Assembly: GCF_013415845.1 (NCBI RefSeq)
Contig: NZ_CP058907.1
Location: forward strand, 4,030,001-4,094,000
Direction: 5' to 3'
DNA from: Rhodopseudomonas palustris
GTDB lineage: Bacteria; Pseudomonadota; Alphaproteobacteria; Rhizobiales; Xanthobacteraceae
Length of the DNA: 64,000 bases
Under the pieces are notes generated by a model. The model saw only the letters and a list, made by a program, of their open reading frames with translations. It ran no database searches and was not told where the DNA came from. Shown here piece by piece: positions 1 to 64,000 of this stretch; positions within the stretch are counted from its first letter, which is position 1; the number at the start of each line of letters is the position of its first letter. Position numbers and translations under genes: made by a program.

Positions 1-239
1 GCAGCGAGGCGATGATCGTCGTCGTGGCAAAGGGCCTCGCTGCGTTATCCGATGAAGGCCGGCAATGGCCAACCGGCGATGCGTTCGACGGCGCGATCGA
101 GACCAAAGGCTACACCGTGGAAATCGGCGACGGCGAGACCACGTCGGGCGAGTTGCAGCTCCGCGACCTGTTCCGCCACCTCCCTGTCGCCGTGCATCGC
201 GCGCGGCTCTCCGGATCAAGACGCGCACAACGCGGCTGA
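1..239 (+). CDS. C-terminal end of an unrecognised protein (partial)
   Basis: An open frame enters from the left edge and stops with TGA at 237-239. About 78 residues are visible, with the stretch IVVVAKGLAALSDEGRQW followed by an arginine-rich tail. An internal ATG at position 12 could be a start, but there is no ribosome binding site in view and the frame is open before it, so a gene beginning outside the window is more likely. I do not recognise the family. The arginine-rich end could also mean this is not a real gene. Confidence 0.3.
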   Translation, partial: SEAMIVVVAKGLAALSDEGRQWPTGDAFDGAIETKGYTVEIGDGETTSGELQLRDLFRHLPVAVHRARLSGSRRAQRG

Positions 240-270
240 CCAGACTGCACCGTCCCTCCAATGCTGCCTC

Positions 271-388
271 GTCATTCCGGGGCGCTCGCGCCCGCGAGCG
301 AACCCGGAATCTGAACCCTGCACCGACTCCCGCAAAGCCCTGCTCGCTTCGAGATTCCGGGTTCGCGCTGCGCGCGCCCCGGAATGAC
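271..388. repeat. Palindromic repeat pair, GTCATTCCGGGGCGC family
   Basis: It begins GTCATTCCGGGGCGC and ends with the inverse, GCGCCCCGGAATGAC. Two inner arms read GAACCCGGAATCT and GATTCCGGGTTCGC, so the unit is two small hairpins facing each other. Related copies lie at 5248-5378 and, as a single arm, at 10758-10796. It is the main content of the gene-free stretch 240-626; the rest of that stretch includes an AT-richer segment at about 530-615 in which I see no gene. Confidence 0.8.
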
Positions 389-626
389 TCGAGGGAGATG
401 TCGTGCAAGAGTAAGAGGCCGCCGGGTCGCGCGACGCGCACCCCACAAACACCGAGGCCGCCCGGGAGCTGGAGCCGGACGGCCTGACGGGGTTTGTGCC
501 GAGCAGGAAATCGGTTCCCTCACCCGCCCCACCAGAATTCCAAGATTCGGTTACTTACAATTTAACGAAACCTACAGATAAACACTTGTTGCAACGCGAT
601 AATTTGGTGCAGCGCACGCAACGTTG

Positions 627-935
627 TTACTTCTTCTCCAGCATCAGGTAACCGCGCTTCTGGATTACGACGCGAGCTGCCTCAGCGAATTTCTGTAATA
701 GCCACGGCAGCCGCACTTCGAGCCGCACGTGGTCTTCGGCGACGTCGACCTGCCCGGCCGCGACCTGTCCGAGCGCGCGCACACGAAATAGCATTTGATC
801 GCCCCGCCATGTCTCCTCGTCGACGGTGAGAATAGGGACGTTGACCGCCGCCCGGCTCAGCCCGGTCTGCAGCCTTCGACGCGCCTCGTCGCGCCCAAGG
901 TGGTGGGGAATTGATACGACGAGCGGAGCTGACAT
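627..935 (-). CDS. Polyhydroxyalkanoic acid system family protein
   Basis: This 102-residue protein resembles the small PHA-granule-associated family (PHA_gran_rgn), which accompanies polyhydroxyalkanoate storage in proteobacteria. The N-terminus MSAPLVVSIPHHLGRDEARRRL and the C-terminal part with LPWLLQKFAEAARVVIQ are typical of the family, as is the length of about 100 residues. The biochemical role of the family is poorly defined; binding to the granule surface or a regulatory role is the usual inference. No other PHA gene is in the window. The ATG is preceded by a GAAGGA-like ribosome binding site about 10 bases upstream. Confidence 0.7.
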   Translation of the reverse strand: MSAPLVVSIPHHLGRDEARRRLQTGLSRAAVNVPILTVDEETWRGDQMLFRVRALGQVAAGQVDVAEDHVRLEVRLPWLLQKFAEAARVVIQKRGYLMLEKK

Positions 936-1111
936 CGGCTTGCATCCTTCTTCCGGTATTGGAGAGCTGCCGACTATCTATGTCGGCAGCGACAAAACAA
1001 CAGAGCTGTGCACACGCTGAGGTTCCGGTTCGGAACCTTCACTCATGCGACGTGTTTGGTCTCCCGGCAGGCGGAGCATTCGGGCGACCCCGCCGCGACA
1101 AGGAGAACGAC

Positions 1112-1276
1112 ATGTCTCTCGGCACAATCATCCTGATTATTCTAATCATCGCCTTGCTCGGCGGTTTCACCGGCGTCGGCGGCGGTCCGTTCTACGGCAC
1201 CGGTTACTACGGCGGCGGCGGTCTCGGCCTGGTGATCGTGATCCTGCTGATCCTGCTGTTGCTCGGCAAGATCTGA
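1112..1276 (+). CDS. DUF3309-type small membrane protein
   Basis: The 54-residue product has two hydrophobic helices (about residues 4-18 and 39-53) separated by a glycine- and tyrosine-rich loop, GVGGGPFYGTGYYGGGG. This is the pattern of the DUF3309 family, common in Rhizobiales. The start ATG at 1112 has a good AGGAG ribosome binding site about seven bases before it, so an upstream in-frame start at 911 is unlikely. The function is unknown. The gene stands alone between the PHA gene and ligD. Confidence 0.7.
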   Translation: MSLGTIILIILIIALLGGFTGVGGGPFYGTGYYGGGGLGLVIVILLILLLLGKI

Positions 1277-1314
1277 CGCACTGTCGTCGGTCAGCTCTCT
1301 GATCAACGCCGTTG

Positions 1315-1335
1315 TGGCCGGGCTTGTCCCGGCCA
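1315..1335. repeat. Short palindrome, GGCCGGGCTTGTCCCGGCC family
   Basis: A perfect 8-bp stem, TGGCCGGG and CCCGGCCA, encloses the loop CTTGT. The same design, with stem ATCGCCGGG and loop CTTGA on one strand, is the site into which the IS element at 12662-13921 has inserted. It lies between the DUF3309 gene and the end of ligD and could also act as a transcription stop, but no T-run follows it. Confidence 0.7.
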
Positions 1336-1415
1336 TTCACGTCTTCGGCGCCTGTTGGGCAGACAGACGACGGAACCTGCACGGCCCCTGGTACGAGGCG
1401 AGGCGACCGATGAGC

Positions 1416-4160
1416 CTATGTCTTGCCTGAGGTCAGCATCCTGATCGCGGCCTTCAGCGGAGCTGCGGCGTCGTCGTAATCTGCCCACGCCTTTGAGCGC
1501 TTGATCAGCGCGGGCACCGACTCGATCGTGTAGCGCTTGGGATCGAGCCCGGCCTTCACCTGCGACCACGTCAGCGGCATCGACACCGTGGCACCGGTGC
1601 GCGCCCGTGGCGACAGCACAGCGACCGCGGTCGACATCCGGTCGTTGCGCAAGTAATCCAGGAAGATCTTTCCAATCCTCTTCTGCTTCGACATGTTGAG
1701 CAGATATTGCTCGGGGCTATCCTCGGCCATCTGCGCACACACCGTCTGGGCGAAGGTCTTCGCCGCCTTCCAGTCGATGCCGTCGTCGGGTTTGAGCGGC
1801 ACCACGACATGCAGCCCCTTGCCGCCGGTGGTCTTGCAGAAAGTCTTGAGCCCCAGTGCTTCGAGGCGCTGCTTCATTTCCTTCGCGGCCGTGATCACCT
1901 CGTCGAACCCGACCTCAGGAGCCGGATCGAGATCGAACACCAGACGTCCCGGCACGTCGTAGCGGCTCGGCGCACAGTTCCACGGATGCAGCTCGACCCC
2001 GCCGATCTGCGCCGCCGCGATCAACCCTTCCAAACGATCGATCTGCACATACGGCTTACGGTCGCCTGAGACCTTTGCCAGCCCGATCAGGTTCGACATT
2101 CCCGGCATCGCGTGCCGCTGGAAGAAGTGCTCGCCGTCGATTCCGTCCGGCGCGCGCACGATCGAACACGGCCGCCCCTTGATGTGCGGGATCAGCCAGT
2201 CGCCGACCTCGGCGAAGTAATCGGCAAGATCGCGCTTGGTGATCGCGGCGCCGATCTCGCTCGCCGGCCACAGCTCCTTGTCGGGTTTGGAGATCGCCAC
2301 GCCCATCACCTCGGAGCGGGCGGCATCGGCCCGGCGCGGCGCCGCGCGCTTTGCGGCCGGCTTGCCCGACTTCGAAGCCTTGGCAGTGCGACGCTTCAGT
2401 GCCGGCTCGGCAAGCTCGACCCGCTGCGGCTCCTCGGCCTCGACCTCCTCCGCCGGCTTGTCGGCACGCAGGCCCTTGAACGACGCCTGCCGCACCATGC
2501 CGGCGCCGGTGAAGCCGGCAAATTCGATCTCTGCGACGAGATCGGGCGTAACCCAATGCACCTCACGGGTCTTCTTCGGCGCATTGGCGCCGCTGAACGG
2601 ACTGCTATCCGCTTTGTGCGCTTTCAGCTCGGGCAGGATGCGTTTGACGACGTCCTGGCCAAAGCCGGTGCCGACGATGCCCACATAGGCAAGGTCATCG
2701 CCGCGATGGACGCCGACAAGCAATGAGCGGAATTTGCCGTTCGTGGTCTTCCAGCCGCCGATCACCACCTCATGGCCGGCGCGGCACTTCGCCTTGGTCC
2801 AGCCATCGCTGCGGCCGGAGCGATACGCGGCGTCGAGCTTTTTCGATACGATCCCCTCAAGCGACAGCTTGCAGGCCGATTGCAGGATCGCGTCTCCGCC
2901 CGTGTCGAAATGCTCGACGTAACGGATCAGCCCCTCCTTGCGCCGGCCGCGCGCTGCTTTCAGCAGGGCCGCAAGCCGCGCCTTGCGCTCCGCCAACGGC
3001 AGGCCGCGCAGATCCTCACCATCGACGTAGAGCAGATCGAACGCGAAGCAGATCAAGTTCTCGGTGTGACCATCGGACAGCGCCGCCTGCAATGCCGCGA
3101 AATCCGGCTGCCCGTGCGAATCCAGCGCCACCACCTCGGTGTCGATAATCGAGTCCGGCAGCGATGCCGCTTCGTCGGCGATCGCACTAAACTTGGTGGT
3201 CCAGTCCAGACCCTTGCGTGTCAGCAGCCTGGCTTCGCCATGCTCGACGCGGAGTTGCATCCGGTAGCCATCGAACTTGATTTCGTGACCCCAGCCCTCG
3301 CCGCCGGGCGGTCGCTCCACCGAGGTGCAGAGCTGCGGCGGCACGAAGTCTGGCATGGCTGCGCGCTTGCCTTGCGCGGCTGGCTTACTCCGCGACACTG
3401 GCTTCGCGGACTTGGCAGCTTTCGCTTTCGCGGAGGTCGTCGGCTTGGACTTGGCGACTTTCTTCGCAGCGCCAGTCTCCGCCCGCTGATCGGCCGCAAG
3501 CCCGGTGTTGGAATCCCACACCGCGTCCGCCGTGACCTTCGCGGCCGCCTTGCGCAGCATGAATGGCTTCGGTGCCTTGCCCTTGCCTTCCGCGATCGTT
3601 TCCATGGCGCGCCCCGAGGCGACCGAGCGGTCGTCGTCGAGTACGGTGTTGGCGTCACCCTCGCGGGCGTCGTCGTCGCGGTGCTTGATCAGCAGCCAGT
3701 TGGTGCGCTTGCCGCCGCTGCGGTCGTGCCGCATCCGCACCAGCACCCAGCTGCCATGCAGCTTCTCGCCATGCAGGGTGAACTTCAGGTCGCCGGTCTT
3801 GAAGCCGCGCTCGGGATCGTCGCACTCCCAATAGCCGCGGTCCCAGAGCTGCACCGTGCCGCCGCCATACTGACCCTTGGGAATCGTGCCTTCGAAGTCA
3901 CCGTAGTCGAGCGGATGATCCTCGACCTCGACAGCAAGGCGCTTGTCGTTGGGATCGAGCGACGGTCCTTTGGTCACCGCCCAGGACTTAAAGACACCGC
4001 CATATTCCAGGCGCAGGTCGTAGTGCAGCCGGGTGGCGTCGTGCTTCTGGATCACGAACCGCCGCTGCTTCGACGGCGCCACCTTGGCATCGCCACGCGG
4101 CTCCGCGGTCTGCTCGAAATCGCGTTTTTTGCGGTAGATGCTGAGCTTGTTGCTGGCCAC
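1416..4160 (-). CDS. ligD: Multifunctional ATP-dependent DNA ligase LigD
   Basis: LigD seals double-strand breaks together with Ku in bacterial non-homologous end joining. The 914 residues show the three-part order seen in Pseudomonas LigD. First is a 3'-phosphoesterase domain (about 35-165) with the metal site H40, H46, D48 and H82. A lysine/alanine-rich linker (about 225-268) follows. The ligase domain (about 270-565) has the nucleotidyl lysine K295 in [10 protein letters not shown] second linker leads to a primase-like polymerase domain (about 620-905) with the acidic motif in VFDLDPAPE and the [11 protein letters not shown] motif. The gene is divergent from ku with about 130 bp between the starts, so the two probably share a regulatory region. 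The start is the first ATG and gives the full family N-terminus. Confidence 0.97.
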
Positions 4161-4293
4161 CGTCGCTCCTTACTCACCGCCGACAGGTTGGGCAGGACAG
4201 GAACCAAAACCCGGGATGCCCGTTCAAGTTCCACCCATGATAGCATCACCCTGACCGCCCGGTCGCGACGACTCGAGCCCTCGGAGAATTCCC

Positions 4294-5175
4294 ATGCCTC
4301 GCGCCTACTGGAAGGGCACGCTGAAGCTGTCCCTCGTCACCTGTCCGGTCGCGTTGTATCCGGCCACGACCAGCGTCGAGAAGACCCGCTTCCACATGAT
4401 CAATGCGGAGACCGGCAACCGGCTGAAGCAGCAGATGATCGACGAGGACACCGGCGACGTCGTCGAGAAGGATCAGAAGGCCCGCGGCTACGAGGTACGC
4501 AAGGGCAAGTACATCGAGATCGAGAAGGACGAGCTGGAGGCGGTGCAGATCGAGAGCACCCACACCATCGACATCGACAGCTTCGTGCCGGCTGACGAAA
4601 TCGACCAGCGCTTTCTCAATCATCCCTATTACATCGTTCCCGACGGCAAGGCAGGCACCGACGCCTTCGCAGTGATCCGCGACGCGATGAAAGACAAAGG
4701 CCGCGTCGCGCTCGGCCGCATCGTCCTCACCAACCGTGAGCATGTGCTGGCGATCGAGCCGTTCGGCAAGGGCTTGCTGGCGACCACGCTGCGCTACCCT
4801 TACGAGCTGCGCGACGCCGACGAATATTTCGACAGCATCAAGTCGCCGAAGATCTCCAAGGACATGGTCGAACTCGCCGGCCACATCCTCGATACCAAGG
4901 CGGCACATTTCGAGCCGAAGAAGTTCAAGGACGAATACGAGACCGCGCTGAAAGCGCTGGTCAAGCGCAAGGCCGCCGGCAAGTCGATCAAGCTCCCCGA
5001 ACCCGAGGAAAAGGAGAGCAACGTCGTCAGCCTGATGGACGCGCTGAAGCAGAGCCTGGAAGGCGGCAAGTCCGGCGGCAAAACCGGCGAGGCTCACGGC
5101 CGCCACAAAGCCTCCCGCTCCTCCGCCCGCCCGAAGGCCCGCCGCTCCACCGCGCGGCAGCGCAAGGCGGGGTGA
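4294..5175 (+). CDS. ku: Non-homologous end joining protein Ku
   Basis: Bacterial Ku forms a homodimeric ring on DNA ends and recruits LigD. The 293-residue product opens with MPRAYWKGTLKLSLVTCPVA, typical of the family, and carries the Ku core through about residue 255. The last 35 residues are basic and low-complexity (HGRHKASRSSARPKARR), as in other bacterial Ku proteins where this tail binds DNA. The start has GGAGA about nine bases upstream. Its divergent neighbour is ligD, which supports a complete two-component end-joining system. Confidence 0.97.
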   Translation: MPRAYWKGTLKLSLVTCPVALYPATTSVEKTRFHMINAETGNRLKQQMIDEDTGDVVEKDQKARGYEVRKGKYIEIEKDELEAVQIESTHTIDIDSFVPADEIDQRFLNHPYYIVPDGKAGTDAFAVIRDAMKDKGRVALGRIVLTNREHVLAIEPFGKGLLATTLRYPYELRDADEYFDSIKSPKISKDMVELAGHILDTKAAHFEPKKFKDEYETALKALVKRKAAGKSIKLPEPEEKESNVVSLMDALKQSLEGGKSGGKTGEAHGRHKASRSSARPKARRSTARQRKAG

Positions 5176-5247
5176 GGCTGGTTTAGATCGGGTGTCCTGC
5201 AATGCTGCTCTGACAGCTTAGGAAGCCTTGCGGGTTTGCCCCACACC

Positions 5248-5378
5248 GTCATTCCGGGGCGCGAGCGCAAGCTCGCGAACCCGGAATCTCGAAGTTGTTT
5301 TCCGGCAGCGCTGCCGAACCATCAGCGCCCTGAATCTCCAGATTCCGGGTTCGCCGCTGCGCGGCGCCCCGGAATGAC
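5248..5378. repeat. Palindromic repeat pair, GTCATTCCGGGGCGC family
   Basis: This is the second copy of the family seen at 271-388. It starts GTCATTCCGGGGCGCGAGC, has inner arms GAACCCGGAATCTC and CAGATTCCGGGTTCGC, and ends GGCGCCCCGGAATGAC. It fills most of the space between the convergent ends of ku and the lysine-rich gene at 5404, where it could also help end transcription. Confidence 0.8.
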
Positions 5379-5403
5379 TCGCGCGATGGTACGTGAAGTC
5401 GTC

Positions 5404-5793
5404 CTACGACGCCTTCTTGCCGGACCTGCGCGATGATGATTTCCGGCCTGACGATTTTCGCGCGGTGGATGACTTCGACGACTTACGCCCCGACGAGGCC
5501 TTCGCGCCGATCCGCTTGCTGCTGGACTTGGTGGCCTTCGTGGTCGTCTTCTTCGTCGTCTTGCGGCCGGACTTCGATGCTTTCTTGGCGGAGGTCTTCG
5601 ACGCCTTCTTGCCGGTCTTCTTCTTTGGCGCCTTCGCCCCTTCGGCGCGGGCTTCCGACAGACCAATCGCGATCGCCTGTTTGCGGCTCTTGACCTTCTT
5701 ACCCGAGCCGCCGCTCTTCAGCGTCCCGGCCTTGCGCTTCTTCATCGCGCGGCCGACCTTGGCGGACGCTTTCTTGGAATATTTCCGGGCCAT
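5404..5793 (-). CDS. DUF6496-type, lysine-rich histone-like protein
   Basis: The 129-residue product is strongly basic. The N-terminal part, MARKYSKKASAKVGRAMKKR and KKVKSRKQAIAIGLSEAR (to about residue 50), is the conserved core of the DUF6496 family. From about residue 55 to the end it consists almost entirely of K, A, S, T and R, like histone H1 tails. A DNA-binding or chromatin-organising role is inferred from composition, not shown. The start has a strong GGAGGAG ribosome binding site. It converges on ku, separated only by a repeat, so it may belong to the same DNA-protection neighbourhood. Confidence 0.7.
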   Translation of the reverse strand: MARKYSKKASAKVGRAMKKRKAGTLKSGGSGKKVKSRKQAIAIGLSEARAEGAKAPKKKTGKKASKTSAKKASKSGRKTTKKTTTKATKSSSKRIGAKASSGRKSSKSSTARKSSGRKSSSRRSGKKAS

Positions 5794-5856
5794 GATCTCC
5801 TCCCTATGGAACGATGATCAATGATGCCGATCCCCGATGGTTCCTTGGCGGAGCTA

Positions 5857-6114
5857 TCAGTCCCGCTCGCCGTCCACGGCCGGTGCGCTCGCGAGCTTTT
5901 CGATAACGAACACGATCACCTCGTCGCTGCGTTCACTCGAGATGATACGATCGCCGGTCTCGCCGATCAGCACTGGAATATCGATCAGCGCCATCGGATC
6001 GGTGCAGCGGACTTCCAACAGATCGCCGGCCTGCAGACGCGGCAGTGCCTTGCGGGTCTTCAGCACCGGCAGCGGGCATTTCAGCCCGGTGAGATCGAGA
6101 ACGGTCTTGGCCAT
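5857..6114 (-). CDS. TusA-family sulfur carrier protein
   Basis: TusA-like proteins carry sulfur as a persulfide on a conserved cysteine and supply it for tRNA thiolation, molybdenum cofactor or other sulfur chemistry. The 85-residue product has the hallmark motif GLKCPLPVLKTRKAL near residues 10-24, with the reactive cysteine in CPxP. The small alpha/beta fold length also fits. The gene is divergent from mobA, which is consistent with a link to molybdenum cofactor metabolism, but that link is inferred. Confidence 0.85.
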   Translation of the reverse strand: MAKTVLDLTGLKCPLPVLKTRKALPRLQAGDLLEVRCTDPMALIDIPVLIGETGDRIISSERSDEVIVFVIEKLASAPAVDGERD

Positions 6115-6241
6115 GGCGGCGGACGATGACGAAGCCGCGGCGCGCGGTCAATCGCCTTCGGCCTCGTTCTTATTGCCGAGCCGCGCCATGGTGAGCTAAC
6201 CACGGGCGTCGCGAAAGTCGCGACGCGGCGCGGAGTGCGCG

Positions 6242-6862
6242 ATGTCTGATGTTCGACCACCCGCCGTGATCCTGGCCGGCGGCCTTGCCCGCCGGATGGG
6301 CGGCGGCGACAAACCGCTGCGGGCCATCGCGGGGCGACCGCTACTGGCGCACGTGATCGAGCGCCTCCAGCCCCAATGCGGCGCGCTGGCGCTCAACGCC
6401 AATGGCGACTCGGCCCGCTTCGAATCCTTCGGTCTGCCGGTGATTGCCGATGATGTGCAGGGCTTCCCCGGCCCGCTCGCCGGCGTGCTGGCGGCAATGG
6501 ATTGGGCGGCGGAGCAGCAGCCACGTGCCGCCTGCGTCCTGACCGCACCGGGCGACTGCCCGTTCCTGCCGCGTGATCTGGTGGCGCGCCTCCATCAGGC
6601 ACGGCTCGACGAGCATGCCGAGATTGCTGTCGCCGCCTCAGGCGGCCATCTGCATCCAGTAATCGCACTGTGGCCGGTAGCGATCCGCGACGCATTGCGG
6701 GCCGCACTGATCGAGGACGACATCCGCAAGGTCGAACGGTTCACCGCGCGCTATCCCTGCGCGGTGGTGGAGTGGCCTGTCACGCCATTCGACCCGTTCT
6801 TCAACGCCAACACGCCGGACGATATCGCCGAGGCCGAACGCATTGCGGCGGCCGATCAATAG
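6242..6862 (+). CDS. mobA: Molybdenum cofactor guanylyltransferase MobA
   Basis: MobA transfers GMP from GTP to molybdopterin to make the guanine dinucleotide form of the cofactor used by DMSO-reductase-type enzymes. The 206-residue protein starts with the nucleotide-binding signature [19 protein letters not shown] (about residues 10-28). It also has GDCPFLP, typical of the family, and the C-terminal [12 protein letters not shown]. Length matches MobA. The start at 6242 lies in a region with weak ribosome binding signal but gives the correct N-terminus. Confidence 0.93.
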
Positions 6863-6876
6863 CAGAACGTCTCCCC

Positions 6877-6956
6877 GTCATTGCGAGAAGCGTAGCGACG
6901 AAGCAATCCAGCACCGAGCACGGGGCTGGATTGCTTCGCTTCGCTCGCAATGGCGG
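6877..6956. repeat. Palindromic repeat, GTCATTGCGAG family
   Basis: One arm reads GTCATTGCGAGAAGCG followed by GACGAAGCAATCCAG. The other arm is the inverse, CTGGATTGCTTCGCTTCGC followed by TCGCAATGGCGG. Other copies lie at 16530-16609 and 20934-21042. It sits between the convergent mobA and alcohol dehydrogenase genes. Confidence 0.8.
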
Positions 6957-6971
6957 AAGCGGTGCGTGCCG

Positions 6972-8024
6972 CTACGGCGTCAGCACCGCGCGGCCGACCA
7001 GCTTGCCCTTCTGCAGATCGATGAGCGCATCGTAAGCCTGCGGCAGCGCCACCTTGGTGACCGGGATCGGCGACACCTTCTTGGCGCGGACCAGATCGAG
7101 CAGCTCCTGGGTTTCGGCAAGATTGCCGACATAGCTGCCCTGGATGGTGATGGCGCGCATCGGGATGAACGGCAGCGCCCACGGCGCGCCGCCGCCGAAC
7201 AAACCGACGATCACCAGCTTGCCGCCCTTGGTGAGACAATCGAAGCCGAGCTGCGCGGTCTGCGGATTGCCGACCAGATCCAGCGCACCGCGCACCGGGC
7301 CTTTGGCGATCGCCGCGATCTGCGCCAGCGCGTCCGGCGCGGCGCCGTCGACCGTGCCGAGCGCGCCGGCCTTCTGCGCCGCCTCGCGCTTGGCCGCGTC
7401 GATATCGACCATGATGGCGCCCTTGCCGCCCATCGCCTTGAGCAGCTCCAGCGCCATCAATCCGAGTCCGCCGGCACCGAAGATCACGATCGGGCTGTCG
7501 AGGCAGAAGTCGAGCTTCTTCAGCGCGCTGTAGGTGGTGATGCCGGAGCACGCATAGGGCGCTGCGGTCACCGGATCGAGCCCATCAAGGCTGAGCAGAT
7601 AGCGCGGATGCGGCACGATCAGTTCGTCCGAGTAGCCGCCGTCGCAATACACCCCGAGAAACCGCGGCTTCAGACACATATTCTCGTCGCCGGCCTTGCA
7701 GACGTCGCATTCGCCGCAGCCGATCCACGGATACACCAACGCGACCTCGCCAATCTTGGCGTCCTTGGCGTCGGGACCGGCGGCGACGATTTCGCCGACG
7801 GTCTCGTGCCCCATCGTCAGCGGCAATGCGACGCCGCGATCGGCGAGCGACAACTTCTTGCGGCCGTGGCCGAGTTCGTAACCGCCTTCCCAGATGTGCA
7901 GATCGCTATGGCAGATGCCGGCGGCCTTGACGCGGACCAGCACTTGCGTGCCGGTCAGTTCCGGCGTCGGCCGGTTGTCCTCGCTCAACGGTTTGCCGAA
8001 ATCGGTGACGCGAAAGCTCCTCAT
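6972..8024 (-). CDS. Zinc-dependent alcohol dehydrogenase (MDR family)
   Basis: A medium-chain NAD(P)-dependent alcohol dehydrogenase of 350 residues. The catalytic zinc ligands are C38 in GICHSDLH and the H73-E74 pair in MGHETVGE. The structural zinc is held by four cysteines in GCGECDVCKAGDENMC (103, 106, 109, 117). The Rossmann motif GAGGLGLMALELL lies near residue 190. The substrate cannot be read from sequence. The next gene on the same strand (nitronate monooxygenase-like, about 80 bp upstream) may be co-transcribed with it. Confidence 0.88.
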   Translation of the reverse strand: MRSFRVTDFGKPLSEDNRPTPELTGTQVLVRVKAAGICHSDLHIWEGGYELGHGRKKLSLADRGVALPLTMGHETVGEIVAAGPDAKDAKIGEVALVYPWIGCGECDVCKAGDENMCLKPRFLGVYCDGGYSDELIVPHPRYLLSLDGLDPVTAAPYACSGITTYSALKKLDFCLDSPIVIFGAGGLGLMALELLKAMGGKGAIMVDIDAAKREAAQKAGALGTVDGAAPDALAQIAAIAKGPVRGALDLVGNPQTAQLGFDCLTKGGKLVIVGLFGGGAPWALPFIPMRAITIQGSYVGNLAETQELLDLVRAKKVSPIPVTKVALPQAYDALIDLQKGKLVGRAVLTP

Positions 8025-8102
8025 GGCGTAGTCTCCCGAGATTGTTCTTGTTTATCGTCGAAGCATGCCACGCCGCCGCACGGCCGTCGATGGCCGGTGC
8101 GG

Positions 8103-9065
8103 CTACGCCGCGCTGCGGAATTCGGCCGTAGTCTTCGCCACCAGATCGGCGATCGGCACGACGCCGCCGATGCCGGACGCCGAATGACCGGCGCTCCAGA
8201 TATCGCGCCAGCGCTTCGGCCGGTCCTCCCGCGCACCGACGTCGATATCTTTGCCGATGTCGATGCCGCCGCGCTCCGGCAGATCGTCGGGATCGAGCCC
8301 GGCGGCGACGATCGACGGCCGCAGCATATTGGTCTGCAATCCAGTGAACGCTTTGGTGAGCAGGATATCGTCGGCGCTCGCCTCCACCAGCATTGCCTTG
8401 TAGCGCGGATCGGCGAGGCTCTCTTCCGTGGCGATGAACTTGGTGCCCATGTAGCCGAGGTCGCAGCCGAGCGTCATCGCGGCGCGCAGCGCGACGCCGT
8501 CACTGATGCCGCCGGCCAGCACGATCACGCCGTCGAAGAATTGCCGCACCGCACGCACGAAGGCGAACGGATTGAGCCAACCGGTCTGGCCCCCGGCACC
8601 GGCGGTGAGCAACACCAGGCCGTCAACTCCGGCCGCCACCGCGCGTTCGGCATGGCGGATGCTCGCAACGTCGGCGAGCACCATGGCGCCGACATCGTGC
8701 AGCGGCGCGATCACCGGCTGCGGCGAGCCGACGCTGGTGATCACCACCTCGGGCTTGTGCCGCAATAACAGCTGTAAATCGTCGCCGAGCCGCGCGTTGG
8801 AGCGATGCACGATCAGGTTCGGACACCACGGCGCGGCGCGCCGGCCGCTCGCGTGCTCGTGTGCCGCGATTCGGCGCGTGATCTCATCGAGCCAGCCCCC
8901 GAGTTGTTCCGTCGTGCGGCAATTCACCGTCGGAAATGATCCGATCACGCCGCTACTACACGCCGCAGCCACCAGATCGACGCCGGACACCAGAAACATC
9001 GGTGCCGCAATCAGCGGCAAACTGAGACGATCGCCGAAGCGCGCCAGACGGTCGGATGATTTCAC
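8103..9065 (-). CDS. Nitronate monooxygenase-like NAD(P)H flavin oxidoreductase
   Basis: The protein belongs to the 2-nitropropane dioxygenase / nitronate monooxygenase TIM-barrel family that binds FMN. The N-terminal LPLIAAPMFLVSGVDLVAA, the central DGLVLLTAGAGGQTGW and the flavin-phosphate region VLAGGISDGVALRAAMTLG followed by GYMGTKFIATEES are typical. I chose the GTG at 9063-9065 as start: AGGAGG lies at 9074-9079, eight bases upstream. The longer frame starting at 9092 would put that site inside the gene. The product is then 320 residues. It is divergent from the acyl-CoA synthetase and may act on a related acyl or nitro substrate, but this is not known. Confidence 0.85.
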   Translation of the reverse strand: MKSSDRLARFGDRLSLPLIAAPMFLVSGVDLVAAACSSGVIGSFPTVNCRTTEQLGGWLDEITRRIAAHEHASGRRAAPWCPNLIVHRSNARLGDDLQLLLRHKPEVVITSVGSPQPVIAPLHDVGAMVLADVASIRHAERAVAAGVDGLVLLTAGAGGQTGWLNPFAFVRAVRQFFDGVIVLAGGISDGVALRAAMTLGCDLGYMGTKFIATEESLADPRYKAMLVEASADDILLTKAFTGLQTNMLRPSIVAAGLDPDDLPERGGIDIGKDIDVGAREDRPKRWRDIWSAGHSASGIGGVVPIADLVAKTTAEFRSAA

Positions 9066-9176
9066 GGCAGTTTCCTCCTGCTCTGTTTGCATCGGCCCTG
9101 GTCAGCCGTGCTAATGTGGTTGCCGAACATTGGCACGCCCAACAGCCGATGACAAAACACAAGGGAGACGAACGCC

Positions 9177-10739
9177 ATGACTGCCGAGCTCAACGCTTTT
9201 CCGACTGCAGGCACGCAGACATTGCGGGCGCTGGCGCGCTATCCGTCGCGCACCGCGTTCGCCTGGCCCGGCGGCAGCTTGAGCTATCGCGGCGCCACCG
9301 ACATGATCGGCAGCATCCAGAAGGTGTTCATGGGGCTCGGCCTGCCGCCGGGCACGCGGGTTGCGCTGCTCACCGCCAATCGCGCCGAGACCTGGTGCGC
9401 CGGCGTCGCCGCCCAGCTCTGCCGCTTCGCCATCACCTGGCTGCATCCGCTCGGCTCGCGCCAGGATCAGCTCGATCAGATCGAGGACTCCGAAGCTGCG
9501 GTGCTGATCATCGACGCCGCCGCCTTTCTGGAGCGCGGCGGCGAGCTGGCCGCCCAGGCCAGCGGCCTGCGCCACGTCTTCACCATCGGCCGCGCCGGCT
9601 ACGGGCTCGATCTGCTCACCGCGCTGGAGCAGGCCGGCAGCGCCACGGCGCGCGACTTCGCTCAGCTCGATGATGTCGCGGTGCTGAACTACACCGGCGG
9701 CACCACCGGGAAATCCAAAGGAGCGCTGCGCCACCATCGCGAGAACGCCGGTTTCGCCAATGCGATCCTGGCCGATTTCGAAATCCCGTTCGATCCGCGC
9801 TATCTCACGGTGGCGCCGATCAGCCACGTTGCCGGCACCAAGGTGCTGCCGTCGCTGATCCGCGGCGGCACCATCCACATGATGAAGGGGTTCGATCCGG
9901 AAGCGGTGCTGCAGACGATCGAGCGCGAGAAGATCAACTTCACGCTGTTCGTGCCGACGATGATCTACGTGCTGCTCGATCATCCGGCGCTCGCCAAGAC
10001 CGATCTGTCGTCGCTCGACCTGGTGCTGTACGGCGCCTCGCCGATGTCGCCGACGCGGCTGGTCGAAGGCATCGAGCGGATCGGGTCGGTGTTCTCGCAG
10101 CTCTACGGCCAGACCGAGTGCTATCCGGTGTCGGTGCTGCGCAAGGCCGATCACGATCCGAAGCAGCCGGAGCTGTTTCTGTCGTGCGGCTTCCCGATCG
10201 CGGCCTGCGATGCCCGGATTCTCGACGAGAACGATCAGGAAGTGCCGCTCGGCGAGGCCGGCGAGATCTGCGTGCGCGCGCCGCACGTGATGGCTGAATA
10301 TTGGAAGCGTCCGGAGCAGACCGCCGAAACGCTGAAGAGCGGCTGGCTGCACACCGGCGACATCGCCAAGCAGGACGACCGCGGCTACATGTACATTCTC
10401 GACCGCAAGAAGGACATGATCGTGTCCGGCGGCTTCAACATCTTCCCGCGCGAGGTCGAGGACGTGTTGTCGACCCATCGGGACGTCGCGATGGTCGCGG
10501 TGGTCGGCGTGCCCGACGACAAATGGGGCGAAGCGGTCACCGCCGTCGTCGTCGCCAAGCCTGGCACCAAGCCCGACGAGCGCGAGTTGATCGAGCTGGT
10601 CAAGACCCGCAAGGGCTCGGCGCATGCGCCGAAACAGGTGCAGTTCGTCACCGAGCTGCCGATGACCGGCGTCGGCAAGATCGACAAGAAAGTGCTGCGC
10701 GCCGGCTTCTGGGCCGGTCGGGATCGGATGGTCGGGTAG
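9177..10739 (+). CDS. AMP-dependent acyl-CoA synthetase/ligase
   Basis: The 520-residue enzyme activates a carboxylic acid with ATP and joins it to CoA. The P-loop-like motif NYTGGTTGKSKG is at residues 171-182. The adenylate-binding region YGASPMSPTRLVEGIERIG is followed by LYGQTECYPV. The hinge and C-terminal domain show GWLHTGDIAKQDDRGYMY, SGGFNIFPREVED and the catalytic lysine region GKIDKKVLR. The substrate (fatty or aromatic acid) cannot be decided. A GGGAGACGAACGCC leader supplies a ribosome binding site. The divergent neighbour is the nitronate monooxygenase-like gene. Confidence 0.88.
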   Translation: MTAELNAFPTAGTQTLRALARYPSRTAFAWPGGSLSYRGATDMIGSIQKVFMGLGLPPGTRVALLTANRAETWCAGVAAQLCRFAITWLHPLGSRQDQLDQIEDSEAAVLIIDAAAFLERGGELAAQASGLRHVFTIGRAGYGLDLLTALEQAGSATARDFAQLDDVAVLNYTGGTTGKSKGALRHHRENAGFANAILADFEIPFDPRYLTVAPISHVAGTKVLPSLIRGGTIHMMKGFDPEAVLQTIEREKINFTLFVPTMIYVLLDHPALAKTDLSSLDLVLYGASPMSPTRLVEGIERIGSVFSQLYGQTECYPVSVLRKADHDPKQPELFLSCGFPIAACDARILDENDQEVPLGEAGEICVRAPHVMAEYWKRPEQTAETLKSGWLHTGDIAKQDDRGYMYILDRKKDMIVSGGFNIFPREVEDVLSTHRDVAMVAVVGVPDDKWGEAVTAVVVAKPGTKPDERELIELVKTRKGSAHAPKQVQFVTELPMTGVGKIDKKVLRAGFWAGRDRMVG

Positions 10740-10757
10740 TTCGCAATCCCGTCAATG

Positions 10758-10796
10758 GTCATTCCGGGGCGCGCGCAGCGCGAACCCGGAGTGACG
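10758..10796. repeat. Single-arm palindromic repeat, GTCATTCCGGGGCGC family
   Basis: One hairpin only: GTCATTCCGGGGCGCGCG followed by CAGCGCGAACCCGGAGTGAC. It is a half copy of the paired units at 271-388 and 5248-5378, and lies between the convergent acyl-CoA synthetase and ureF genes. Confidence 0.7.
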
Positions 10797-10804
10797 ACCT
10801 GGTA

Positions 10805-11527
10805 CTACGACCGAAACAGCCGCGTGTACTGCGTCTCGTGGCGCAGGCTGGCGAGATCGGCGCGGAAGGTGGCGGTGCCGAGGTCGTCGAGCGACGCGGT
10901 CAGCGCTCGCGCGCCCGTCGCGATCACCGATGGCTCCAGCGCGGCGAGCACGCGCTGGCTGTCGGTCTGGCCGAGCGGGATCAGCCGCGCGCCGGCCGAG
11001 ATCCAGTTCGACGTCACCGCGTGCAGGAAGCCGTGCAGCGTCGCCGGCAGCGGCACGCCGTGCGATGCGCTGACCACGCCGACCGCGACCGGATAGGCGA
11101 TCGCCTCGCCGCATGCTGCCACGGCGCGGCCGAGGCCGTCGCTGTTCCATGCCTTGCGGGCGATCTCGATAAAGGCGCGGCCCTGCGACAGCGTCTCGAG
11201 CTGGCGCTCAGCCGAGGTGACGAACGCCGCGGCGAGTTCAGCGACGGCTAGCAGGCCGGCGTCGTCATGTCGCTCGGTGGCGCGGTAGGCATGGCAGAGC
11301 AGCACCGCGTCGCAGAATCCGGCGCCATGCTGCAGCATCGCGTCGAGCCAATCGCGCAAACTGGCGGCGCCTTCGACGTCGCCGGCCTCCACCGCCCATT
11401 CGATGCCGCTGGAATAAGAGAACGCGCCGACCGGGAACGCCGGCGACAGCCAAGTCATCAGCCGGAACAGCGCCGCGCTCTGCTGTGCGGGCAGCGGCTG
11501 CGCCGACGCCTCCGGCTCAGTGCTCAT
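10805..11527 (-). CDS. ureF: Urease accessory protein UreF
   Basis: UreF is part of the UreD-UreF-UreG complex that loads nickel into urease. The 240-residue product has the family start [22 protein letters not shown] and the conserved region near [22 protein letters not shown]. The ATG at 11527 overlaps the ureE stop (GAGCACTGAG context), which fixes this start; the open frame continues upstream only because it runs antiparallel to the histidine-rich codons of ureE. It is the last urease gene of the cluster; a repeat and then an unrelated gene follow, with no ureG. Confidence 0.95.
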
Positions 11528-12173
11528 GCTTGTGAGAATGGCCGTGCGAATGCTGATGGCCGCAGCTCTCGTCATGGACATGATGGTCATGCCCCTGGTG
11601 ATCATGCCCGCAACCGTGGCCGTGAGCGTGATCATGGGCGTGATCATGGTCGTGGCTGTGATCATGATGTGCATGACCATGATGCGCGTGGTCATGATGC
11701 GCATGATCGTGGTGGCCGTGCGCCGCATCGCCGCTGTCGTGCGCCGGTGCGTAGGCGCCGCCTTCCGGATCGAACGGCGCTTCGATCTCCACCACCTTGC
11801 CGCCGAGGCCGCGGACCATGTCGGCGATGACGTGGTCGCGGCGGATGCGCAGCGCCTTAGCCATCAGTTGCGTCGGCAGATGGCGGTTGCCGAGATGCCA
11901 GGCGAGCCGCACCAGATGTTGCGGATCGTGGCCGCGGATCTCGAGCAGCGGCTCCGGTGCCGCGACCACTTCCACCAGCCGGCCGTCTTCCAGCACCAGC
12001 GCGTCGCCGCCGCGCAGCGCCACCGCCTGCTCCAGATCGAGCAGGAACGAAAGTCCCCGCGTCCCGGTCATCGCCATGCGGCGGCGATGCCGGTCGTCGA
12101 AATCGAGCACGACGGTGTCGGCCGGGGTGGCGGTCCAGCGATGCTGGCCGCGGACGGCGGTGGCGCGGATCAT
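11517..12173 (-). CDS. ureE: Urease accessory protein UreE with long histidine-rich tail
   Basis: UreE is the nickel-binding chaperone that delivers Ni to the urease apo-complex. The 218-residue protein has the usual N-terminal peptide-binding domain and a metal-binding domain with [12 protein letters not shown] (about residues 95-106). From about residue 145 to the end there is an extreme metal-binding tail: roughly 34 histidines in 74 residues, mixed with D, A and G, plus a few cysteines. The start at 12173 has AGGAG a few bases upstream. Overlap with ureF suggests translational coupling. Confidence 0.95.
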
Positions 12174-12181
12174 GGAGTCTC

Positions 12182-12481
12182 CTATCTGGTCACGACGTTC
12201 GCCGGCGTGATGATTTCGATCTTGGGCGGCGCGGCGAAGCAGGTGACGGCGACGCGACCGAACGTCTTCATGTGCTCGGCCTTGCGATGCGGCTCCAGCG
12301 CTTCGGCGTTTTCCCACTGCTCGACGAACACCATCTTGCCGGGATCGGTGACGCTCTCGTGCAGGTCGTAGGCGATGTTGCCGGGCTCCTTGCGCGTCTC
12401 GGCGATGCAGGCTTTGGCAGCGACGATCAGTTCGGCACGCATTTCGGGCTTCACGGTCAAAGTGGCGACGACATAGATCAC
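12182..12481 (-). CDS. Putative quinol monooxygenase (ABM domain)
   Basis: The 99-residue product matches the small antibiotic biosynthesis monooxygenase (YgiN-like) fold: [18 protein letters not shown] at the start, [12 protein letters not shown] and [21 protein letters not shown] in the middle. Such proteins are dimeric ferredoxin-like enzymes acting on quinols or related aromatics, or may protect from quinone stress. It ends nine bases before the ureE start, so it is in the same transcription unit, though it has no known role in urea use. GGAGGAA stands just before its start. Confidence 0.8.
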
Positions 12482-12602
12482 GAATATTCCTCCCGGCGGT
12501 TTGTGTCTGCAAGGCCGGACATGGCGCCGGCGCGCGGGACATTAGGCGGATGCGGCGGGGATGCAAAGGGGCGGCTCAACCGCGTCGACGCGCCACGCGA
12601 CG

Positions 12603-12661
12603 GTCATTCCGGGATGCGCGCAAACGCGCGCTGTTGCACAGAGATGGATCGCCGGGTCAAG
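12603..12661. repeat. Left part of a palindromic repeat split by an IS element
   Basis: On the minus strand the intact repeat would run GTCATCGCCGGGCTTGA, then CCCGGCGATCCAT, and end GCATCCCGGAATGACC. The left half is at 12603-12661 and the rest is at 13922-13938, after the insertion. The broken hairpin has stem ATCGCCGGG (12648-12656) and CCCGGCGAT (13927-13935) with loop TCAAG. It is related to the palindrome at 1315-1335. Confidence 0.75.
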
Positions 12662-13921
12662 TGTTCAGCCCGGAGACATGACCTACGGGTGTTCGGAGAC
12701 ATAGTCGACGCATCATAGTGGCTGGATTTGGCGGTTGGAGGCCAAGTCCATGCCCTGGCGTGAGGTGTCGGCGGTGGATCAGAGACGAGAGTTCGTCCGG
12801 CTTGCGATGCAGGAGGGAGCGAACCGGCGGGAGTTGTGCCGGCGGTTCGGCATTCATTGGACGACCGGCTACAAATGGTTGGAGCGATGCGCGGCCGGAG
12901 GTGATGTCGTCGACCTATCGCGGCGGCCGCACGAAAGCCCGCGGCAAACCTCGGCGGCGTGCGAGGCACAGGTGCTGGCGGTTCGCGATGCGCATCCAGC
13001 GTGGGGGGCGCGCAAGATCGCTAGCTCGATGAAGCGGTCCGGACACAGCGCTCCGGCGGTGTCGACGATCCACGAGATCCTGCGCCGGCACGGCCGGATC
13101 AAGCCTGCCGCCGGCGGTCCACCGGCGACGCTGCGGTTCGAGATGCCGGCACCGAACATGCTTTGGCAGATGGACTTCAAAGGCTGGGTTCGGCTCGGCA
13201 ACGACGTCCGCTGCCATCCGCTGACCGTGGTGGACGATCACTCACGCTACGATCTGTGCCTCCAGGCTTGCGCCGATCAGCGCGGCGAAACCGTGCAGGA
13301 CAGGCTGCAAACGACGTTCCGGCACTACGGCTTGCCCGACACGATCTTCGTCGACAACGGCTCGCCGTGGTCGGATAGTTCCGGCGAGCGCTGGACGTGG
13401 TTTTCGGTGTGGCTGCTCAAGCTCGGCATCAGCGTGATCCGCAGCCGTCCCTATCACCCGCAGAGCCGCGGCAAGAACGAGCGCTTCCATCGCACGCTGG
13501 ACGACGAGGTGTTTGCGCTGCGGCCCTTGCGCGACCTCGCCGAGGCGCAACGTGCCTTCGACTCCTGGCGCGAGGTGTACAACTTCGAGCGCCCTCACGA
13601 GTCGCTAGGCCAGCTGGTGCCTGCTGATCGCTACCAACCGAGCCGGCGTTCTCTGCCGGACCGCCTGCCGGCTCCAGAATACGATGAGCGCGACATCGTC
13701 CGCTCCGTCCCGAAAACCAAGGCCTATGTCAGCTTCAAAGGTCGTTTGTGGAAGGTGCCGCAAGCCTTCGCCGGAGAGCGCTTGGCCATCAGGCCGCTCT
13801 CCACCGACGGCAAATACGGCGTGTTCTTCGCCGCCCACCAAGTCGCCACCATCGACTTGACGGCGGAAAAGGTGTCGGTCATGTCTCCGAACACGTGTCG
13901 ACTATGTCTCCGGGCTGAACA
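12662..13921 (+). mobile_element. IS481-family insertion sequence with 5-bp target duplication
   Basis: Both ends begin with the same 18 bp, TGTTCAGCCCGGAGACAT, in inverted orientation (12662-12679 and 13904-13921). A second shared block, GTGTTCGGAGACAT, follows at 12689-12702 on the left and in the matching place on the right, so the motif GGAGACAT occurs twice at each end and may be a tandem transposase-binding site. The flanking target duplication is TCAAG (12657-12661 and 13922-13926). The 1260-bp element carries one gene, the transposase. It sits between ureC and the small monooxygenase gene, breaking the continuity of the urease operon. Confidence 0.92.
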
Positions 13922-13937
13922 TCAAGCCCGGCGATGA
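12750..13937 (+). CDS. IS481-family transposase (DDE integrase fold)
   Basis: The 395-residue protein has an N-terminal helix-turn-helix (REFVRLAMQEGANRRELC, about 13-30, then GIHWTTGYKW) and an rve integrase core. The acidic triad lies in LWQMDFKGWVRLG, FVDNGSPWSDSS and the E of SRGKNERFHRTLDDE. The ATG at 12750 has GGAGG nine bases upstream; an earlier in-frame ATG at 12735 is less well placed. The reading frame does not stop inside the element: it crosses the right end at 13921 and uses a TGA at 13935-13937 in target DNA, adding residues QARR. It reads against the surrounding urease genes. Confidence 0.92.
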   Translation: MPWREVSAVDQRREFVRLAMQEGANRRELCRRFGIHWTTGYKWLERCAAGGDVVDLSRRPHESPRQTSAACEAQVLAVRDAHPAWGARKIASSMKRSGHSAPAVSTIHEILRRHGRIKPAAGGPPATLRFEMPAPNMLWQMDFKGWVRLGNDVRCHPLTVVDDHSRYDLCLQACADQRGETVQDRLQTTFRHYGLPDTIFVDNGSPWSDSSGERWTWFSVWLLKLGISVIRSRPYHPQSRGKNERFHRTLDDEVFALRPLRDLAEAQRAFDSWREVYNFERPHESLGQLVPADRYQPSRRSLPDRLPAPEYDERDIVRSVPKTKAYVSFKGRLWKVPQAFAGERLAIRPLSTDGKYGVFFAAHQVATIDLTAEKVSVMSPNTCRLCLRAEHQARR

Positions 13938-13958
13938 CGCAATGAATGCTGCCCCGCT

Positions 13959-15667
<1,709 letters not shown>

Positions 15668-15671
<4 letters not shown>

Positions 15672-16204
15672 AACACGGCCCTCCCGCGCGCGGCGGTTTC
15701 GTCGAATAAACGTTCGAGGTGATCGTTGACGCCGCGGCAACCGGCCGCGACCTTTTCGGCCCAATCGAGATAGTCGAGCAGCCGGTCGCGTTCCCAATCG
15801 TCCGGCGGCGACAGGATCAGCGAGCGAAGATTGCTGATCTTGTCCGCGAGCTTGATCATCTTGGCGCGCGGCGCCAGATGCGGCGCGTGCTCGATCTGCA
15901 GCCGCTTGCGCTCGGCCTTCGGCAGCGTCTTGTCGTCAGTGCAGGCGACCACCAGCTCGGCGACGTCTTCGCTAAACAGCTCGGCGAGATCGTCGCGCGT
16001 GACGCCGGTGTCCTCGATGGTGTCGTGCAGCCAGCCGGCGGCCACCAGCGGCGCATCGGCGCCCTCCGTCGCGACCGTCAGCAACAGCGCGACTTCGGCG
16101 AGGTGATTGACGTAAGGCTCCTTATCGGCGCCCTTGCGCCGCGTCCCGGCATGTTTTCGCGCGGCGAAGTCGGCAGCGCGAGACACCAGCACGAGATCGG
16201 TCAT
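15668..16204 (-). CDS. HD-domain phosphohydrolase (SpoT/MESH1-like) inside the urease operon
   Basis: The 178-residue protein has the HD metal-hydrolase pattern of the RelA/SpoT hydrolase and MESH1 group. [22 protein letters not shown] supplies the first His, [15 protein letters not shown] supplies the HD pair and the ED, and [16 protein letters not shown] supplies the later Asp. No synthetase, TGS or ACT domain is present, so it would be a stand-alone hydrolase. The ATG overlaps the ureB stop by one base (TAATG) and its stop overlaps the ureC start (GTGA), so it is translationally coupled on both sides. Its substrate is not known; (p)ppGpp or NADPH are possibilities by analogy only. Confidence 0.82.
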
Positions 16205-16509
16205 TACAGCTTGCCCATCACGTCGCCGCGGAAGCCGTAGATGGTGCGGCTGCCGGCGAGCGCGACCAGCTGGACGTCGCGGCTCTGGCCGGGCTCGAAG
16301 CGCACGGCGGTGCCGGCCGCGATGTCGAGCCGCATGCCGCGGGCCTTGTCGCGGTCGAATTGCAGCGCCGGGTTGGTTTCGAAGAAATGATAGTGCGAGC
16401 CGACCTGGATCGGCCGGTCGCCGCTGTTGGCCACCGTCAGCGTCACCGTGGCGCGCCCGGCGTTGAGCTCGATCTCGCCGTCTTCGATGAACAGTTCACC
16501 GGGGATCAT
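16204..16509 (-). CDS. ureB: Urease beta subunit UreB
   Basis: UreB is the small structural subunit that packs with UreA and UreC. The 101-residue protein starts [16 protein letters not shown], the family signature, and continues with [21 protein letters not shown] and [18 protein letters not shown] chose the ATG at 16509; the in-frame ATG at 16524 would add MWRKS, which the family lacks. GGAGA lies just upstream. A palindromic repeat separates it from ureA. Confidence 0.97.
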
Positions 16510-16529
16510 CGATTTTCTCCACAACAGGC

Positions 16530-16609
16530 GTCATTGCGAGCGAAGCGAAGCAATCCAGAGCCGCACGCGTGGCCCTGGATTGCTTCGTCGCTGCGCTCCT
16601 CGCAATGAC
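16530..16609. repeat. Palindromic repeat, GTCATTGCGAG family, between ureA and ureB
   Basis: The left arm reads TCATTGCGAGCGAAGCGAAG followed by CAATCCAG. The right arm reads CTGGATTGCTTCGTCGC followed by CCTCGCAATGACG. It interrupts what is usually a tight ureA-ureB junction. In mRNA it would form a long hairpin and could alter the ratio of subunits made. Confidence 0.8.
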
Positions 16610-16645
16610 GAACGAAAGAGCCTTCGAAACGACGGCACATCGCCA

Positions 16646-16948
16646 CTACCTGATCGGCTGGTGCACGGTGACGAGCTTGGTGCCGTCGGGGAATGTGGCT
16701 TCGACCTGGATGTCGTGAATCATTTCGGCGATGCCGTCCATGCACTGGTCGCGCGTGATCACCTGGGCGCCGGCGTGCATCAGTTCGGCGACGCTGCGGC
16801 CGTCGCGCGCGCCCTCGACGATGAAATCGGTGATCAGCGCCACGGCCTCGGGATGGTTGAGCTTGACGCCGCGCTCGAGCCGGCGGCGGGCGACCATCGC
16901 TGCCATCGAGACCAGCAGCTTGTCCTTTTCGCGGGGGGAGAGGTTCAT
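16646..16948 (-). CDS. ureA: Urease gamma subunit UreA
   Basis: The 100-residue structural subunit starts [20 protein letters not shown], continues with [18 protein letters not shown] and ends with [17 protein letters not shown], all characteristic of UreA. Length is normal. The ATG has GGGGGGAGAG upstream. It follows ureD with a 46-bp gap on the same strand. Confidence 0.98.
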
Positions 16949-16994
16949 GAAGGCACTCGATCGAATGAGCCTGAAATTCGGACGTGACGCAGGA

Positions 16995-17855
16995 TCAACT
17001 CAGCCACAGCCGCGGCAGCGCGCGGCCGGCGGCGCGGCCGAGAACAGTCATCATGTCGGCGCGCAGCTTCGCGGCATTTTGAGCGCAGAACCGGGCCATT
17101 GCAAACCCATTCCACGCCGAAATCCCAACCTCGGCGCCGAACGTATCGGCCGCCTCACGCAGCCGTTCGACCAGCGCCGCATCGCCCGGCACGATCAGCG
17201 CCGTGCCGATCGCGACACCGGCTTTGGCCACTGCAGGGCGTGCCAAGAGGGCACCGATCTCGCCATCGAGCCGCACGGTTTCGGCGAACAGCAATTTGCC
17301 GCCGCGCCGCATCCGCCAGCGGTCGACGAAGCGGCCGTGCTGCATGGTCTCCCCCATCGCCGAGCGGCCGAAGATCACCATCTCGGACAGCAACAGCGAA
17401 GCATCGTCCGCAAGCTCGATATCGATCCGTCGCTCGGCGCGGGCCTGATCGAACAGGATGGTCTCCTGCGGCAGCCACGCCAGATGGCCGCCGCTCGCGA
17501 CCTTGAGGGTGATATCGAGCTGCGCGGCGGGGCCGTGCGAGCGATACACCTTCTCGGCCGCCGCCGTGGTCAGCGTCAGCCGCGCATCGGCCTGAACGTC
17601 GAGGCTGATGCCGAAGCGATCCCCACCGGCGACGCCGCCCGCGGTATTCACCAGCACAGCCGACAGCCCCTGCAGCTCCGGCGATGGAAAGCGCACCCGG
17701 AGCGATCCGGCTTCGTGCACCGGTCCGCGCCGCGTGACGCCGCCATCCGCCCGCACCTCGACGGCGACTTCGCCGACCGCGCGATTGGCGGCGAAGGTCG
17801 GCGAGGTGGTGAGGCTGGTATCCGCGATCATGCCGAGTATCCGCGGCGGCGCCAC
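16995..17855 (-). CDS. ureD: Urease accessory protein UreD
   Basis: UreD binds apo-urease and is the scaffold for nickel insertion. The 286-residue product shows the family regions [44 protein letters not shown] and [13 protein letters not shown]. It opens the urease gene group. About 200 bp with a repeat pair separate it from urtE upstream, so it may be transcribed with urt or from a promoter in that gap. Confidence 0.95.
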
Positions 17856-17869
17856 AACGGCAGCGCGCT

Positions 17870-18012
17870 CCCTCGCCCCGCTGTTGCGGGGAGAGGGTTG
17901 GGGTGAGGGGCGACGCGGGTCGCAGGCTCTCGGCTCTGCGGAAGCGCCCCCTTACCCGATCGGCATCGCTGCGCGACGCCGATCGACCTCTCCCCGCGCG
18001 CGGGGAGAGGTG
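17870..18012. repeat. Inverted repeat pair, GGGGAGAGGG-TGGGGTGAGGGG family, between urtE and ureD
   Basis: One arm holds GCGGGGAGAGGGTTGGGGTG followed by AGGGG. The opposing arm holds GACCTCTCCCCGCGCGCGG followed by GGAGAGG. The same family bounds the DUF559 unit at 58616-59053 and forms a paired unit at 21121-21232. Here about 70 bp without a gene lie between the arms. Confidence 0.75.
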
Positions 18013-18059
18013 AAGAGCGGCGCGCGTGGTTATGCCGAAGCTGATAAGTCAAAGCCGTC

Positions 18060-18755
18060 CTACAGCGCCATCTGCCGGCTGATCTCGGCTTGGTCGAGGC
18101 TGGCGCGGTCGCAGGTGTATTTCACTGCGCCGCGATCCATCACCGCGAAATTGTCGCCGAGTTCGCAGGCGAAATCGAGATACTGTTCGACCAGCACAAT
18201 GGCGATGTTGCCGAGATTGCGCAAATACGAAATCGCCCGGCCGATGTCCTTGATGATCGACGGTTGAATGCCCTCGGTCGGCTCGTCGAGCAGCAGCACC
18301 TTGGGCCGCATCACCAGCGCGCGGCCGATCGCGAGCTGCTGCTGCTGGCCGCCGGACAGATCGCCGCCTCGCCGCTTCAGCATCGAATTGAGCACCGGAA
18401 ACAGCGAGAACACGTCGTCGGGGATCGACTTGTCGGCGCGCTTCAGCGGCGCATAGCCGGTCTTGAGGTTTTCTTCGACCGTGAGCAGCGGAAAGATCTC
18501 GCGGCCCTGCGGCACCAGCGAGATGCCGCGCCGCGCCCGCTCATACGGCTTCAGATGCGAGATGTCGGTGCCGTCGAAGGTGATTGCTCCGGACGAGATC
18601 GGCTGCTGTCCCACCAGCGCACGCAGCAGGCTGGTCTTGCCGACGCCGTTGCGGCCGAGCACACACGTGACCTTGCCGGGCTCCGCCGCGATCGACACCC
18701 CGCGGAGCGCCTGCGCGGCGCCGTAGTACAGATTGATATTGTCGACGGTGAGCAT
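18060..18755 (-). CDS. urtE: Urea ABC transporter ATP-binding protein UrtE
   Basis: One of two ATPases of the high-affinity urea importer. The 231-residue protein has Walker A GRNGVGKTSLLRAL, the signature LSGGQQQQLAIGRAL and Walker B LLLDEPTEGIQPSII. LYYGAAQALRGVSI near the start is typical of UrtE/LivF proteins. The ATG at 18755 has GAGG eight bases upstream and gives the family N-terminus MLTVDNIN; a start ten codons earlier is less likely. Confidence 0.95.
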   Translation of the reverse strand: MLTVDNINLYYGAAQALRGVSIAAEPGKVTCVLGRNGVGKTSLLRALVGQQPISSGAITFDGTDISHLKPYERARRGISLVPQGREIFPLLTVEENLKTGYAPLKRADKSIPDDVFSLFPVLNSMLKRRGGDLSGGQQQQLAIGRALVMRPKVLLLDEPTEGIQPSIIKDIGRAISYLRNLGNIAIVLVEQYLDFACELGDNFAVMDRGAVKYTCDRASLDQAEISRQMAL

Positions 18756-18825
18756 GGGTTCGTCCTCAATATGTAGCTTCAGCAAGAGCCGGCGTACTTT
18801 GCCCGGCCGCCATCCCGCCCACGGA

Positions 18826-18925
18826 CGTCATCCCCCGCGCATGCGGGGGATCCAGTACGCCGCAGCGTTGCGGTGAACACGCGGCTCCCTGGGATACTGG
18901 GTCGCCCGCCTGCGCGGGCGATGAC
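18826..18925. repeat. Palindromic repeat, GTCATCCCCCGCGCATGCGGGGGATCC family
   Basis: The first hairpin is CCCCCGCGCATGCGGGGG inside CGTCATC and ATCCAGTA. The second is CGCCCGCCTGCGCGGGCG, ending in ATGACG. A related single hairpin is at 63012-63044. The pair fills much of the gap between urtD and urtE. Confidence 0.8.
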
Positions 18926-18974
18926 GGTGCAGCGTGGGGAGACGGCGCGAGAAACAACCCAGCAAGAATCATCA

Positions 18975-19739
18975 TCACCGCCCCAGATACACTTCGACGA
19001 CGCGCTCGTTGGCCGAGACGTCGTCGATCGAGCCTTCGGCCAGTACGGTGCCTTCGTGCAGGCACGTGACTTTAACGCCGAGCTCGCGCACGAAGGTCAT
19101 GTCGTGCTCGACCACCATCACGGTCTTGTCGTGGCGGTTGATCTCGCGCAGCAGCTCCGCGGTCTGCTGGGTCTCGACGTCGGTCATGCCGGCGACCGGT
19201 TCGTCGACCAGCAACACCTTGGGGTCCTGCGCCAGTAGCATGCCGATCTCCAGCCACTGCTTCTGGCCGTGCGACAGCGAGCCGGCGAGCCGGTCGCGGG
19301 CGTCGCGCAGGCGGATGATGTCGAGCACGCGCTCGATCCGCTCGCTCTCGTCCCTGCTCCGCCGCCAGAACAGCGTGCCGCGGACGCTGTGATCGACGTT
19401 GAGGGCCAACAGCAGATTGTCTTCGATGGTCTGGCTTTCGAACACCGTCGGCTTCTGAAATTTGCGGCCGATGCCGAGCTTGGCGATCTCGGTCTCGTCG
19501 AGCTTGGTGAGGTCGACGGTGCCATCGAACACCACCTCGCCTTTGTCCGGCTTGGTCTTGCCGGTGATGATATCCATCATCGTGGTCTTGCCGGCGCCGT
19601 TCGGGCCGATGATCGCCCGCATCTCGCCGGGCTCCAGCGTCAGCGACAGGTTGTTGATGGCGTGAAAGCCATCGAACGAGACGTGCACACCGTCGAGATA
19701 CAGCATCGCCGATGTCGAGCGGGTTTCGAGCATACTCAT
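18975..19739 (-). CDS. urtD: Urea ABC transporter ATP-binding protein UrtD
   Basis: The second ATPase of the urea importer, 254 residues. Walker A is GPNGAGKTTMMDIITG, the signature is GSLSHGQKQWLEIGMLLA (the LSHGQ variant is usual in UrtD) and Walker B is VLLVDEPVAGMT. The start is four bases after the urtC stop, which points to one transcript. A shorter start at the internal methionine of AMLYLDGVHVSFDG is possible. Confidence 0.95.
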   Translation of the reverse strand: MSMLETRSTSAMLYLDGVHVSFDGFHAINNLSLTLEPGEMRAIIGPNGAGKTTMMDIITGKTKPDKGEVVFDGTVDLTKLDETEIAKLGIGRKFQKPTVFESQTIEDNLLLALNVDHSVRGTLFWRRSRDESERIERVLDIIRLRDARDRLAGSLSHGQKQWLEIGMLLAQDPKVLLVDEPVAGMTDVETQQTAELLREINRHDKTVMVVEHDMTFVRELGVKVTCLHEGTVLAEGSIDDVSANERVVEVYLGR

Positions 19740-19743
19740 GACG

Positions 19744-20910
19744 TCACTCCGCCGGCTTCGGTTGAATCACGCCGTCTTCCCGCGCCGCGCTGTCCGCGGT
19801 GTCGGTCGGCGGCAGCTTGCGCGAGGCCAGCCACGCATTGACGGTGCCGACGATGCCCTTCGGCAGCAGCAGCGTCACCGCCACGAACAGCGCGCCGAGC
19901 ATGAACAACCAATACGGCGCCAGCGGCCCGGAGGTGAACACCGTCTTGGCGTAGTTGACGACGATCGCACCCAGCGCGGCGCCCACCAGCGTGCCGCGAC
20001 CGCCGACCGCGACCCAGATCACCGCCTCGATCGAGTTGGCGGGGGCGAATTCGCTCGGGTTGATGATGCCGACCTGCGGGACGTACAGCGCGCCCGCGAC
20101 GCCGGCCATGCACGCCGACAGCGTGAACACGAACAGCTTGTAGGACTCGACACGATAGCCGAGGAACCGGGTGCGGCTTTCGGCATCGCGGATCGCGATC
20201 AGCACCTTGCCAAGCTTGGAGGTAACGACCGCCCGGCAGATGAAGAAGCCGATCGCCAGCGCCAAACAGCTCAGCATGAACAGCGCCGCGCGGGTGCCGT
20301 CGGCCTGGACGTTGAAGCCGAGGATGTCCTTGAAATCGGTCAGGCCGTTATTGCCGCCGAAACCGAAATCGTTGCGGAAGAACGCCAGCAGCAACGCATA
20401 GGTCATCGCTTGGGTGATGATCGACAGATACACGCCGGTGACGCGGGAGCGGAACGCCAGCCAGCCGAAGCAGAAGGCGAGCAGGCCCGGCACCAGCAGC
20501 ACCATCACGGCCGCGAACCAGAACATGTCGAAGCCGTACCAGTACCAGGGCAGCTCCTTCCAGTTCAGGAACACCATGAAGTCCGGAAGGGTCGGATTGG
20601 CATAGACGCCGCGGGTGCCGATCTGGCGCATCAGATACATGCCCATCGCGTAGCCGCCGAGCGCGAAGAAAGCGCCGTGGCCGAGCGAGAGGATGCCGCA
20701 ATAGCCCCAGATCAGATCGATCGACAGCGCGAGCAACGCGTAGCAGACGTATTTGCCGAACAGCGAGATCAGATAGGTCGGCACATGCAGCGCCGACGAC
20801 TCCGGCGTCAGCAGATTGAGCAGCGGCAGCAGGATTCCGATCGCAGCGAGCAGCACCAGAAAGATCGTCGCCCCGCGATCGAGCGAGCGGGTGAGGATGT
20901 GCGGAGTCAT
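19744..20910 (-). CDS. urtC: Urea ABC transporter permease UrtC
   Basis: An inner-membrane permease of the branched-chain amino acid/urea type, 388 residues with about ten hydrophobic segments. The permease motif ILSLGHGAFFALGGYAMGMY lies near residue 75. The conserved region GVAGALYVPQVGIINPSEFAP and the segment AVIWVAVGGRGTLVGAALGA identify UrtC. A gap of about 360 bp that holds two repeats separates it from urtB, so the two permeases may be differently expressed. Confidence 0.95.
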   Translation of the reverse strand: MTPHILTRSLDRGATIFLVLLAAIGILLPLLNLLTPESSALHVPTYLISLFGKYVCYALLALSIDLIWGYCGILSLGHGAFFALGGYAMGMYLMRQIGTRGVYANPTLPDFMVFLNWKELPWYWYGFDMFWFAAVMVLLVPGLLAFCFGWLAFRSRVTGVYLSIITQAMTYALLLAFFRNDFGFGGNNGLTDFKDILGFNVQADGTRAALFMLSCLALAIGFFICRAVVTSKLGKVLIAIRDAESRTRFLGYRVESYKLFVFTLSACMAGVAGALYVPQVGIINPSEFAPANSIEAVIWVAVGGRGTLVGAALGAIVVNYAKTVFTSGPLAPYWLFMLGALFVAVTLLLPKGIVGTVNAWLASRKLPPTDTADSAAREDGVIQPKPAE

Positions 20911-20933
20911 GACGCCACCCCTCCGTCATTGCG

Positions 20934-21042
20934 AGGAGCCCCCGGATCGGCGCTTCGCGCCGTCCGAGGACAGGCTCCGCGACGAAGCAATCCAGAGTCC
21001 AGTGCACGAAGCTCTGGATTGCTTCGCTTCGCTCGCAATGAC
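20934..21042. repeat. Palindromic repeat, GTCATTGCGAG family, between urtB and urtC
   Basis: It starts GTCATTGCGAGGAGC, contains GACGAAGCAATCCAGAG and its inverse CTCTGGATTGCTTCG, and ends CTCGCAATGACG. Relative to other copies the left arm carries an extra inner segment with CGGCGCTTCGCGCCG. With the next repeat it accounts for the gene-free stretch 20911-21268. Confidence 0.8.
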
Positions 21043-21120
21043 GTGGCTGATGCCGTGCGTGTCGCCGCGTTGCGGCGTGTGTCGAACCATGAGCCTGCAA
21101 GTGACGAGCGAGCACGACCA

Positions 21121-21232
21121 ACTCCCCTCCCCCTTGCGGGGAGGGGTCGGGGGTGGGGGTCCACAAGGGCTAAGCTTGTGGCAGGCCCCCTCACCCCAGC
21201 CCTCTCCCGCAGGCGGGAGAGGGAGTTCGGCT
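21121..21232. repeat. Inverted repeat pair, GGGGAGGGG / CCCTCTCCC family
   Basis: The left arm is CCCCTCCCCCTTGCGGGGAG followed by GGGTCGGGGGTGGGGG. The right arm is CCCCCTCACCCCAGCCCTCT followed by CCCGCAGGCGGGAGAGGG. They point toward each other with about 25 bp between them, so the two arms form a compact unit of the same kind as the ends of the DUF559 element at 58616-59053. Confidence 0.78.
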
Positions 21233-21268
21233 GCGGCGCGGAGTGAAGGTGTTGCATTCCGATCATCC

Positions 21269-22882
21269 TCATGCCTCCACCGCACGACCCTTGAGCGCGA
21301 ACAGGCCGCGAGGGCGCTTTTGGATGAACAGGATGATCAGCACCAGGATGGCGATCTTGCCGAGCACGGCGCCGGCGACCGGCTCCAGGAACTTATTGGC
21401 GATACCGAGCGAGAACGCGCCGACCAGCGTGCCCCACAGGTTTCCGACGCCGCCGAACACCACCACCATGAAGCTATCGATGATGTAGCTCTGGCCGAGG
21501 TTCGGCGAGACGTTGTCGATCTGCGACAGCGCCACACCGGCAATGCCGGCGATGCCGGAGCCAAGCCCGAAGGTCAGCGCATCGACCCGCGACGTGGCAA
21601 TCCCCATCGACGCCGCCATCCGGCGGTTCTGCGTCACCGCCCGCATCTCCAGGCCGAGCGAGGTGTAGCGCAGCATCGCCAGCAGCAGGGCGAACACCGC
21701 CAGCGTGAAGCACAGGATCCACAGCCGATTGTAGGTGATGGTCATCTCACCGAGTTCGAATGCACCGCTCATCCAGCTCGGATTGCCGACCTCGCGATTG
21801 GTCGGACCGAACAGCGTGCGAACCGCCTGCTGCAGGATCAGCGACAGGCCCCAGGTGGCGAGCAGCGTTTCCAAAGGACGACCGTAGAGAAAGCGGATCA
21901 CGGTGCGCTCGATCAGCACGCCGATCGCGCCGGCGACCAGGAAGGCGAGCGGCACCGCGATCAGCAGTGAGTAGTCGAACAGCGCCGGATAGCGGGTGCG
22001 GATCGCCTCCTGCACCACGAAGGTGGTGTAGGCGCCGAGCATCACCATCTCGCCATGCGCCATGTTGATCACGCCCATCACCCCGAAGGTGATGGCGAGA
22101 CCGATCGCGGCGAGCAGCAGCACCGAGCCGAGCGACAGCCCGTACCAAGCATTCTGCGCCATCGACCAGATCGCCAGATTGCGCTCGATCGATGCCTTGG
22201 CGCCGGCGATGCCGCTGGCGACGGCCGCGCTCTGGTTCGACGGCGCGCCGGTGAGCAGCGCCATCGCCTCCTGATCGCCGCGCGCCTTGATGGTGGCGAC
22301 CGCATCCAGCTTGTCGGCATCGGAGGCGCCCTGCTTGAACAGCAGGATCGACGCCCGCGCTTCGGTGAAGGCGCGCTTGGCGGCAGCGTTCTTTTCCGCC
22401 TTCAGCGCTGCCTCGACGGTCGGCAGCATGGTCTCGTCGTGCGATTTGAACACCGACTGCGCCGCCTGGATCCGCTTGTCGAGATCCGGCGACAGCAGCG
22501 TCAGGCCGGCCATCGCGCCGGCGACGACGCGGCGCAGCTTGTTGTTGAGCCGCACCGCGCTGGCCTTGGCCGGCAGCGCACCGACCGCCTCGCCGGTCGC
22601 CGCATTGGCGATCTTGCCGTCGTCGGTCTTGATGAAGGCCGCCTTGCTGTCCGGATCAGCGTAGAGCTTGCCGTCCTGTAGCGCGGTGATGATCACCGCA
22701 GCGCGCGGATTGCCGCTGGCGACCAGCTTGCCGATCGCGTCCTCGCTGTCGGAAAAGGAATCTTGGGCGAATTGCGCGATGGCATCCTCATAGGGACCGG
22801 CCACTGCGGGCAAGCTCCCCAATGTGGCGAACGCGATCGCGACCGCGGCAAACAGAATGCGCGTCAGATGGATGAGAGGCAC
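21269..22882 (-). CDS. urtB: Urea ABC transporter permease UrtB
   Basis: The first permease of the urea importer, 537 residues. A signal peptide (residues 1-28, ending PAVAGPY) leads a soluble extracytoplasmic domain of about 220 residues, normal for UrtB. The membrane part starts near LSLGSVLLLAAIGLAITFGVM and has the permease motif MGVINMAHGEMVMLGAYTTF. GSGIAGIAGVALSQIDNVSPNLG and VVVFGGVGNLWGTLVGA follow. It lies about 110 bp after urtA on the same strand. Confidence 0.96.
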   Translation of the reverse strand: MPLIHLTRILFAAVAIAFATLGSLPAVAGPYEDAIAQFAQDSFSDSEDAIGKLVASGNPRAAVIITALQDGKLYADPDSKAAFIKTDDGKIANAATGEAVGALPAKASAVRLNNKLRRVVAGAMAGLTLLSPDLDKRIQAAQSVFKSHDETMLPTVEAALKAEKNAAAKRAFTEARASILLFKQGASDADKLDAVATIKARGDQEAMALLTGAPSNQSAAVASGIAGAKASIERNLAIWSMAQNAWYGLSLGSVLLLAAIGLAITFGVMGVINMAHGEMVMLGAYTTFVVQEAIRTRYPALFDYSLLIAVPLAFLVAGAIGVLIERTVIRFLYGRPLETLLATWGLSLILQQAVRTLFGPTNREVGNPSWMSGAFELGEMTITYNRLWILCFTLAVFALLLAMLRYTSLGLEMRAVTQNRRMAASMGIATSRVDALTFGLGSGIAGIAGVALSQIDNVSPNLGQSYIIDSFMVVVFGGVGNLWGTLVGAFSLGIANKFLEPVAGAVLGKIAILVLIILFIQKRPRGLFALKGRAVEA

Positions 22883-22991
22883 TGAAGTATCCCGGCAAGG
22901 ATGAAGGTGCGTCGGCGGATGGAAAGGGCGGCGCGCACCGGCGTCGCCGCCCTTTCGCTTGTCGGACGTCAGCAGATGACCAGGCGAACCG

Positions 22992-24314
22992 TCAGGTGCC
23001 CTGGCCGCCGCACTTCTTGGTCACGGTGTTGTAGTTACCGCACTTCAGCGTCACCCAGTCACCGATCAGGTCCTTCGAGCCTTCCAGCTCCTTCGACCAG
23101 GCGTCGCCCGGCACCAAGCCCGGGGTCTTCCACACCACGTCGAACTGGCCGTCGGCCTTGATCTCGCCGATGAACACCGGCTTGGTGATGTGGTGGTTCG
23201 GCAGCATTTCAGAGATGCCGCCGGTCAGGTTCGGCGCCTTGGTGCCCGGCAGCGCGTCGATCACCTTGTCCGGATCGACCGAGCCGGCCTTCTCGACCGC
23301 CTTCACCCACATGTTGAAGCCGATCACGTGGGCTTCCATCGGGTCGTTGGTCACGCGCTTCGGATTCTTGGTGTAGGCCTGCCAGTCCTTGATGAACTGC
23401 TCGTTCTCGGGGGTCTTGATCGACTGGAAGTAGTTCCAGGCGGCGAGATGGCCGACCAGCGGCTTGGTGTCGATGCCGGCGAGTTCTTCTTCGCCGACCG
23501 AGAACGCCACCACCGGAATGTCGGTGGCCTTGATGCCCTGGTTGCCGAGCTCCTTGTAGAACGGCACGTTGGCGTCGCCGTTGATGGTAGACACCACGGC
23601 GGTCTTCTTGCCGGCGGAGCCGAACTTCTTGATGTCGGCGACGATGGTCTGCCAGTCCGAGTGGCCGAACGGGGTGTAGTTGATCATGATGTCTTCGGAC
23701 TTGACGCCCTTCGACTTCAGATAGGCTTCGAGGATCTTGTTGGTGGTGCGCGGATAGACGTAGTCGGTGCCAGCCAGCACCCAGCGCTCGACCTTTTCTT
23801 CCTTGGCGAGATAGTCGACCGCCGGGATCGCCTGCTGGTTCGGCGCGGCGCCGGTGTAGAATACGTTGCGCTCGCTCTCCTCGCCTTCGTACTGCACCGG
23901 ATAGAACAGGATCGAGTTCAGCTCCTTGAACACCGGCAGCACTGACTTGCGCGACACCGAGGTCCAGCAGCCGAACACCACCGAGACCTTGTCCTTGGTG
24001 ATCAGCTCGCGGGCCTTCTCGGCGAACAGCGGCCAGTTCGACGCCGGATCGACCACCACCGCCTCGAGCTTCTTGCCGAGCACGCCGCCCTTCTTGTTCT
24101 GCTCGTCGATCAGAAACAGCACCGTGTCCTTCAGCGTGGTCTCGCTGATCGCCATGGTGCCGGACAGCGAATGCAGCACGCCCACCTTGATGGTGTCGTC
24201 CGCAGCCTTGGCCGGCCCGAACGCCGACAGGCCCAGAGCCAGGCCGGCCGCCGCGGCCAGCCAGCTCCGGCGGCTGATCGGGGTCGCTCCGAGTCGCTTG
24301 GTTTCAATACGCAT
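22992..24314 (-). CDS. urtA: Urea ABC transporter substrate-binding protein UrtA
   Basis: The periplasmic urea receptor, 440 residues. The N-terminus has a twin-arginine-like stretch (SRRSWLAAAAGLALGLSAF) ending in GPAKA, so it is exported. The mature protein shows IKVGVLHSLSGTMAISETTL, FGCWTSVSRKSVLPVFKE and NSILFYPVQYEGEESERNVF, all typical of UrtA/FmdD proteins. It opens the urt operon; a sigma-54-type promoter lies about 67 bp before its start. Confidence 0.96.
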   Translation of the reverse strand: MRIETKRLGATPISRRSWLAAAAGLALGLSAFGPAKAADDTIKVGVLHSLSGTMAISETTLKDTVLFLIDEQNKKGGVLGKKLEAVVVDPASNWPLFAEKARELITKDKVSVVFGCWTSVSRKSVLPVFKELNSILFYPVQYEGEESERNVFYTGAAPNQQAIPAVDYLAKEEKVERWVLAGTDYVYPRTTNKILEAYLKSKGVKSEDIMINYTPFGHSDWQTIVADIKKFGSAGKKTAVVSTINGDANVPFYKELGNQGIKATDIPVVAFSVGEEELAGIDTKPLVGHLAAWNYFQSIKTPENEQFIKDWQAYTKNPKRVTNDPMEAHVIGFNMWVKAVEKAGSVDPDKVIDALPGTKAPNLTGGISEMLPNHHITKPVFIGEIKADGQFDVVWKTPGLVPGDAWSKELEGSKDLIGDWVTLKCGNYNTVTKKCGGQGT

Positions 24315-24380
24315 GAGGTGTCATCTCCCTGACGCAGACATGATGCGCGGCCCCAACGGCCGTCTGCGGCAAGGAAGATC

Positions 24381-24395
24381 GCAAGAAGTATGCCA
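24381..24395 (-). promoter_or_regulatory. Predicted sigma-54 promoter of the urt operon
   Basis: Read on the minus strand the site is TGGCATACTTCTTGC. It has the GG of the -24 element and the GC of the -12 element with the required 10 bases between. Transcription would start near 24370, giving a leader of about 55 bases before urtA. Urea uptake is commonly under nitrogen control through NtrC and RpoN, so the site makes sense. I found no clear NtrC-binding palindrome upstream. The remainder of the gap 24315-24801 is AT-rich at 24430-24620 and shows no gene. Confidence 0.6.
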
Positions 24396-24771
24396 TGCCC
24401 TCGGATGCGCCTAAGGCGATGATCGGGCGAGACAATTCGGATTAGAGCAAAGTTCGCTATGAGCACGTCAGCCCAATGAATGGGCAGAAGCAATGACCGC
24501 ACATTGGCCATCCAGCACAACAAATAATCAAATGTTCGCAAGCTGATTAATTATTGCACTTTCCTGCCAATCGCGAAGGAACAGCAATTGGACCTTGAAA
24601 GCAGTGCAGCGATGTTCCATATGACTGTGAGAGACCTAGAGAATCATCAGGTCGTTGCGAGCCGCGTGTTCTGATCCCGCGTTCTGTCCTGAACAGCGGT
24701 TTCTGGTTCGCCTTTCATCCGATAATAGCCGACGTTCCGGACACGCGAGCGTCTCAGAGTTTCCAAGCGCA

Positions 24772-24790
24772 CCCGACGGGCTCCGTCGGG
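24772..24790 (+). promoter_or_regulatory. Hairpin immediately before the DEAD-box helicase start
   Basis: A perfect 8-bp GC-rich stem, CCCGACGG and CCGTCGGG, with a 3-base loop GCT is followed by CGTTTGCTTTC and then the ATG at 24802. This resembles an intrinsic terminator or attenuator and leaves no room for a normal Shine-Dalgarno sequence. It could control helicase expression, for example by temperature, which is inference. Confidence 0.55.
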
Positions 24791-24801
24791 CGTTTGCTTT
24801 C

Positions 24802-26226
24802 ATGATGGAAAGAACCAACCTTTTGACCTCCTTTCAGGAATTCGGCCTCGCCGATCCGATCGCTCGCGCTCTTCAGGAAGAAAACTACCACACCCCCACG
24901 CCGATCCAGGCGCAGACTATCCCCCTCGCCCTCGCCGGCCGCGACGTCGTCGGCATTGCCCAGACCGGCACCGGCAAGACCGCCTCGTTCGCGCTGCCGA
25001 TCCTGCACCGCCTGTTGCAGAACCGGATCAAGCCGGCCTCCAAGACCTGCCGCGTGCTGGTGCTGAGCCCGACCCGCGAGCTCTCCGGCCAGATCCTCGA
25101 CAGCTTCAATGCCTATGGCCGCCACATCCATCTCAGCGCCGCGCTGGCGATCGGCGGCGTGCCGATGGGCCGCCAGGTTCGCAGCCTGATGGGCGGCGTC
25201 GACGTCCTCGTCGCCACTCCGGGCCGCCTGCTCGACCTCGTCCAGGGCAACGCGCTCAAGCTCGCACATGTCGAATTCCTGGTGCTGGACGAAGCCGACC
25301 GCATGCTCGACATGGGCTTCATCAACGACATCCGGAAGATCGTCGCCAAGCTGCCGATCAAGCGGCAGACGCTGTTCTTCTCGGCTACCATGCCGAAGGA
25401 TATCGCCGACCTCGCCGAGCAAATGCTGCGTGACCCTGCCCGCGTGGCGGTGACGCCGGTGTCCTCGACGGTGGAGCGGATCAACCAGCGGGTGATCCAG
25501 CTCGACCATTCCGCCAAGCCGGCCGCGCTCGCCCAGATCCTCAAGGACGACAAGGTCAATCAGGCGCTGGTCTTCACCCGCACCAAGCATGGTGCCGACA
25601 AGGTGGTGAAGGGCCTCGCCCGGGCCGGTATTACCGCCGACGCGATTCACGGTAACAAGTCGCAGAACTACCGCGAGCGCGTGCTGGCGGCATTCCGCAC
25701 CGGCGAATTGCGCACCCTGGTAGCGACCGATATCGCCGCGCGCGGTATCGACGTCGACGGCGTGTCGCATGTGGTCAACTTCGATCTGCCGAATATTCCG
25801 GAGACCTACGTCCACCGCATCGGCCGCACCGCGCGCGCCGGAGCGGATGGCACTGCAATCTCGCTTTGCGCCGGCGAAGAGATGGCGTATCTGCGCGACA
25901 TCGAAAAACTGATCAAGGTGTCGTTGCCGAAGGAAGATCGCCGTACCCCGGGCGCCCACGCTGCTCCCACCCCGCCCCCGCATCGCGGCCCCCGTCAAGC
26001 GCCCCACGGCCATTCTCCGCGCAATGGCGATGCACCGACGCGGGGAAAGAATCATCGGCGCCGCGGGCCCGCAGCCGGGCCTGCCCGCCAGTCGGACGCC
26101 AGCCGCCACGAGGCGGCGCCGCGACCGCAGCACGGTGGCAACGGCGAGGGACTGCAGGGCGTGGCGTTTTTGCAGCGCAAAAACCGTCCGGCGCAGCCGA
26201 CCGCTCAGCACCGACCGCATCGCTAA
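24802..26226 (+). CDS. DEAD-box ATP-dependent RNA helicase (RhlE-like)
   Basis: The 474-residue protein has the full helicase set: Q motif PTPIQAQTIPLAL, Walker A AQTGTGKT, PTREL, VATPGRLLDL, DEAD in LVLDEADRMLDMGF, SAT, ATDIAARGIDVDGV and HRIGRTARAG. The last 100 residues are a basic, proline- and histidine-rich tail. I chose the ATG at 24802, directly before the family N-terminus MMERTNLLTSFQEFGLADPI; the frame is open further upstream but that part is not family-like and would include a hairpin. It is followed after 24 bp by infA, and a cold-shock gene is close by, which fits a role in RNA unwinding during cold or growth changes. Confidence 0.92.
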   Translation: MMERTNLLTSFQEFGLADPIARALQEENYHTPTPIQAQTIPLALAGRDVVGIAQTGTGKTASFALPILHRLLQNRIKPASKTCRVLVLSPTRELSGQILDSFNAYGRHIHLSAALAIGGVPMGRQVRSLMGGVDVLVATPGRLLDLVQGNALKLAHVEFLVLDEADRMLDMGFINDIRKIVAKLPIKRQTLFFSATMPKDIADLAEQMLRDPARVAVTPVSSTVERINQRVIQLDHSAKPAALAQILKDDKVNQALVFTRTKHGADKVVKGLARAGITADAIHGNKSQNYRERVLAAFRTGELRTLVATDIAARGIDVDGVSHVVNFDLPNIPETYVHRIGRTARAGADGTAISLCAGEEMAYLRDIEKLIKVSLPKEDRRTPGAHAAPTPPPHRGPRQAPHGHSPRNGDAPTRGKNHRRRGPAAGPARQSDASRHEAAPRPQHGGNGEGLQGVAFLQRKNRPAQPTAQHRPHR

Positions 26227-26250
26227 CGAACAGCCGATCTGGAGATACCG

Positions 26251-26529
26251 ATGGCCAAAGAAGAGCTGATCCAGTTCGAAGGACTGGTGACCGAAATTCT
26301 GCCCGACGCGCGCTATCGCGTGCAGCTCGATACCGGACATGAAATCGTCGCCTATACCGCCGGCAAGATGAAGAAGAATCGCATCAAGACGCTGGCCGGC
26401 GACCGGGTCACGGTCGAGATGTCACCATACGATCTGGAGAAGGGCCGGCTGATCTTCCGTCATAAGGACGAGCGTCCGGGCGGTCCGCCGCGCAGTGGTC
26501 CGCCGCGCGGTCAGTTCCGCCGCCGCTAA
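26251..26529 (+). CDS. infA: Translation initiation factor IF-1
   Basis: IF-1 binds the A site of the 30S subunit during initiation. The S1-like fold is visible: [40 protein letters not shown] and the ribosome-contacting [20 protein letters not shown]. The family is usually about 72 residues; here a tail of some 20 residues rich in P, G and R ([16 protein letters not shown]) brings it to 92. It lies 24 bp after the helicase and may be co-transcribed. Many Rhizobiales carry more than one infA-like gene, so this may not be the only copy. Confidence 0.93.
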
Positions 26530-26550
26530 GGGCGAGCTGCCTAATAACAA

Positions 26551-26577
26551 GGCGCTTTGCCGACCCGGCAAAGCGCC
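26551..26577 (+). terminator. Strong hairpin after infA
   Basis: A perfect 12-bp stem, GGCGCTTTGCCG and CGGCAAAGCGCC, with loop ACC. No T-run follows, so it may be a terminator with little sequence help or an mRNA 3' stabiliser. It closes the helicase-infA unit. Confidence 0.6.
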
Positions 26578-26810
26578 CGAAGCCCCATACTTTCCGGAAC
26601 CGCGAGGCTCAAAAAATCGCGCATGCCAGGATTGTTTTGGGGACAGGCTTCGCATAATATCTGTTAATCGATTTTCGGCCGGACGACATTAGCTATCCAC
26701 CGGTACAGCCGGTTCAGAACGCTGACGACCCTTCCAAAAATTCGATCTCACCAGCCCACCGAGACAAAGTGGGCATCGACCGTGTCTATATTGAGAAGGG
26801 ACTACCACCC

Positions 26811-27023
26811 GTGAGCATGGGAACCGTGAAGTGGTTCAACGCGACCAAGGGCTACGGCTTCATCCAGCCGGATGATGGCGGCAACGACGTGTTCGTGCAC
26901 ATCAGCGCTGTCGAGCGTGCCGGTCTCGGCACCCTGCGCGAGGGCCAGAAGATCAGCTACGAAATCGTCGCCGATCGCCGCTCTGGCAAGTCGTCGGCCG
27001 ACAATCTGCGCGCTGCAAGCTGA
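26811..27023 (+). CDS. Cold-shock protein (CspA family)
   Basis: A 70-residue single-stranded nucleic acid-binding protein. RNP1 is [10 protein letters not shown] and RNP2 is [11 protein letters not shown] chose the GTG at 26811 (giving [10 protein letters not shown]) with AGAAGGG about ten bases upstream; the ATG at 26817 is a possible alternative. The long space before it (26578-26810) could hold a structured leader as in other csp genes. A terminator follows. Confidence 0.93.
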
Positions 27024-27049
27024 GCAGATTTCGGTTCTGAACCGAATGG

Positions 27050-27081
27050 GGCCGCGCCAACAGCGCGGCCTCTTTCATTTT
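27050..27081 (+). terminator. Rho-independent terminator after the cold-shock gene
   Basis: The stem GGCCGCGC and GCGCGGCC with loop CAACA is followed by TCTTTCATTTT. This is a classic intrinsic terminator for the csp transcript. Confidence 0.85.
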
Positions 27082-27136
27082 GGGCATGCTCGGCGTGAAG
27101 GAAGCCGCCGGATCGATCACGGCGAGGCGGAGAGCG

Positions 27137-27763
27137 TTAGTTCGTCGGGCACATTGTGGTGCCGTACAGCACACAGAGCGATTGCCGAGGCCGCGTGTAG
27201 GACTGGTCCGTCAGACTGATGCCAGCCTGTGGAATGAAGTACGCGACCGTCGGCTGATACTGATAGCTGACTTCACTCAGGATCAGATAGGTGTTGGCGA
27301 CTTTGAGTCCATCCGGAATCGCGATGGTGTCACCCGCCTGCCGCGTCGAGTTCGCCACTGTCGCGGTGGCCGAGCCGCCACTTTGCGTCACCGTCCCCGT
27401 CTTGCTCCACTGCACCGTGGCAACCTGGTTCTTGTTGACGAAGATCTCGGTGATCGTCGCTTTGACTGGAGTAGCTGCATACGGGGTCAACACGCCGTAG
27501 CTCGCAGCAAACACGTTCTTGAGGTCGTTGTCAGTGACGCTGGTCGCCTGCGACACCAGGTCCGACAAGGTTCGCGCGACCAACGTCACCTTGCGATCGA
27601 CGGCGATACCGGAAGTGACTTCGACGGTTGCGAGGAACATCACCAGCATCACCGGCACGATGATTGCGAATTCGATCGCGGCCACGCCGCGGCGATCACG
27701 TTGCAGCTGCCGCAGCAACACGAGCGATCGAGCAAGAAGAAGACGTTGAAAACTAAAACGCAT
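27137..27763 (-). CDS. TadE/TadG-like pilus assembly protein
   Basis: The 208-residue protein has a basic N-terminus, then the pseudopilin-like motif DRRGVAAIEFAIIVPVMLVM (about residues 23-42) with the conserved glutamate, followed by one membrane helix and an extracytoplasmic domain. This is the design of TadE minor pseudopilins of Flp/Tad pili. It is 12 bp downstream of a second TadE-like gene on the same strand and points away from the main cpa cluster. Confidence 0.82.
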   Translation of the reverse strand: MRFSFQRLLLARSLVLLRQLQRDRRGVAAIEFAIIVPVMLVMFLATVEVTSGIAVDRKVTLVARTLSDLVSQATSVTDNDLKNVFAASYGVLTPYAATPVKATITEIFVNKNQVATVQWSKTGTVTQSGGSATATVANSTRQAGDTIAIPDGLKVANTYLILSEVSYQYQPTVAYFIPQAGISLTDQSYTRPRQSLCVLYGTTMCPTN

Positions 27764-27775
27764 CGCGCTGCTCGC

Positions 27776-28309
27776 TCAAGGCTCGTTGCGGAACGCGGCG
27801 GTTGCCGACAGCAGTCGCTTACCACCAGCGAGATTCGAGGTGTCGAAACCGAGCCCGGTGACGAACAACGGCCATTGATAGAAGGCGCGAACGACGATGA
27901 TGTCTCCGGCCTTGCCGATGTTGTACTGCATGTTGTCGACGAACTTCTTGTTGCTGTCGATCGGCGTGGTGATACTGACCGTACCGAAGTCGCTGCCGTA
28001 GTTTTGCACGTCGACGCGGACAATACTGCAGTCGAACAAAGAGATGAGACGCTTACAGACCTCGGTCTTGAATTGGTCCTGCGTCATTGAGGCGTCCTGC
28101 GCCTGCCGCGTAAAGATCAGCCGCGACGAATCCTGAACCGCGGTCTCCAGTACCTGGCTGGCGAAAAAGATCATTGCCACTTCAATGATCGCGAACAACA
28201 ACGCGAAAAAAATCGGGGCAACGATCGCAAATTCGACCGCCGCAGAGCCCTTCCGGTTCCGACGAAATTTGCGAGCCATTGCCCGCGCTGGTGAAACGAT
28301 GGACGGCAT
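27776..28309 (-). CDS. TadE-like minor pseudopilin
   Basis: The 177-residue protein has RNRKGSAAVEFAIVAPIFFA near residues 18-37 (G-x4-E-F pseudopilin cleavage context), one hydrophobic helix and an exported domain. TadE-family proteins help build the Flp pilus. It is the upstream member of a tadE-tadE pair. A CtrA-like sequence, TTAACCGCGCGTCAA, lies about 100 bp upstream at 28413-28427. Confidence 0.85.
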   Translation of the reverse strand: MPSIVSPARAMARKFRRNRKGSAAVEFAIVAPIFFALLFAIIEVAMIFFASQVLETAVQDSSRLIFTRQAQDASMTQDQFKTEVCKRLISLFDCSIVRVDVQNYGSDFGTVSITTPIDSNKKFVDNMQYNIGKAGDIIVVRAFYQWPLFVTGLGFDTSNLAGGKRLLSATAAFRNEP

Positions 28310-28636
28310 CGATCCGTAGCCCTCTTCCGTCAGTCAACCTCTATTCAAGGCAACCTAATCGCAACACATTGTGGAAGTGTTTCGCTGTATTGAAACGAAA
28401 TGCGACGCGCTGTTAACCGCGCGTCAACCACGACGTTCTGGCCACCAGGGAGCCATCCCGAACAGCCGCCGCAGACTTGGTGTTGGCGGTCCCGACGCGC
28501 CACTCGCGTGCTCGTTGAGCCTACCGGTCTGCCCCATGGCGGACCTGAAGTCGCATTCCAATATCCCAGCGTCTCGCGACGCTGTCAGATCCGCGCGCAG
28601 TTCTAAGATTCCCAATCGACGCACGATGCCTCCAGT

Positions 28637-28830
28637 CTAGAGGGTCACATCCGCAATGATCGGGTTGAGCAACATCCAGAGGCTGCTTGATCGGCTTGGC
28701 CTGATCCACGCTGACAGAAACCGAATCTCCGTGCCGGCACTCGCAGGCGCCGCCCCCACACGAAGAGCAGCGAAGGAACAAAGAGCATCGCACCAAGACG
28801 GCGCGTGAAGCGAATGGACGCCGCACTTAA
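28637..28830 (-). pseudogene. Remnant of a pilus assembly N-terminal domain protein
   Basis: Pieces of one protein lie in different frames on the minus strand. A signal-peptide-like RRLGAMLFVPSLLF is followed by GAAPASAG in a second frame. Next comes DSVSVSVDQAKPIKQPLDV in a third frame, and finally NPIIADVTL in the second frame, with TAG at 28637-28639. Their order matches the start of the T2SS/T3SS pilus N-terminal domain family found near Flp genes, whose core reads roughly VDQAK-x-(I/L)-x-LP and NPxIADxT. At least three frameshifts and an early stop mean it cannot make that protein. The rest of the gap 28310-29222 shows no gene. Confidence 0.6.
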
Positions 28831-29041
28831 CTCTGGGAGGTTTACGAGCCGACGAAAGCGCCTCCGAGCGGGATCGGCGCCTGACGGTGAACAAGGTGCG
28901 GCCGACTGATGAATGAAACGGAAATCAAAACGTAAAGATTTGAAACAGTTTGTCCGATTTTGAAGCAGCTTGCGTAGCAATGGTCCAAACCACGGTATCG
29001 CCATGCCGAGAACGGGGCCTTCGCCACTCAATTACTTCAAA

Positions 29042-29056
29042 TTAACAGCACATTTA
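29042..29056 (+). promoter_or_regulatory. CtrA-like site upstream of flp
   Basis: The sequence TTAACAGCACATTTA fits TTAA-N7-TTAA with one mismatch. It lies about 170 bp before the flp start. In Caulobacter the pilin gene is controlled by CtrA through such sites, so the same may hold here. The match is short and could be chance. Confidence 0.35.
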
Positions 29057-29222
29057 CCCTCCGCCGGAAGTGCCACCGAAACACCTGATGCCCCCATGTT
29101 TACGCAATCGAATTAACTGCGCTGCAATTTCCCCCACCTAGGGTTAGCTCCATGGTCACGGTGCTGAGAACGCCGGCCAGACCAAACAGAGTTCGACAGC
29201 CACGTGTACATGGAGCTACCCG

Positions 29223-29387
29223 ATGAAGAACATCGTTGCGCGTTTCATCAAGGACGAATCCGGCGCCACCGCGATTGAATACGGCCTGATCGCTGCCGGC
29301 ATCTCGCTCGCCATCATTGCCGCAGTGCAGGGCCTCGCCGGCAAGCTGAACTCGACCTTCACCAGCGTCCAGAACGCGCTGAAGTAA
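29223..29387 (+). CDS. flp: Flp-family type IVb pilin
   Basis: The 54-residue prepilin is the main pilus subunit. The leader MKNIVARFIKDESG is cut after the glycine by the CpaA peptidase. The mature part starts ATAIEYGLIAAGISLAIIA, with the conserved glutamate and tyrosine of Flp pilins and a single hydrophobic helix. A GGAG ribosome binding site stands before the ATG. A strong terminator follows, which would allow pilin to be made in excess over the assembly proteins. Confidence 0.95.
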   Translation: MKNIVARFIKDESGATAIEYGLIAAGISLAIIAAVQGLAGKLNSTFTSVQNALK

Positions 29388-29410
29388 TCGGCAGGTTGGC
29401 CGAACAATCA

Positions 29411-29438
29411 AGGCCCCGGCGTTCCGGGGCCTTTTTTG
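29411..29438 (+). terminator. Rho-independent terminator after flp
   Basis: A perfect 9-bp stem, AGGCCCCGG and CCGGGGCCT, with loop CGTT is followed by a run of T. Confidence 0.92.
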
Positions 29439-29468
29439 TTCTTCATCCCTCTCACGATCAGAACTGCA

Positions 29469-29618
29469 ATGCACCGTTCCGATCATATCCAACCGATTCC
29501 GGCGCCTGATGGCGCGGTTGCGGCCTCACGCGACACGGCCGCACGGCAGACGGTTTGCGCAGCTCTCGCCCTCGCTGTCGCGGCGGTTCTTATCCAGATC
29601 GCTGCGAGGCTGTGGTGA
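29469..29618 (+). CDS. Small hypothetical membrane peptide
   Basis: A 49-residue frame beginning MHRSDHIQPIPAPDGAVAAS and ending with a hydrophobic stretch, ALALAVAAVLIQIAARLW, that could span the membrane. It sits between flp and cpaA on the same strand. I do not recognise a family and see no good ribosome binding site, so it may not be a gene. Confidence 0.35.
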   Translation: MHRSDHIQPIPAPDGAVAASRDTAARQTVCAALALAVAAVLIQIAARLW

Positions 29619-29714
29619 GGACGAACCGCATTTCCCGATCATTCACTTCTGCCATCTAGTTTGGTTTCGAGCCGCAATGGTTCGAGTTGTTCGCAGAGTT
29701 CCGACGAGGCCAAG

Positions 29715-30239
29715 ATGATCGCCGACCTGCTTCGCATTTCGCTGTTTCCCGCGTTGATGGCCTTCGCCGCAACCAGCGACTTGCTGACGATGACGATCTC
29801 CAACCGGATTTCGCTTTTGCTCGTCGCGGGCTTTCTGGTCTTGGCTCCGCTCACCGGACTCGGTGCCTACGACATCCTGCTGCACTTCGGCGCCGGCGCG
29901 TTGGTGCTTGCGGTCGCCTTCGGCTGTTTTGCGATGGGCTGGATCGGAGGCGGCGACGCCAAGGTGGTGGCCGCCGCAGCACTGTGGTTCGGCTTCGACC
30001 ACCTGCTGGACTACCTGCTGTATGCTTCGCTGTTCGGCGGTGCGCTGACGCTGCTGCTGCTCGGCTTTCGGCAATGGCCCCTGCCCTATCGCCTCGCCTG
30101 CCAGGGCTGGGTCCTGCGGCTGCACGACCAGCAAACCGGCATTCCTTACGGCATTGCGCTGGCGATGGGCGCGCTGGTGATCTACCCGCACACCGAATGG
30201 ATCAAGGCGGTCGATATCGCCCGTTTCACCCTGAGCTGA
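29715..30239 (+). CDS. cpaA: Prepilin peptidase CpaA (A24 family)
   Basis: CpaA is the inner-membrane aspartic protease that removes the leader of Flp prepilin. The 174 residues form several membrane helices. The catalytic aspartates are in FAATSDLLTMTISN (about residue 20) and in the GxGD-type motif WIGGGDAKVVAA. It is short, as usual for CpaA, without the methyltransferase domain of PilD. The ATG at 29715 gives the family N-terminus; earlier in-frame starts add non-family residues. Confidence 0.93.
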   Translation: MIADLLRISLFPALMAFAATSDLLTMTISNRISLLLVAGFLVLAPLTGLGAYDILLHFGAGALVLAVAFGCFAMGWIGGGDAKVVAAAALWFGFDHLLDYLLYASLFGGALTLLLLGFRQWPLPYRLACQGWVLRLHDQQTGIPYGIALAMGALVIYPHTEWIKAVDIARFTLS

Positions 30240-30281
30240 TCGCCTGGGAACTTCCCGTTAACGCGATTTAGATACGCCTCA

Positions 30282-30296
30282 TTAACCATGCTTTGA
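30282..30296 (+). promoter_or_regulatory. CtrA-like site upstream of cpaB
   Basis: TTAACCATGCTTTGA fits TTAA-N7-TTAA with one mismatch. The first part, TTAACCATG, is the same as in the Caulobacter pilA site as I recall it. A weaker copy, TTAACGCGATTTAGA, is at 30258-30272. The sites lie in the 120-bp gap between cpaA and cpaB, so a promoter for cpaB-tadC is plausible. Confidence 0.4.
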
Positions 30297-30363
30297 CGAA
30301 TAGCTGGTCAACTCGCCTCAATGCGGCGGGTGCGCCGCCCGAGTCATGTGGAAAGTGAAGCGT

Positions 30364-30927
30364 ATGAATCCCGCGCGCATTGTCGTGCTGACCATCGCTG
30401 TCGGTGCCGGCGGCGTCGCCGCTTATCTGGCCAACAGCACCGGTCCGCAGCCGGGTGCCCCTGCCGCGCCGGTTGCGCAGACCGTCGAGGTTCTGGTCGC
30501 CAAGAACGACATTCCGCTCGGTCAAGCCGTGACGCCCGGCGATCTGCAATGGCAGACCTGGCCAGCCGCAACCGCCAGCTCGAACTTCATCCGCCGCGAC
30601 GTTCACCCCGGCGCCACCACCGATATCGGCGGCTCGATCACCCGCGCGCCCTTCATTGCCGGCGAGCCGATCCGCAGACAGAAGCTGGTCAAAGCCGATG
30701 GCTCCAGCTCCGTGCCCGCGATCCTGTCCGCCGACATGCGCGCCATTTCGACTGAGACCGCTCTGGAGCCCGGCGCGACTGGCGCACGACAGAGCGGAAC
30801 GCTGTCGCTGGCGCCGCTCCTTGCCGATGCGCGGCAGACTGCCTCGAACGACACCACCGAAGCCAAGCGTGGCATCGTCAAAGTGGCGCGCTACGAAATT
30901 ACCACTCAGGCATCGTTGCAGAGATGA
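30364..30927 (+). CDS. cpaB: Flp pilus assembly protein CpaB, internally shortened
   Basis: CpaB/RcpC is a periplasmic protein that works with the CpaC secretin. The N-terminus MNPARIVVLTIAVGAGGVAA and the SAF domain (VEVLVAKNDIPLGQAVTPGD, about residues 41-60) are intact. So is the C-terminal end, ARQSGTLSLAPLLADA and so on. The family normally has a middle block of roughly 70-80 residues after MRAISTE (containing GGFILPNDRVDV). Here MRAISTE at about residue 130 passes straight to TALEPGATGARQSG, so that block is missing and the product is 187 residues instead of about 260. The frame is kept. It may be partly functional or defective. Confidence 0.82.
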   Translation: MNPARIVVLTIAVGAGGVAAYLANSTGPQPGAPAAPVAQTVEVLVAKNDIPLGQAVTPGDLQWQTWPAATASSNFIRRDVHPGATTDIGGSITRAPFIAGEPIRRQKLVKADGSSSVPAILSADMRAISTETALEPGATGARQSGTLSLAPLLADARQTASNDTTEAKRGIVKVARYEITTQASLQR

Positions 30928-30941
30928 TCGGAGAACGGGAG

Positions 30942-32384
30942 ATGACTCGCAATACCGGTCCCCGATTGACCCACTTCTGGCGCGGCACGGCGATCGCCCT
31001 GTCCGCAGCCGTGGCTCTGACGCTGATCCCGAGCTGGACCGCGGTGCACGCCAGCGACTACCGTGCGGCGCCTGTCCCGCCGGCATCGTCCGGCCTGAAT
31101 GCCCAATCGATTTCGCTCGGCATCGGCAAGTCGATGGTGATCGACCTGCCGCGCGACATCAAAGACGTGCTGGTTGCGGATCCGAAAATCGCCAATGCGG
31201 TGGTCCGTTCTGCGCAGCGCGCCTACATCATCGGCGCCGCCGTTGGCCAAACCAACATCGTGTTCTTCGATTCCGCCGGCCGGCAGATCGCCGCCTACGA
31301 CATCGCCGTGACGCGCGACCTCAACGGTCTCCGGACCGCACTCAAGCAGACCTTGCCCAATGCCGAAATCCAGGTCGAAGGCCTCGGCGACGGCGTGATG
31401 CTGAACGGCTGGGTGACCTCCCCGATCGACGCGCAGCAGGCGTACGACCTCGCCGTTCGGTTGGTGGGCGAAGATAAGAAGGTCGTCAACAACATCGCGG
31501 TCCGCGGCCGCGATCAGGTGATGCTGAAGATCACCGTCGCCGAAGTGCAGCGGGACATCGTCAAGCAGCTCGGCGTCGATCTCAGCGCCAACATGGCCTA
31601 CGGCACCGCCGTGGTGAACTTCAACAACTCCAATCCATTCACCCAATCTGGCGGTCCGCTGGTTTCGAGCAACGCGCTGACCACGAAATTCGGATCGCTG
31701 CCGTCCGTCACCGCAACGCTGCGGGCGATGGAAAGCGCTGGCGTCGTGCGTACCCTCGCCGAGCCAAACCTGACAGCAATCTCCGGCGAGCCGGCGACCT
31801 TCCTGGCCGGCGGCGAATTCCCGGTGCCGAGCGGCGTGACCTGCACCAACGGTGTCTGCACTCCGTCGGTGACGTTCAAGAAGTTCGGTATCCTGCTCAA
31901 CTTCACCCCGGTAGTGATGACCGCAGGCCGGATCAGCCTGAAGGTGATGACCGAGGTCTCCGAGGTGTCGAGCGACAACTCCGTCATCATCAGCAACATG
32001 TCGGTGCCGTCGATCAAGACCCGCCGCGTCGAGAGCACGGTGGAAATCCCCTCCGGCGGCTCGCTGGCGATGGCCGGCTTGATCCAGGAGCAGACCAAGC
32101 AGGCGATCAATGGCATGCCCGGCGCAGCGCAACTGCCGATCCTCGGCACGCTGTTCCGCAGCCGCGACTACATCAACCGCCAAACCGAGCTGATGGTGCT
32201 GGTGACGCCCTATGTGGTGCGCGCCGTGGCGCAGAAGGATCTGTCACGGCCGGACGACGGCTTCGCCGACGCCTCGGATCCGCAGTCCGACCTGCTCGGC
32301 AGCATCAACAAGCTCTACGGCGTTCCCGGCCGGACCGAGCCCGCCCGCACCTATCGCGGCCGGTTCGGTTTCATCACCGACTAG
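30942..32384 (+). CDS. cpaC: Pilus secretin CpaC (RcpA)
   Basis: CpaC forms the outer-membrane channel of the Flp pilus. The protein has a signal peptide (to about residue 37), an N-terminal pilus domain (SISLGIGKSMVIDLPRDIKD and VLVADPKIANAVV), a BON-like segment (IQVEGLGDGVMLNGWVTS) and the secretin domain (VRTLAEPNLTAISGEPATFL through LPILGTLFRSRDYINRQTEL). The ATG at 30942 has GGAGAA about six bases upstream; an ATG at 30924 that overlaps the cpaB stop is an alternative. The product is 480 residues. Confidence 0.95.
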   Translation: MTRNTGPRLTHFWRGTAIALSAAVALTLIPSWTAVHASDYRAAPVPPASSGLNAQSISLGIGKSMVIDLPRDIKDVLVADPKIANAVVRSAQRAYIIGAAVGQTNIVFFDSAGRQIAAYDIAVTRDLNGLRTALKQTLPNAEIQVEGLGDGVMLNGWVTSPIDAQQAYDLAVRLVGEDKKVVNNIAVRGRDQVMLKITVAEVQRDIVKQLGVDLSANMAYGTAVVNFNNSNPFTQSGGPLVSSNALTTKFGSLPSVTATLRAMESAGVVRTLAEPNLTAISGEPATFLAGGEFPVPSGVTCTNGVCTPSVTFKKFGILLNFTPVVMTAGRISLKVMTEVSEVSSDNSVIISNMSVPSIKTRRVESTVEIPSGGSLAMAGLIQEQTKQAINGMPGAAQLPILGTLFRSRDYINRQTELMVLVTPYVVRAVAQKDLSRPDDGFADASDPQSDLLGSINKLYGVPGRTEPARTYRGRFGFITD

Positions 32385-32403
32385 GCGGAGCGAGGACAGC
32401 ACG

Positions 32404-33132
32404 ATGACATTTCCTACCTCCGCCAAAGTGGCTCGCGGCCTCGGTCTTGGGGCCGCGTTGATCGGTTTCTCGCTGTCGCTCGGAGCCTGCACCCATACCA
32501 GCCGGGAAGTCGAAGTGACCCAGAGCATTCCGACCGACTATCGGCAGCGCCATCCGATCGCCATCCGGGAAGCTGACCGCACCGTCGAAGTCTTCGTCGG
32601 CAACGGCCGCGGCGGGCTCACCCCCGTGCAGCGCGCGGAAGTCGCCGAGCTTGGGCAGACCTGGCTGCGTGAAGGCACCGGCGCGATCATCGCCGAAGTG
32701 CCGTCCGACACGCCCAATGCCCGCGCCGCCTCGGACACCATCCGTGAGATTCAGTCGGTGCTCGCGGCCAATGGCGTGCCGGCGCGCGGCGTGACGGTGA
32801 AGCACTATCGTCCGGCCGATCCGCGCACGTTCGCGACGATCCGTCTGATCTATCCGAAGGTGACCGCCGTGGCCGGCCCCTGCGGGCTGTGGCCGGAAGA
32901 TCTCGGTCCGAGCATCAAGAACAAGGGCTATTACGACAATCGCCCGTACTGGAATCTCGGTTGCGCCAACCAGCGCAACCTCGCTGCGATGGTCGAAAAT
33001 CCCTCCGATCTGGTGCAGCCGCGACCTGAAACACCGCCCTACACCGCTCGTCGCGCGGTCACCTATGACACCTATCGCACGACCAAACCGGACACGAGCG
33101 ACAAGAGCAAGTTGAGCGGCGTCGGACAATGA
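32404..33132 (+). CDS. cpaD: Pilus assembly lipoprotein CpaD
   Basis: The 242-residue protein has a lipoprotein signal with lipobox LGAC (about residues 26-29), then SIPTDYRQRHPIAIREADRT, the hallmark of the CpaD family, and GPCGLWPEDLGPS near residue 160. It is thought to support the outer-membrane secretin. It starts 19 bp after cpaC and its stop overlaps the cpaE start as ATGA. Confidence 0.95.
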   Translation: MTFPTSAKVARGLGLGAALIGFSLSLGACTHTSREVEVTQSIPTDYRQRHPIAIREADRTVEVFVGNGRGGLTPVQRAEVAELGQTWLREGTGAIIAEVPSDTPNARAASDTIREIQSVLAANGVPARGVTVKHYRPADPRTFATIRLIYPKVTAVAGPCGLWPEDLGPSIKNKGYYDNRPYWNLGCANQRNLAAMVENPSDLVQPRPETPPYTARRAVTYDTYRTTKPDTSDKSKLSGVGQ

Positions 33133-34400
33133 TCAGTTACTCGCGCCAAAATCAGGACGAACCGGCGACGGCGGCACCGGATGTAGGGCCGGAGGAGCAC
33201 ATCGCGCCAGCGCCGCGCGTCTCGGTTCAAGCGTTCTGCGAGACCGTCGAGACTGCCGCCGCGGTGCAGGCCGCGGGCGAAGACCGTCGTCTCGCAAAAG
33301 CACACCTGAAGATCCAAATGGGCGGCGTGGTTGCGGCAATCGAAGCCTACCGATCCGCCCCGACGCCGAACGTCATCGTGCTTGAGACCGACGCACGCAG
33401 CGACGTGCTGGCCGGTCTCGACCAGCTCGCGACGGTGTGCGATCCGGGGACGCGGGTGATCGTGATCGGCAAGGTCAACGACGTCACGCTGTACCGCGAG
33501 TTGGTCCGCCGCGGCGTCAGTGATTACGCGATCGCGCCGGTGCAGCCGATCGACGTGGTCCGCTCGATCTGCAATCTGTTCTCGGCACCCGAAGCCAAAG
33601 CCGTCGGCCGCATCATCGCTGTGGTCGGTGCGAAGGGAGGCGTTGGCGCGTCCACGGTCGCCCACAACGTGGCCTGGGCCATCGCTCGTGACCTGGCGCT
33701 CGACTCGGTGGTGGCCGATCTTGATCTCGCGTTCGGCACCGCCGGGCTCGACTACAATCAGGACCCGCCGCAGGGGATCGCCGAGGCGGTGTTTGCCCCC
33801 GACCGCGTCGATACCGCCTTCGTCGATCGGCTGCTGTCGAAATGTACCGACCACCTCAGCCTGCTGGCTGCGCCGGCGACACTGGACCGCGTCTACGACT
33901 TTGGCGCCGATGCATTCGACTCGGTCTTCGACACGCTCCGCACCACGATGCCGTGCATTGTTCTCGACGTGCCGCATCAATGGACCGGGTGGGCGAAACG
34001 GTCCCTCATCACCGCCGATGATATCCTGATCGTCGCGACGCCCGACCTCGCCAACCTGCGCAACACCAAAAACCTGATCGACCTCTTGAAGGGGGCCCGG
34101 CCGAACGATCGTCCCCCGCTGTACTGTCTCAATCAGGTCGGGGTGCCGAAGCGGCCCGAAATCTCCACGAGTGAGTTCGCCAAGGCGATCGAGAGCCAGC
34201 CGATCGTCTCGATTCCGTTCGAGCCTCAGATCTTCGGTGCGGCCGCCAACAACGGCCAGATGATCGCGGAAATCGCGGCGAACCATAAGACGACGGAGAT
34301 GTTCCTGCAGATCGCCCAGCGGCTGACGGGACGCGGAGAAGCCAAGAAGCCGAAAGGCTCGTTCCTGGGACCGATTCTGGAGAAGCTGCGGGCCAAGTAG
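33129..34400 (+). CDS. cpaE: Pilus localisation ATPase-like protein CpaE (TadZ)
   Basis: CpaE/TadZ belongs to the ParA/MinD superfamily and places the pilus machine in the cell. The 423 residues comprise a receiver-like N-terminal domain and a MinD-like domain with GAKGGVGASTVAHNVAWAIA (about 168-187). The classical lysine of the deviant Walker A is replaced by alanine (GGVGAST), which is usual for CpaE. The start overlaps cpaD by four bases, suggesting translational coupling. Confidence 0.95.
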   Translation: MISYSRQNQDEPATAAPDVGPEEHIAPAPRVSVQAFCETVETAAAVQAAGEDRRLAKAHLKIQMGGVVAAIEAYRSAPTPNVIVLETDARSDVLAGLDQLATVCDPGTRVIVIGKVNDVTLYRELVRRGVSDYAIAPVQPIDVVRSICNLFSAPEAKAVGRIIAVVGAKGGVGASTVAHNVAWAIARDLALDSVVADLDLAFGTAGLDYNQDPPQGIAEAVFAPDRVDTAFVDRLLSKCTDHLSLLAAPATLDRVYDFGADAFDSVFDTLRTTMPCIVLDVPHQWTGWAKRSLITADDILIVATPDLANLRNTKNLIDLLKGARPNDRPPLYCLNQVGVPKRPEISTSEFAKAIESQPIVSIPFEPQIFGAAANNGQMIAEIAANHKTTEMFLQIAQRLTGRGEAKKPKGSFLGPILEKLRAK

Positions 34401-34420
34401 CCTGGTGTTGGAGTATCAAG

Positions 34421-35875
34421 GTGTTTGGTAAGCGCGGACCGGAAAACGAAGTCAGGGCCCCGAAACCGGCGAGCTTCTCGCCGGAGCCGGCGATGCGCGC
34501 CGCTGAACCCAAGCCCGTCGTGTCTTCACCGCCGCTGGCACCGGCACGCGCCCCTTCAGCGCCGCCGGTGGCAGTCGAAACGCGCCGCTCCGAGAACTAC
34601 TACCAGGTCAAGGCGACGATCTTCGGCGCGCTGATCGAAGCGATCGATCTGGCGCAGCTCGCGAAGCTCGATGGCGAGTCGGCGCGCGAGGAAATCCGCG
34701 ACATCGTCAACGAAATCATCGCGATCAAGAACATCGTGATGTCGATCGCCGAGCAGGAGGAACTGCTCGACGACATCTGCAACGACGTGCTCGGCTACGG
34801 CCCGCTGGAGCCGCTGCTGTCCCGCGACGACATCTCCGACATCATGGTCAACGGCGCCGGCACGGTTTACATCGAAGTCGCCGGCCGGATCCAACGCACC
34901 GGCATCCGGTTTCGCGACAATCAGCAGCTCCTCAACATCTGCCAGCGCATCGTCAGTCAGGTCGGCCGGCGCGTGGACGAATCCTCGCCGATCTGCGACG
35001 CGCGCCTTGCCGACGGCTCGCGCGTCAACGCCATTGTGCCGCCGCTGGCCATCGACGGCCCCGCCCTCACCATCCGTAAATTCAAAAAGGACAAACTGAC
35101 GCTCGACCAGTTGGTCAAGTTCGGCGCGATCACGCCGGAGGGCGCTCAGATCCTGCAGATCATCGGCCGGGTCCGCTGCAACGTGCTGATCTCGGGCGGT
35201 ACCGGCTCGGGCAAGACCACGCTTCTGAACTGCCTGACCAACTATATCGACGACGACGAGCGCATCATCACCTGCGAAGACGCGGCCGAACTGCAACTGC
35301 AGCAGCCGCACGTGGTGCGCCTTGAAACCCGACCACCGAATATCGAAGGCGAAGGCCAGATCACGATGCGCGATCTGGTCCGCAACTGTCTGCGTATGCG
35401 TCCTGAGCGGATCATCGTCGGCGAAGTCCGCGGACCCGAGGCATTCGACCTGTTGCAGGCGATGAACACCGGCCACGACGGCTCAATGGGCACGCTGCAT
35501 GCCAATAATCCGCGCGAAGCCCTGTCTCGTTGTGAATCGATGATCACAATGGGCGGCTTCGCACTCCCGTCGCGCACCATCCGCGAGATGATCTGCGCCT
35601 CGATCGACGTCATCATCCAAGCGGCGCGCCTGCGTGACGGCTCACGCCGCATCACCCACATCACCGAGGTGATGGGGATGGAAGGTGACACCATCATCAC
35701 CCAGGACATCTTCGTCTACGACCTGTTGGGCGAGGATGCCAACGGTCACATCGTTGGCCGCCACCGCTCTACCGGCATCGGTCGCCCGCGGTTCTGGGAA
35801 CGCGCCCGCTATTTCGGCGAAGAGCAGCGACTCGCCGCGGCGCTGGATGCCGCGGAGGTCGTGGTCAATTCATAA
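34421..35875 (+). CDS. cpaF: Pilus assembly ATPase CpaF (TadA)
   Basis: The secretion ATPase that powers pilus growth, 484 residues. Walker A is GGTGSGKTTLLNCL (about residue 260), the Asp box and Walker B lie in RMRPERIIVGEVRGPEAFD, and the His box is GHDGSMGTLHANNPREA. The first 55 residues are proline-rich and variable. It uses a GTG start at 34421 with GGAG nine bases upstream. Confidence 0.97.
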   Translation: MFGKRGPENEVRAPKPASFSPEPAMRAAEPKPVVSSPPLAPARAPSAPPVAVETRRSENYYQVKATIFGALIEAIDLAQLAKLDGESAREEIRDIVNEIIAIKNIVMSIAEQEELLDDICNDVLGYGPLEPLLSRDDISDIMVNGAGTVYIEVAGRIQRTGIRFRDNQQLLNICQRIVSQVGRRVDESSPICDARLADGSRVNAIVPPLAIDGPALTIRKFKKDKLTLDQLVKFGAITPEGAQILQIIGRVRCNVLISGGTGSGKTTLLNCLTNYIDDDERIITCEDAAELQLQQPHVVRLETRPPNIEGEGQITMRDLVRNCLRMRPERIIVGEVRGPEAFDLLQAMNTGHDGSMGTLHANNPREALSRCESMITMGGFALPSRTIREMICASIDVIIQAARLRDGSRRITHITEVMGMEGDTIITQDIFVYDLLGEDANGHIVGRHRSTGIGRPRFWERARYFGEEQRLAAALDAAEVVVNS

Positions 35876-35887
35876 GAGGCCGGTGCG

Positions 35888-36862
35888 ATGGAAATGCAAA
35901 CGCTCGCACTCGGCTTCTTTGCCGCCATCGCGGTCGGTGGTGTGGCATGGGTTTTCGTCTATCCGCTGCTGTCCGGAGAAAAGACTGTCGAACAGCGGCT
36001 GACCTTCGTCGCACGCTCCACGCCCACGGTGCGTCAAGCCGATCGCACGCAGCGGTCGCGGCGCGAGCAGATCGAGGGCTCTCTCAAAGAGATCGAGACC
36101 CGCAACGAAAAGCAGAAGAACGTCCCGCTGACCGCCAAGCTGTCGCAGGCAGGTCTCGACTGGACTCCCGGCAAGTTCGGCGTGGTTTCGGCGTCGCTCG
36201 GCATCTTCATGCTAGGCATCGCGATCATTTTGGGCGCCAGCCTGCCGGCCGCGGCCGGTCTTGGTTTCGCCGCCGGCTTCGGGTTGCCGCGCTGGACCCT
36301 CGGCTATCTCAAGCGTCGCCGTGAGAAGAGGTTTCTTGCCGCCCTTCCCGACGCGGTCGACATCATCGTTCGTGGTATCAAGGCCGGCCTGCCGTTGTTC
36401 GACTCGATCAAGATGGTGGCCGCGGATTCACCGGAGCCGCTGCGGAGCGAATTCAACGCCATTATCGAAACCCAGGCGATCGGCATGCCGATCGGCGAGG
36501 CCTGCGCCCGGCTGTATGAGCGGATGCCGATTCCCGAAGCGAATTTTTTCGGCATCGTGATCTCGATCCAGCAGAAATCGGGCGGCAACCTCTCGGAAGC
36601 GCTCGGGAACCTGTCCAAGGTGCTGCGCGATCGCAAGAAGATGGCCGAGAAGATCCAGGCGATGTCGATGGAAGCCAAGGCATCAGCCGCAATCATTGGC
36701 TCGCTGCCGATCATCGTGATGATGCTGGTCTATGTGACCACTCCAGACTACATCTCGCTGCTGTGGACACATCCGACCGGTCGCATCCTACTCGCGGCTT
36801 CGGCGCTGTGGATGTCGGCGGGCATCTTCGTGATGAAGAAGATGATCAATTTCGACTTCTGA
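35888..36862 (+). CDS. tadB: Type II/IV secretion inner-membrane protein TadB
   Basis: A GspF-like platform protein of the Flp system, 324 residues. A membrane helix at 5-25 is followed by two helices at about 95-130 and the cytosolic GspF domain (FLAALPDAVDIIVRGIKAGL, IVISIQQKSGGNLSEALGNL). Two helices close the protein. It lies 12 bp after cpaF and 8 bp before tadC. Confidence 0.95.
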   Translation: MEMQTLALGFFAAIAVGGVAWVFVYPLLSGEKTVEQRLTFVARSTPTVRQADRTQRSRREQIEGSLKEIETRNEKQKNVPLTAKLSQAGLDWTPGKFGVVSASLGIFMLGIAIILGASLPAAAGLGFAAGFGLPRWTLGYLKRRREKRFLAALPDAVDIIVRGIKAGLPLFDSIKMVAADSPEPLRSEFNAIIETQAIGMPIGEACARLYERMPIPEANFFGIVISIQQKSGGNLSEALGNLSKVLRDRKKMAEKIQAMSMEAKASAAIIGSLPIIVMMLVYVTTPDYISLLWTHPTGRILLAASALWMSAGIFVMKKMINFDF

Positions 36863-36870
36863 GGGCGGCC

Positions 36871-37845
36871 ATGTTGGATTTTCTGATCGAGAAGTTCCAC
36901 GACGCGCGATTCATGGCGACGCTGCTCGCGGCGATCGCTGCCAGCGCGACGGTCTACACCCTCGTCACTCCATTTTTCGTAGGCGAGACGCTGGCCAAGC
37001 GAATGAAGGCCGTCGGCAGTGAACGCGAACGCCTGCGGCAGCGCGAACGGGATCGCCTTGCCAAAGCCGAGAAGGTGTCGCTACGGCAAGCGCCGAAGAA
37101 ATTCGTGGCGCGCGTGGTGGAAGACTTCAACCTCGCCAAATGGTTGGCGCAAGAATCCGCTCGCGACAAGCTGGTGATGGCCGGCTACCGCGGCCAGGCG
37201 CCCTACGTCACCTTCCTGTTCTTCCGCATGGTGATGCCGATCGCGTTCGGCGCGGCCTCGGCGCTGTACGTGTTCGTCATCGCGAATTTCGACCAGCCGC
37301 TGACGATCAAGATCGGCATGTGCGTCGCCGCGATCTTCTTCGGCATGCAGGCGCCGATGCTGTTTCTGAAGAACGCGATTCAGAAGCGTCAATTGTCCAT
37401 CAAGCGAGCGTTTCCCGACGCACTCGACCTGCTGCTCATCTGCATCGAGTCCGGCATGTCGATCGAAACCGCGTTCCGCCGGGTGTCGATCGAAATCGGG
37501 TCGCAGTCGATCCCGCTCGCCGAAGAATTCACCCTGACGACCGCCGAACTGTCCTATCTGCAGGACCGCAAGCAGGCCTACGAGAATCTGGCGCTGCGCA
37601 CCGGCCTCGACGGCGTAAAGTCGGTTTGTTTGGCGCTGCAGCAGTCAGAGCGTTACGGCACGCCGCTCGGTCAAAGCCTGCGGGTGATGGCGCAAGAAAA
37701 TCGCGACATGCGGATGAACGAGGCCGAGAAGAAGGCGGCGGCGCTGCCGCCCAAGCTCACCGTGCCGATGATCGTGTTCTTCCTGCCGGTGCTGTTCGTG
37801 GTGATCCTCGGCCCGACCGGCATTCGCATCGCGGCGATGCAGTAA
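36871..37845 (+). CDS. tadC: Type II/IV secretion inner-membrane protein TadC
   Basis: The partner of TadB, 324 residues with the same GspF-type domain: FPDALDLLLICIESGMSIE, LALQQSERYGTPLGQSLRVM and the C-terminal helix LTVPMIVFFLPVLFVVILGP. The ATG at 36871 has GAGGGCGG before it. It is the last gene of the plus-strand cpa/tad run and converges with tadD. Confidence 0.95.
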   Translation: MLDFLIEKFHDARFMATLLAAIAASATVYTLVTPFFVGETLAKRMKAVGSERERLRQRERDRLAKAEKVSLRQAPKKFVARVVEDFNLAKWLAQESARDKLVMAGYRGQAPYVTFLFFRMVMPIAFGAASALYVFVIANFDQPLTIKIGMCVAAIFFGMQAPMLFLKNAIQKRQLSIKRAFPDALDLLLICIESGMSIETAFRRVSIEIGSQSIPLAEEFTLTTAELSYLQDRKQAYENLALRTGLDGVKSVCLALQQSERYGTPLGQSLRVMAQENRDMRMNEAEKKAAALPPKLTVPMIVFFLPVLFVVILGPTGIRIAAMQ

Positions 37846-37868
37846 GGACCATCCGCTTAAGGGATCAG

Positions 37869-38663
37869 CTAGCGGCCTGAGGCCAGCACGCCACGGCCTG
37901 CCGCACGCGCGGTGTCGTGACCGCTTACCATCTCTTTGAGATAGGCGACGTTGGCGGCCGCCTCATCCGGCGGCAGATCGGCACGAACGATCGACTCCGC
38001 TTCGGCGTAGCGCCCCTGCAGGCCGACCACCAGCGCAAGGTTTTGACGCACCCGCGAGTCGGCCCGGCCGTTCGCGTAGGCCTGCCGCAGTGTCTGCTCC
38101 GCTTTCGGCAGCTCCTTGGTCAGCACATAAGACATGCCGAGATTCGACAGCACCGAGGGCTCGTCCGGCGCCAGCCGCAACGCGCTGGCGTAGTAACGCC
38201 GCGCATCCTCATTGCGTCCCATCTGATCAAGCACGGTGCCCTGCACCGATAAGATGCGCCAGTCCGGATTGTCAGGGCTGTGCGCCCGCGACAGCGTATC
38301 GAACGCCAATTGGAAATTGCCGTTGTCGGCGAGCGCGCGGCCGTAGGCCGCCCGCACCGCCTTGTTGCTTGGATTGGCCAGCGAGGCCTTCTCCAGCACC
38401 GCGACGGCTTGAGCGCGCTGGCCGATCGCGCGGAGCGCGTTGCCGTAAGCAATCGCGGCGTCGGGATCGTTGGGACGTGACCGGTAGCGGTCACCGGCGA
38501 TCTCGACCGCGCGGTTCGGATCGGTCGAGGCCTCGTTACGCCCGCCGAGCGAGCCGGTGACATCGGCCATGCCCATGGTCTTGCAACCTGCGAGCGACAC
38601 CGCCACGCTGACGGTCAGCGCCGCGGACGCGGCAAACCGGGCAAGACAACGCAGGTCGCGCAT
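37869..38663 (-). CDS. tadD: TPR lipoprotein TadD
   Basis: TadD-type proteins are outer-membrane lipoproteins needed for Flp pilus assembly. The signal ends in the lipobox SLAGC, followed by at least four tetratricopeptide repeats (for example DAAIAYGNALRAIGQRAQA and SVLSNLGMSYVLTKELPKAE). The ATG at 38663 is chosen; a GTG five codons upstream (38678) is possible. The gene is convergent with tadC and divergent from the aminopeptidase gene. Confidence 0.88.
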   Translation of the reverse strand: MRDLRCLARFAASAALTVSVAVSLAGCKTMGMADVTGSLGGRNEASTDPNRAVEIAGDRYRSRPNDPDAAIAYGNALRAIGQRAQAVAVLEKASLANPSNKAVRAAYGRALADNGNFQLAFDTLSRAHSPDNPDWRILSVQGTVLDQMGRNEDARRYYASALRLAPDEPSVLSNLGMSYVLTKELPKAEQTLRQAYANGRADSRVRQNLALVVGLQGRYAEAESIVRADLPPDEAAANVAYLKEMVSGHDTARAAGRGVLASGR

Positions 38664-38711
38664 GGCACCATTACTCACAAAGCCGACAAATTCTGGCCCA
38701 GCAATAGAGCG

Positions 38712-38732
38712 TTAACCCTAATGTTGGGTTAA
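38712..38732. promoter_or_regulatory. Palindrome in the tadD-aminopeptidase intergenic region
   Basis: TTAACCC and GGGTTAA form a perfect inverted repeat with seven bases (TAATGTT) between. It lies between two divergent starts (38663 and 38781) and so looks like an operator. Which protein binds it is unknown; each TTAA half resembles a CtrA half site but the spacing is 13, not 7. Confidence 0.45.
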
Positions 38733-38780
38733 TCCTCCCAGCTATCGGCGCCGCCTTAAGATTCGAAAGAGCCGCAACGC

Positions 38781-40163
38781 ATGCACCCGATCTTCCAGAC
38801 CGAGCCCACCCCGTCCGCAACGCCAATCCTGTTCGTCACCAAATCAAGCTGGGATGCGGTGCGGGCTGATCTGCCCGAGGCAGCCCAGCGCTTTGCAACG
38901 GCGAGCGGCTATAGCGGCAAGCCCGGCCAATTTCTGGCGCTGCCGACTTCGGACGGCGAGATCGGCCACGTGCTGTTCGGTCTCGACGAGCCGGACGCGA
39001 AAGGTCACGACCCATTCCGTGCCGGCGCCCTGCCCGGGCTGCTGCCCGCCGGCGTCTATCGGTTCGCCAATGCGCCCCACGATGTGCGGCTCGCGGCCCT
39101 CGCCTTCGCGCTCGGCGCCTATAAGTTCGGCCGCTATCGCAAGGCCGAGCCGCCGGCCGTGCGGCTGGTGCCGCCCGATAGCGTCGATGCCGCCGCGATC
39201 AGCCGCACAGCAGAAGCCGCGGCACTCGCGCGCGATCTGATCAATACCCCGTCGAACGACATGGGCCCTGCCGAACTCGCCGACGCTGTGGACGCGCTGG
39301 CGACGCGCTTCGGCGCGAGCATCAACGTCATCGTCGGTGACGAGCTCGCCACCCAGAACTTCCCGCTGATCCGCGCCGTCGGCATGGCCTCGACCCGCGC
39401 GCCGCGGCTGATCGATCTCACCTGGGGCGATCCGTCCCATCCGAAGGTCACGCTGGTCGGCAAGGGCGTGTGCTTCGACACCGGCGGCCTCGATCTGAAG
39501 CCGTCGAGCGCGATGCTGATCATGAAGAAGGACATGGGCGGCGCCGCCAACGTCCTGGCGCTGGCCTCGATGATCATGGATGCCGGGTTGAAGCTGCGGC
39601 TGCGCGTGCTGATCCCGGCGGTCGAGAACTCCGTCGCCGGCAACGCGATGCGGCCGCTCGACATCTTCCCGTCGCGCAAGGGGCCGACCGTCGAGATCGG
39701 CAACACCGATGCCGAAGGCCGGCTGGTGCTCGCCGACGCGCTGGCCTATGCGGACGAGGAAGCGCCAGATCTGCTGATCGATCTCGGCACGTTGACTGGC
39801 GCCGCCCGCGTCGCGCTCGGTCCGGACCTGCCGCCCTACTACACCAACGACGAGACGCTGGCGCTCGACGTCGCGCGCCACGCCCGCGCGGAGAACGATC
39901 CGCTATGGCGGATGCCGCTGTGGGCCCCGTACGACTCGTGGCTCGACTCCAAAGTCGCGAACATCAACAACGCGCCGTCCGGCGGATTCGCCGGCTCGAT
40001 CACCTGCGCCCTGTTTCTGCAGCGCTTCGTCGAAGCCGCCAAGAGCTGGCTGCATGTCGACATCTACGGCTGGACCCCGAAGGCCAAGCCCGGTCGCCCC
40101 GAAGGCGGCGAATGTCAGGCGGCGCGCGCGATCTTCGCGTTGTTGAGCGAGCGCTATGGCTGA
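38781..40163 (+). CDS. M17 leucyl aminopeptidase family protein
   Basis: A cytosolic metallo-aminopeptidase of 460 residues. The catalytic signature NTDAEGRL is at about residues 308-315. VGKGVCFDTGGLDLKPSSAM and MKKDMGGAANVLALA supply the metal-binding lysine and aspartates. Length and motifs fit the PepA/PepB family. The end overlaps the next gene by eight bases, so the two are probably made together. Confidence 0.92.
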   Translation: MHPIFQTEPTPSATPILFVTKSSWDAVRADLPEAAQRFATASGYSGKPGQFLALPTSDGEIGHVLFGLDEPDAKGHDPFRAGALPGLLPAGVYRFANAPHDVRLAALAFALGAYKFGRYRKAEPPAVRLVPPDSVDAAAISRTAEAAALARDLINTPSNDMGPAELADAVDALATRFGASINVIVGDELATQNFPLIRAVGMASTRAPRLIDLTWGDPSHPKVTLVGKGVCFDTGGLDLKPSSAMLIMKKDMGGAANVLALASMIMDAGLKLRLRVLIPAVENSVAGNAMRPLDIFPSRKGPTVEIGNTDAEGRLVLADALAYADEEAPDLLIDLGTLTGAARVALGPDLPPYYTNDETLALDVARHARAENDPLWRMPLWAPYDSWLDSKVANINNAPSGGFAGSITCALFLQRFVEAAKSWLHVDIYGWTPKAKPGRPEGGECQAARAIFALLSERYG

Positions 40164-41001
40164 TCGAAGGCTGACGCCGGCGCGGCCCGACCTCGCTGCC
40201 AAGCATCTCGAAGGCCAAGTCACCGCAGCGCGGTTCGTCGAAGGCGAAGAGTTCGAAGTCAGCTACGGCGTGGCGCCGGTGCGGCGCGAACCGTTTTCCG
40301 GCGCGATGCTCGAGACCGAGGCGCTGAAGGGAGAGCGCGTCACGGTGTATGACCGCACCGAAGAAGGCTGGGCCTGGGGTCAGCTGATGACAGACGGCTA
40401 TGTCGGCTGGCTGCCGGATCTCGCCCTGTACAGGCCCGCCGCAGAACCGACCCACAAGGTCACGGCGCTACGCACCTTTGCGTTCCAAGGTCCCTCGATC
40501 AAACTGCCGCCGGCCGAGACGCTGCCGCTCGGCGCGCGGCTGGCGATCGTGCGCGAGGACGCGAACTTCGCAGTGACGCAGGAAGGCTGGTACGTGCCGC
40601 GCCAGCACGTCGCTCCACTTGTTGACGTCGAAGCGGATTTCGTCGCCGTCGCCGAGCGCTTCGTCGGCACCCCCTATCTGTGGGGTGGGCGCAGCAGCCT
40701 CGGCATCGATTGCTCGGGACTGGTGCAGACCGCGCTGGCGGCCTGCGGGATCGCAGCACCGCGCGACAGCGACATGCAGGAAGCCGCGCTTGGCGCGCCC
40801 GTGCCGCTCGCCGAGCAGGCTGCGCTGAAGCGCGGGGATCTGTTATTCTGGAAGGGCCACGTCGCGATCGCACGCGACCATGCCAGCATCGTGCACGCCA
40901 ATGCTTATCACATGGCAACGGCGATCGAGTCGACGCGGGAGGCGATCGCGCGGATTGCAGCCGCCGGCAGTCCGCTGACTGCGATCAAGCGGCTCGGCTG
41001 A
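40156..41001 (+). CDS. NlpC/P60 family cell-wall hydrolase with SH3-like domains
   Basis: A 281-residue protein with N-terminal SH3-like segments (GEEFEVSYGVAPVRREPFSG and VTVYDRTEEGWAWGQLMTDG) and a C-terminal NlpC/P60 cysteine peptidase. The catalytic cysteine is in GRSSLGIDCSGLVQTAL (about residue 190) and the histidine is in LFWKGHVAIARD. Such enzymes cut gamma-glutamyl or peptidoglycan peptide bonds. No signal peptide is visible, so together with the overlapping aminopeptidase it may recycle wall peptides in the cytosol (inference). Confidence 0.88.
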   Translation: MADRRLTPARPDLAAKHLEGQVTAARFVEGEEFEVSYGVAPVRREPFSGAMLETEALKGERVTVYDRTEEGWAWGQLMTDGYVGWLPDLALYRPAAEPTHKVTALRTFAFQGPSIKLPPAETLPLGARLAIVREDANFAVTQEGWYVPRQHVAPLVDVEADFVAVAERFVGTPYLWGGRSSLGIDCSGLVQTALAACGIAAPRDSDMQEAALGAPVPLAEQAALKRGDLLFWKGHVAIARDHASIVHANAYHMATAIESTREAIARIAAAGSPLTAIKRLG

Positions 41002-41623
41002 AACACTCGCGCAGCCGTGCGCGGTTGAGCGCCAGCCACTGCAAGGCAGTCACCAGCAACGCATTGGTGAATGCGCCGCGGCTGAGCGCCGCCAGGGCCT
41101 CGTCGATCGCGACGACGAAAGGCTCGGTGTCCTCGTCTTCTTCCGCCAATCCGGCGCGTTGCAGCACCGCGCTGGAATCGACGTGGCCGACAAAGAAAAT
41201 GACCTGCTCATCGGTGAGGCCGGGCGTCGGCAGGACACGATAGAGTTCGACGAGCTGCGTCGGCGCCACGCCGATTTCCTCGATACATTCGCGCCGCGCA
41301 GCATCCGCATCGCTCTCGTGCGGATCGACCCGGCCGGCAACGATCTCGACCATATCGCCACGCCCGGTGGCGAGATGCGCAGGAAGACGAAACTGCCGGA
41401 TCAGGACAATCGAATCCCGTGCCAGATCAATCGGGACCACGGCGGCGACGCGGCTGGCACGCAGCACATCGCGGCGCTGCAACAGCGGCGGCTCGCCGTC
41501 GCGCCGGATCGACACCTCGAAGCGCTCGTACGCCATGAACCCCTGCCCGATCAGTTCAGGGGCCGACACGGTGACGTTCGCCGCGCGGTCCGCGAGCTGA
41601 TCAGTTTGGTCACTCTCGCTCAT
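40985..41623 (-). CDS. Nudix hydrolase (ADP-ribose pyrophosphatase-like)
   Basis: The 212-residue protein has a full Nudix box, GRVDPHESDADAARRECIEEIGV, with spacing GX5EX7REUXEEXGU. The flanking parts (VLIRQFRLP, VYRVLPTPGLTDEQ-like segment) are typical of ADP-ribose pyrophosphatases. The ATG at 41623 was chosen because the longer frame runs into the end of the yejF coding region. It overlaps the end of the NlpC/P60 gene by 17 bp, tail to tail. Confidence 0.88.
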   Translation of the reverse strand: MSESDQTDQLADRAANVTVSAPELIGQGFMAYERFEVSIRRDGEPPLLQRRDVLRASRVAAVVPIDLARDSIVLIRQFRLPAHLATGRGDMVEIVAGRVDPHESDADAARRECIEEIGVAPTQLVELYRVLPTPGLTDEQVIFFVGHVDSSAVLQRAGLAEEDEDTEPFVVAIDEALAALSRGAFTNALLVTALQWLALNRARLRECFSRAA

Positions 41624-41630
41624 CAAACAC

Positions 41631-43268
41631 CTATTGAGCCGCAGCGCCGCCGGGCGCGGTCTCGAGCCGGAACGCAGCGGCAAACAGCGCCCGCGTATAA
41701 TCGGTCTTCGGAGACTTGAATAGCTCGCCTGCGGGGCCTTCCTCGACCACTTTGCCCTGTTTCATGACGATCAAATGACTGGCAAGCGAGGCAACCACCC
41801 GTAGATCATGGGAAATGAACATGTAGGTCAGGTCGCGCTTGCGCTGCAGTTCGCGAAGCAAATCGACCATCTGGGCCTGAAACAGCATGTCGAGCGCGCT
41901 GGTCGGCTCGTCGAGCACGACGAAGTTCGGCTCCAGCACCACCGCGCGCGCGATCGAAATCCGCTGACGCTGGCCGCCGGAGAACTCGTGCGGATAGCGG
42001 AAACGCGTCGCCGGATCGAGGCCGACATCCTTCAGCGCCTTGATCACACGCGCCTCGCGCTCGTCCTCGCCGAGTTGCGGCTGATGCACGCTGAGCCCCT
42101 CGGCAATGATGTCGCCGACCGACATGCGCGGGCTGAGCGCTCCGAACGGGTCTTGAAACACGATCTGCATATCGCGGCGAAACGGCAGCATCTGCTTGAA
42201 CTTCAGACCCTGAACATCCTTGCCGAGAAACACGATCGGCCCGTCGGACGAGATCAACCGCAGCAGCGCCAGTCCCAGCGTTGTCTTGCCCGAACCGGAC
42301 TCGCCCACCACGCCGAGCGTCTCGCCTTTGCGGATCGCCAGCGTCACGCCGTCGACCGCCTTGATATGGCCGACGGTCTTGCGCAGCAGGCCACGGCGGA
42401 TCGGAAACCAGACCTTGAGATCGTTCGTCGAGATCACCACCGGCGCATCGGGGCACGGCGGCGCCGGGTCGGGCTTCGGCTCGGCGGCAAGCAGCGCCTT
42501 GGTGTATGGATGCTGCGGATCGGTGAACACCTGCTCGACCGGTCCCTGCTCGACGATCTTGCCGGTGTGCATCACGCAGACGGTATCAGCGATACGACGG
42601 ACGATGCCGAGATCGTGGGTGATGAACAGCATGCTCATCCCAAGCCGCGCGCGGATGTCGGCGAGCAGCGCCAGGATCTGCGCCTGCACGGTGACGTCGA
42701 GCGCCGTGGTCGGCTCGTCGGCAATCAGCAGATCCGGCTCGTTGGCGAGCGCCATCGCGATCATCACGCGCTGGCGCTGCCCGCCGGACAATTGATGCGG
42801 ATAGCTGGCGAGACGTGTCTCCGGCTCGGGGATGCCGACCTGGGTCAGCAACTCGATGATCCGCGCCCGTGCCTTGGCGCCGCGCACACCGCCGTGCAAC
42901 TGCAGGATTTCGCCGATCTGGGCCTCGATCGTGTGCAGCGGATTGAGCGAGGTCATCGGCTCCTGAAACACGATCGAGATCTCGTTGCCACGAATGCCGC
43001 GGATCTCGCGCTCGGACATCCCGAGCAGTTCGTGCCCCTTGAACCGGATATGGCCGGACGGATGCGACGCGCTCGGATACGGCAGCAGCTTCAGGATCGA
43101 CAGCGCGCTGACCGACTTGCCCGAGCCGGACTCGCCGACCAGTGCAACGCACTCGCCGCGCTTGATCCGGAACGACACATGATCGACGGCAGTCGTCGTC
43201 CCGCTGGGCTGGTGAAACGCCACCGACAGGTCGGAGACATCCAGGAGAGGCTGGTTGATCGCGTCCAT
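41631..43268 (-). CDS. yejF: Peptide ABC transporter ATP-binding protein YejF
   Basis: A fused double ATPase of 545 residues. The first half has Walker [16 protein letters not shown] and signature [15 protein letters not shown]. The second half has [15 protein letters not shown] and [15 protein letters not shown], with Walker [14 protein letters not shown]. It energises oligopeptide import with YejB and YejE. The ATG at 43268 lies five bases after the yejE stop. It ends seven bases before the Nudix gene start, so that gene may be on the same transcript. Confidence 0.93.
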
Positions 43269-43273
43269 GCGGC

Positions 43274-44452
43274 TCACCTGAACGTCTTGCGCGGGTCGAA
43301 GGCATCGCGGACGGCTTCGCCGATGAAGATCAGCAGCGACAACATGATGGCAACCGCGAAGAAGCCGGTGAAGCCGAGCCATGGCGCCTGAACGTTGGCC
43401 TTGCCCTGCGCCAGCAGTTCACCCAGCGACGGCGAGCCTGGCGGCAGGCCGAAGCCGAGGAAGTCGAGCGCGGTCAGCGTCATCACCGAGGAAGAGACGA
43501 TGAACGGCAGAAACGTCATGGTCGCAACCATTGCGTTTGGCAGCAGGTGCCGCACCATGATTTTGGCGTTGGAAACGCCGAGCGCGCGTGCCGCCGTGAT
43601 GTATTCGAAATTGCGTCCACGCAGGAATTCGGCGCGCACCAGACCGACCAACGACACCCAACTGAACAGCAGCAGGATGCCGAGCAGCACGAAGAAGCCG
43701 GGCACCAGCACCGAGGACAGGATCAGCAGCAGATACAGCGACGGGATCGCGGTCCACACTTCGATGAAGCGCTGGAAACCGAGATCGACCCAGCCGCCGA
43801 AATAGCCCTGGATGCCACCAGCAGCGACGCCGATGACCGACGAGATGATCGTCAGACTGAGGCCGAACAGGATCGAGATCCGGAAGCCGTAGATCAGCCG
43901 CGCGACCACGTCGCGGCCCTGATCGTCGGTACCGAGCCAGTTGTATTCGAGATCGCGGCAGCTCTTCACGCCCTTCTTGGCGACCACTGCGGCACATTCC
44001 TGCTCGGTCAGCATCCAGGTCGGCTTCGACGGCGCCGGCGTCGGCAGATCGAGATTGTGGGTCCCGTAGGAATAGCGGATCGGCGCCCAGATCACGGTGC
44101 CGCCCTTGTCGGCGATCAGCTTCTGCAAAAACGGATCGCGATAGTCCGCCGCCGTCTCGAAGTCACCGCCGAATGTGGTCTCGGAATAGGTCACCACCGC
44201 CGGGAAATAATAATGGCCGTCGAGCTTGATCAGCAGCGGCCGGTCGTTGGCGATAAATTCGGCGAACAGCGAGACGCCGAACAGCACCAAAAAGAGCCAG
44301 AACGACCAATAGCCGCGACGATTGGCTTTGAAGTTCTGCCAGCGCCGCTTGTTCAGCGGCGACAGCGACAAGCGGTTTCGGGTCGGCGGCACCGCCTCGC
44401 CGAGGGGCGCCTGCGTGGTGGCTTCGATCGGCTCGCGTGCGATCAGCGTCAT
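43274..44452 (-). CDS. yejE: Peptide ABC transporter permease YejE
   Basis: An inner-membrane permease of 392 residues. After an N-terminal helix (FWLFLVLFGVSLFAEFIA) comes a periplasmic loop of about 130 residues, then the BPD_transp_1 domain with the EAA-like motif EYITAARALGVSNAKIMVRH. The start overlaps the yejB stop (ATGA), indicating coupling. Confidence 0.93.
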   Translation of the reverse strand: MTLIAREPIEATTQAPLGEAVPPTRNRLSLSPLNKRRWQNFKANRRGYWSFWLFLVLFGVSLFAEFIANDRPLLIKLDGHYYFPAVVTYSETTFGGDFETAADYRDPFLQKLIADKGGTVIWAPIRYSYGTHNLDLPTPAPSKPTWMLTEQECAAVVAKKGVKSCRDLEYNWLGTDDQGRDVVARLIYGFRISILFGLSLTIISSVIGVAAGGIQGYFGGWVDLGFQRFIEVWTAIPSLYLLLILSSVLVPGFFVLLGILLLFSWVSLVGLVRAEFLRGRNFEYITAARALGVSNAKIMVRHLLPNAMVATMTFLPFIVSSSVMTLTALDFLGFGLPPGSPSLGELLAQGKANVQAPWLGFTGFFAVAIMLSLLIFIGEAVRDAFDPRKTFR

Positions 44453-45561
44453 CAGACGTCCCGCGCCTCGAAGTCGATCCGCGGATCGATCCACATATAG
44501 GTGAGATCGGAGATCAGGTTCACCACCAGGCCCACCAGTGAAAAGATGAACAGTGTACCGAACACGACCGGATAGTCGCGGTTGAGCACGCTCTCGAAGC
44601 CGAGCAGGCCCAGCCCGTCGAGCGAGAAGATGGTCTCGATCAACAGCGCGCCGGAGAAGAACGCGTGGATGAAGGCGCCAGGGAAGCCGGCGATCACGAT
44701 CAGCATGGCGTTGCGGAACACGTGCCCGTACAGCACCTGGGTCTCGCTGCACCCCTTGGCGCGCGCAGTCATGACGTATTGCTTACGGATCTCGTCCAAG
44801 AACGAATTCTTGGTCAACAGCGTCATGGTGGCGAAGGCCCCCAGCGCCATCGAGATCAGCGGCAATGTGAGGTGCCAGAAATAGTCGAGGATCTTCCAGT
44901 ACCATGGAAACTGGCTCCAGCCATCGGAGGTCAGGCCGCGGAGCGGAAACCAGCTGAAGAAGGAGCCGCCGGCGAACAGGATGATCAACAGGATCGCGAA
45001 CAGGAAGCCTGGGATCGCGAAGCCGACGATGATCACCGCCGAGGTCCAGGTGTCGAATTTGGAGCCGTCCTGCACCGCCTTGCGAATGCCGAGCGGAATC
45101 GAGATCAGGTAGGTCAGGAGCGTCATCCAGATCCCGAGCGACATCGAGACCGGCAGCTTCTCCTTGATCAGTTGCAGCACGCTGACGTCGCGGAAATAGC
45201 TCTTGCCGAAATCGAACCGCGCGAAATTCCACAGCATGATCGCGAAGCGTTCCGGCGCCGGCTTATCGAAGCCGAATTGCTTCTCCAGGCTCTTGACGAA
45301 TTCGGGGTCGAGCCCCTGAGCGCCGCGATATTTCGAGTTCACTGCCTCCGCCGCGCCGGCCGCTTGCGGCCGCGCGCCGAAGTCGCCGCCGGAAGAACCG
45401 GAGATGCGTGACGACGCGCCGGTGTCGGCGCCGGAGATCTGCGCGATCACCCGTTCGACGGGACCGCCGGGCGCGAACTGCACCACGACGAACGAAACGA
45501 ACAGAATCCCGAGCAGCGTGGGAAACATCAGCAGGATGCGGCGGGCGATATAGGCGGCCAT
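44452..45561 (-). CDS. yejB: Peptide ABC transporter permease YejB
   Basis: The partner permease, 369 residues. The N-terminal MAAYIARRILLMFPTLLGIL is typical of DppB/OppB-like permeases. The EAA motif is YVMTARAKGCSETQVLYGHV. A loop near residues 45-75 is low-complexity. The gene begins one base after the stop of the upstream binding-protein gene. Confidence 0.93.
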   Translation of the reverse strand: MAAYIARRILLMFPTLLGILFVSFVVVQFAPGGPVERVIAQISGADTGASSRISGSSGGDFGARPQAAGAAEAVNSKYRGAQGLDPEFVKSLEKQFGFDKPAPERFAIMLWNFARFDFGKSYFRDVSVLQLIKEKLPVSMSLGIWMTLLTYLISIPLGIRKAVQDGSKFDTWTSAVIIVGFAIPGFLFAILLIILFAGGSFFSWFPLRGLTSDGWSQFPWYWKILDYFWHLTLPLISMALGAFATMTLLTKNSFLDEIRKQYVMTARAKGCSETQVLYGHVFRNAMLIVIAGFPGAFIHAFFSGALLIETIFSLDGLGLLGFESVLNRDYPVVFGTLFIFSLVGLVVNLISDLTYMWIDPRIDFEARDV

Positions 45562-45562
45562 G

Positions 45563-47428
45563 CTATTTCCCTTGGCCGGCGGGTGCCGCAGGGGCGGTCG
45601 CCCACCACAGCTCCGGCACGCCGACGCCGGCGTATTTCGGCAGACTCGGCGGATGGGAGAACACGTCCCAATAGGCCAGCCGGTGCGAGGCCGAGTACCA
45701 TTGCGGCACCCAATAACGGCCAGCCCGGATCAGCCGATCGAGAGCGCGCGCCGCAACGACCAGCTTGGTGCGGGTGTCGGCCGCGATCACCTGATCGATC
45801 ATCGCATCGATGGCCGGATCGGAAATGCCGGCGAGATTGTTCGAGCCCTTGGTGGCTGCCGCCTGCGACGAGAAGAAGTTGCGCAGCGCGTCGCCCGGCA
45901 CGGTCGAAAAGCTGTAGCGCTCGATCGTCAGATCGAAATCAAAATCGTCACGGCGCGCCCGCAGCTGCACCGGATCGACCAGCCTCAACGTGGCGTCGAT
46001 GCCGAGCGTGCCGAGGTTCTTGATGAACGGCATATGGTGCGGCTGGAATGCCGGCTCGTCGAGCAGGAATTCGACCCGGAACGGCTCCCCCTGCGGCGTC
46101 AGACGTTTGCCGTTCTTGATCGGAAAGCCAGCCTCGTTCAACAGCTGCCCGCCCCGGCGCAGCAGCGCCCGGTCCTGTCCAGAGCCGTCGGATGCGGGCG
46201 GCATGAACGGTGTGCCGAACACTTCGTCGAGCACCTTGCCGCGGAACGGCTCCAGCAGCGCCAACTCTTCGGGCGACGGCGCGCCTACCGCCATCATGTC
46301 GGAATTCTGGAATGGCGACACCGTGCGCGCATAGGTGCCGTACATGATGGTCTTGTTGGTCCACTCGAAATCGAACGCGCAGCCGAGCGCCTCGCGGACG
46401 CGCGGATCCTTGAACTTGTCGCGGCGGGTGTTGATGAACCAGCCCTGCGCACCCGACGGGGTGTCGTCCGGCAGGATCTCGCGCTTGACGCGGCCGTCAT
46501 GGATCGCGGGGAAATCGTAGCGGGTGTTCCAGATCCGCGAGGTGAACTCCTCGCGAAACAGATAGCTGCGCCCGGTGAAGCCTTCGAACGCAACGTCGCG
46601 ATCGCGATAGAACTCGAACCGAACGGTGTCGAAATTGTAAGCCCCGACATTCACCGGCAGCTTCGCGCCCCACCAATCCTTGACCCGATCGAACTCGATG
46701 TAGCGACCAGATTCGAGCCGTCCGACCTTGTAGGGCCCGCTCCCGAGCGGCACATCCATGGTGGATTCATCGAACGGCTGTTTCGAATAGTAAGTTTCCG
46801 AAAACAGCGGCAGGCCGGCGACAAACAGCGGCACGTCGCGGCCGCGCTTCGGCTTGAAGGTCACCACCAGCGTCGCGTCGTCGGTCGCCACAGCCTCGAC
46901 GAAGTCGCGCATTTGTTGCGTGACGATCGGGTGGCCCTTCGCCTTCAGGATGTTCAGCGAGAAAGCGGCGTCGCGCGCCGTCAGTTTGCTGCCGTCGTGG
47001 AAACGTGCTTCCGGCCGCATCGCGAAGCGATAGGTCAGGCCGTCGGCAGAGATCGCCACTTTGGAGGCCGCGAAGCCGTACATCGCGTCGGGCTCGTCGC
47101 CGGCACGCGCCATCAGCGTCGCGAAGGTCAGCCCCATGCCCTGGGCACCGTCCCCTTTGAGAATATAGGCATTGAGCGAATTGAAGGTCTGAAACGACTG
47201 GTTGAACGCCCGAACCGAAGGGATGGTGGAGAACAGTCCGCCTTTTGGAGTTCGCGGATCGACATAGTCGAAATGCGCGAAGTCGGCCGGGTACTTCAGG
47301 TCGCCGAAAGCCGACATGCCGTGGGCGATCGTCTCGCCTTCGGCCGCGGCGGCGGTGCCCCTGAGATGCGTGGCAGCCAGCGCGCCGACGCCGAGAGCGA
47401 GCACGTTGCGGCGGTTAAGCTGCGCCAT
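45563..47428 (-). CDS. yejA: Extracellular solute-binding protein YejA-like, copy 1
   Basis: A periplasmic peptide-binding protein of 621 residues from SBP family 5. The signal region RRNVLALGVGALAATHL ends near AAAAEGE. GDLKYPADFAHFDYVDPRTP and FNSLNAYILKGDGAQGMGLTF follow, as in YejA. The ATG at 47428 gives a proper signal peptide; the open frame before it overlaps the other binding-protein gene. It is similar in plan to its upstream neighbour (shared FGELKYP/FGDLKYP and YVDPRTPKGG/YVNPKAPKGG), so the two are likely tandem duplicates. Confidence 0.92.
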   Translation of the reverse strand: MAQLNRRNVLALGVGALAATHLRGTAAAAEGETIAHGMSAFGDLKYPADFAHFDYVDPRTPKGGLFSTIPSVRAFNQSFQTFNSLNAYILKGDGAQGMGLTFATLMARAGDEPDAMYGFAASKVAISADGLTYRFAMRPEARFHDGSKLTARDAAFSLNILKAKGHPIVTQQMRDFVEAVATDDATLVVTFKPKRGRDVPLFVAGLPLFSETYYSKQPFDESTMDVPLGSGPYKVGRLESGRYIEFDRVKDWWGAKLPVNVGAYNFDTVRFEFYRDRDVAFEGFTGRSYLFREEFTSRIWNTRYDFPAIHDGRVKREILPDDTPSGAQGWFINTRRDKFKDPRVREALGCAFDFEWTNKTIMYGTYARTVSPFQNSDMMAVGAPSPEELALLEPFRGKVLDEVFGTPFMPPASDGSGQDRALLRRGGQLLNEAGFPIKNGKRLTPQGEPFRVEFLLDEPAFQPHHMPFIKNLGTLGIDATLRLVDPVQLRARRDDFDFDLTIERYSFSTVPGDALRNFFSSQAAATKGSNNLAGISDPAIDAMIDQVIAADTRTKLVVAARALDRLIRAGRYWVPQWYSASHRLAYWDVFSHPPSLPKYAGVGVPELWWATAPAAPAGQGK

Positions 47429-47442
47429 AAGCGAAGCAATCC

Positions 47443-49338
47443 TCAAGAGCGCTTGCCGAGATTGGCGGCCTTGTCGGCGTCGTACCACCACAACGCCGGC
47501 AGACCAGAGCGAGCGTATTTCGGCAGCGGCGCGTGCCCAAACCGGTCCCAGCGCGCGTAGCGCATGAAGCCGTAGGTGAATTGTGGGACGACATAGAAGT
47601 TCCACAGCAGCACGCGGTCGAGCGCTCGCGTCGCCGCAATCAACGAGGGCCGGTCCTTGGCGTAGATCACCTTTTCGATCAGCTCATCGACGGCCGGATT
47701 CTTGATGCCGATGGTGTTGTGCGAGCCCTGCTCATTGGCCGCCTGTGATCCCCAATAATCGCGCTGTTCATTACCGGGCGACAGCGACTGGCCCCACAGG
47801 TCGGTGATGATGTCGAAATCGAACGCGCGAATCCGATTCTGATACTGCGCGTCGTCGACCACGCGGATCGAGACGGTGACGCCGAGCCGCTCCAGCGACG
47901 GCTTGTAGAACAGCGCAATCCGCTCCGACGACGGGTCCTGCACCAGGATCTCGACAGCGACCGGCTTGCCGGACGGATCGACCAGTTTGCGATCCTTGAT
48001 GTCGAAGCCGGCCTCTTTCACCAGCTTGATCGCCTCACGGAGATTGGCGCGTACCGCCTCCGGGTTGCCGCCGACTGGATTGGTATAGGGCTGCGTGAAC
48101 AGTTCGGCTGGCACCTTGTCGCGCACGGTTTCGAGCAGCGCCAGTTCCTGCCCTTCAGGCAGTCCGCTGGAGGCGAGCTCGGTGCCTTCGAAGAAGCTCG
48201 CGATCCGCTTGTACTGTCCATAGAACAGCTGCTTGTTCATCTCTTCGAAATCGAACGCGTAGTTGAACGCGCGCCGGACCCGCGGATCCTTGAACATCTC
48301 GCGGCGGGTATTCAGCACGAACGCCTGCATCCGTCCCGAATCGTTGATCGGGAATTCTTCTTTGACAACACGCTTGTCGTTCACCGCGGGAAAGTCGTAG
48401 GCGGTCGCCCACTGCTTGGCGGAGTTCTCCATGATCCAGTCGGCCTGGTCGGCCTTGAAGGCCTCCAGTGCGACGGTGTTGTCACGGAAGTACTCGAACC
48501 GCAGCTCGTCGAAATTGTTCTGGCCGATCCGCACCGGCAGCTTCTCGCCCCAATAGTCCTTCACGCGCTCCAGCACGATCGAACGGCCGGCGACGAAGTC
48601 CTTGATCTTGTAGGGCGCCGAGCCGAGCGGCGGCTCCAGCGTTGTTGCCGAGACGTCGCGCTTGCGCCCCTGGGCGTCAGTGCCCTCCCACCAATGCTTC
48701 GGCAGCACCATCAACTCGCCGACGATGGTCGGCAGTTCGCGGTTGCCCGGCGCATCGAAGGTGAAGCGGACGTCGCGCTCGCCGACCTTCTCGGCCTTGA
48801 CGACGTGACGATAATACGAGGCGTAGCGTGGGCTGTATTTCTTCAGCGCATCGAACGAAAAGACGACGTCGTCGGCCGTGACCGGCTTGCCGTCGTTCCA
48901 GCGCGCTTCCTTGCGCACGCGATAGATCACCCAGGAAAAATCGTCGGGATGCGCAGCGCCCTCGGCGAGCAAGCCGTATTCGGTGCCGACCTCGTCCTGC
49001 GACGGCGTCATCAGGGTTTCGTAGAGATACCCCACCGGCCCGGCGATGTTACCTTTCACGCCGGCGACCGCGAGATTGAAATTGTCGAAGGTGCCTAGCG
49101 CGATCTGCCGCGCGGCACCGCCCTTCGGTGCTTTCGGATTCACATAATCGAACTGCGCGAAGCCGGCCGGATATTTCAGCTCCCCGAACAGCGACAGACC
49201 GTGGCGCCATGCCGCCCCATCGACCGCGGTTTCGGCGCGCGCCGCGCTCGCCCCAAACAGGCCGGGGCTGAAGCTCAAAGCCGGGGTCGCTGCGGCCAAC
49301 AAGCCGCCCTGCAGAAGATGTCGTCGGGTCAACGTCAC
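47443..49338 (-). CDS. Extracellular solute-binding protein YejA-like, copy 2
   Basis: The first gene of the yej operon, 631 residues. Signal peptide: RRHLLQGGLLAAATPALSFS with the arginine pair of a twin-arginine-like leader. The mature part carries GELKYPAGFAQFDYVNPKAP and NGKPVTADDVVFSFDAL-like binding-protein motifs. It ends 14 bp before copy 1. The pair suggests one importer fed by two receptors with different peptide or cofactor preference, which is inference. Confidence 0.92.
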   Translation of the reverse strand: MTLTRRHLLQGGLLAAATPALSFSPGLFGASAARAETAVDGAAWRHGLSLFGELKYPAGFAQFDYVNPKAPKGGAARQIALGTFDNFNLAVAGVKGNIAGPVGYLYETLMTPSQDEVGTEYGLLAEGAAHPDDFSWVIYRVRKEARWNDGKPVTADDVVFSFDALKKYSPRYASYYRHVVKAEKVGERDVRFTFDAPGNRELPTIVGELMVLPKHWWEGTDAQGRKRDVSATTLEPPLGSAPYKIKDFVAGRSIVLERVKDYWGEKLPVRIGQNNFDELRFEYFRDNTVALEAFKADQADWIMENSAKQWATAYDFPAVNDKRVVKEEFPINDSGRMQAFVLNTRREMFKDPRVRRAFNYAFDFEEMNKQLFYGQYKRIASFFEGTELASSGLPEGQELALLETVRDKVPAELFTQPYTNPVGGNPEAVRANLREAIKLVKEAGFDIKDRKLVDPSGKPVAVEILVQDPSSERIALFYKPSLERLGVTVSIRVVDDAQYQNRIRAFDFDIITDLWGQSLSPGNEQRDYWGSQAANEQGSHNTIGIKNPAVDELIEKVIYAKDRPSLIAATRALDRVLLWNFYVVPQFTYGFMRYARWDRFGHAPLPKYARSGLPALWWYDADKAANLGKRS

Positions 49339-49493
49339 GATACTGAAATCCCTGTTCGCTGCGGTCTTCGCCCAGACCGGACTGTCCGAGGATTCGTCCG
49401 ATTATGGCGATTTTGGCGGAGGATAACACCCCACGCACGGCCGACTTGCGGCGAAAGGTCCCGGTTACCGATGTTTAATCCGCACCGGTTTCG

Positions 49494-49526
49494 CAAAACA
49501 AAACGGCCGGGAAAATCCCGGCCGTT
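49494..49526 (-). terminator. Rho-independent terminator of cycM
   Basis: The perfect 11-bp stem AACGGCCGGGA and TCCCGGCCGTT with loop AAA/TTT is followed on the minus strand by TTTGTTTTG. It ends the cycM transcript. Confidence 0.9.
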
Positions 49527-49550
49527 CAACGTCCCAGTCTTGGAAAATCG

Positions 49551-50105
49551 TTACTTCTCGGCCGTCGCCGGCAGCGCCTCGGGCTTGTCGGAATTCTTGT
49601 TGAGATAGGCGATCAGGTCGGCCCGTTCCTTGTCGTTCGGGACGCCGGCGAAGCTCATCGCGGTGCCCGGAATGTAGCCCTTCGGGTTCGCAAGGAACTT
49701 GTTGAGCTCGTCGAACGTCCAGGCGCCGCCCTTGGCCTTCATCGCAGCCGAGAAATTGAAACCGTTTCGGCCTTCGCCGCGATGGTCGCCGACGATGCCG
49801 TAGAGGTTCGGGCCGACGCGGTTCGGGCCGTCCTTCTCGAAGGTGTGGCAGGCCGCGCACTTCTTGGCGACCTTGGAGCCCTGATCGACCGAGGCGGTCT
49901 GCAGCAGCTTCTCGATCGGCTCGTCCGCCTTCGGCGCAGCATCCTTCGCCTGCGCCGGCTCGGCTTCCTTCACTACGATGGCATAGCCCTGTTTTTCAGG
50001 CTTGGTCGGAGAGAAGATCGCCTGGGCGGTGAAATTGGACAGCAGCAGGATCAGCAAGGTCCCGAAGATCGCGCCGACAATTTTGTTGAGTTCGAAAGTA
50101 TCCAT
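49551..50105 (-). CDS. cycM: Membrane-anchored cytochrome c CycM
   Basis: A class I cytochrome c tethered to the inner membrane that carries electrons from the bc1 complex to an oxidase, as in Bradyrhizobium. The 184-residue protein has an uncleaved N-terminal anchor (about 10-30, VGAIFGTLLILLLSNFTAQA). An Ala/Glu/Lys linker leads to the heme site CAACH (C83, C86, H87). The axial methionine is in IPGTAMSFAGV. Length equals that of the known CycM proteins. It is divergent from kdsB, an order seen in this bacterial group. Confidence 0.93.
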   Translation of the reverse strand: MDTFELNKIVGAIFGTLLILLLSNFTAQAIFSPTKPEKQGYAIVVKEAEPAQAKDAAPKADEPIEKLLQTASVDQGSKVAKKCAACHTFEKDGPNRVGPNLYGIVGDHRGEGRNGFNFSAAMKAKGGAWTFDELNKFLANPKGYIPGTAMSFAGVPNDKERADLIAYLNKNSDKPEALPATAEK

Positions 50106-50304
50106 TTTCGCTCGCGTTTCCGAACCAGCCCGCGCCCGGACCTGTTCATCGGAGGCATTCTCAACTTGACTTTAGTCGGGATGAGATATCGGTTTGCCCC
50201 CGCGCTGGCAACCCGTATAAACGCCTCACACGCGTCGCTTCGGGCAGCCTGATACCAGTTCCGGCATTCGCTGCGGTGCATCATCCGCTGCAAGCGATCC
50301 TCTC

Positions 50305-51042
50305 ATGACATCTCCAGCCACTCTGGTTCTAATCCCTGCCCGGATGGCCGCTACGCGGCTGCCCGGCAAACCGCTGCTCGACATCGCTGGGCTGCCGATG
50401 GTGGTGCAGGTGCTGCGCCGGGCCCAGGCGGCGGAAATCGGACGGGTGGCGGTAGCAACCGATGCACCGGAGATCGCCGCCGCGGTGACCGCCCATGGCG
50501 GCGAGGTGGTGATGACCCGCGCCGACCATCCCTCCGGATCGGACCGCATCTTCGAGGCCCTGCAGACGCTGGACCCGGACCGCAAGATCGAAACCGTGAT
50601 CAACCTGCAGGGCGATTTCCCGACCATCCGCCCCGAGCAGATCGGCGCGGTGCTGGGGCCGCTCGCCGACCCGGCCGTCGACATCGCCACGTTGGCGGCC
50701 GAGATCCACACCGAGGAAGAGGCCACCAATCCGAACGTGGTGAAGGTGATCGGCTCGCCGCTCGCCGCGGACCGGCTGCGGGCGCTGTATTTCACCCGCG
50801 CGACCGCCCCATGGGGCGACGGACCGCGCTACCATCATATCGGCCTGTACGGCTACCGCCGCGCCGCCCTAGAGCGGTTCGTGGCACTGCCCCCTTCCCC
50901 ACTCGAGCTGCGCGAGAAGCTCGAACAGCTCCGTGCGCTAGAGGCCGGGATGCGGATCGACGTCGGCATCGTCGACACCGTGCCCCGCGGGGTCGATACG
51001 CCGGCAGATCTCGAGACCGCACGGCGCGTGCTCGGCGGCTGA
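50305..51042 (+). CDS. kdsB: CMP-KDO synthetase KdsB
   Basis: KdsB activates KDO with CTP for lipopolysaccharide core synthesis. The 245-residue protein has the nucleotidyltransferase signature [20 protein letters not shown] (about 8-27), then [18 protein letters not shown] and [10 protein letters not shown]. All fit 3-deoxy-manno-octulosonate cytidylyltransferase. It precedes pheA by about 70 bp on the same strand. Confidence 0.95.
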
Positions 51043-51113
51043 CCCCGCCCTCTGGCGAAAACCGCTGCGACTGCTAGAAGGCGCGCCAGACAAAGGACGA
51101 CGAAGATCAGACC

Positions 51114-51956
51114 ATGAAAATCGCATTCCAGGGCGAACCCGGCGCCAATTCCCACATCGCGATCAGCGACGCCTATCCCACCGCCGAGGCGATGCCTTGC
51201 GCCACCTTCGAGGACGCGCTGAGCGCGATCTCCTCCGGTGAAGCCGATCTCGGCATGATCCCGATCGAGAACTCGGTCGCCGGCCGTGTCGCCGATATCC
51301 ATCATCTGCTGCCGACTTCGAAGCTGTTCATCGTCGGCGAGTGGTTCCTGCCGATCCGGCATCAGCTCGTGGCGGTGCCCGGCGCAAAGCTCGAAGACAT
51401 CAAGACGGTCGAAAGCCACGTCCATGCGCTCGGCCAGTGCCGCCGCATCATCCGCAAGTTCGGACTGAAGCCGATCGTCGCCGGCGACACCGCCGGCTCG
51501 GCACGGATCATCGCCGAACGCGGCGACAAGACCTGCGCGGCGATCTCGTCGCGGCTGGCGGCGAAGATCTATGGTCTCGACATCCTGGCCGAGGACATCG
51601 AGGACGAGGCACACAACACCACCCGCTTCGTCGTGCTGGCACGCGAGCCGCGCTGGGCGGCGCAAGGCTCCGGCAAGCTCGTCACCACTTTTGTCTTCCG
51701 GGTGCGCAACCTGCCGGCCGCGCTCTACAAGGCGCTCGGCGGTTTCGCCACCAACGGCGTCAACATGACCAAGCTCGAAAGCTACATGGTCGACGGCAAT
51801 TTCTTTGCGACGCAGTTTTACGCCGATGTCGAAGGCCATCCCGAGGATCGCAACCTCGCCTTCGCGCTCGACGAGCTGAAGTTCTTCTCCCGCGAATTCC
51901 GCATCGTCGGCGTCTATCCGGGCCACCCGTTCCGCGCGACATTCAGCGAGCGCTGA
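51114..51956 (+). CDS. pheA: Prephenate dehydratase PheA (monofunctional)
   Basis: The enzyme converts prephenate to phenylpyruvate in phenylalanine synthesis. The 280 residues start MKIAFQGEPGANSHIAISDA, contain MIPIENSVAGRVADIHHLL and the catalytic region AEDIEDEAHNTTRFVVLARE, and end in an ACT regulatory domain (about 195-275) with NMTKLESYMVDGNFF, which suggests feedback control by phenylalanine. There is no chorismate mutase domain. Confidence 0.96.
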   Translation: MKIAFQGEPGANSHIAISDAYPTAEAMPCATFEDALSAISSGEADLGMIPIENSVAGRVADIHHLLPTSKLFIVGEWFLPIRHQLVAVPGAKLEDIKTVESHVHALGQCRRIIRKFGLKPIVAGDTAGSARIIAERGDKTCAAISSRLAAKIYGLDILAEDIEDEAHNTTRFVVLAREPRWAAQGSGKLVTTFVFRVRNLPAALYKALGGFATNGVNMTKLESYMVDGNFFATQFYADVEGHPEDRNLAFALDELKFFSREFRIVGVYPGHPFRATFSER

Positions 51957-51979
51957 CTTAGCGTCTCGGCGTTTGTGAC

Positions 51980-52014
51980 GAAGATCATCGACCGATCACA
52001 GGTCGATGATCTTC
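51980..52014. repeat. 14-bp perfect inverted repeat at the pheA-tetR junction
   Basis: GAAGATCATCGACC and GGTCGATGATCTTC enclose the loop GATCACA. The right arm is the last coding part of the TetR gene (encoding KIIDL) and the tetR stop lies in the loop. Between convergent genes this could act as a two-way terminator, though no T-run is present on either side. Confidence 0.6.
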
Positions 52015-52622
52015 ATTCGCTCAAGATAGCCGGACATCGCCGCGGCCACACGCGTTTCAAGGCCGCGAGCATCGGTCTCGCCGCGCTCGCCCGCTGCATC
52101 GATCATCCCTCTGGCCATCGCAAACAGGTCGCGGCTCGCCGTCCGCGCGGCGGCGCCTCGCCCGGCACCGTGCCGCGCCAGCAGCCGCGCGAGCGCCTTG
52201 GCGCCGACGTCCCCGAGGGCGCCGACTTCGGCCTGGAGCGGCAGCCGGGCCTCCTCGAAATCCAGCAACCGGGCCAATACAGGCCGCCGCAACTGATGCG
52301 CCACTGCCGCGTGGATGAAATGGCGTAACCCCTCGGCCAGCGACGGCGCGTCGCCGACCTGCTCAAGCGCCGCGCTTAGCGGCTCGGTCTCGCGGCGGAG
52401 CAGAGCCTTGGTAATCGCATCCTTATTCGGGAAGTACTGATACAACGAACCGATGCTCACGCCAGCGCGCGCCGCGACGTCGTTGGTGTTGTACCCCCGA
52501 AATCCCTTGTCCTCCAAAATGCGAGCAGCGGCTTCGACGATCGCCGCGACGGTTTCGGCGGACCGCGCCTGAGCCGGCCTTTTACGCGGCTCCATGCGGT
52601 TCTTCGAGCTTTTCCTGGCCAT
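51996..52622 (-). CDS. TetR-family transcriptional regulator
   Basis: The 208-residue protein has an N-terminal helix-turn-helix, DVAARAGVSIGSLYQYFPNK (about residues 47-66), preceded by ARSAETVAAIVEAAARILED. The C-terminal ligand domain is variable. It is divergent from the EmrAB-type efflux genes and is the likely repressor of them. I chose ATG at 52622; a GTG at 52655 is possible, and neither has a clear ribosome binding site. Confidence 0.88.
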   Translation of the reverse strand: MARKSSKNRMEPRKRPAQARSAETVAAIVEAAARILEDKGFRGYNTNDVAARAGVSIGSLYQYFPNKDAITKALLRRETEPLSAALEQVGDAPSLAEGLRHFIHAAVAHQLRRPVLARLLDFEEARLPLQAEVGALGDVGAKALARLLARHGAGRGAAARTASRDLFAMARGMIDAAGERGETDARGLETRVAAAMSGYLERMKIIDL

Positions 52623-52643
52623 AACCCAATGCGAGTAGCGTTT

Positions 52644-52655
52644 GTGAGCTTTCAC
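52644..52655. promoter_or_regulatory. Possible TetR operator
   Basis: GTGAGCTTTCAC has the inverted halves GTGA and TCAC. It lies just before the tetR start and about 110 bp before the efflux genes, where an operator would be expected. The match is short, so this is a weak call. Confidence 0.25.
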
Positions 52656-52766
52656 TCATATTTTTGCATTCGTTATCGAAGCGCAAGTTAATAATTGCCA
52701 TCGACCGCGTCGCCGACCGTTCCGGCCAGCGCCGGGCTGTGTCCGATGGCTCGACCGGACCAACGC

Positions 52767-53924
52767 ATGACCACGACCACCCCGACAACACCTGCAGATC
52801 CACGCGCCGTCCGCCGCAAGCGGCTGGCGTGGTTCGGCATCCTGTTGGCCACGACCGCCGTCGCTGCAGGCGCCTGGGCTTATTTGTCCGACCCCGCACT
52901 ACGCCACACCGACGACGCCTATGTCGGCGGCCAGTTGGTACAGATCACCTCGGAAATGTCCGGCGCCGTGACGCGCATCCTCGCCGACAACACCGATTGG
53001 GTCGCGGCCGGCGATGTCCTGGTCGAACTCGATTCCACCGATGCACGGATCGAACTCGCCAGCGCCAAGGCGGAACTCGCGCAGGCCGTCCGCAACGTCC
53101 GCGGCTTGTTTGCCAGCGACGCCCGTTCCGACGCGGACGTCCATCTCCGCCTCGCCGAATTCAACAAGGCGCAGGGCGACCTCAACGTCAAGCAGACGCT
53201 GATCAGCAGCGGCGCAGTGTCACGCGAGAGTCTTCGCCACGCCAGTGACGCACTCAGTGCCGCACAGGCGGCGCTCGCTTCGGCGCAGCAGGCGCGCGCT
53301 CAGGCGCTGGCGCTCGTCAACAACTCCACGCTGGCGTCGAATCCGCCGGTGCAAGTCGCAGCCGAACGCGTCCGCGCCGCAGCACTGGCGATCGAACGGA
53401 CCAGGATCACCGCGCCGGTGTCCGGCATGGTCGCGCAGCGCTCCATTCAACTCGGCCGCCGCGTCGGCCCGGGCGAAAAGATGATGACGGTCGTCCCGCT
53501 CGACCGGCTGTGGGTCGACGCGAACTTCAAGGAGATTCAGCTGCAAGGCGTCTGCGCCGGACAGCCTGCCAAGGTGACGGCCGACATCTATGGCCGGTCG
53601 ATAACATACCACGGCACAGTCCGGGGCATCGAGGCCGGCACCGGTGCAGCCTTCGCCTTGCTGCCGGCGCAGAACGCCACCGGCAACTGGATCAAAGTGG
53701 TGCAGCGGGCTCCTGTGAGGATCAGCCTCGATCCCTCCGAACTGCTCCAGCATCCGCTGCGGATCGGCATGTCGGCCGAAGTGGAGGTTGACACCAGGAC
53801 CTGTGATTCCACGGCGGCGCCCGCGAAGCGGCAAGAGCAGTCCGCAATCCACGACGCCCGGGCGGCAGCCGCCGACGCCGTGGTCCGGCAAGTCATCGCC
53901 GACAACATCGGAGCGGACCGATGA
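52767..53924 (+). CDS. HlyD/EmrA-type membrane fusion protein
   Basis: The periplasmic adaptor of a drug efflux pump, about 385 residues. One N-terminal membrane helix (WFGILLATTAVAAGAWAYLS) leads to biotinyl-lipoyl halves (TDDAYVGGQLVQITSEMSGA and TRITAPVSGMVAQRSIQLG), between which lies an alpha-helical hairpin rich in A, Q and R. The start is uncertain; ATG at 52767 is chosen, with 52746 as alternative. Its stop overlaps the start of the MFS gene (ATGA). Confidence 0.9.
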   Translation: MTTTTPTTPADPRAVRRKRLAWFGILLATTAVAAGAWAYLSDPALRHTDDAYVGGQLVQITSEMSGAVTRILADNTDWVAAGDVLVELDSTDARIELASAKAELAQAVRNVRGLFASDARSDADVHLRLAEFNKAQGDLNVKQTLISSGAVSRESLRHASDALSAAQAALASAQQARAQALALVNNSTLASNPPVQVAAERVRAAALAIERTRITAPVSGMVAQRSIQLGRRVGPGEKMMTVVPLDRLWVDANFKEIQLQGVCAGQPAKVTADIYGRSITYHGTVRGIEAGTGAAFALLPAQNATGNWIKVVQRAPVRISLDPSELLQHPLRIGMSAEVEVDTRTCDSTAAPAKRQEQSAIHDARAAAADAVVRQVIADNIGADR

Positions 53925-55453
53925 CTGCGTCTCAAGCAAAGCAACCGATCACGCCACTGGTGGGCGTGCCCCGCTCGCTGGCCGCAGTGACATTCGGCCT
54001 CGCCTCCTTCATGGCTGTGGTCGATATCACGGTTGCCAATGTGTCGGTGCCGACGATCTCCGGCAACCTCGGCGTCAGCCCGGAAGAAGGCGAATGGACA
54101 ATTACGTTCTTCGCTATCTCGAATGCGATTTGCATTCCGTTGACCGGCTGGCTCGGCCGCCGCTTCGGCCAGGCGCGGCTGTTCGCTGGCTCAGTCGCCG
54201 CCTTCACGCTCGCCTCGATCCTGTGCGGGCTGGCGCCGACGTTCGAAACGCTGCTGATCGCCCGCGTCCTGCAGGGCGCGGTGGCAGGTCCGATCGTGCC
54301 ACTCAGCCAAGCCCTGCTCGTCGCGGTGTTTCCGCCTGAGAAGCGCACCTTCGCAGTGGCGATGTGGGCGATGACCAACATGGCGGGGCCGGTCGCCGGC
54401 CCGATGCTGGGCGGCTGGATCACCGACCAATTCTCCTGGCCGTGGATCTTCCTGATCAACGCACCGGTCGGCGTCTTCGTGGTGATCTCGGCCGGAATCC
54501 TGCTCCGGGGCAAGGATACGCCGACGGTCCGGCTACCAGTCGATGTCGTGGGCCTCGCCCTGTTGGCGATCGCGGTGGGCTGCCTTCAGGTCACCTTCGA
54601 TCGCGGCCGCACGCTCGACTGGTTTGCGTCGCCGCTGATCTGTGCCACCGCGACGATCTCGGTGGTCGGCTTCTTTCTCTTGGTGGTCTGGGAACTCGGC
54701 GAAGCTCACCCGATCGTGGATCTGCGCCTGTTCGAATTTCGCAACTTCGCGATCGGCACGCTGAGCGTCGCGGTCGGCTTCGGTCTGTACTTCGCGGCAC
54801 TCGTTCTCGTGCCGCTGTGGCTGCAGACGGATCTCGGCTACAGCTCGACCTGGGCCGGCGTCGCGACCGCTCCCATGGGGGCATTCGGAATCGTGCTGGC
54901 GCCGTTTCTCGGCCGCTGGGTGGCGACCCACGGGCCGCGCCTCTATGCCAGCATAGCCTTCGCCGCCTGGGCGCTGGTGGCGCTGTGGCGTTCGACGATG
55001 ACGACCGGCGTGACCGTCGCGGACGTTGCGCTGATCCATCTCGCGCAAGGCATCGGCATCGCGTTCTTCCTCACGCCGGTGGTGAGCCTGTCGCTGGCCG
55101 GACTGCCGCCCGACAAACTCGCGTCCGCCTCCGGCCTACAGACCGCAATCCGCATGATGGCCGGCAGCCTGTGCGCATCGATCGCCCAGACGTTCTGGGA
55201 CGAACGCGCGCGCTTCCATCGCAATCACCTGGTCGATGCCGTGACGGAGCTGAGCGGTCGAGCCGCGACGGCGATCAATCAGTTACGGAGCACCGGCCTG
55301 ACCGAACAGCAGTCCTGGACGGTGATCAATCAACAGATCGACGTTCAGGCGCGCATGCTGTCGCTGAACGACTTCTTCTACGTCTCTGCTTTCGCGTTCG
55401 CTGCTGCGCTCGGCATCATCTGGCTCGCACGCGGACCGAAACAATCAACCTGA
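53921..55453 (+). CDS. DHA2-family MFS multidrug transporter (EmrB-like)
   Basis: A 14-helix proton-driven exporter of 510 residues. Typical motifs are VVDITVANVSVPTISGNLGV in helix 1, GWLGRRFGQARLF (motif A), RVLQGAVAGPIVPLSQALL and NMAGPVAGPMLGGWI. It is coupled to the EmrA-like gene upstream and followed ten bases later by a flavoreductase gene. The exported compound is unknown. Confidence 0.92.
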   Translation: MTASQAKQPITPLVGVPRSLAAVTFGLASFMAVVDITVANVSVPTISGNLGVSPEEGEWTITFFAISNAICIPLTGWLGRRFGQARLFAGSVAAFTLASILCGLAPTFETLLIARVLQGAVAGPIVPLSQALLVAVFPPEKRTFAVAMWAMTNMAGPVAGPMLGGWITDQFSWPWIFLINAPVGVFVVISAGILLRGKDTPTVRLPVDVVGLALLAIAVGCLQVTFDRGRTLDWFASPLICATATISVVGFFLLVVWELGEAHPIVDLRLFEFRNFAIGTLSVAVGFGLYFAALVLVPLWLQTDLGYSSTWAGVATAPMGAFGIVLAPFLGRWVATHGPRLYASIAFAAWALVALWRSTMTTGVTVADVALIHLAQGIGIAFFLTPVVSLSLAGLPPDKLASASGLQTAIRMMAGSLCASIAQTFWDERARFHRNHLVDAVTELSGRAATAINQLRSTGLTEQQSWTVINQQIDVQARMLSLNDFFYVSAFAFAAALGIIWLARGPKQST

Positions 55454-55463
55454 AGGTGCTCTC

Positions 55464-56198
55464 GTGCATATGCTGCGAAACAACAGAACGCTTCATCAGA
55501 CCGAGGTCGTCGATATCGTCGACATCACGCCGCGGATGCGACGGATCAGCATCGTCGGCGAGTCTCTCCCCTTGCTGGGGATCAACCTGCCGGGCCAATG
55601 GATGAAGGTGTTCGTCCCAACAGCCGACAACGAAGTGCGCGCGGGCCGAGCCTACACGATCCGCCAGTTCGACCGCCCCTCCGGGCGGATCGCCTTCGAT
55701 GTCGTGCTGCACGGTGACGACGGGCCGGCGTCCCGCTGGGCGCGCCGCGCAAGACGTGGCGATCGCCTCGATGTCGGTGGCCCGCGCTCGGGCCACATGA
55801 TCGACGCCGGCGTCGCAAACTACATCCTGGCCGGCGACGCGACCGCGCTTCCAGCCATCGCCGCCATTCTGGAAGCGCTACCGGAGGGCTGCCAGGCCGA
55901 AGCTTTCCTCGAAGTCGCAGACACCGCCGAGGAAAGCTATCTCGCGCCCCGCCCCAATCAGACGATCACGTGGTTGCATTCCGGCACGTTTATTCCGGGC
56001 ACCACCGGACTGATCGAGCGCGCCCTGAAGACCGCGCCCCTTGAAACAGCAAACTGTCAGGCCTGGATTGCAGGCGAGTCGTCGATGATGCGATCGATCC
56101 GAAGCCACTTGCTGCTGGACCGCGGCATCATCCATCCCGCCATCGAATCGGCCGGCTACTGGAAGCTCGGCTCGGCGGATCACCGCGAGCGGGACTAG
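55464..56198 (+). CDS. Siderophore-interacting FAD-binding protein
   Basis: The 244-residue protein matches the SIP/ViuB flavoreductase family that reduces ferric siderophores in the cytosol. An N-terminal FAD domain has RAYTIRQFDRPSGRIAFDVV and DGPASRWARRARRGDRLDVG; a C-terminal SIP domain has YILAGDATALPAIAAILEAL and AWIAGESSMMRSIRSHLL. It uses a GTG start. The ten-base gap after the MFS gene puts it in the efflux operon, which hints that the pump may handle a siderophore or metal-binding compound. Confidence 0.9.
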   Translation: MHMLRNNRTLHQTEVVDIVDITPRMRRISIVGESLPLLGINLPGQWMKVFVPTADNEVRAGRAYTIRQFDRPSGRIAFDVVLHGDDGPASRWARRARRGDRLDVGGPRSGHMIDAGVANYILAGDATALPAIAAILEALPEGCQAEAFLEVADTAEESYLAPRPNQTITWLHSGTFIPGTTGLIERALKTAPLETANCQAWIAGESSMMRSIRSHLLLDRGIIHPAIESAGYWKLGSADHRERD

Positions 56199-56209
56199 AA
56201 CGCCGGGCT

Positions 56210-56235
56210 GCGAAGAGAACCTGAGCACTCTTCGC
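56210..56235. terminator. Hairpin between convergent genes
   Basis: GCGAAGAG and CTCTTCGC form an 8-bp stem with a 10-base loop, between the ends of the siderophore-interacting gene and the luciferase-like gene. A bidirectional stop is plausible. Confidence 0.5.
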
Positions 56236-56265
56236 GAAGCCATCCCGTCTTACTAAGTTCTTCGG

Positions 56266-57282
56266 CTAAGCTGCCACTTTCTGCAGCTCGAACGCGTCGG
56301 CCAGCAAGCTGTAGGACCGCTTGCGCGCATCGTGGTCATACACCGCGGTGATCACCATCAGTTCGTCGGCACGGCTTGCGTTAATCAGCGGCTGCAGCGC
56401 CTGCCGAACCGTCGCCGGACTGCCGACGAACAGCCGCGAGCGATTACGCGCGATCGAGGCACGGTCGGCTTCAGTGTACGAATAAGACAGAGCTTCCTCG
56501 ACACTTGGCAGCGGCACGTAGCGGCCACGGTCGCGTAGCAGGCGACTGAGATCCATCGAACTCGCCAGCCGCTCCGCTTCCTCATCGGTGGCGGCGACAA
56601 CGGCGGCGACGGCCAAAATACCGTGTGGCGTCGACCGCCAGCGCGTCGGACGGAAGTTGCTGCGATAATGCGTCAGTGCCTCGACCGCATCGTGCGAAGC
56701 GAAGTGATGCGCGAACGCGAAGCCCATACCGACCTGCGCGGCGAGCTCGGAACTGTAGTCGCTGGAGCCGAGCAGCCAGATCGGTGGCAGCGGCGTATCG
56801 TCGGGCATCGCGACGACGTTGTTGTACGGATGGCCCGGCGGAAAGCCGCGCGTCTCCCACAGCGTCAGCTCTTGCAGCCGCTCCAGAAAATCGTCGCCCT
56901 CACGGCCATCGAGCCGGCGGCGCAACGCGTGCATCGTCGCCTGGTCGGTGCCCGGCGCGCGGCCGATACCGAGATCGATCCGACCGGGGAACAGCGCTTC
57001 AAGCATCTTGAAGCGTTCCGCCACGACCAGCGGCGCGTGGTTCGGCAGCATCACGCCACCGGAGCCGACGCGAATGCGTTCGGTCACCGCCGCGATCTGC
57101 CCAATCATGATTTCGGGCGCGGGACTGGCGACCGAAGGAAGATTGTGATGCTCGGCCAGCCAGTAGCGCACATAGCCCAGCGAATCCGCGTGGCGCGCAA
57201 GGTCGATCGAGTTGCGCAATGACGCCGCCGGCGGTGTGCCGGTGGTGACGACGGACAGATCGAGGATCGAGAGTGGCAGCAT
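56266..57282 (-). CDS. LLM-class flavin-dependent oxidoreductase
   Basis: A bacterial luciferase-like monooxygenase of 338 residues. The start LPLSILDLSVVTTGTPPAASL and the segments YWLAEHHNLPSVASPAPEIM, RVGSGGVMLPNHAPLVVAER and RIDLGIGRAPGTD are typical of the MsnO8-type group. The natural substrate is unknown. It faces the efflux operon tail to tail and is about 410 bp from metF, head to head. Confidence 0.9.
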   Translation of the reverse strand: MLPLSILDLSVVTTGTPPAASLRNSIDLARHADSLGYVRYWLAEHHNLPSVASPAPEIMIGQIAAVTERIRVGSGGVMLPNHAPLVVAERFKMLEALFPGRIDLGIGRAPGTDQATMHALRRRLDGREGDDFLERLQELTLWETRGFPPGHPYNNVVAMPDDTPLPPIWLLGSSDYSSELAAQVGMGFAFAHHFASHDAVEALTHYRSNFRPTRWRSTPHGILAVAAVVAATDEEAERLASSMDLSRLLRDRGRYVPLPSVEEALSYSYTEADRASIARNRSRLFVGSPATVRQALQPLINASRADELMVITAVYDHDARKRSYSLLADAFELQKVAA

Positions 57283-57607
57283 CTACATAACCTAGTGCGC
57301 TACCGAGGCGGGCGCAAAGGTATTGGGCTAGGCAATTCGACGATCATCTGCCCCTTTCTCTGGCAGTGGGCAGAATGACCACCTGCTTGGGAAGATGTGG
57401 CTGATCTGGTCCCGCCAAGATCGCCACGCTGCACACAACCATCTGACGGATCGATCTATTTTCAAAGAAGGCGCGGCATCCGCCTTGCCCACCCCCGGAC
57501 AGGCTGCAACCCCACCCAACGTGAAAAACGGACTATTTTGGGCAACTTCCCAAACTGATATCGCCCAAAGTGGGCTGGCCGCGGAAAGCAGTTCGGCCTA
57601 ATTTAAC

Positions 57608-57668
57608 GCGGTTCGTGGAGGTTCCTGGCCGTTGGGCAGCCGCACGTGCCTGTGGATGCCCGAACCGC
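57608..57668 (+). ncRNA. Structured leader candidate before metF
   Basis: A perfect 8-bp closing stem, GCGGTTCG (57608-57615) and CGAACCGC (57661-57668), encloses 45 bases that contain a further possible pairing of GGGCA with TGCC. It ends 24 bases before the metF start. This closed, multi-branched design is what a riboswitch or attenuator would show, and metF is often SAM-controlled. It does not match SAM-I, SAM-II or SAH riboswitch consensus as I recall them. Nothing else stands out in the gap 57283-57692. Confidence 0.4.
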
Positions 57669-57692
57669 CCTTTCAAACTGGATGACGATCAG

Positions 57693-58580
57693 ATGAGCGA
57701 CCTGCCGCAGCAGCTTCCGGCGATTTCCTTCGAGTTCTTCCCGCCGAAGACCGAGGAGATGGAGCGCAATTTGTGGCAGGCGATCAGCCGGCTGGCGCCG
57801 CTGCATCCAAGCTTCGTCTCCGTCACCTATGGGGCTGGCGGCTCCACCCGGGAGCGGACCCACGCCACCATCGCGCGCATCCTGAAAGAAACCGATCTGA
57901 CGCCGGCGGCGCATCTGACCTGCGTCGACGCCCCCTGTGCCGACGTCGACGATGTCGTCGCGCGGTATCACGACATCGGCGTCCGCCACATCGTGGCGCT
58001 GCGCGGGGATCCGACCACCGGCCTCGGCGGCACCTACACGCCGCATCCGCAGGGCTATCGCAGCTCGGCCGATCTCGTCGCCTCGATCAAGCGCCGCTAC
58101 CCGGACATCGACGTCACGGTGTCGGCCTATCCGGAGAAGCATCCGGAGAGCACCGGTTTCGACGCCGACCTCGATATCCTGAAGGCCAAGGTCGATGCCG
58201 GCGCGACCCGCGCGATTACCCAATTCTTCTTCGATAACGACCTGTACTTCCGCTACCTCGACCGCGTCCGCGCTCGCGGCATCAATATCCCGATCGTGCC
58301 GGGTATCCTGCCGGTGCAGAACTTCAAGCAGGCCGCAGGCTTCGCCGCCCGCGCCGGCGCCAGCGTGCCGGACTGGCTAGCCAAGCAGTTCGAAGGGCTC
58401 GACGACGATCCCGACACCCGCAAGCTGGTCGCCGCCACCGTCGCGGCCGGCCAGGTGCATAAGCTCGCCAAGCACGGCGTCAGCAACTTCCACTTCTACA
58501 CCATGAATCGCGCGGACCTGGCGTTCGCCATCAGCCATCTGCTGGGCTTCCGGCCGCAGGCGGCAAGGCAAGCCGCGTGA
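57693..58580 (+). CDS. metF: 5,10-methylenetetrahydrofolate reductase MetF
   Basis: MetF makes the 5-methyl-tetrahydrofolate used by MetH. The 295-residue TIM barrel has ISFEFFPPKTEEMERNLW at the start, VTYGAGGSTRERT, LRGDPTTGLGGTYTPH, and ATRAITQFFFDNDLYFRYLD, all conserved. The ATG at 57693 gives the family N-terminus; the longer frame would run through the leader structure. It is directly upstream of metH except for the inserted DUF559 unit. Confidence 0.96.
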   Translation: MSDLPQQLPAISFEFFPPKTEEMERNLWQAISRLAPLHPSFVSVTYGAGGSTRERTHATIARILKETDLTPAAHLTCVDAPCADVDDVVARYHDIGVRHIVALRGDPTTGLGGTYTPHPQGYRSSADLVASIKRRYPDIDVTVSAYPEKHPESTGFDADLDILKAKVDAGATRAITQFFFDNDLYFRYLDRVRARGINIPIVPGILPVQNFKQAAGFAARAGASVPDWLAKQFEGLDDDPDTRKLVAATVAAGQVHKLAKHGVSNFHFYTMNRADLAFAISHLLGFRPQAARQAA

Positions 58581-58615
58581 ACTTGCAACCAGATTCTCCC
58601 CGCGCAGGGCGCGCT

Positions 58616-59053
58616 CCCTCTCCCCGTCGGGGAGAGGGCTGGGGTGAGGGGCGCCGGCGCCGATGGTCATCCGCACCACGCGTACACCGATCGCCAGGCG
58701 CCTGCGGGCTCAGCCGACGCAGGCCGAAACGTTGCTGTGGCGCCGTCTCCGCAATCGCCAGCTCGATGGATGGAAGTTCAAGCGGCAATTTCCGATCGAC
58801 CGATTTGTCGTCGACTTCTGCTGCACCGAAGCGCGGCTCGTCGTCGAACTCGACGGCGGACAACATGAACAACAGACCGAGCAAGATACGGCGCGGACGG
58901 AGGTGCTCTCCGCGATGGGCTATCTGGTCGTTCGGTTCTGGAACAACGATGTGCTGTCGAATCCCGACGGCGTGCTCGAAACGATTGCCCGAACGATCAG
59001 ACCGCATGCGTTCGATCCCCCTCACCCCAGCCCTCTCCCCGACGGGGAGAGGG
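58616..59053 (+). mobile_element. DUF559 unit with perfect 36-bp terminal inverted repeats
   Basis: The left end (58616-58651) begins CCCTCTCCCCGTCGGGGAGA and ends GGGGTGAGGGG. The right end (59018-59053) is its exact reverse complement over all 36 bp. Each end is itself a small hairpin, CTCTCCCCGTCGGGGAGAG. Between them is a single gene for a DUF559 nuclease-like protein. Paired units of the same family without the gene lie at 17870-18012 and 21121-21232. I could not find a clear target duplication; the sequence just outside the ends (GCGCGCT and AGCCGCGC) is nearly inverted too. Confidence 0.7.
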
Positions 59054-59064
59054 AGCCGCGCTGA
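58663..59064 (+). CDS. DUF559 endonuclease-like protein
   Basis: The 133-residue protein has the DUF559 / very-short-patch-repair-like fold: [53 protein letters not shown] and [20 protein letters not shown]. The acidic residues in FVVDF and VVELDGGQH match the nuclease metal site of PD-(D/E)XK enzymes. GAGGGG of the left repeat serves as ribosome binding site. The last 16 residues ([13 protein letters not shown] and on) are encoded by the right repeat. The stop is 11 bases before the metH start. The substrate is unknown. Confidence 0.85.
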
Positions 59065-59075
59065 GTAGTTTGCAG

Positions 59076-62957
<3,882 letters not shown>

Positions 62958-63011
62958 GAGCGGTGGGCTTCTTGCAGGCGTGATCGCCTGCGCAAGCCGC
63001 CGTCCTCGATC

Positions 63012-63044
63012 GTCGTCCCCCGCGCAGGCGGGGGACCCAGTATG
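63012..63044. repeat. Single hairpin, GTCCCCCGCGCAGGCGGGGGAC family
   Basis: The arms CCCCCGC and GCGGGGG enclose a short loop, within CGTCGTC and ACCCAGTATGGC. It is a half copy of the pair at 18826-18925 and follows metH, where it may act as a terminator. It lies in the stretch 62958-63342, which otherwise holds only the doubtful small frame at 63119. Confidence 0.7.
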
Positions 63045-63118
63045 GCAGAGAGCGCGTGGTCCACATAGGAATATTGTCAAGATGCGACGCGAGTTTCGCG
63101 TGTGCTGAGGCCGATTCG

Positions 63119-63301
63119 ATGATCAGCCTCGTCGACCCAGCACGCGGTCAGGCAGCGGGAGCGATGCTGGGAATCAGAAATCCAGTTACTCACGAATTTC
63201 AGTGGGTGGACGACCCTATACTGGCTGTCGAACTTATACTGTTTGCTCAGCACCTATTACGGAAAGCGCGTGCGGCGCTTGTAGCTCCTCAGGACGCCTA
63301 G
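63119..63301 (+). CDS. Small hypothetical protein
   Basis: A 60-residue frame, starting MISLVDPARGQAAGAMLGIR and ending in a helix-forming stretch with LAVELILFAQHLLRKARAAL. Base composition is less GC-rich than its neighbours. I do not recognise it, and there is no clear ribosome binding site. The frame is open upstream to 63056. Confidence 0.35.
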   Translation: MISLVDPARGQAAGAMLGIRNPVTHEFQWVDDPILAVELILFAQHLLRKARAALVAPQDA

Positions 63302-63342
63302 CCTCTCGCAGAGCGACGGATGAGGCCATTCCGCCCTCTGCG

Positions 63343-63606
63343 CTAAGCTTGTGAAGCGCATGTCGCAGATCGACCGCGTAGCATGCCTGCAATGCCGAGG
63401 TCTTCGTCGAGCTCCGGCCAGTGAATGCCCATCGGCATCAACTCGAAATTAGTGCGCGCCGCCGCAGACGCGTGTAGCAGGCTGGGGTACCAATCGAGCG
63501 GCGTTGCGATCCGCCGGCCATCGGCGAGCGTCACGACGAGTTCGTCCGCAGTGAACTCCACCGCGACCGGCCTGATGTCGCCGACATCAATTTCCAAAGT
63601 GCTCAT
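63343..63606 (-). CDS. DUF2442 domain protein
   Basis: The 87-residue product has the DUF2442 pattern: VEFTADELVVTLADGRRIAT, PLDWYPSLLHA and FELMPMGIHWPELDEDLGIA. Members are often next to a DUF4160 gene, as here, where the starts and ends overlap by 20 bp. The pair is suspected to be a toxin-antitoxin-like module, but this is not proven. The ATG at 63606 gives the normal length. Confidence 0.88.
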   Translation of the reverse strand: MSTLEIDVGDIRPVAVEFTADELVVTLADGRRIATPLDWYPSLLHASAAARTNFELMPMGIHWPELDEDLGIAGMLRGRSATCASQA

Positions 63607-63823
63607 GCCACTTGCCTTCCAGCAACTCACGATGCGCGCGGAGGTGACGAAGAATAGCGCCGATCTCGTGAGCGGGAAATCCCGCATTCACCGCAATCGA
63701 GAGATCGTGCAACCAGAACTTGGCTTCGCTGTTGCCGGCTCGGACATGCACGTGAGCAGGTTCCCCGGCTTCATTTGAGTAGAAGAACGCCCGGTAGGCT
63801 CCCCAGCGCAACACGGTCGGCAT
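63587..63823 (-). CDS. DUF4160 domain protein
   Basis: The 78-residue protein has the DUF4160 signature FFYSNEAGEPAHVHVRAG and EAKFWLHDLSIAVNAGFPAH. It is followed by, and overlaps, the DUF2442 gene. The start MPTVLRWGAYRAFFYSNEAG is typical. The function is unknown; the two genes probably work together. Confidence 0.88.
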   Translation of the reverse strand: MPTVLRWGAYRAFFYSNEAGEPAHVHVRAGNSEAKFWLHDLSIAVNAGFPAHEIGAILRHLRAHRELLEGKWHEHFGN

Positions 63824-63840
63824 CGCGGCGAAGCTCCCTG

Positions 63841-63999
63841 TTACTCCCCCTCATCCGTCGCCAACAGCCCCTTCACAGCCCTCGCCCAGCCCGCCAACTT
63901 GCGCTCGCGCGTCGCTGCGCTCATTGCGGGGCGGAAGCGGTGGTCGAGGCGCCAGTTGTCGGCGAATTTTTGCGGCTCGGGGAAGACGCCGGCGCTGAG
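63841..63999 (-). CDS. glpK: Glycerol kinase, C-terminal end (partial)
   Basis: The last 52 residues of a protein that begins outside the window, ending in TAA at 63841-63843. The sequence [20 protein letters not shown] and [20 protein letters not shown] matches the C-terminus of glycerol kinase (AGVW/NW-x-LD-x-x-FxP-x-M and the W-x-x-A-V ending). Glycerol kinase phosphorylates glycerol to glycerol-3-phosphate. Only the tail is visible, so the identity rests on these motifs. Confidence 0.7.
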
Positions 64000-64000
64000 G

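What the first reader, a model, noticed from the sequence alone, without database searches (positions are those of the whole stretch)
58616..59053. A nuclease-like DUF559 gene framed by perfect 36-bp inverted repeats, with gene-less relatives elsewhere in the window
The two ends are exact reverse complements over 36 bp, and each end is a small hairpin. The left repeat gives the gene its ribosome binding site and the right repeat encodes its last 16 residues, so gene and repeats have evolved as one unit. Paired repeats of the same family without a gene occur at 17870-18012 and 21121-21232. This looks like an autonomous element with non-autonomous derivatives, similar in logic to REP sequences and their RAYT nucleases but with a different nuclease family. 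The observation of the repeats is direct; the mobility is inferred.
Basis: partly seen in the sequence, partly recalled or inferred. Interest (0 to 1): 0.78.

Follow-up and report, generated by a model that had tools for sequence, protein, structure and literature searches.

The report
Nuclease gene inside triplex-forming repeat ends
A small nuclease gene and the matching DNA hairpins on both sides of it behave as one unit in many bacteria, which suggests that a puzzling repeat family known for years, in E. coli too, is the gene-less offspring of a mobile nuclease element.

Summary
In detail: the DUF559 gene (58663-59064) lies between 39-bp perfect inverted repeats (58613-58651, 59018-59056). 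It is a rule, not a curiosity. In the genus (Rhodopseudomonas), 57 of 58 high-scoring DUF559 loci examined have flanking inverted repeats, against 0 of 19 low-scoring ones. In a GTDB sample it is 59 of 80, against 2 of 153 same-geometry controls. Arm type follows gene subfamily, not genome. Gene-less inverted pairs with the same arms are dispersed (16 E-type pairs in one genome). The metF-metH site is full, internally deleted or empty in different species.

The repeat is the published PIT/TM intrastrand-triplex motif, which its describers did not find associated with mobile elements. E. coli's DUF559 gene, ycjD, ends in a decayed copy and lies beside a full one, and E. coli repeat pairs are polymorphic between strains. 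Across loci the third-strand tail covaries with the hairpin stem (39 of 49 fully compatible; at most 17 in 1000 shuffles).

Best reading: a REP/RAYT-like element whose nuclease is Vsr/EDxHD-fold instead of HUH, acting on hairpin/triplex ends, with PIT/TM pairs as non-autonomous derivatives. The unit is close to shown; action of the nuclease on the repeats is inferred; the transposition chemistry is unknown.

The parts
58613..58651 (+). left arm of the inverted repeat: hairpin 58616-58638 (CCCTCTCCCC-GTC-GGGGAGAGGG) followed by the G-rich tail (GGGGTGAGGGG) pointing at the gene
   Evidence: fits the published TM consensus CCCTCNCCCN3-6GGGNGAGGGN3GGGNGAGGG by inspection
59018..59056 (-). right arm, exact reverse complement of the left arm; hairpin 59031-59053
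   Evidence: 39 of 39 nt
58663..59064 (+). DUF559 (PF04480) Vsr/EDxHD-fold nuclease gene, 133 aa; E22, D51, E62, D64, H68, D75 invariant in alignments of 21 and 41 sequences
59017..59064 (+). 3' end of the gene, mostly encoded by the right arm (tail [15 protein letters not shown])
   Evidence: 112 of the 120 listed homologues hold the pattern PHPxPLPxGER
58581..58612 (.). outer left flank, part of the DNA absent from empty metF-metH junctions (hairpins are subterminal or the junction was remodelled)
59057..59075 (.). outer right flank, absent from empty metF-metH junctions
57570..58580 (+). metF (5' neighbour); frame as listed by the tool, true start not examined
59076..62957 (+). metH (3' neighbour)
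17870..18011 (.). gene-less inverted pair: A-like arm 17870-17911 (+) and F-like arm 17984-18011 (-)
21122..21225 (.). gene-less inverted pair: C-type arm 21122-21160 (+) and B-type arm 21188-21225 (-)

Best explanation
The unit is a small repeat-ended element: two inverted copies of a hairpin-plus-third-strand (intrastrand triplex) motif around one gene for a Vsr/EDxHD-fold nuclease. The nuclease recognises its own type of end, cuts there when the strand is exposed (most likely as folded single strand during replication or repair), and so moves or copies DNA lying between two such ends. Because recognition lies in the ends, short inverted pairs without the gene (the PIT/TM pairs, about 85-175 bp in the cases seen) are moved in trans and build up as families, while the gene is mostly inherited vertically and kept by purifying selection. 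Shown here: the gene-repeat unit, co-variation of arm type and gene subfamily, gene-less pairs with the same ends, presence/absence polymorphism, a conserved candidate active site and third-strand covariation. Inferred: that the nuclease binds and cuts these ends, and that this causes their spread.
Against: No target-site duplication: 0 of 16 copies have a direct repeat of 5 nt or more near the hairpin edges. Outer sequence next to the hairpins is partly conserved, so the true ends are not fixed. Gene loci are mostly at shared sites across the genus, so gene mobility is rare or old. Repeat number does not follow present gene type closely: E-type copies are many in genomes where no E-type gene was found at that site, such as G008 with 31. 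Five of 120 genomes have a repeat excess without a strong DUF559 hit, 21 of 40 with DUF559 show no such excess by this pattern, and the pattern's control is high in a few genomes. 21 of 80 and 14 of 29 DUF559 loci in the two wider samples show no inverted repeat at the threshold. Outside Pseudomonadota the evidence is thin: of 11 loci so titled, 4 score 14 or more. A Caulobacter DUF559 protein has been linked to mismatch repair (PMC12907096, passages). No cleavage or binding assay exists here.
Confidence: 0.66

Rival explanations
1. Homing-type element: the nuclease cuts alleles that lack the unit, and recombination copies gene and repeats into the gap. The arms are then not substrates but protective or terminator structures.
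Against: Homing needs recognition of the empty site, yet gene-less pairs with the same arm type sit at many different places, and arm type follows gene subfamily.
Confidence: 0.13
2. The repeats are ordinary structural elements (bidirectional terminators or triplex-prone DNA that rearranges by itself), amplified by replication slippage and recombination; DUF559 genes merely tend to sit between them.
For: Read as terminators in Enterobacter sp. 638 (PMC2869309, passages) and as instability motifs in E. coli (PMC4666352, abstract, passages and sections 12, 15, 18); some genomes have repeats without DUF559.
Against: The association holds in two samples with matched arms; arms co-vary with the gene; in 464 kb of this genome the only inverted pair under 1 kb enclosing a gene-sized space encloses DUF559; whole 146-bp pairs with a conserved non-hairpin core are dispersed.
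Confidence: 0.09
3. A repair nuclease tuned to the repeats: DUF559 is a domesticated enzyme that resolves or edits repeat structures (hairpin or triplex) stalled at forks, with the repeats as addiction-like targets rather than transposition ends.
For: Vsr-like fold, with weaker matches to Holliday junction resolvases; Caulobacter VsrA is needed for the DNA damage response in cells lacking a cytosine methyltransferase (PMC12907096, passages); purifying selection and shared sites.
Against: Does not by itself explain why the gene carries its own matched pair of ends and why pairs multiply as units.
Confidence: 0.12

Closest known systems
REP sequences with RAYT/TnpA_REP genes (REPtrons, REPINs)
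   Same: Gene flanked by two inverted palindromic repeats; gene-less copies dispersed; orthologous genes keep their place while arms change together (PMC2817692, passages read)
   Different: Nuclease is PF04480 (Vsr/EDxHD fold), not the HUH Y1 transposase PF01797; ends are pyrimidine/purine hairpins with a third-strand tail, no GTAG or CGTC tag
PIT elements / TM triplex motif (PMC4666352: abstract, passages and sections 12, 15, 18 read; Hoyne et al. only as cited there)
   Same: Same sequence: the window arms fit the published E. coli TM consensus; inverted pairs of two types in K-12
   Different: There the motif was reported as not found in association with transposons, phages or plasmids, and 'DUF' and 'nuclease' do not occur as word starts in the text; here it is tied to a nuclease gene
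EDxHD homing endonuclease I-Bth0305I and Vsr endonuclease
   Different: No intron or intein seen here; gene ends are repeats; linkage to a cytosine methyltransferase not tested
YcjD (b1289) of E. coli K-12 and NGO0050 (PDB 3hrl)
   Same: YcjD is PF04480 and 44% identical over 114 positions; YcjD treated as a PD-(D/E)XK member in PMC1189080 (passages); 3hrl matches by sequence and fold
   Different: ycjD keeps only a decayed right arm and one full TM copy beyond its 3' end; the NGO0050 locus was not examined

Membership tests
RAYT-REP (REPtron) | Y1/HUH transposase (PF01797) | tested here: not met
   Window protein is PF04480; G000 has 0 PF01797 matches, 6 of 16 genus genomes have weak ones
RAYT-REP (REPtron) | two inverted palindromic repeats around the gene | tested here: met
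RAYT-REP (REPtron) | GTAG or CGTC tag at the repeat base | tested here: not met
   By inspection of the window arms
RAYT-REP (REPtron) | dispersed gene-less copies of the same repeat | tested here: met
PIT/TM triplex motif | fits CCCTCNCCCN3-6GGGNGAGGGN3GGGNGAGGG | tested here: met
   Window arm by inspection against the consensus; 50 matches of the 3' part in G000 against 2 for the control pattern
PIT/TM triplex motif | third strand compatible with the stem | tested here: met
   39 of 49 usable loci, including L001; shuffled maximum 17; formation of a triplex not measured here
Vsr/EDxHD nuclease fold | fold match | tested here: met
   PDB 3hrl also by sequence, E 7.7e-26
Vsr/EDxHD nuclease fold | nuclease activity | not testable with these tools
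   only invariant residues seen
Homing endonuclease | cleaves the empty allele | not testable with these tools
   empty alleles exist
Classical IS or MITE | target-site duplication | tested here: inconclusive
   0 of 16 copies with a direct repeat of 5 nt or more within 3 nt of the hairpin edges, but the true ends are uncertain

The most novel reading that the evidence does not exclude
A new class of transposable element: a lone Vsr/EDxHD nuclease that recognises intrastrand-triplex ends and mobilises anything between two of them, with the PIT/TM repeats of E. coli and hundreds of other genomes as its non-autonomous offspring. DNA triplexes would then be a natural transposition signal.
Probability: 0.4. 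Interest if true: 0.93.

Novelty: new variant of a known kind. Interest (0 to 1): 0.86.

Why it matters
PIT/TM repeats have been described in E. coli and more than 260 bacterial genomes without an origin: their describers looked for a link to mobile elements and report finding none (PMC4666352, abstract and section 18). A matched nuclease gene gives one, and gives DUF559, a protein family of unknown function, a probable substrate. It would show that the REP/RAYT way of life arose a second time with an unrelated nuclease, and would turn the question of whether triplex DNA is used in living cells into a cleavage assay. The relic in E. coli K-12 makes it testable in the best-known bacterium.

Tried and rejected
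Chance: rejected by reversed, shifted, swapped and shuffled controls. RAYT origin of these repeats in this genome: no PF01797 match in G000. Known RNA family: only a human lncRNA match far below its gathering score. Clean empty site and target-site duplication for E-type pairs: orthologous intergenic regions are too diverged or hold other repeats; no duplication found. Clean ycjD-empty allele in E. coli: in the three alternative regions fetched, the DNA downstream of sapF is different altogether, so nothing was concluded; a longer ycjD variant and a pair site missing together with its neighbour gene ygfF were not followed. The first tail pattern was off by one base and gave two weak places. 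The arm-orientation count by regular expression mislabels several arms and is not used; by eye, 4 arms (L231, L249, L254, L269) show the tail on the outer side. In one search, 21 of 70 loci were dropped because no hairpin with a purine run of 7 or more holding an A was picked, and some of the 10 non-fits are wrongly picked hairpins (L002, for one, fits by eye in its proper arm). In some searches, 77 of the genus's 88 DUF559 hits were examined: two at contig edges and nine not listed were not. L074 is the one high-scoring genus locus without an inverted repeat, and the 117-nt repeat of L057 lies at a contig end and may be an assembly effect. Two of the 16 G012 pairs (L341, L342) seem to have been read in the other orientation, which lowers the mean identity. 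The control genomes do not ring for E. coli, though E. coli is among them and K-12 ycjD is PF04480 at 167 bits; unexplained.

Full report
What is there. The gene at 58663-59064 belongs to PF04480/DUF559 (143.6 bits). It lies between metF and metH and is framed by arms 58613-58651 and 59018-59056, 39 of 39 nt complementary. Each arm is a C/T-G/A hairpin with a G-rich tail pointing at the gene. The right arm encodes most of the last 15 residues. Of the 120 listed protein homologues, 112 hold the repeat-encoded pattern PHPxPLPxGER; the query included that tail, so the list is biased towards it. In 39 of the 59 GTDB loci that have an inverted repeat, the DUF559 frame runs to or past the start of the right arm.

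The genus. The window's genome (G000, 5.32 Mb) and 15 further genomes of its genus were searched. The genus is taken to be Rhodopseudomonas because two homologues with that name lie on contigs of the same lengths as G007:C482 and G013:C91. One search gives 88 DUF559 hits in these 16 genomes. I examined 77: 58 above 110 bits and 19 below. Of the 58, 57 have flanking inverted repeats scoring 20 or more (L074 does not); of the 19, none reaches 14 (highest 12). The 19 include a group of 15 loci with shared flanks and open frames of 400 codons or more, a within-family control. The arms come in at least seven types (A to G), and type follows the gene: mean arm similarity 0.85 for the same subfamily in different genomes (172 pairs), 0.47 for different subfamilies in the same genome (88 pairs), 0.49 for different subfamilies in different genomes (1332 pairs). 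The correlation of protein and arm similarity is 0.56, reached by 0 of 2000 permutations, also when arms are permuted only within genomes. By shared flanks the high-scoring genes fall at about ten sites, and subfamilies A to D evolve under purifying selection (dN/dS 0.094, 0.128, 0.116 and 0.112).

The metF-metH site. Of 16 genus genomes, 7 carry the full unit (gap 495-496 nt), 2 carry internally deleted remnants (G006, 123 nt; G002, 166 nt) and 7 are empty (gap 1-12 nt); G020 of another genus also carries it. The DNA absent from empty sites includes about 30 nt left and 20 nt right of the arms, so the hairpins may be subterminal. The remnants are gene-less derivatives in the making.

Gene-less copies. 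In 464 kb of G000 (20 evenly spaced 20-kb stretches plus the window) there are 20 repeat copies at 30 bits or more and none in the reversed sequence. They include five inverted pairs without a gene (28-125 nt apart) and one with a gene-sized space, the DUF559 unit; all six are reported as plus then minus, the order of the gene unit, though the strand of a short palindromic hit is uncertain. Whole genomes: E-type arms 0-69 per genome, present in 14 of 16; C-type arms 4-37 per genome, in 16 of 16; the control pattern finds 0 in each of the 16 genomes in both searches. Read from the listing, the 40 E-type hits of G012 are 16 gene-less pairs, one gene-bearing pair and 6 singles. The 16 pairs are 83% identical on average (56-99%) over about 146 nt, including a core outside the hairpins, while 25-nt flanks average 40%. 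The flanks nearest the hairpins are partly conserved, so the outer ends are not settled. No target-site duplication was seen.

Other bacteria. A scan of GTDB genomes returned the best 80 of 585 confirmed stretches, most of them from records titled as Alpha-, Beta- or Gammaproteobacteria. With one scoring rule, 59 of 80 have a flanking inverted repeat of score 14 or more, against 2 of 153 windows of the same geometry shifted within the same loci and 5 of 80 with flanks swapped between loci; at 18 or more, 46 of 80, 0 of 153 and 5 of 80. Of the 11 loci titled outside Pseudomonadota in today's sense, 4 reach 14 (two Rokuibacteriota, one Nitrospirae, one Desulfobacterales) and 7 do not (Nitrospinota, Desulfobacca, Syntrophaceae, Deltaproteobacteria, Methylomirabilis, Elusimicrobia, one Nitrospirae). 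In a second sample, from 160 Pseudomonadota genomes, 15 of 29 loci against 0 of 58 controls (29 of the 30 loci returned; L001 left out). Among 14 family and order relatives outside the genus, 11 reach 14 (L016-L044). In the same 160 genomes an excess of at least 4 TM-pattern matches over the control pattern occurs in 19 of the 40 with DUF559 at E 1e-20 or better and 5 of the 120 without (Fisher p 1.3e-9); outside the window's own order 12 of 25 and 4 of 112 (p 1.1e-7). Shared ancestry makes these p-values optimistic, and in G113, G117, G121 and G197 the control pattern itself is frequent (36, 148, 65 and 84). One of the five exceptions, G150, holds a broken DUF559 frame with repeats on both sides.

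What the repeat is. Searching papers for the letters led to Holder et al. 2015 (PMC4666352; abstract, passages and sections 12, 15 and 18 read). Their E. coli triplex motif TM has the consensus CCCTCNCCCN3-6GGGNGAGGGN3GGGNGAGGG, which the window arms fit by inspection. [quoted passage not shown] 'DUF' and 'nuclease' do not occur as word starts. The Enterobacter sp. 638 paper (PMC2869309, passages) reports 100 such palindromes and presumes terminators. In the listings I saw no paper linking DUF559 with these repeats; this covers only the held open-access library, and apart from the papers named here I saw titles and opening lines only.

E. coli. K-12 has a DUF559 gene, ycjD, 44% identical to the window protein. 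Its last codons run into a decayed arm, and TM copy 9 of Holder's table lies about 170 nt beyond its stop, with a second partial copy of the ycjD 3' end between them. The four K-12 pairs fetched, of five, share a core and outer ends by eye. They are polymorphic: at hrpB-mrcB the empty junction is found (80% coverage or more) in 1846 of 5426 genomes and the filled one in 3399, the latter possibly with some matches to other pairs. fepB-entC lacks the pair in ABWA45, and alx-sstT is reduced to one hairpin in P19_598. Which state is ancestral was not tested.

Triplex ends. Across loci the purine strand of the stem and the tail change together as a third strand would require (G on G, A or T on A): 39 of 49 usable loci fit at every position, against a mean of 10.05 and a maximum of 17 in 1000 shuffles of tails (21 of 70 loci had no usable hairpin). 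For instance stems with the purine strand GGGAGAAGG have the mirror tail with A, T, A in place (L216, L260), and some arms with a second hairpin still carry the tail after it (L218). So the conserved thing is the ability to fold the strand in three, measured by others for the E. coli motif (PMC4666352 abstract) but not here.

Mechanism and doubts. The anatomy is that of REP/RAYT units (PMC2817692, passages): matched inverted ends, gene-less copies, kept gene positions with co-evolving ends. But the defining HUH transposase and the GTAG or CGTC tag are absent, and G000 has no PF01797 match. I therefore claim that it works like RAYT-REP, not that it is one. That the nuclease cuts its ends, in single-stranded folded form or otherwise, is inference. 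Homing, passive amplification and a repair role remain open and are given as rivals.

Noticed in passing
window 20986-21044: A GTCATTGCGAGCG-type palindromic repeat (looks like the CGTC-tagged repeats that PMC3733652 describes for R. palustris; label from recall plus passages) lies just before the C/B gene-less pair; a similar repeat occupies a site that holds an E-type pair in other species.
   Followed up: partly
L157 (G003), G008:C52, G013:C22: At one conserved site C-type DUF559 units lie beside single E-type arms, while other species carry an E-type DUF559 unit in the same neighbourhood: one element seems to have replaced or entered another.
   Followed up: partly
L333, L334, L345, L347, L349, L162: Several E-type pairs seem to sit inside a larger composite with its own outer inverted sequence (GGCGATCGCAT...ATGCGATTGCC), a BIME-like mosaic (by eye).
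   Followed up: no
L289 (E. coli K-12 1345500-1354500), locus 5540-5910: A second, partial copy of the ycjD 3' end lies between ycjD and TM copy 9, as if a tandem unit had decayed there.
   Followed up: no
L303 (E. coli plasmid p94_0962-1): A TM copy between flgF and flgG on a record labelled plasmid.
   Followed up: no
G150:C4:352938-353403; L051 (G008): DUF559 frames broken by a shift or a stop but still flanked by repeats.
   Followed up: no
G047:C68:73017-75250: In a distant relative a DUF559 gene with arms lies close downstream of the MetH N-terminal match, where the open frame is only 368 codons.
   Followed up: no
L294-L296 (E. coli): In three strains without ycjD at this place the DNA downstream of sapF is an outer-membrane efflux and MFS transporter pair instead.
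   Followed up: no
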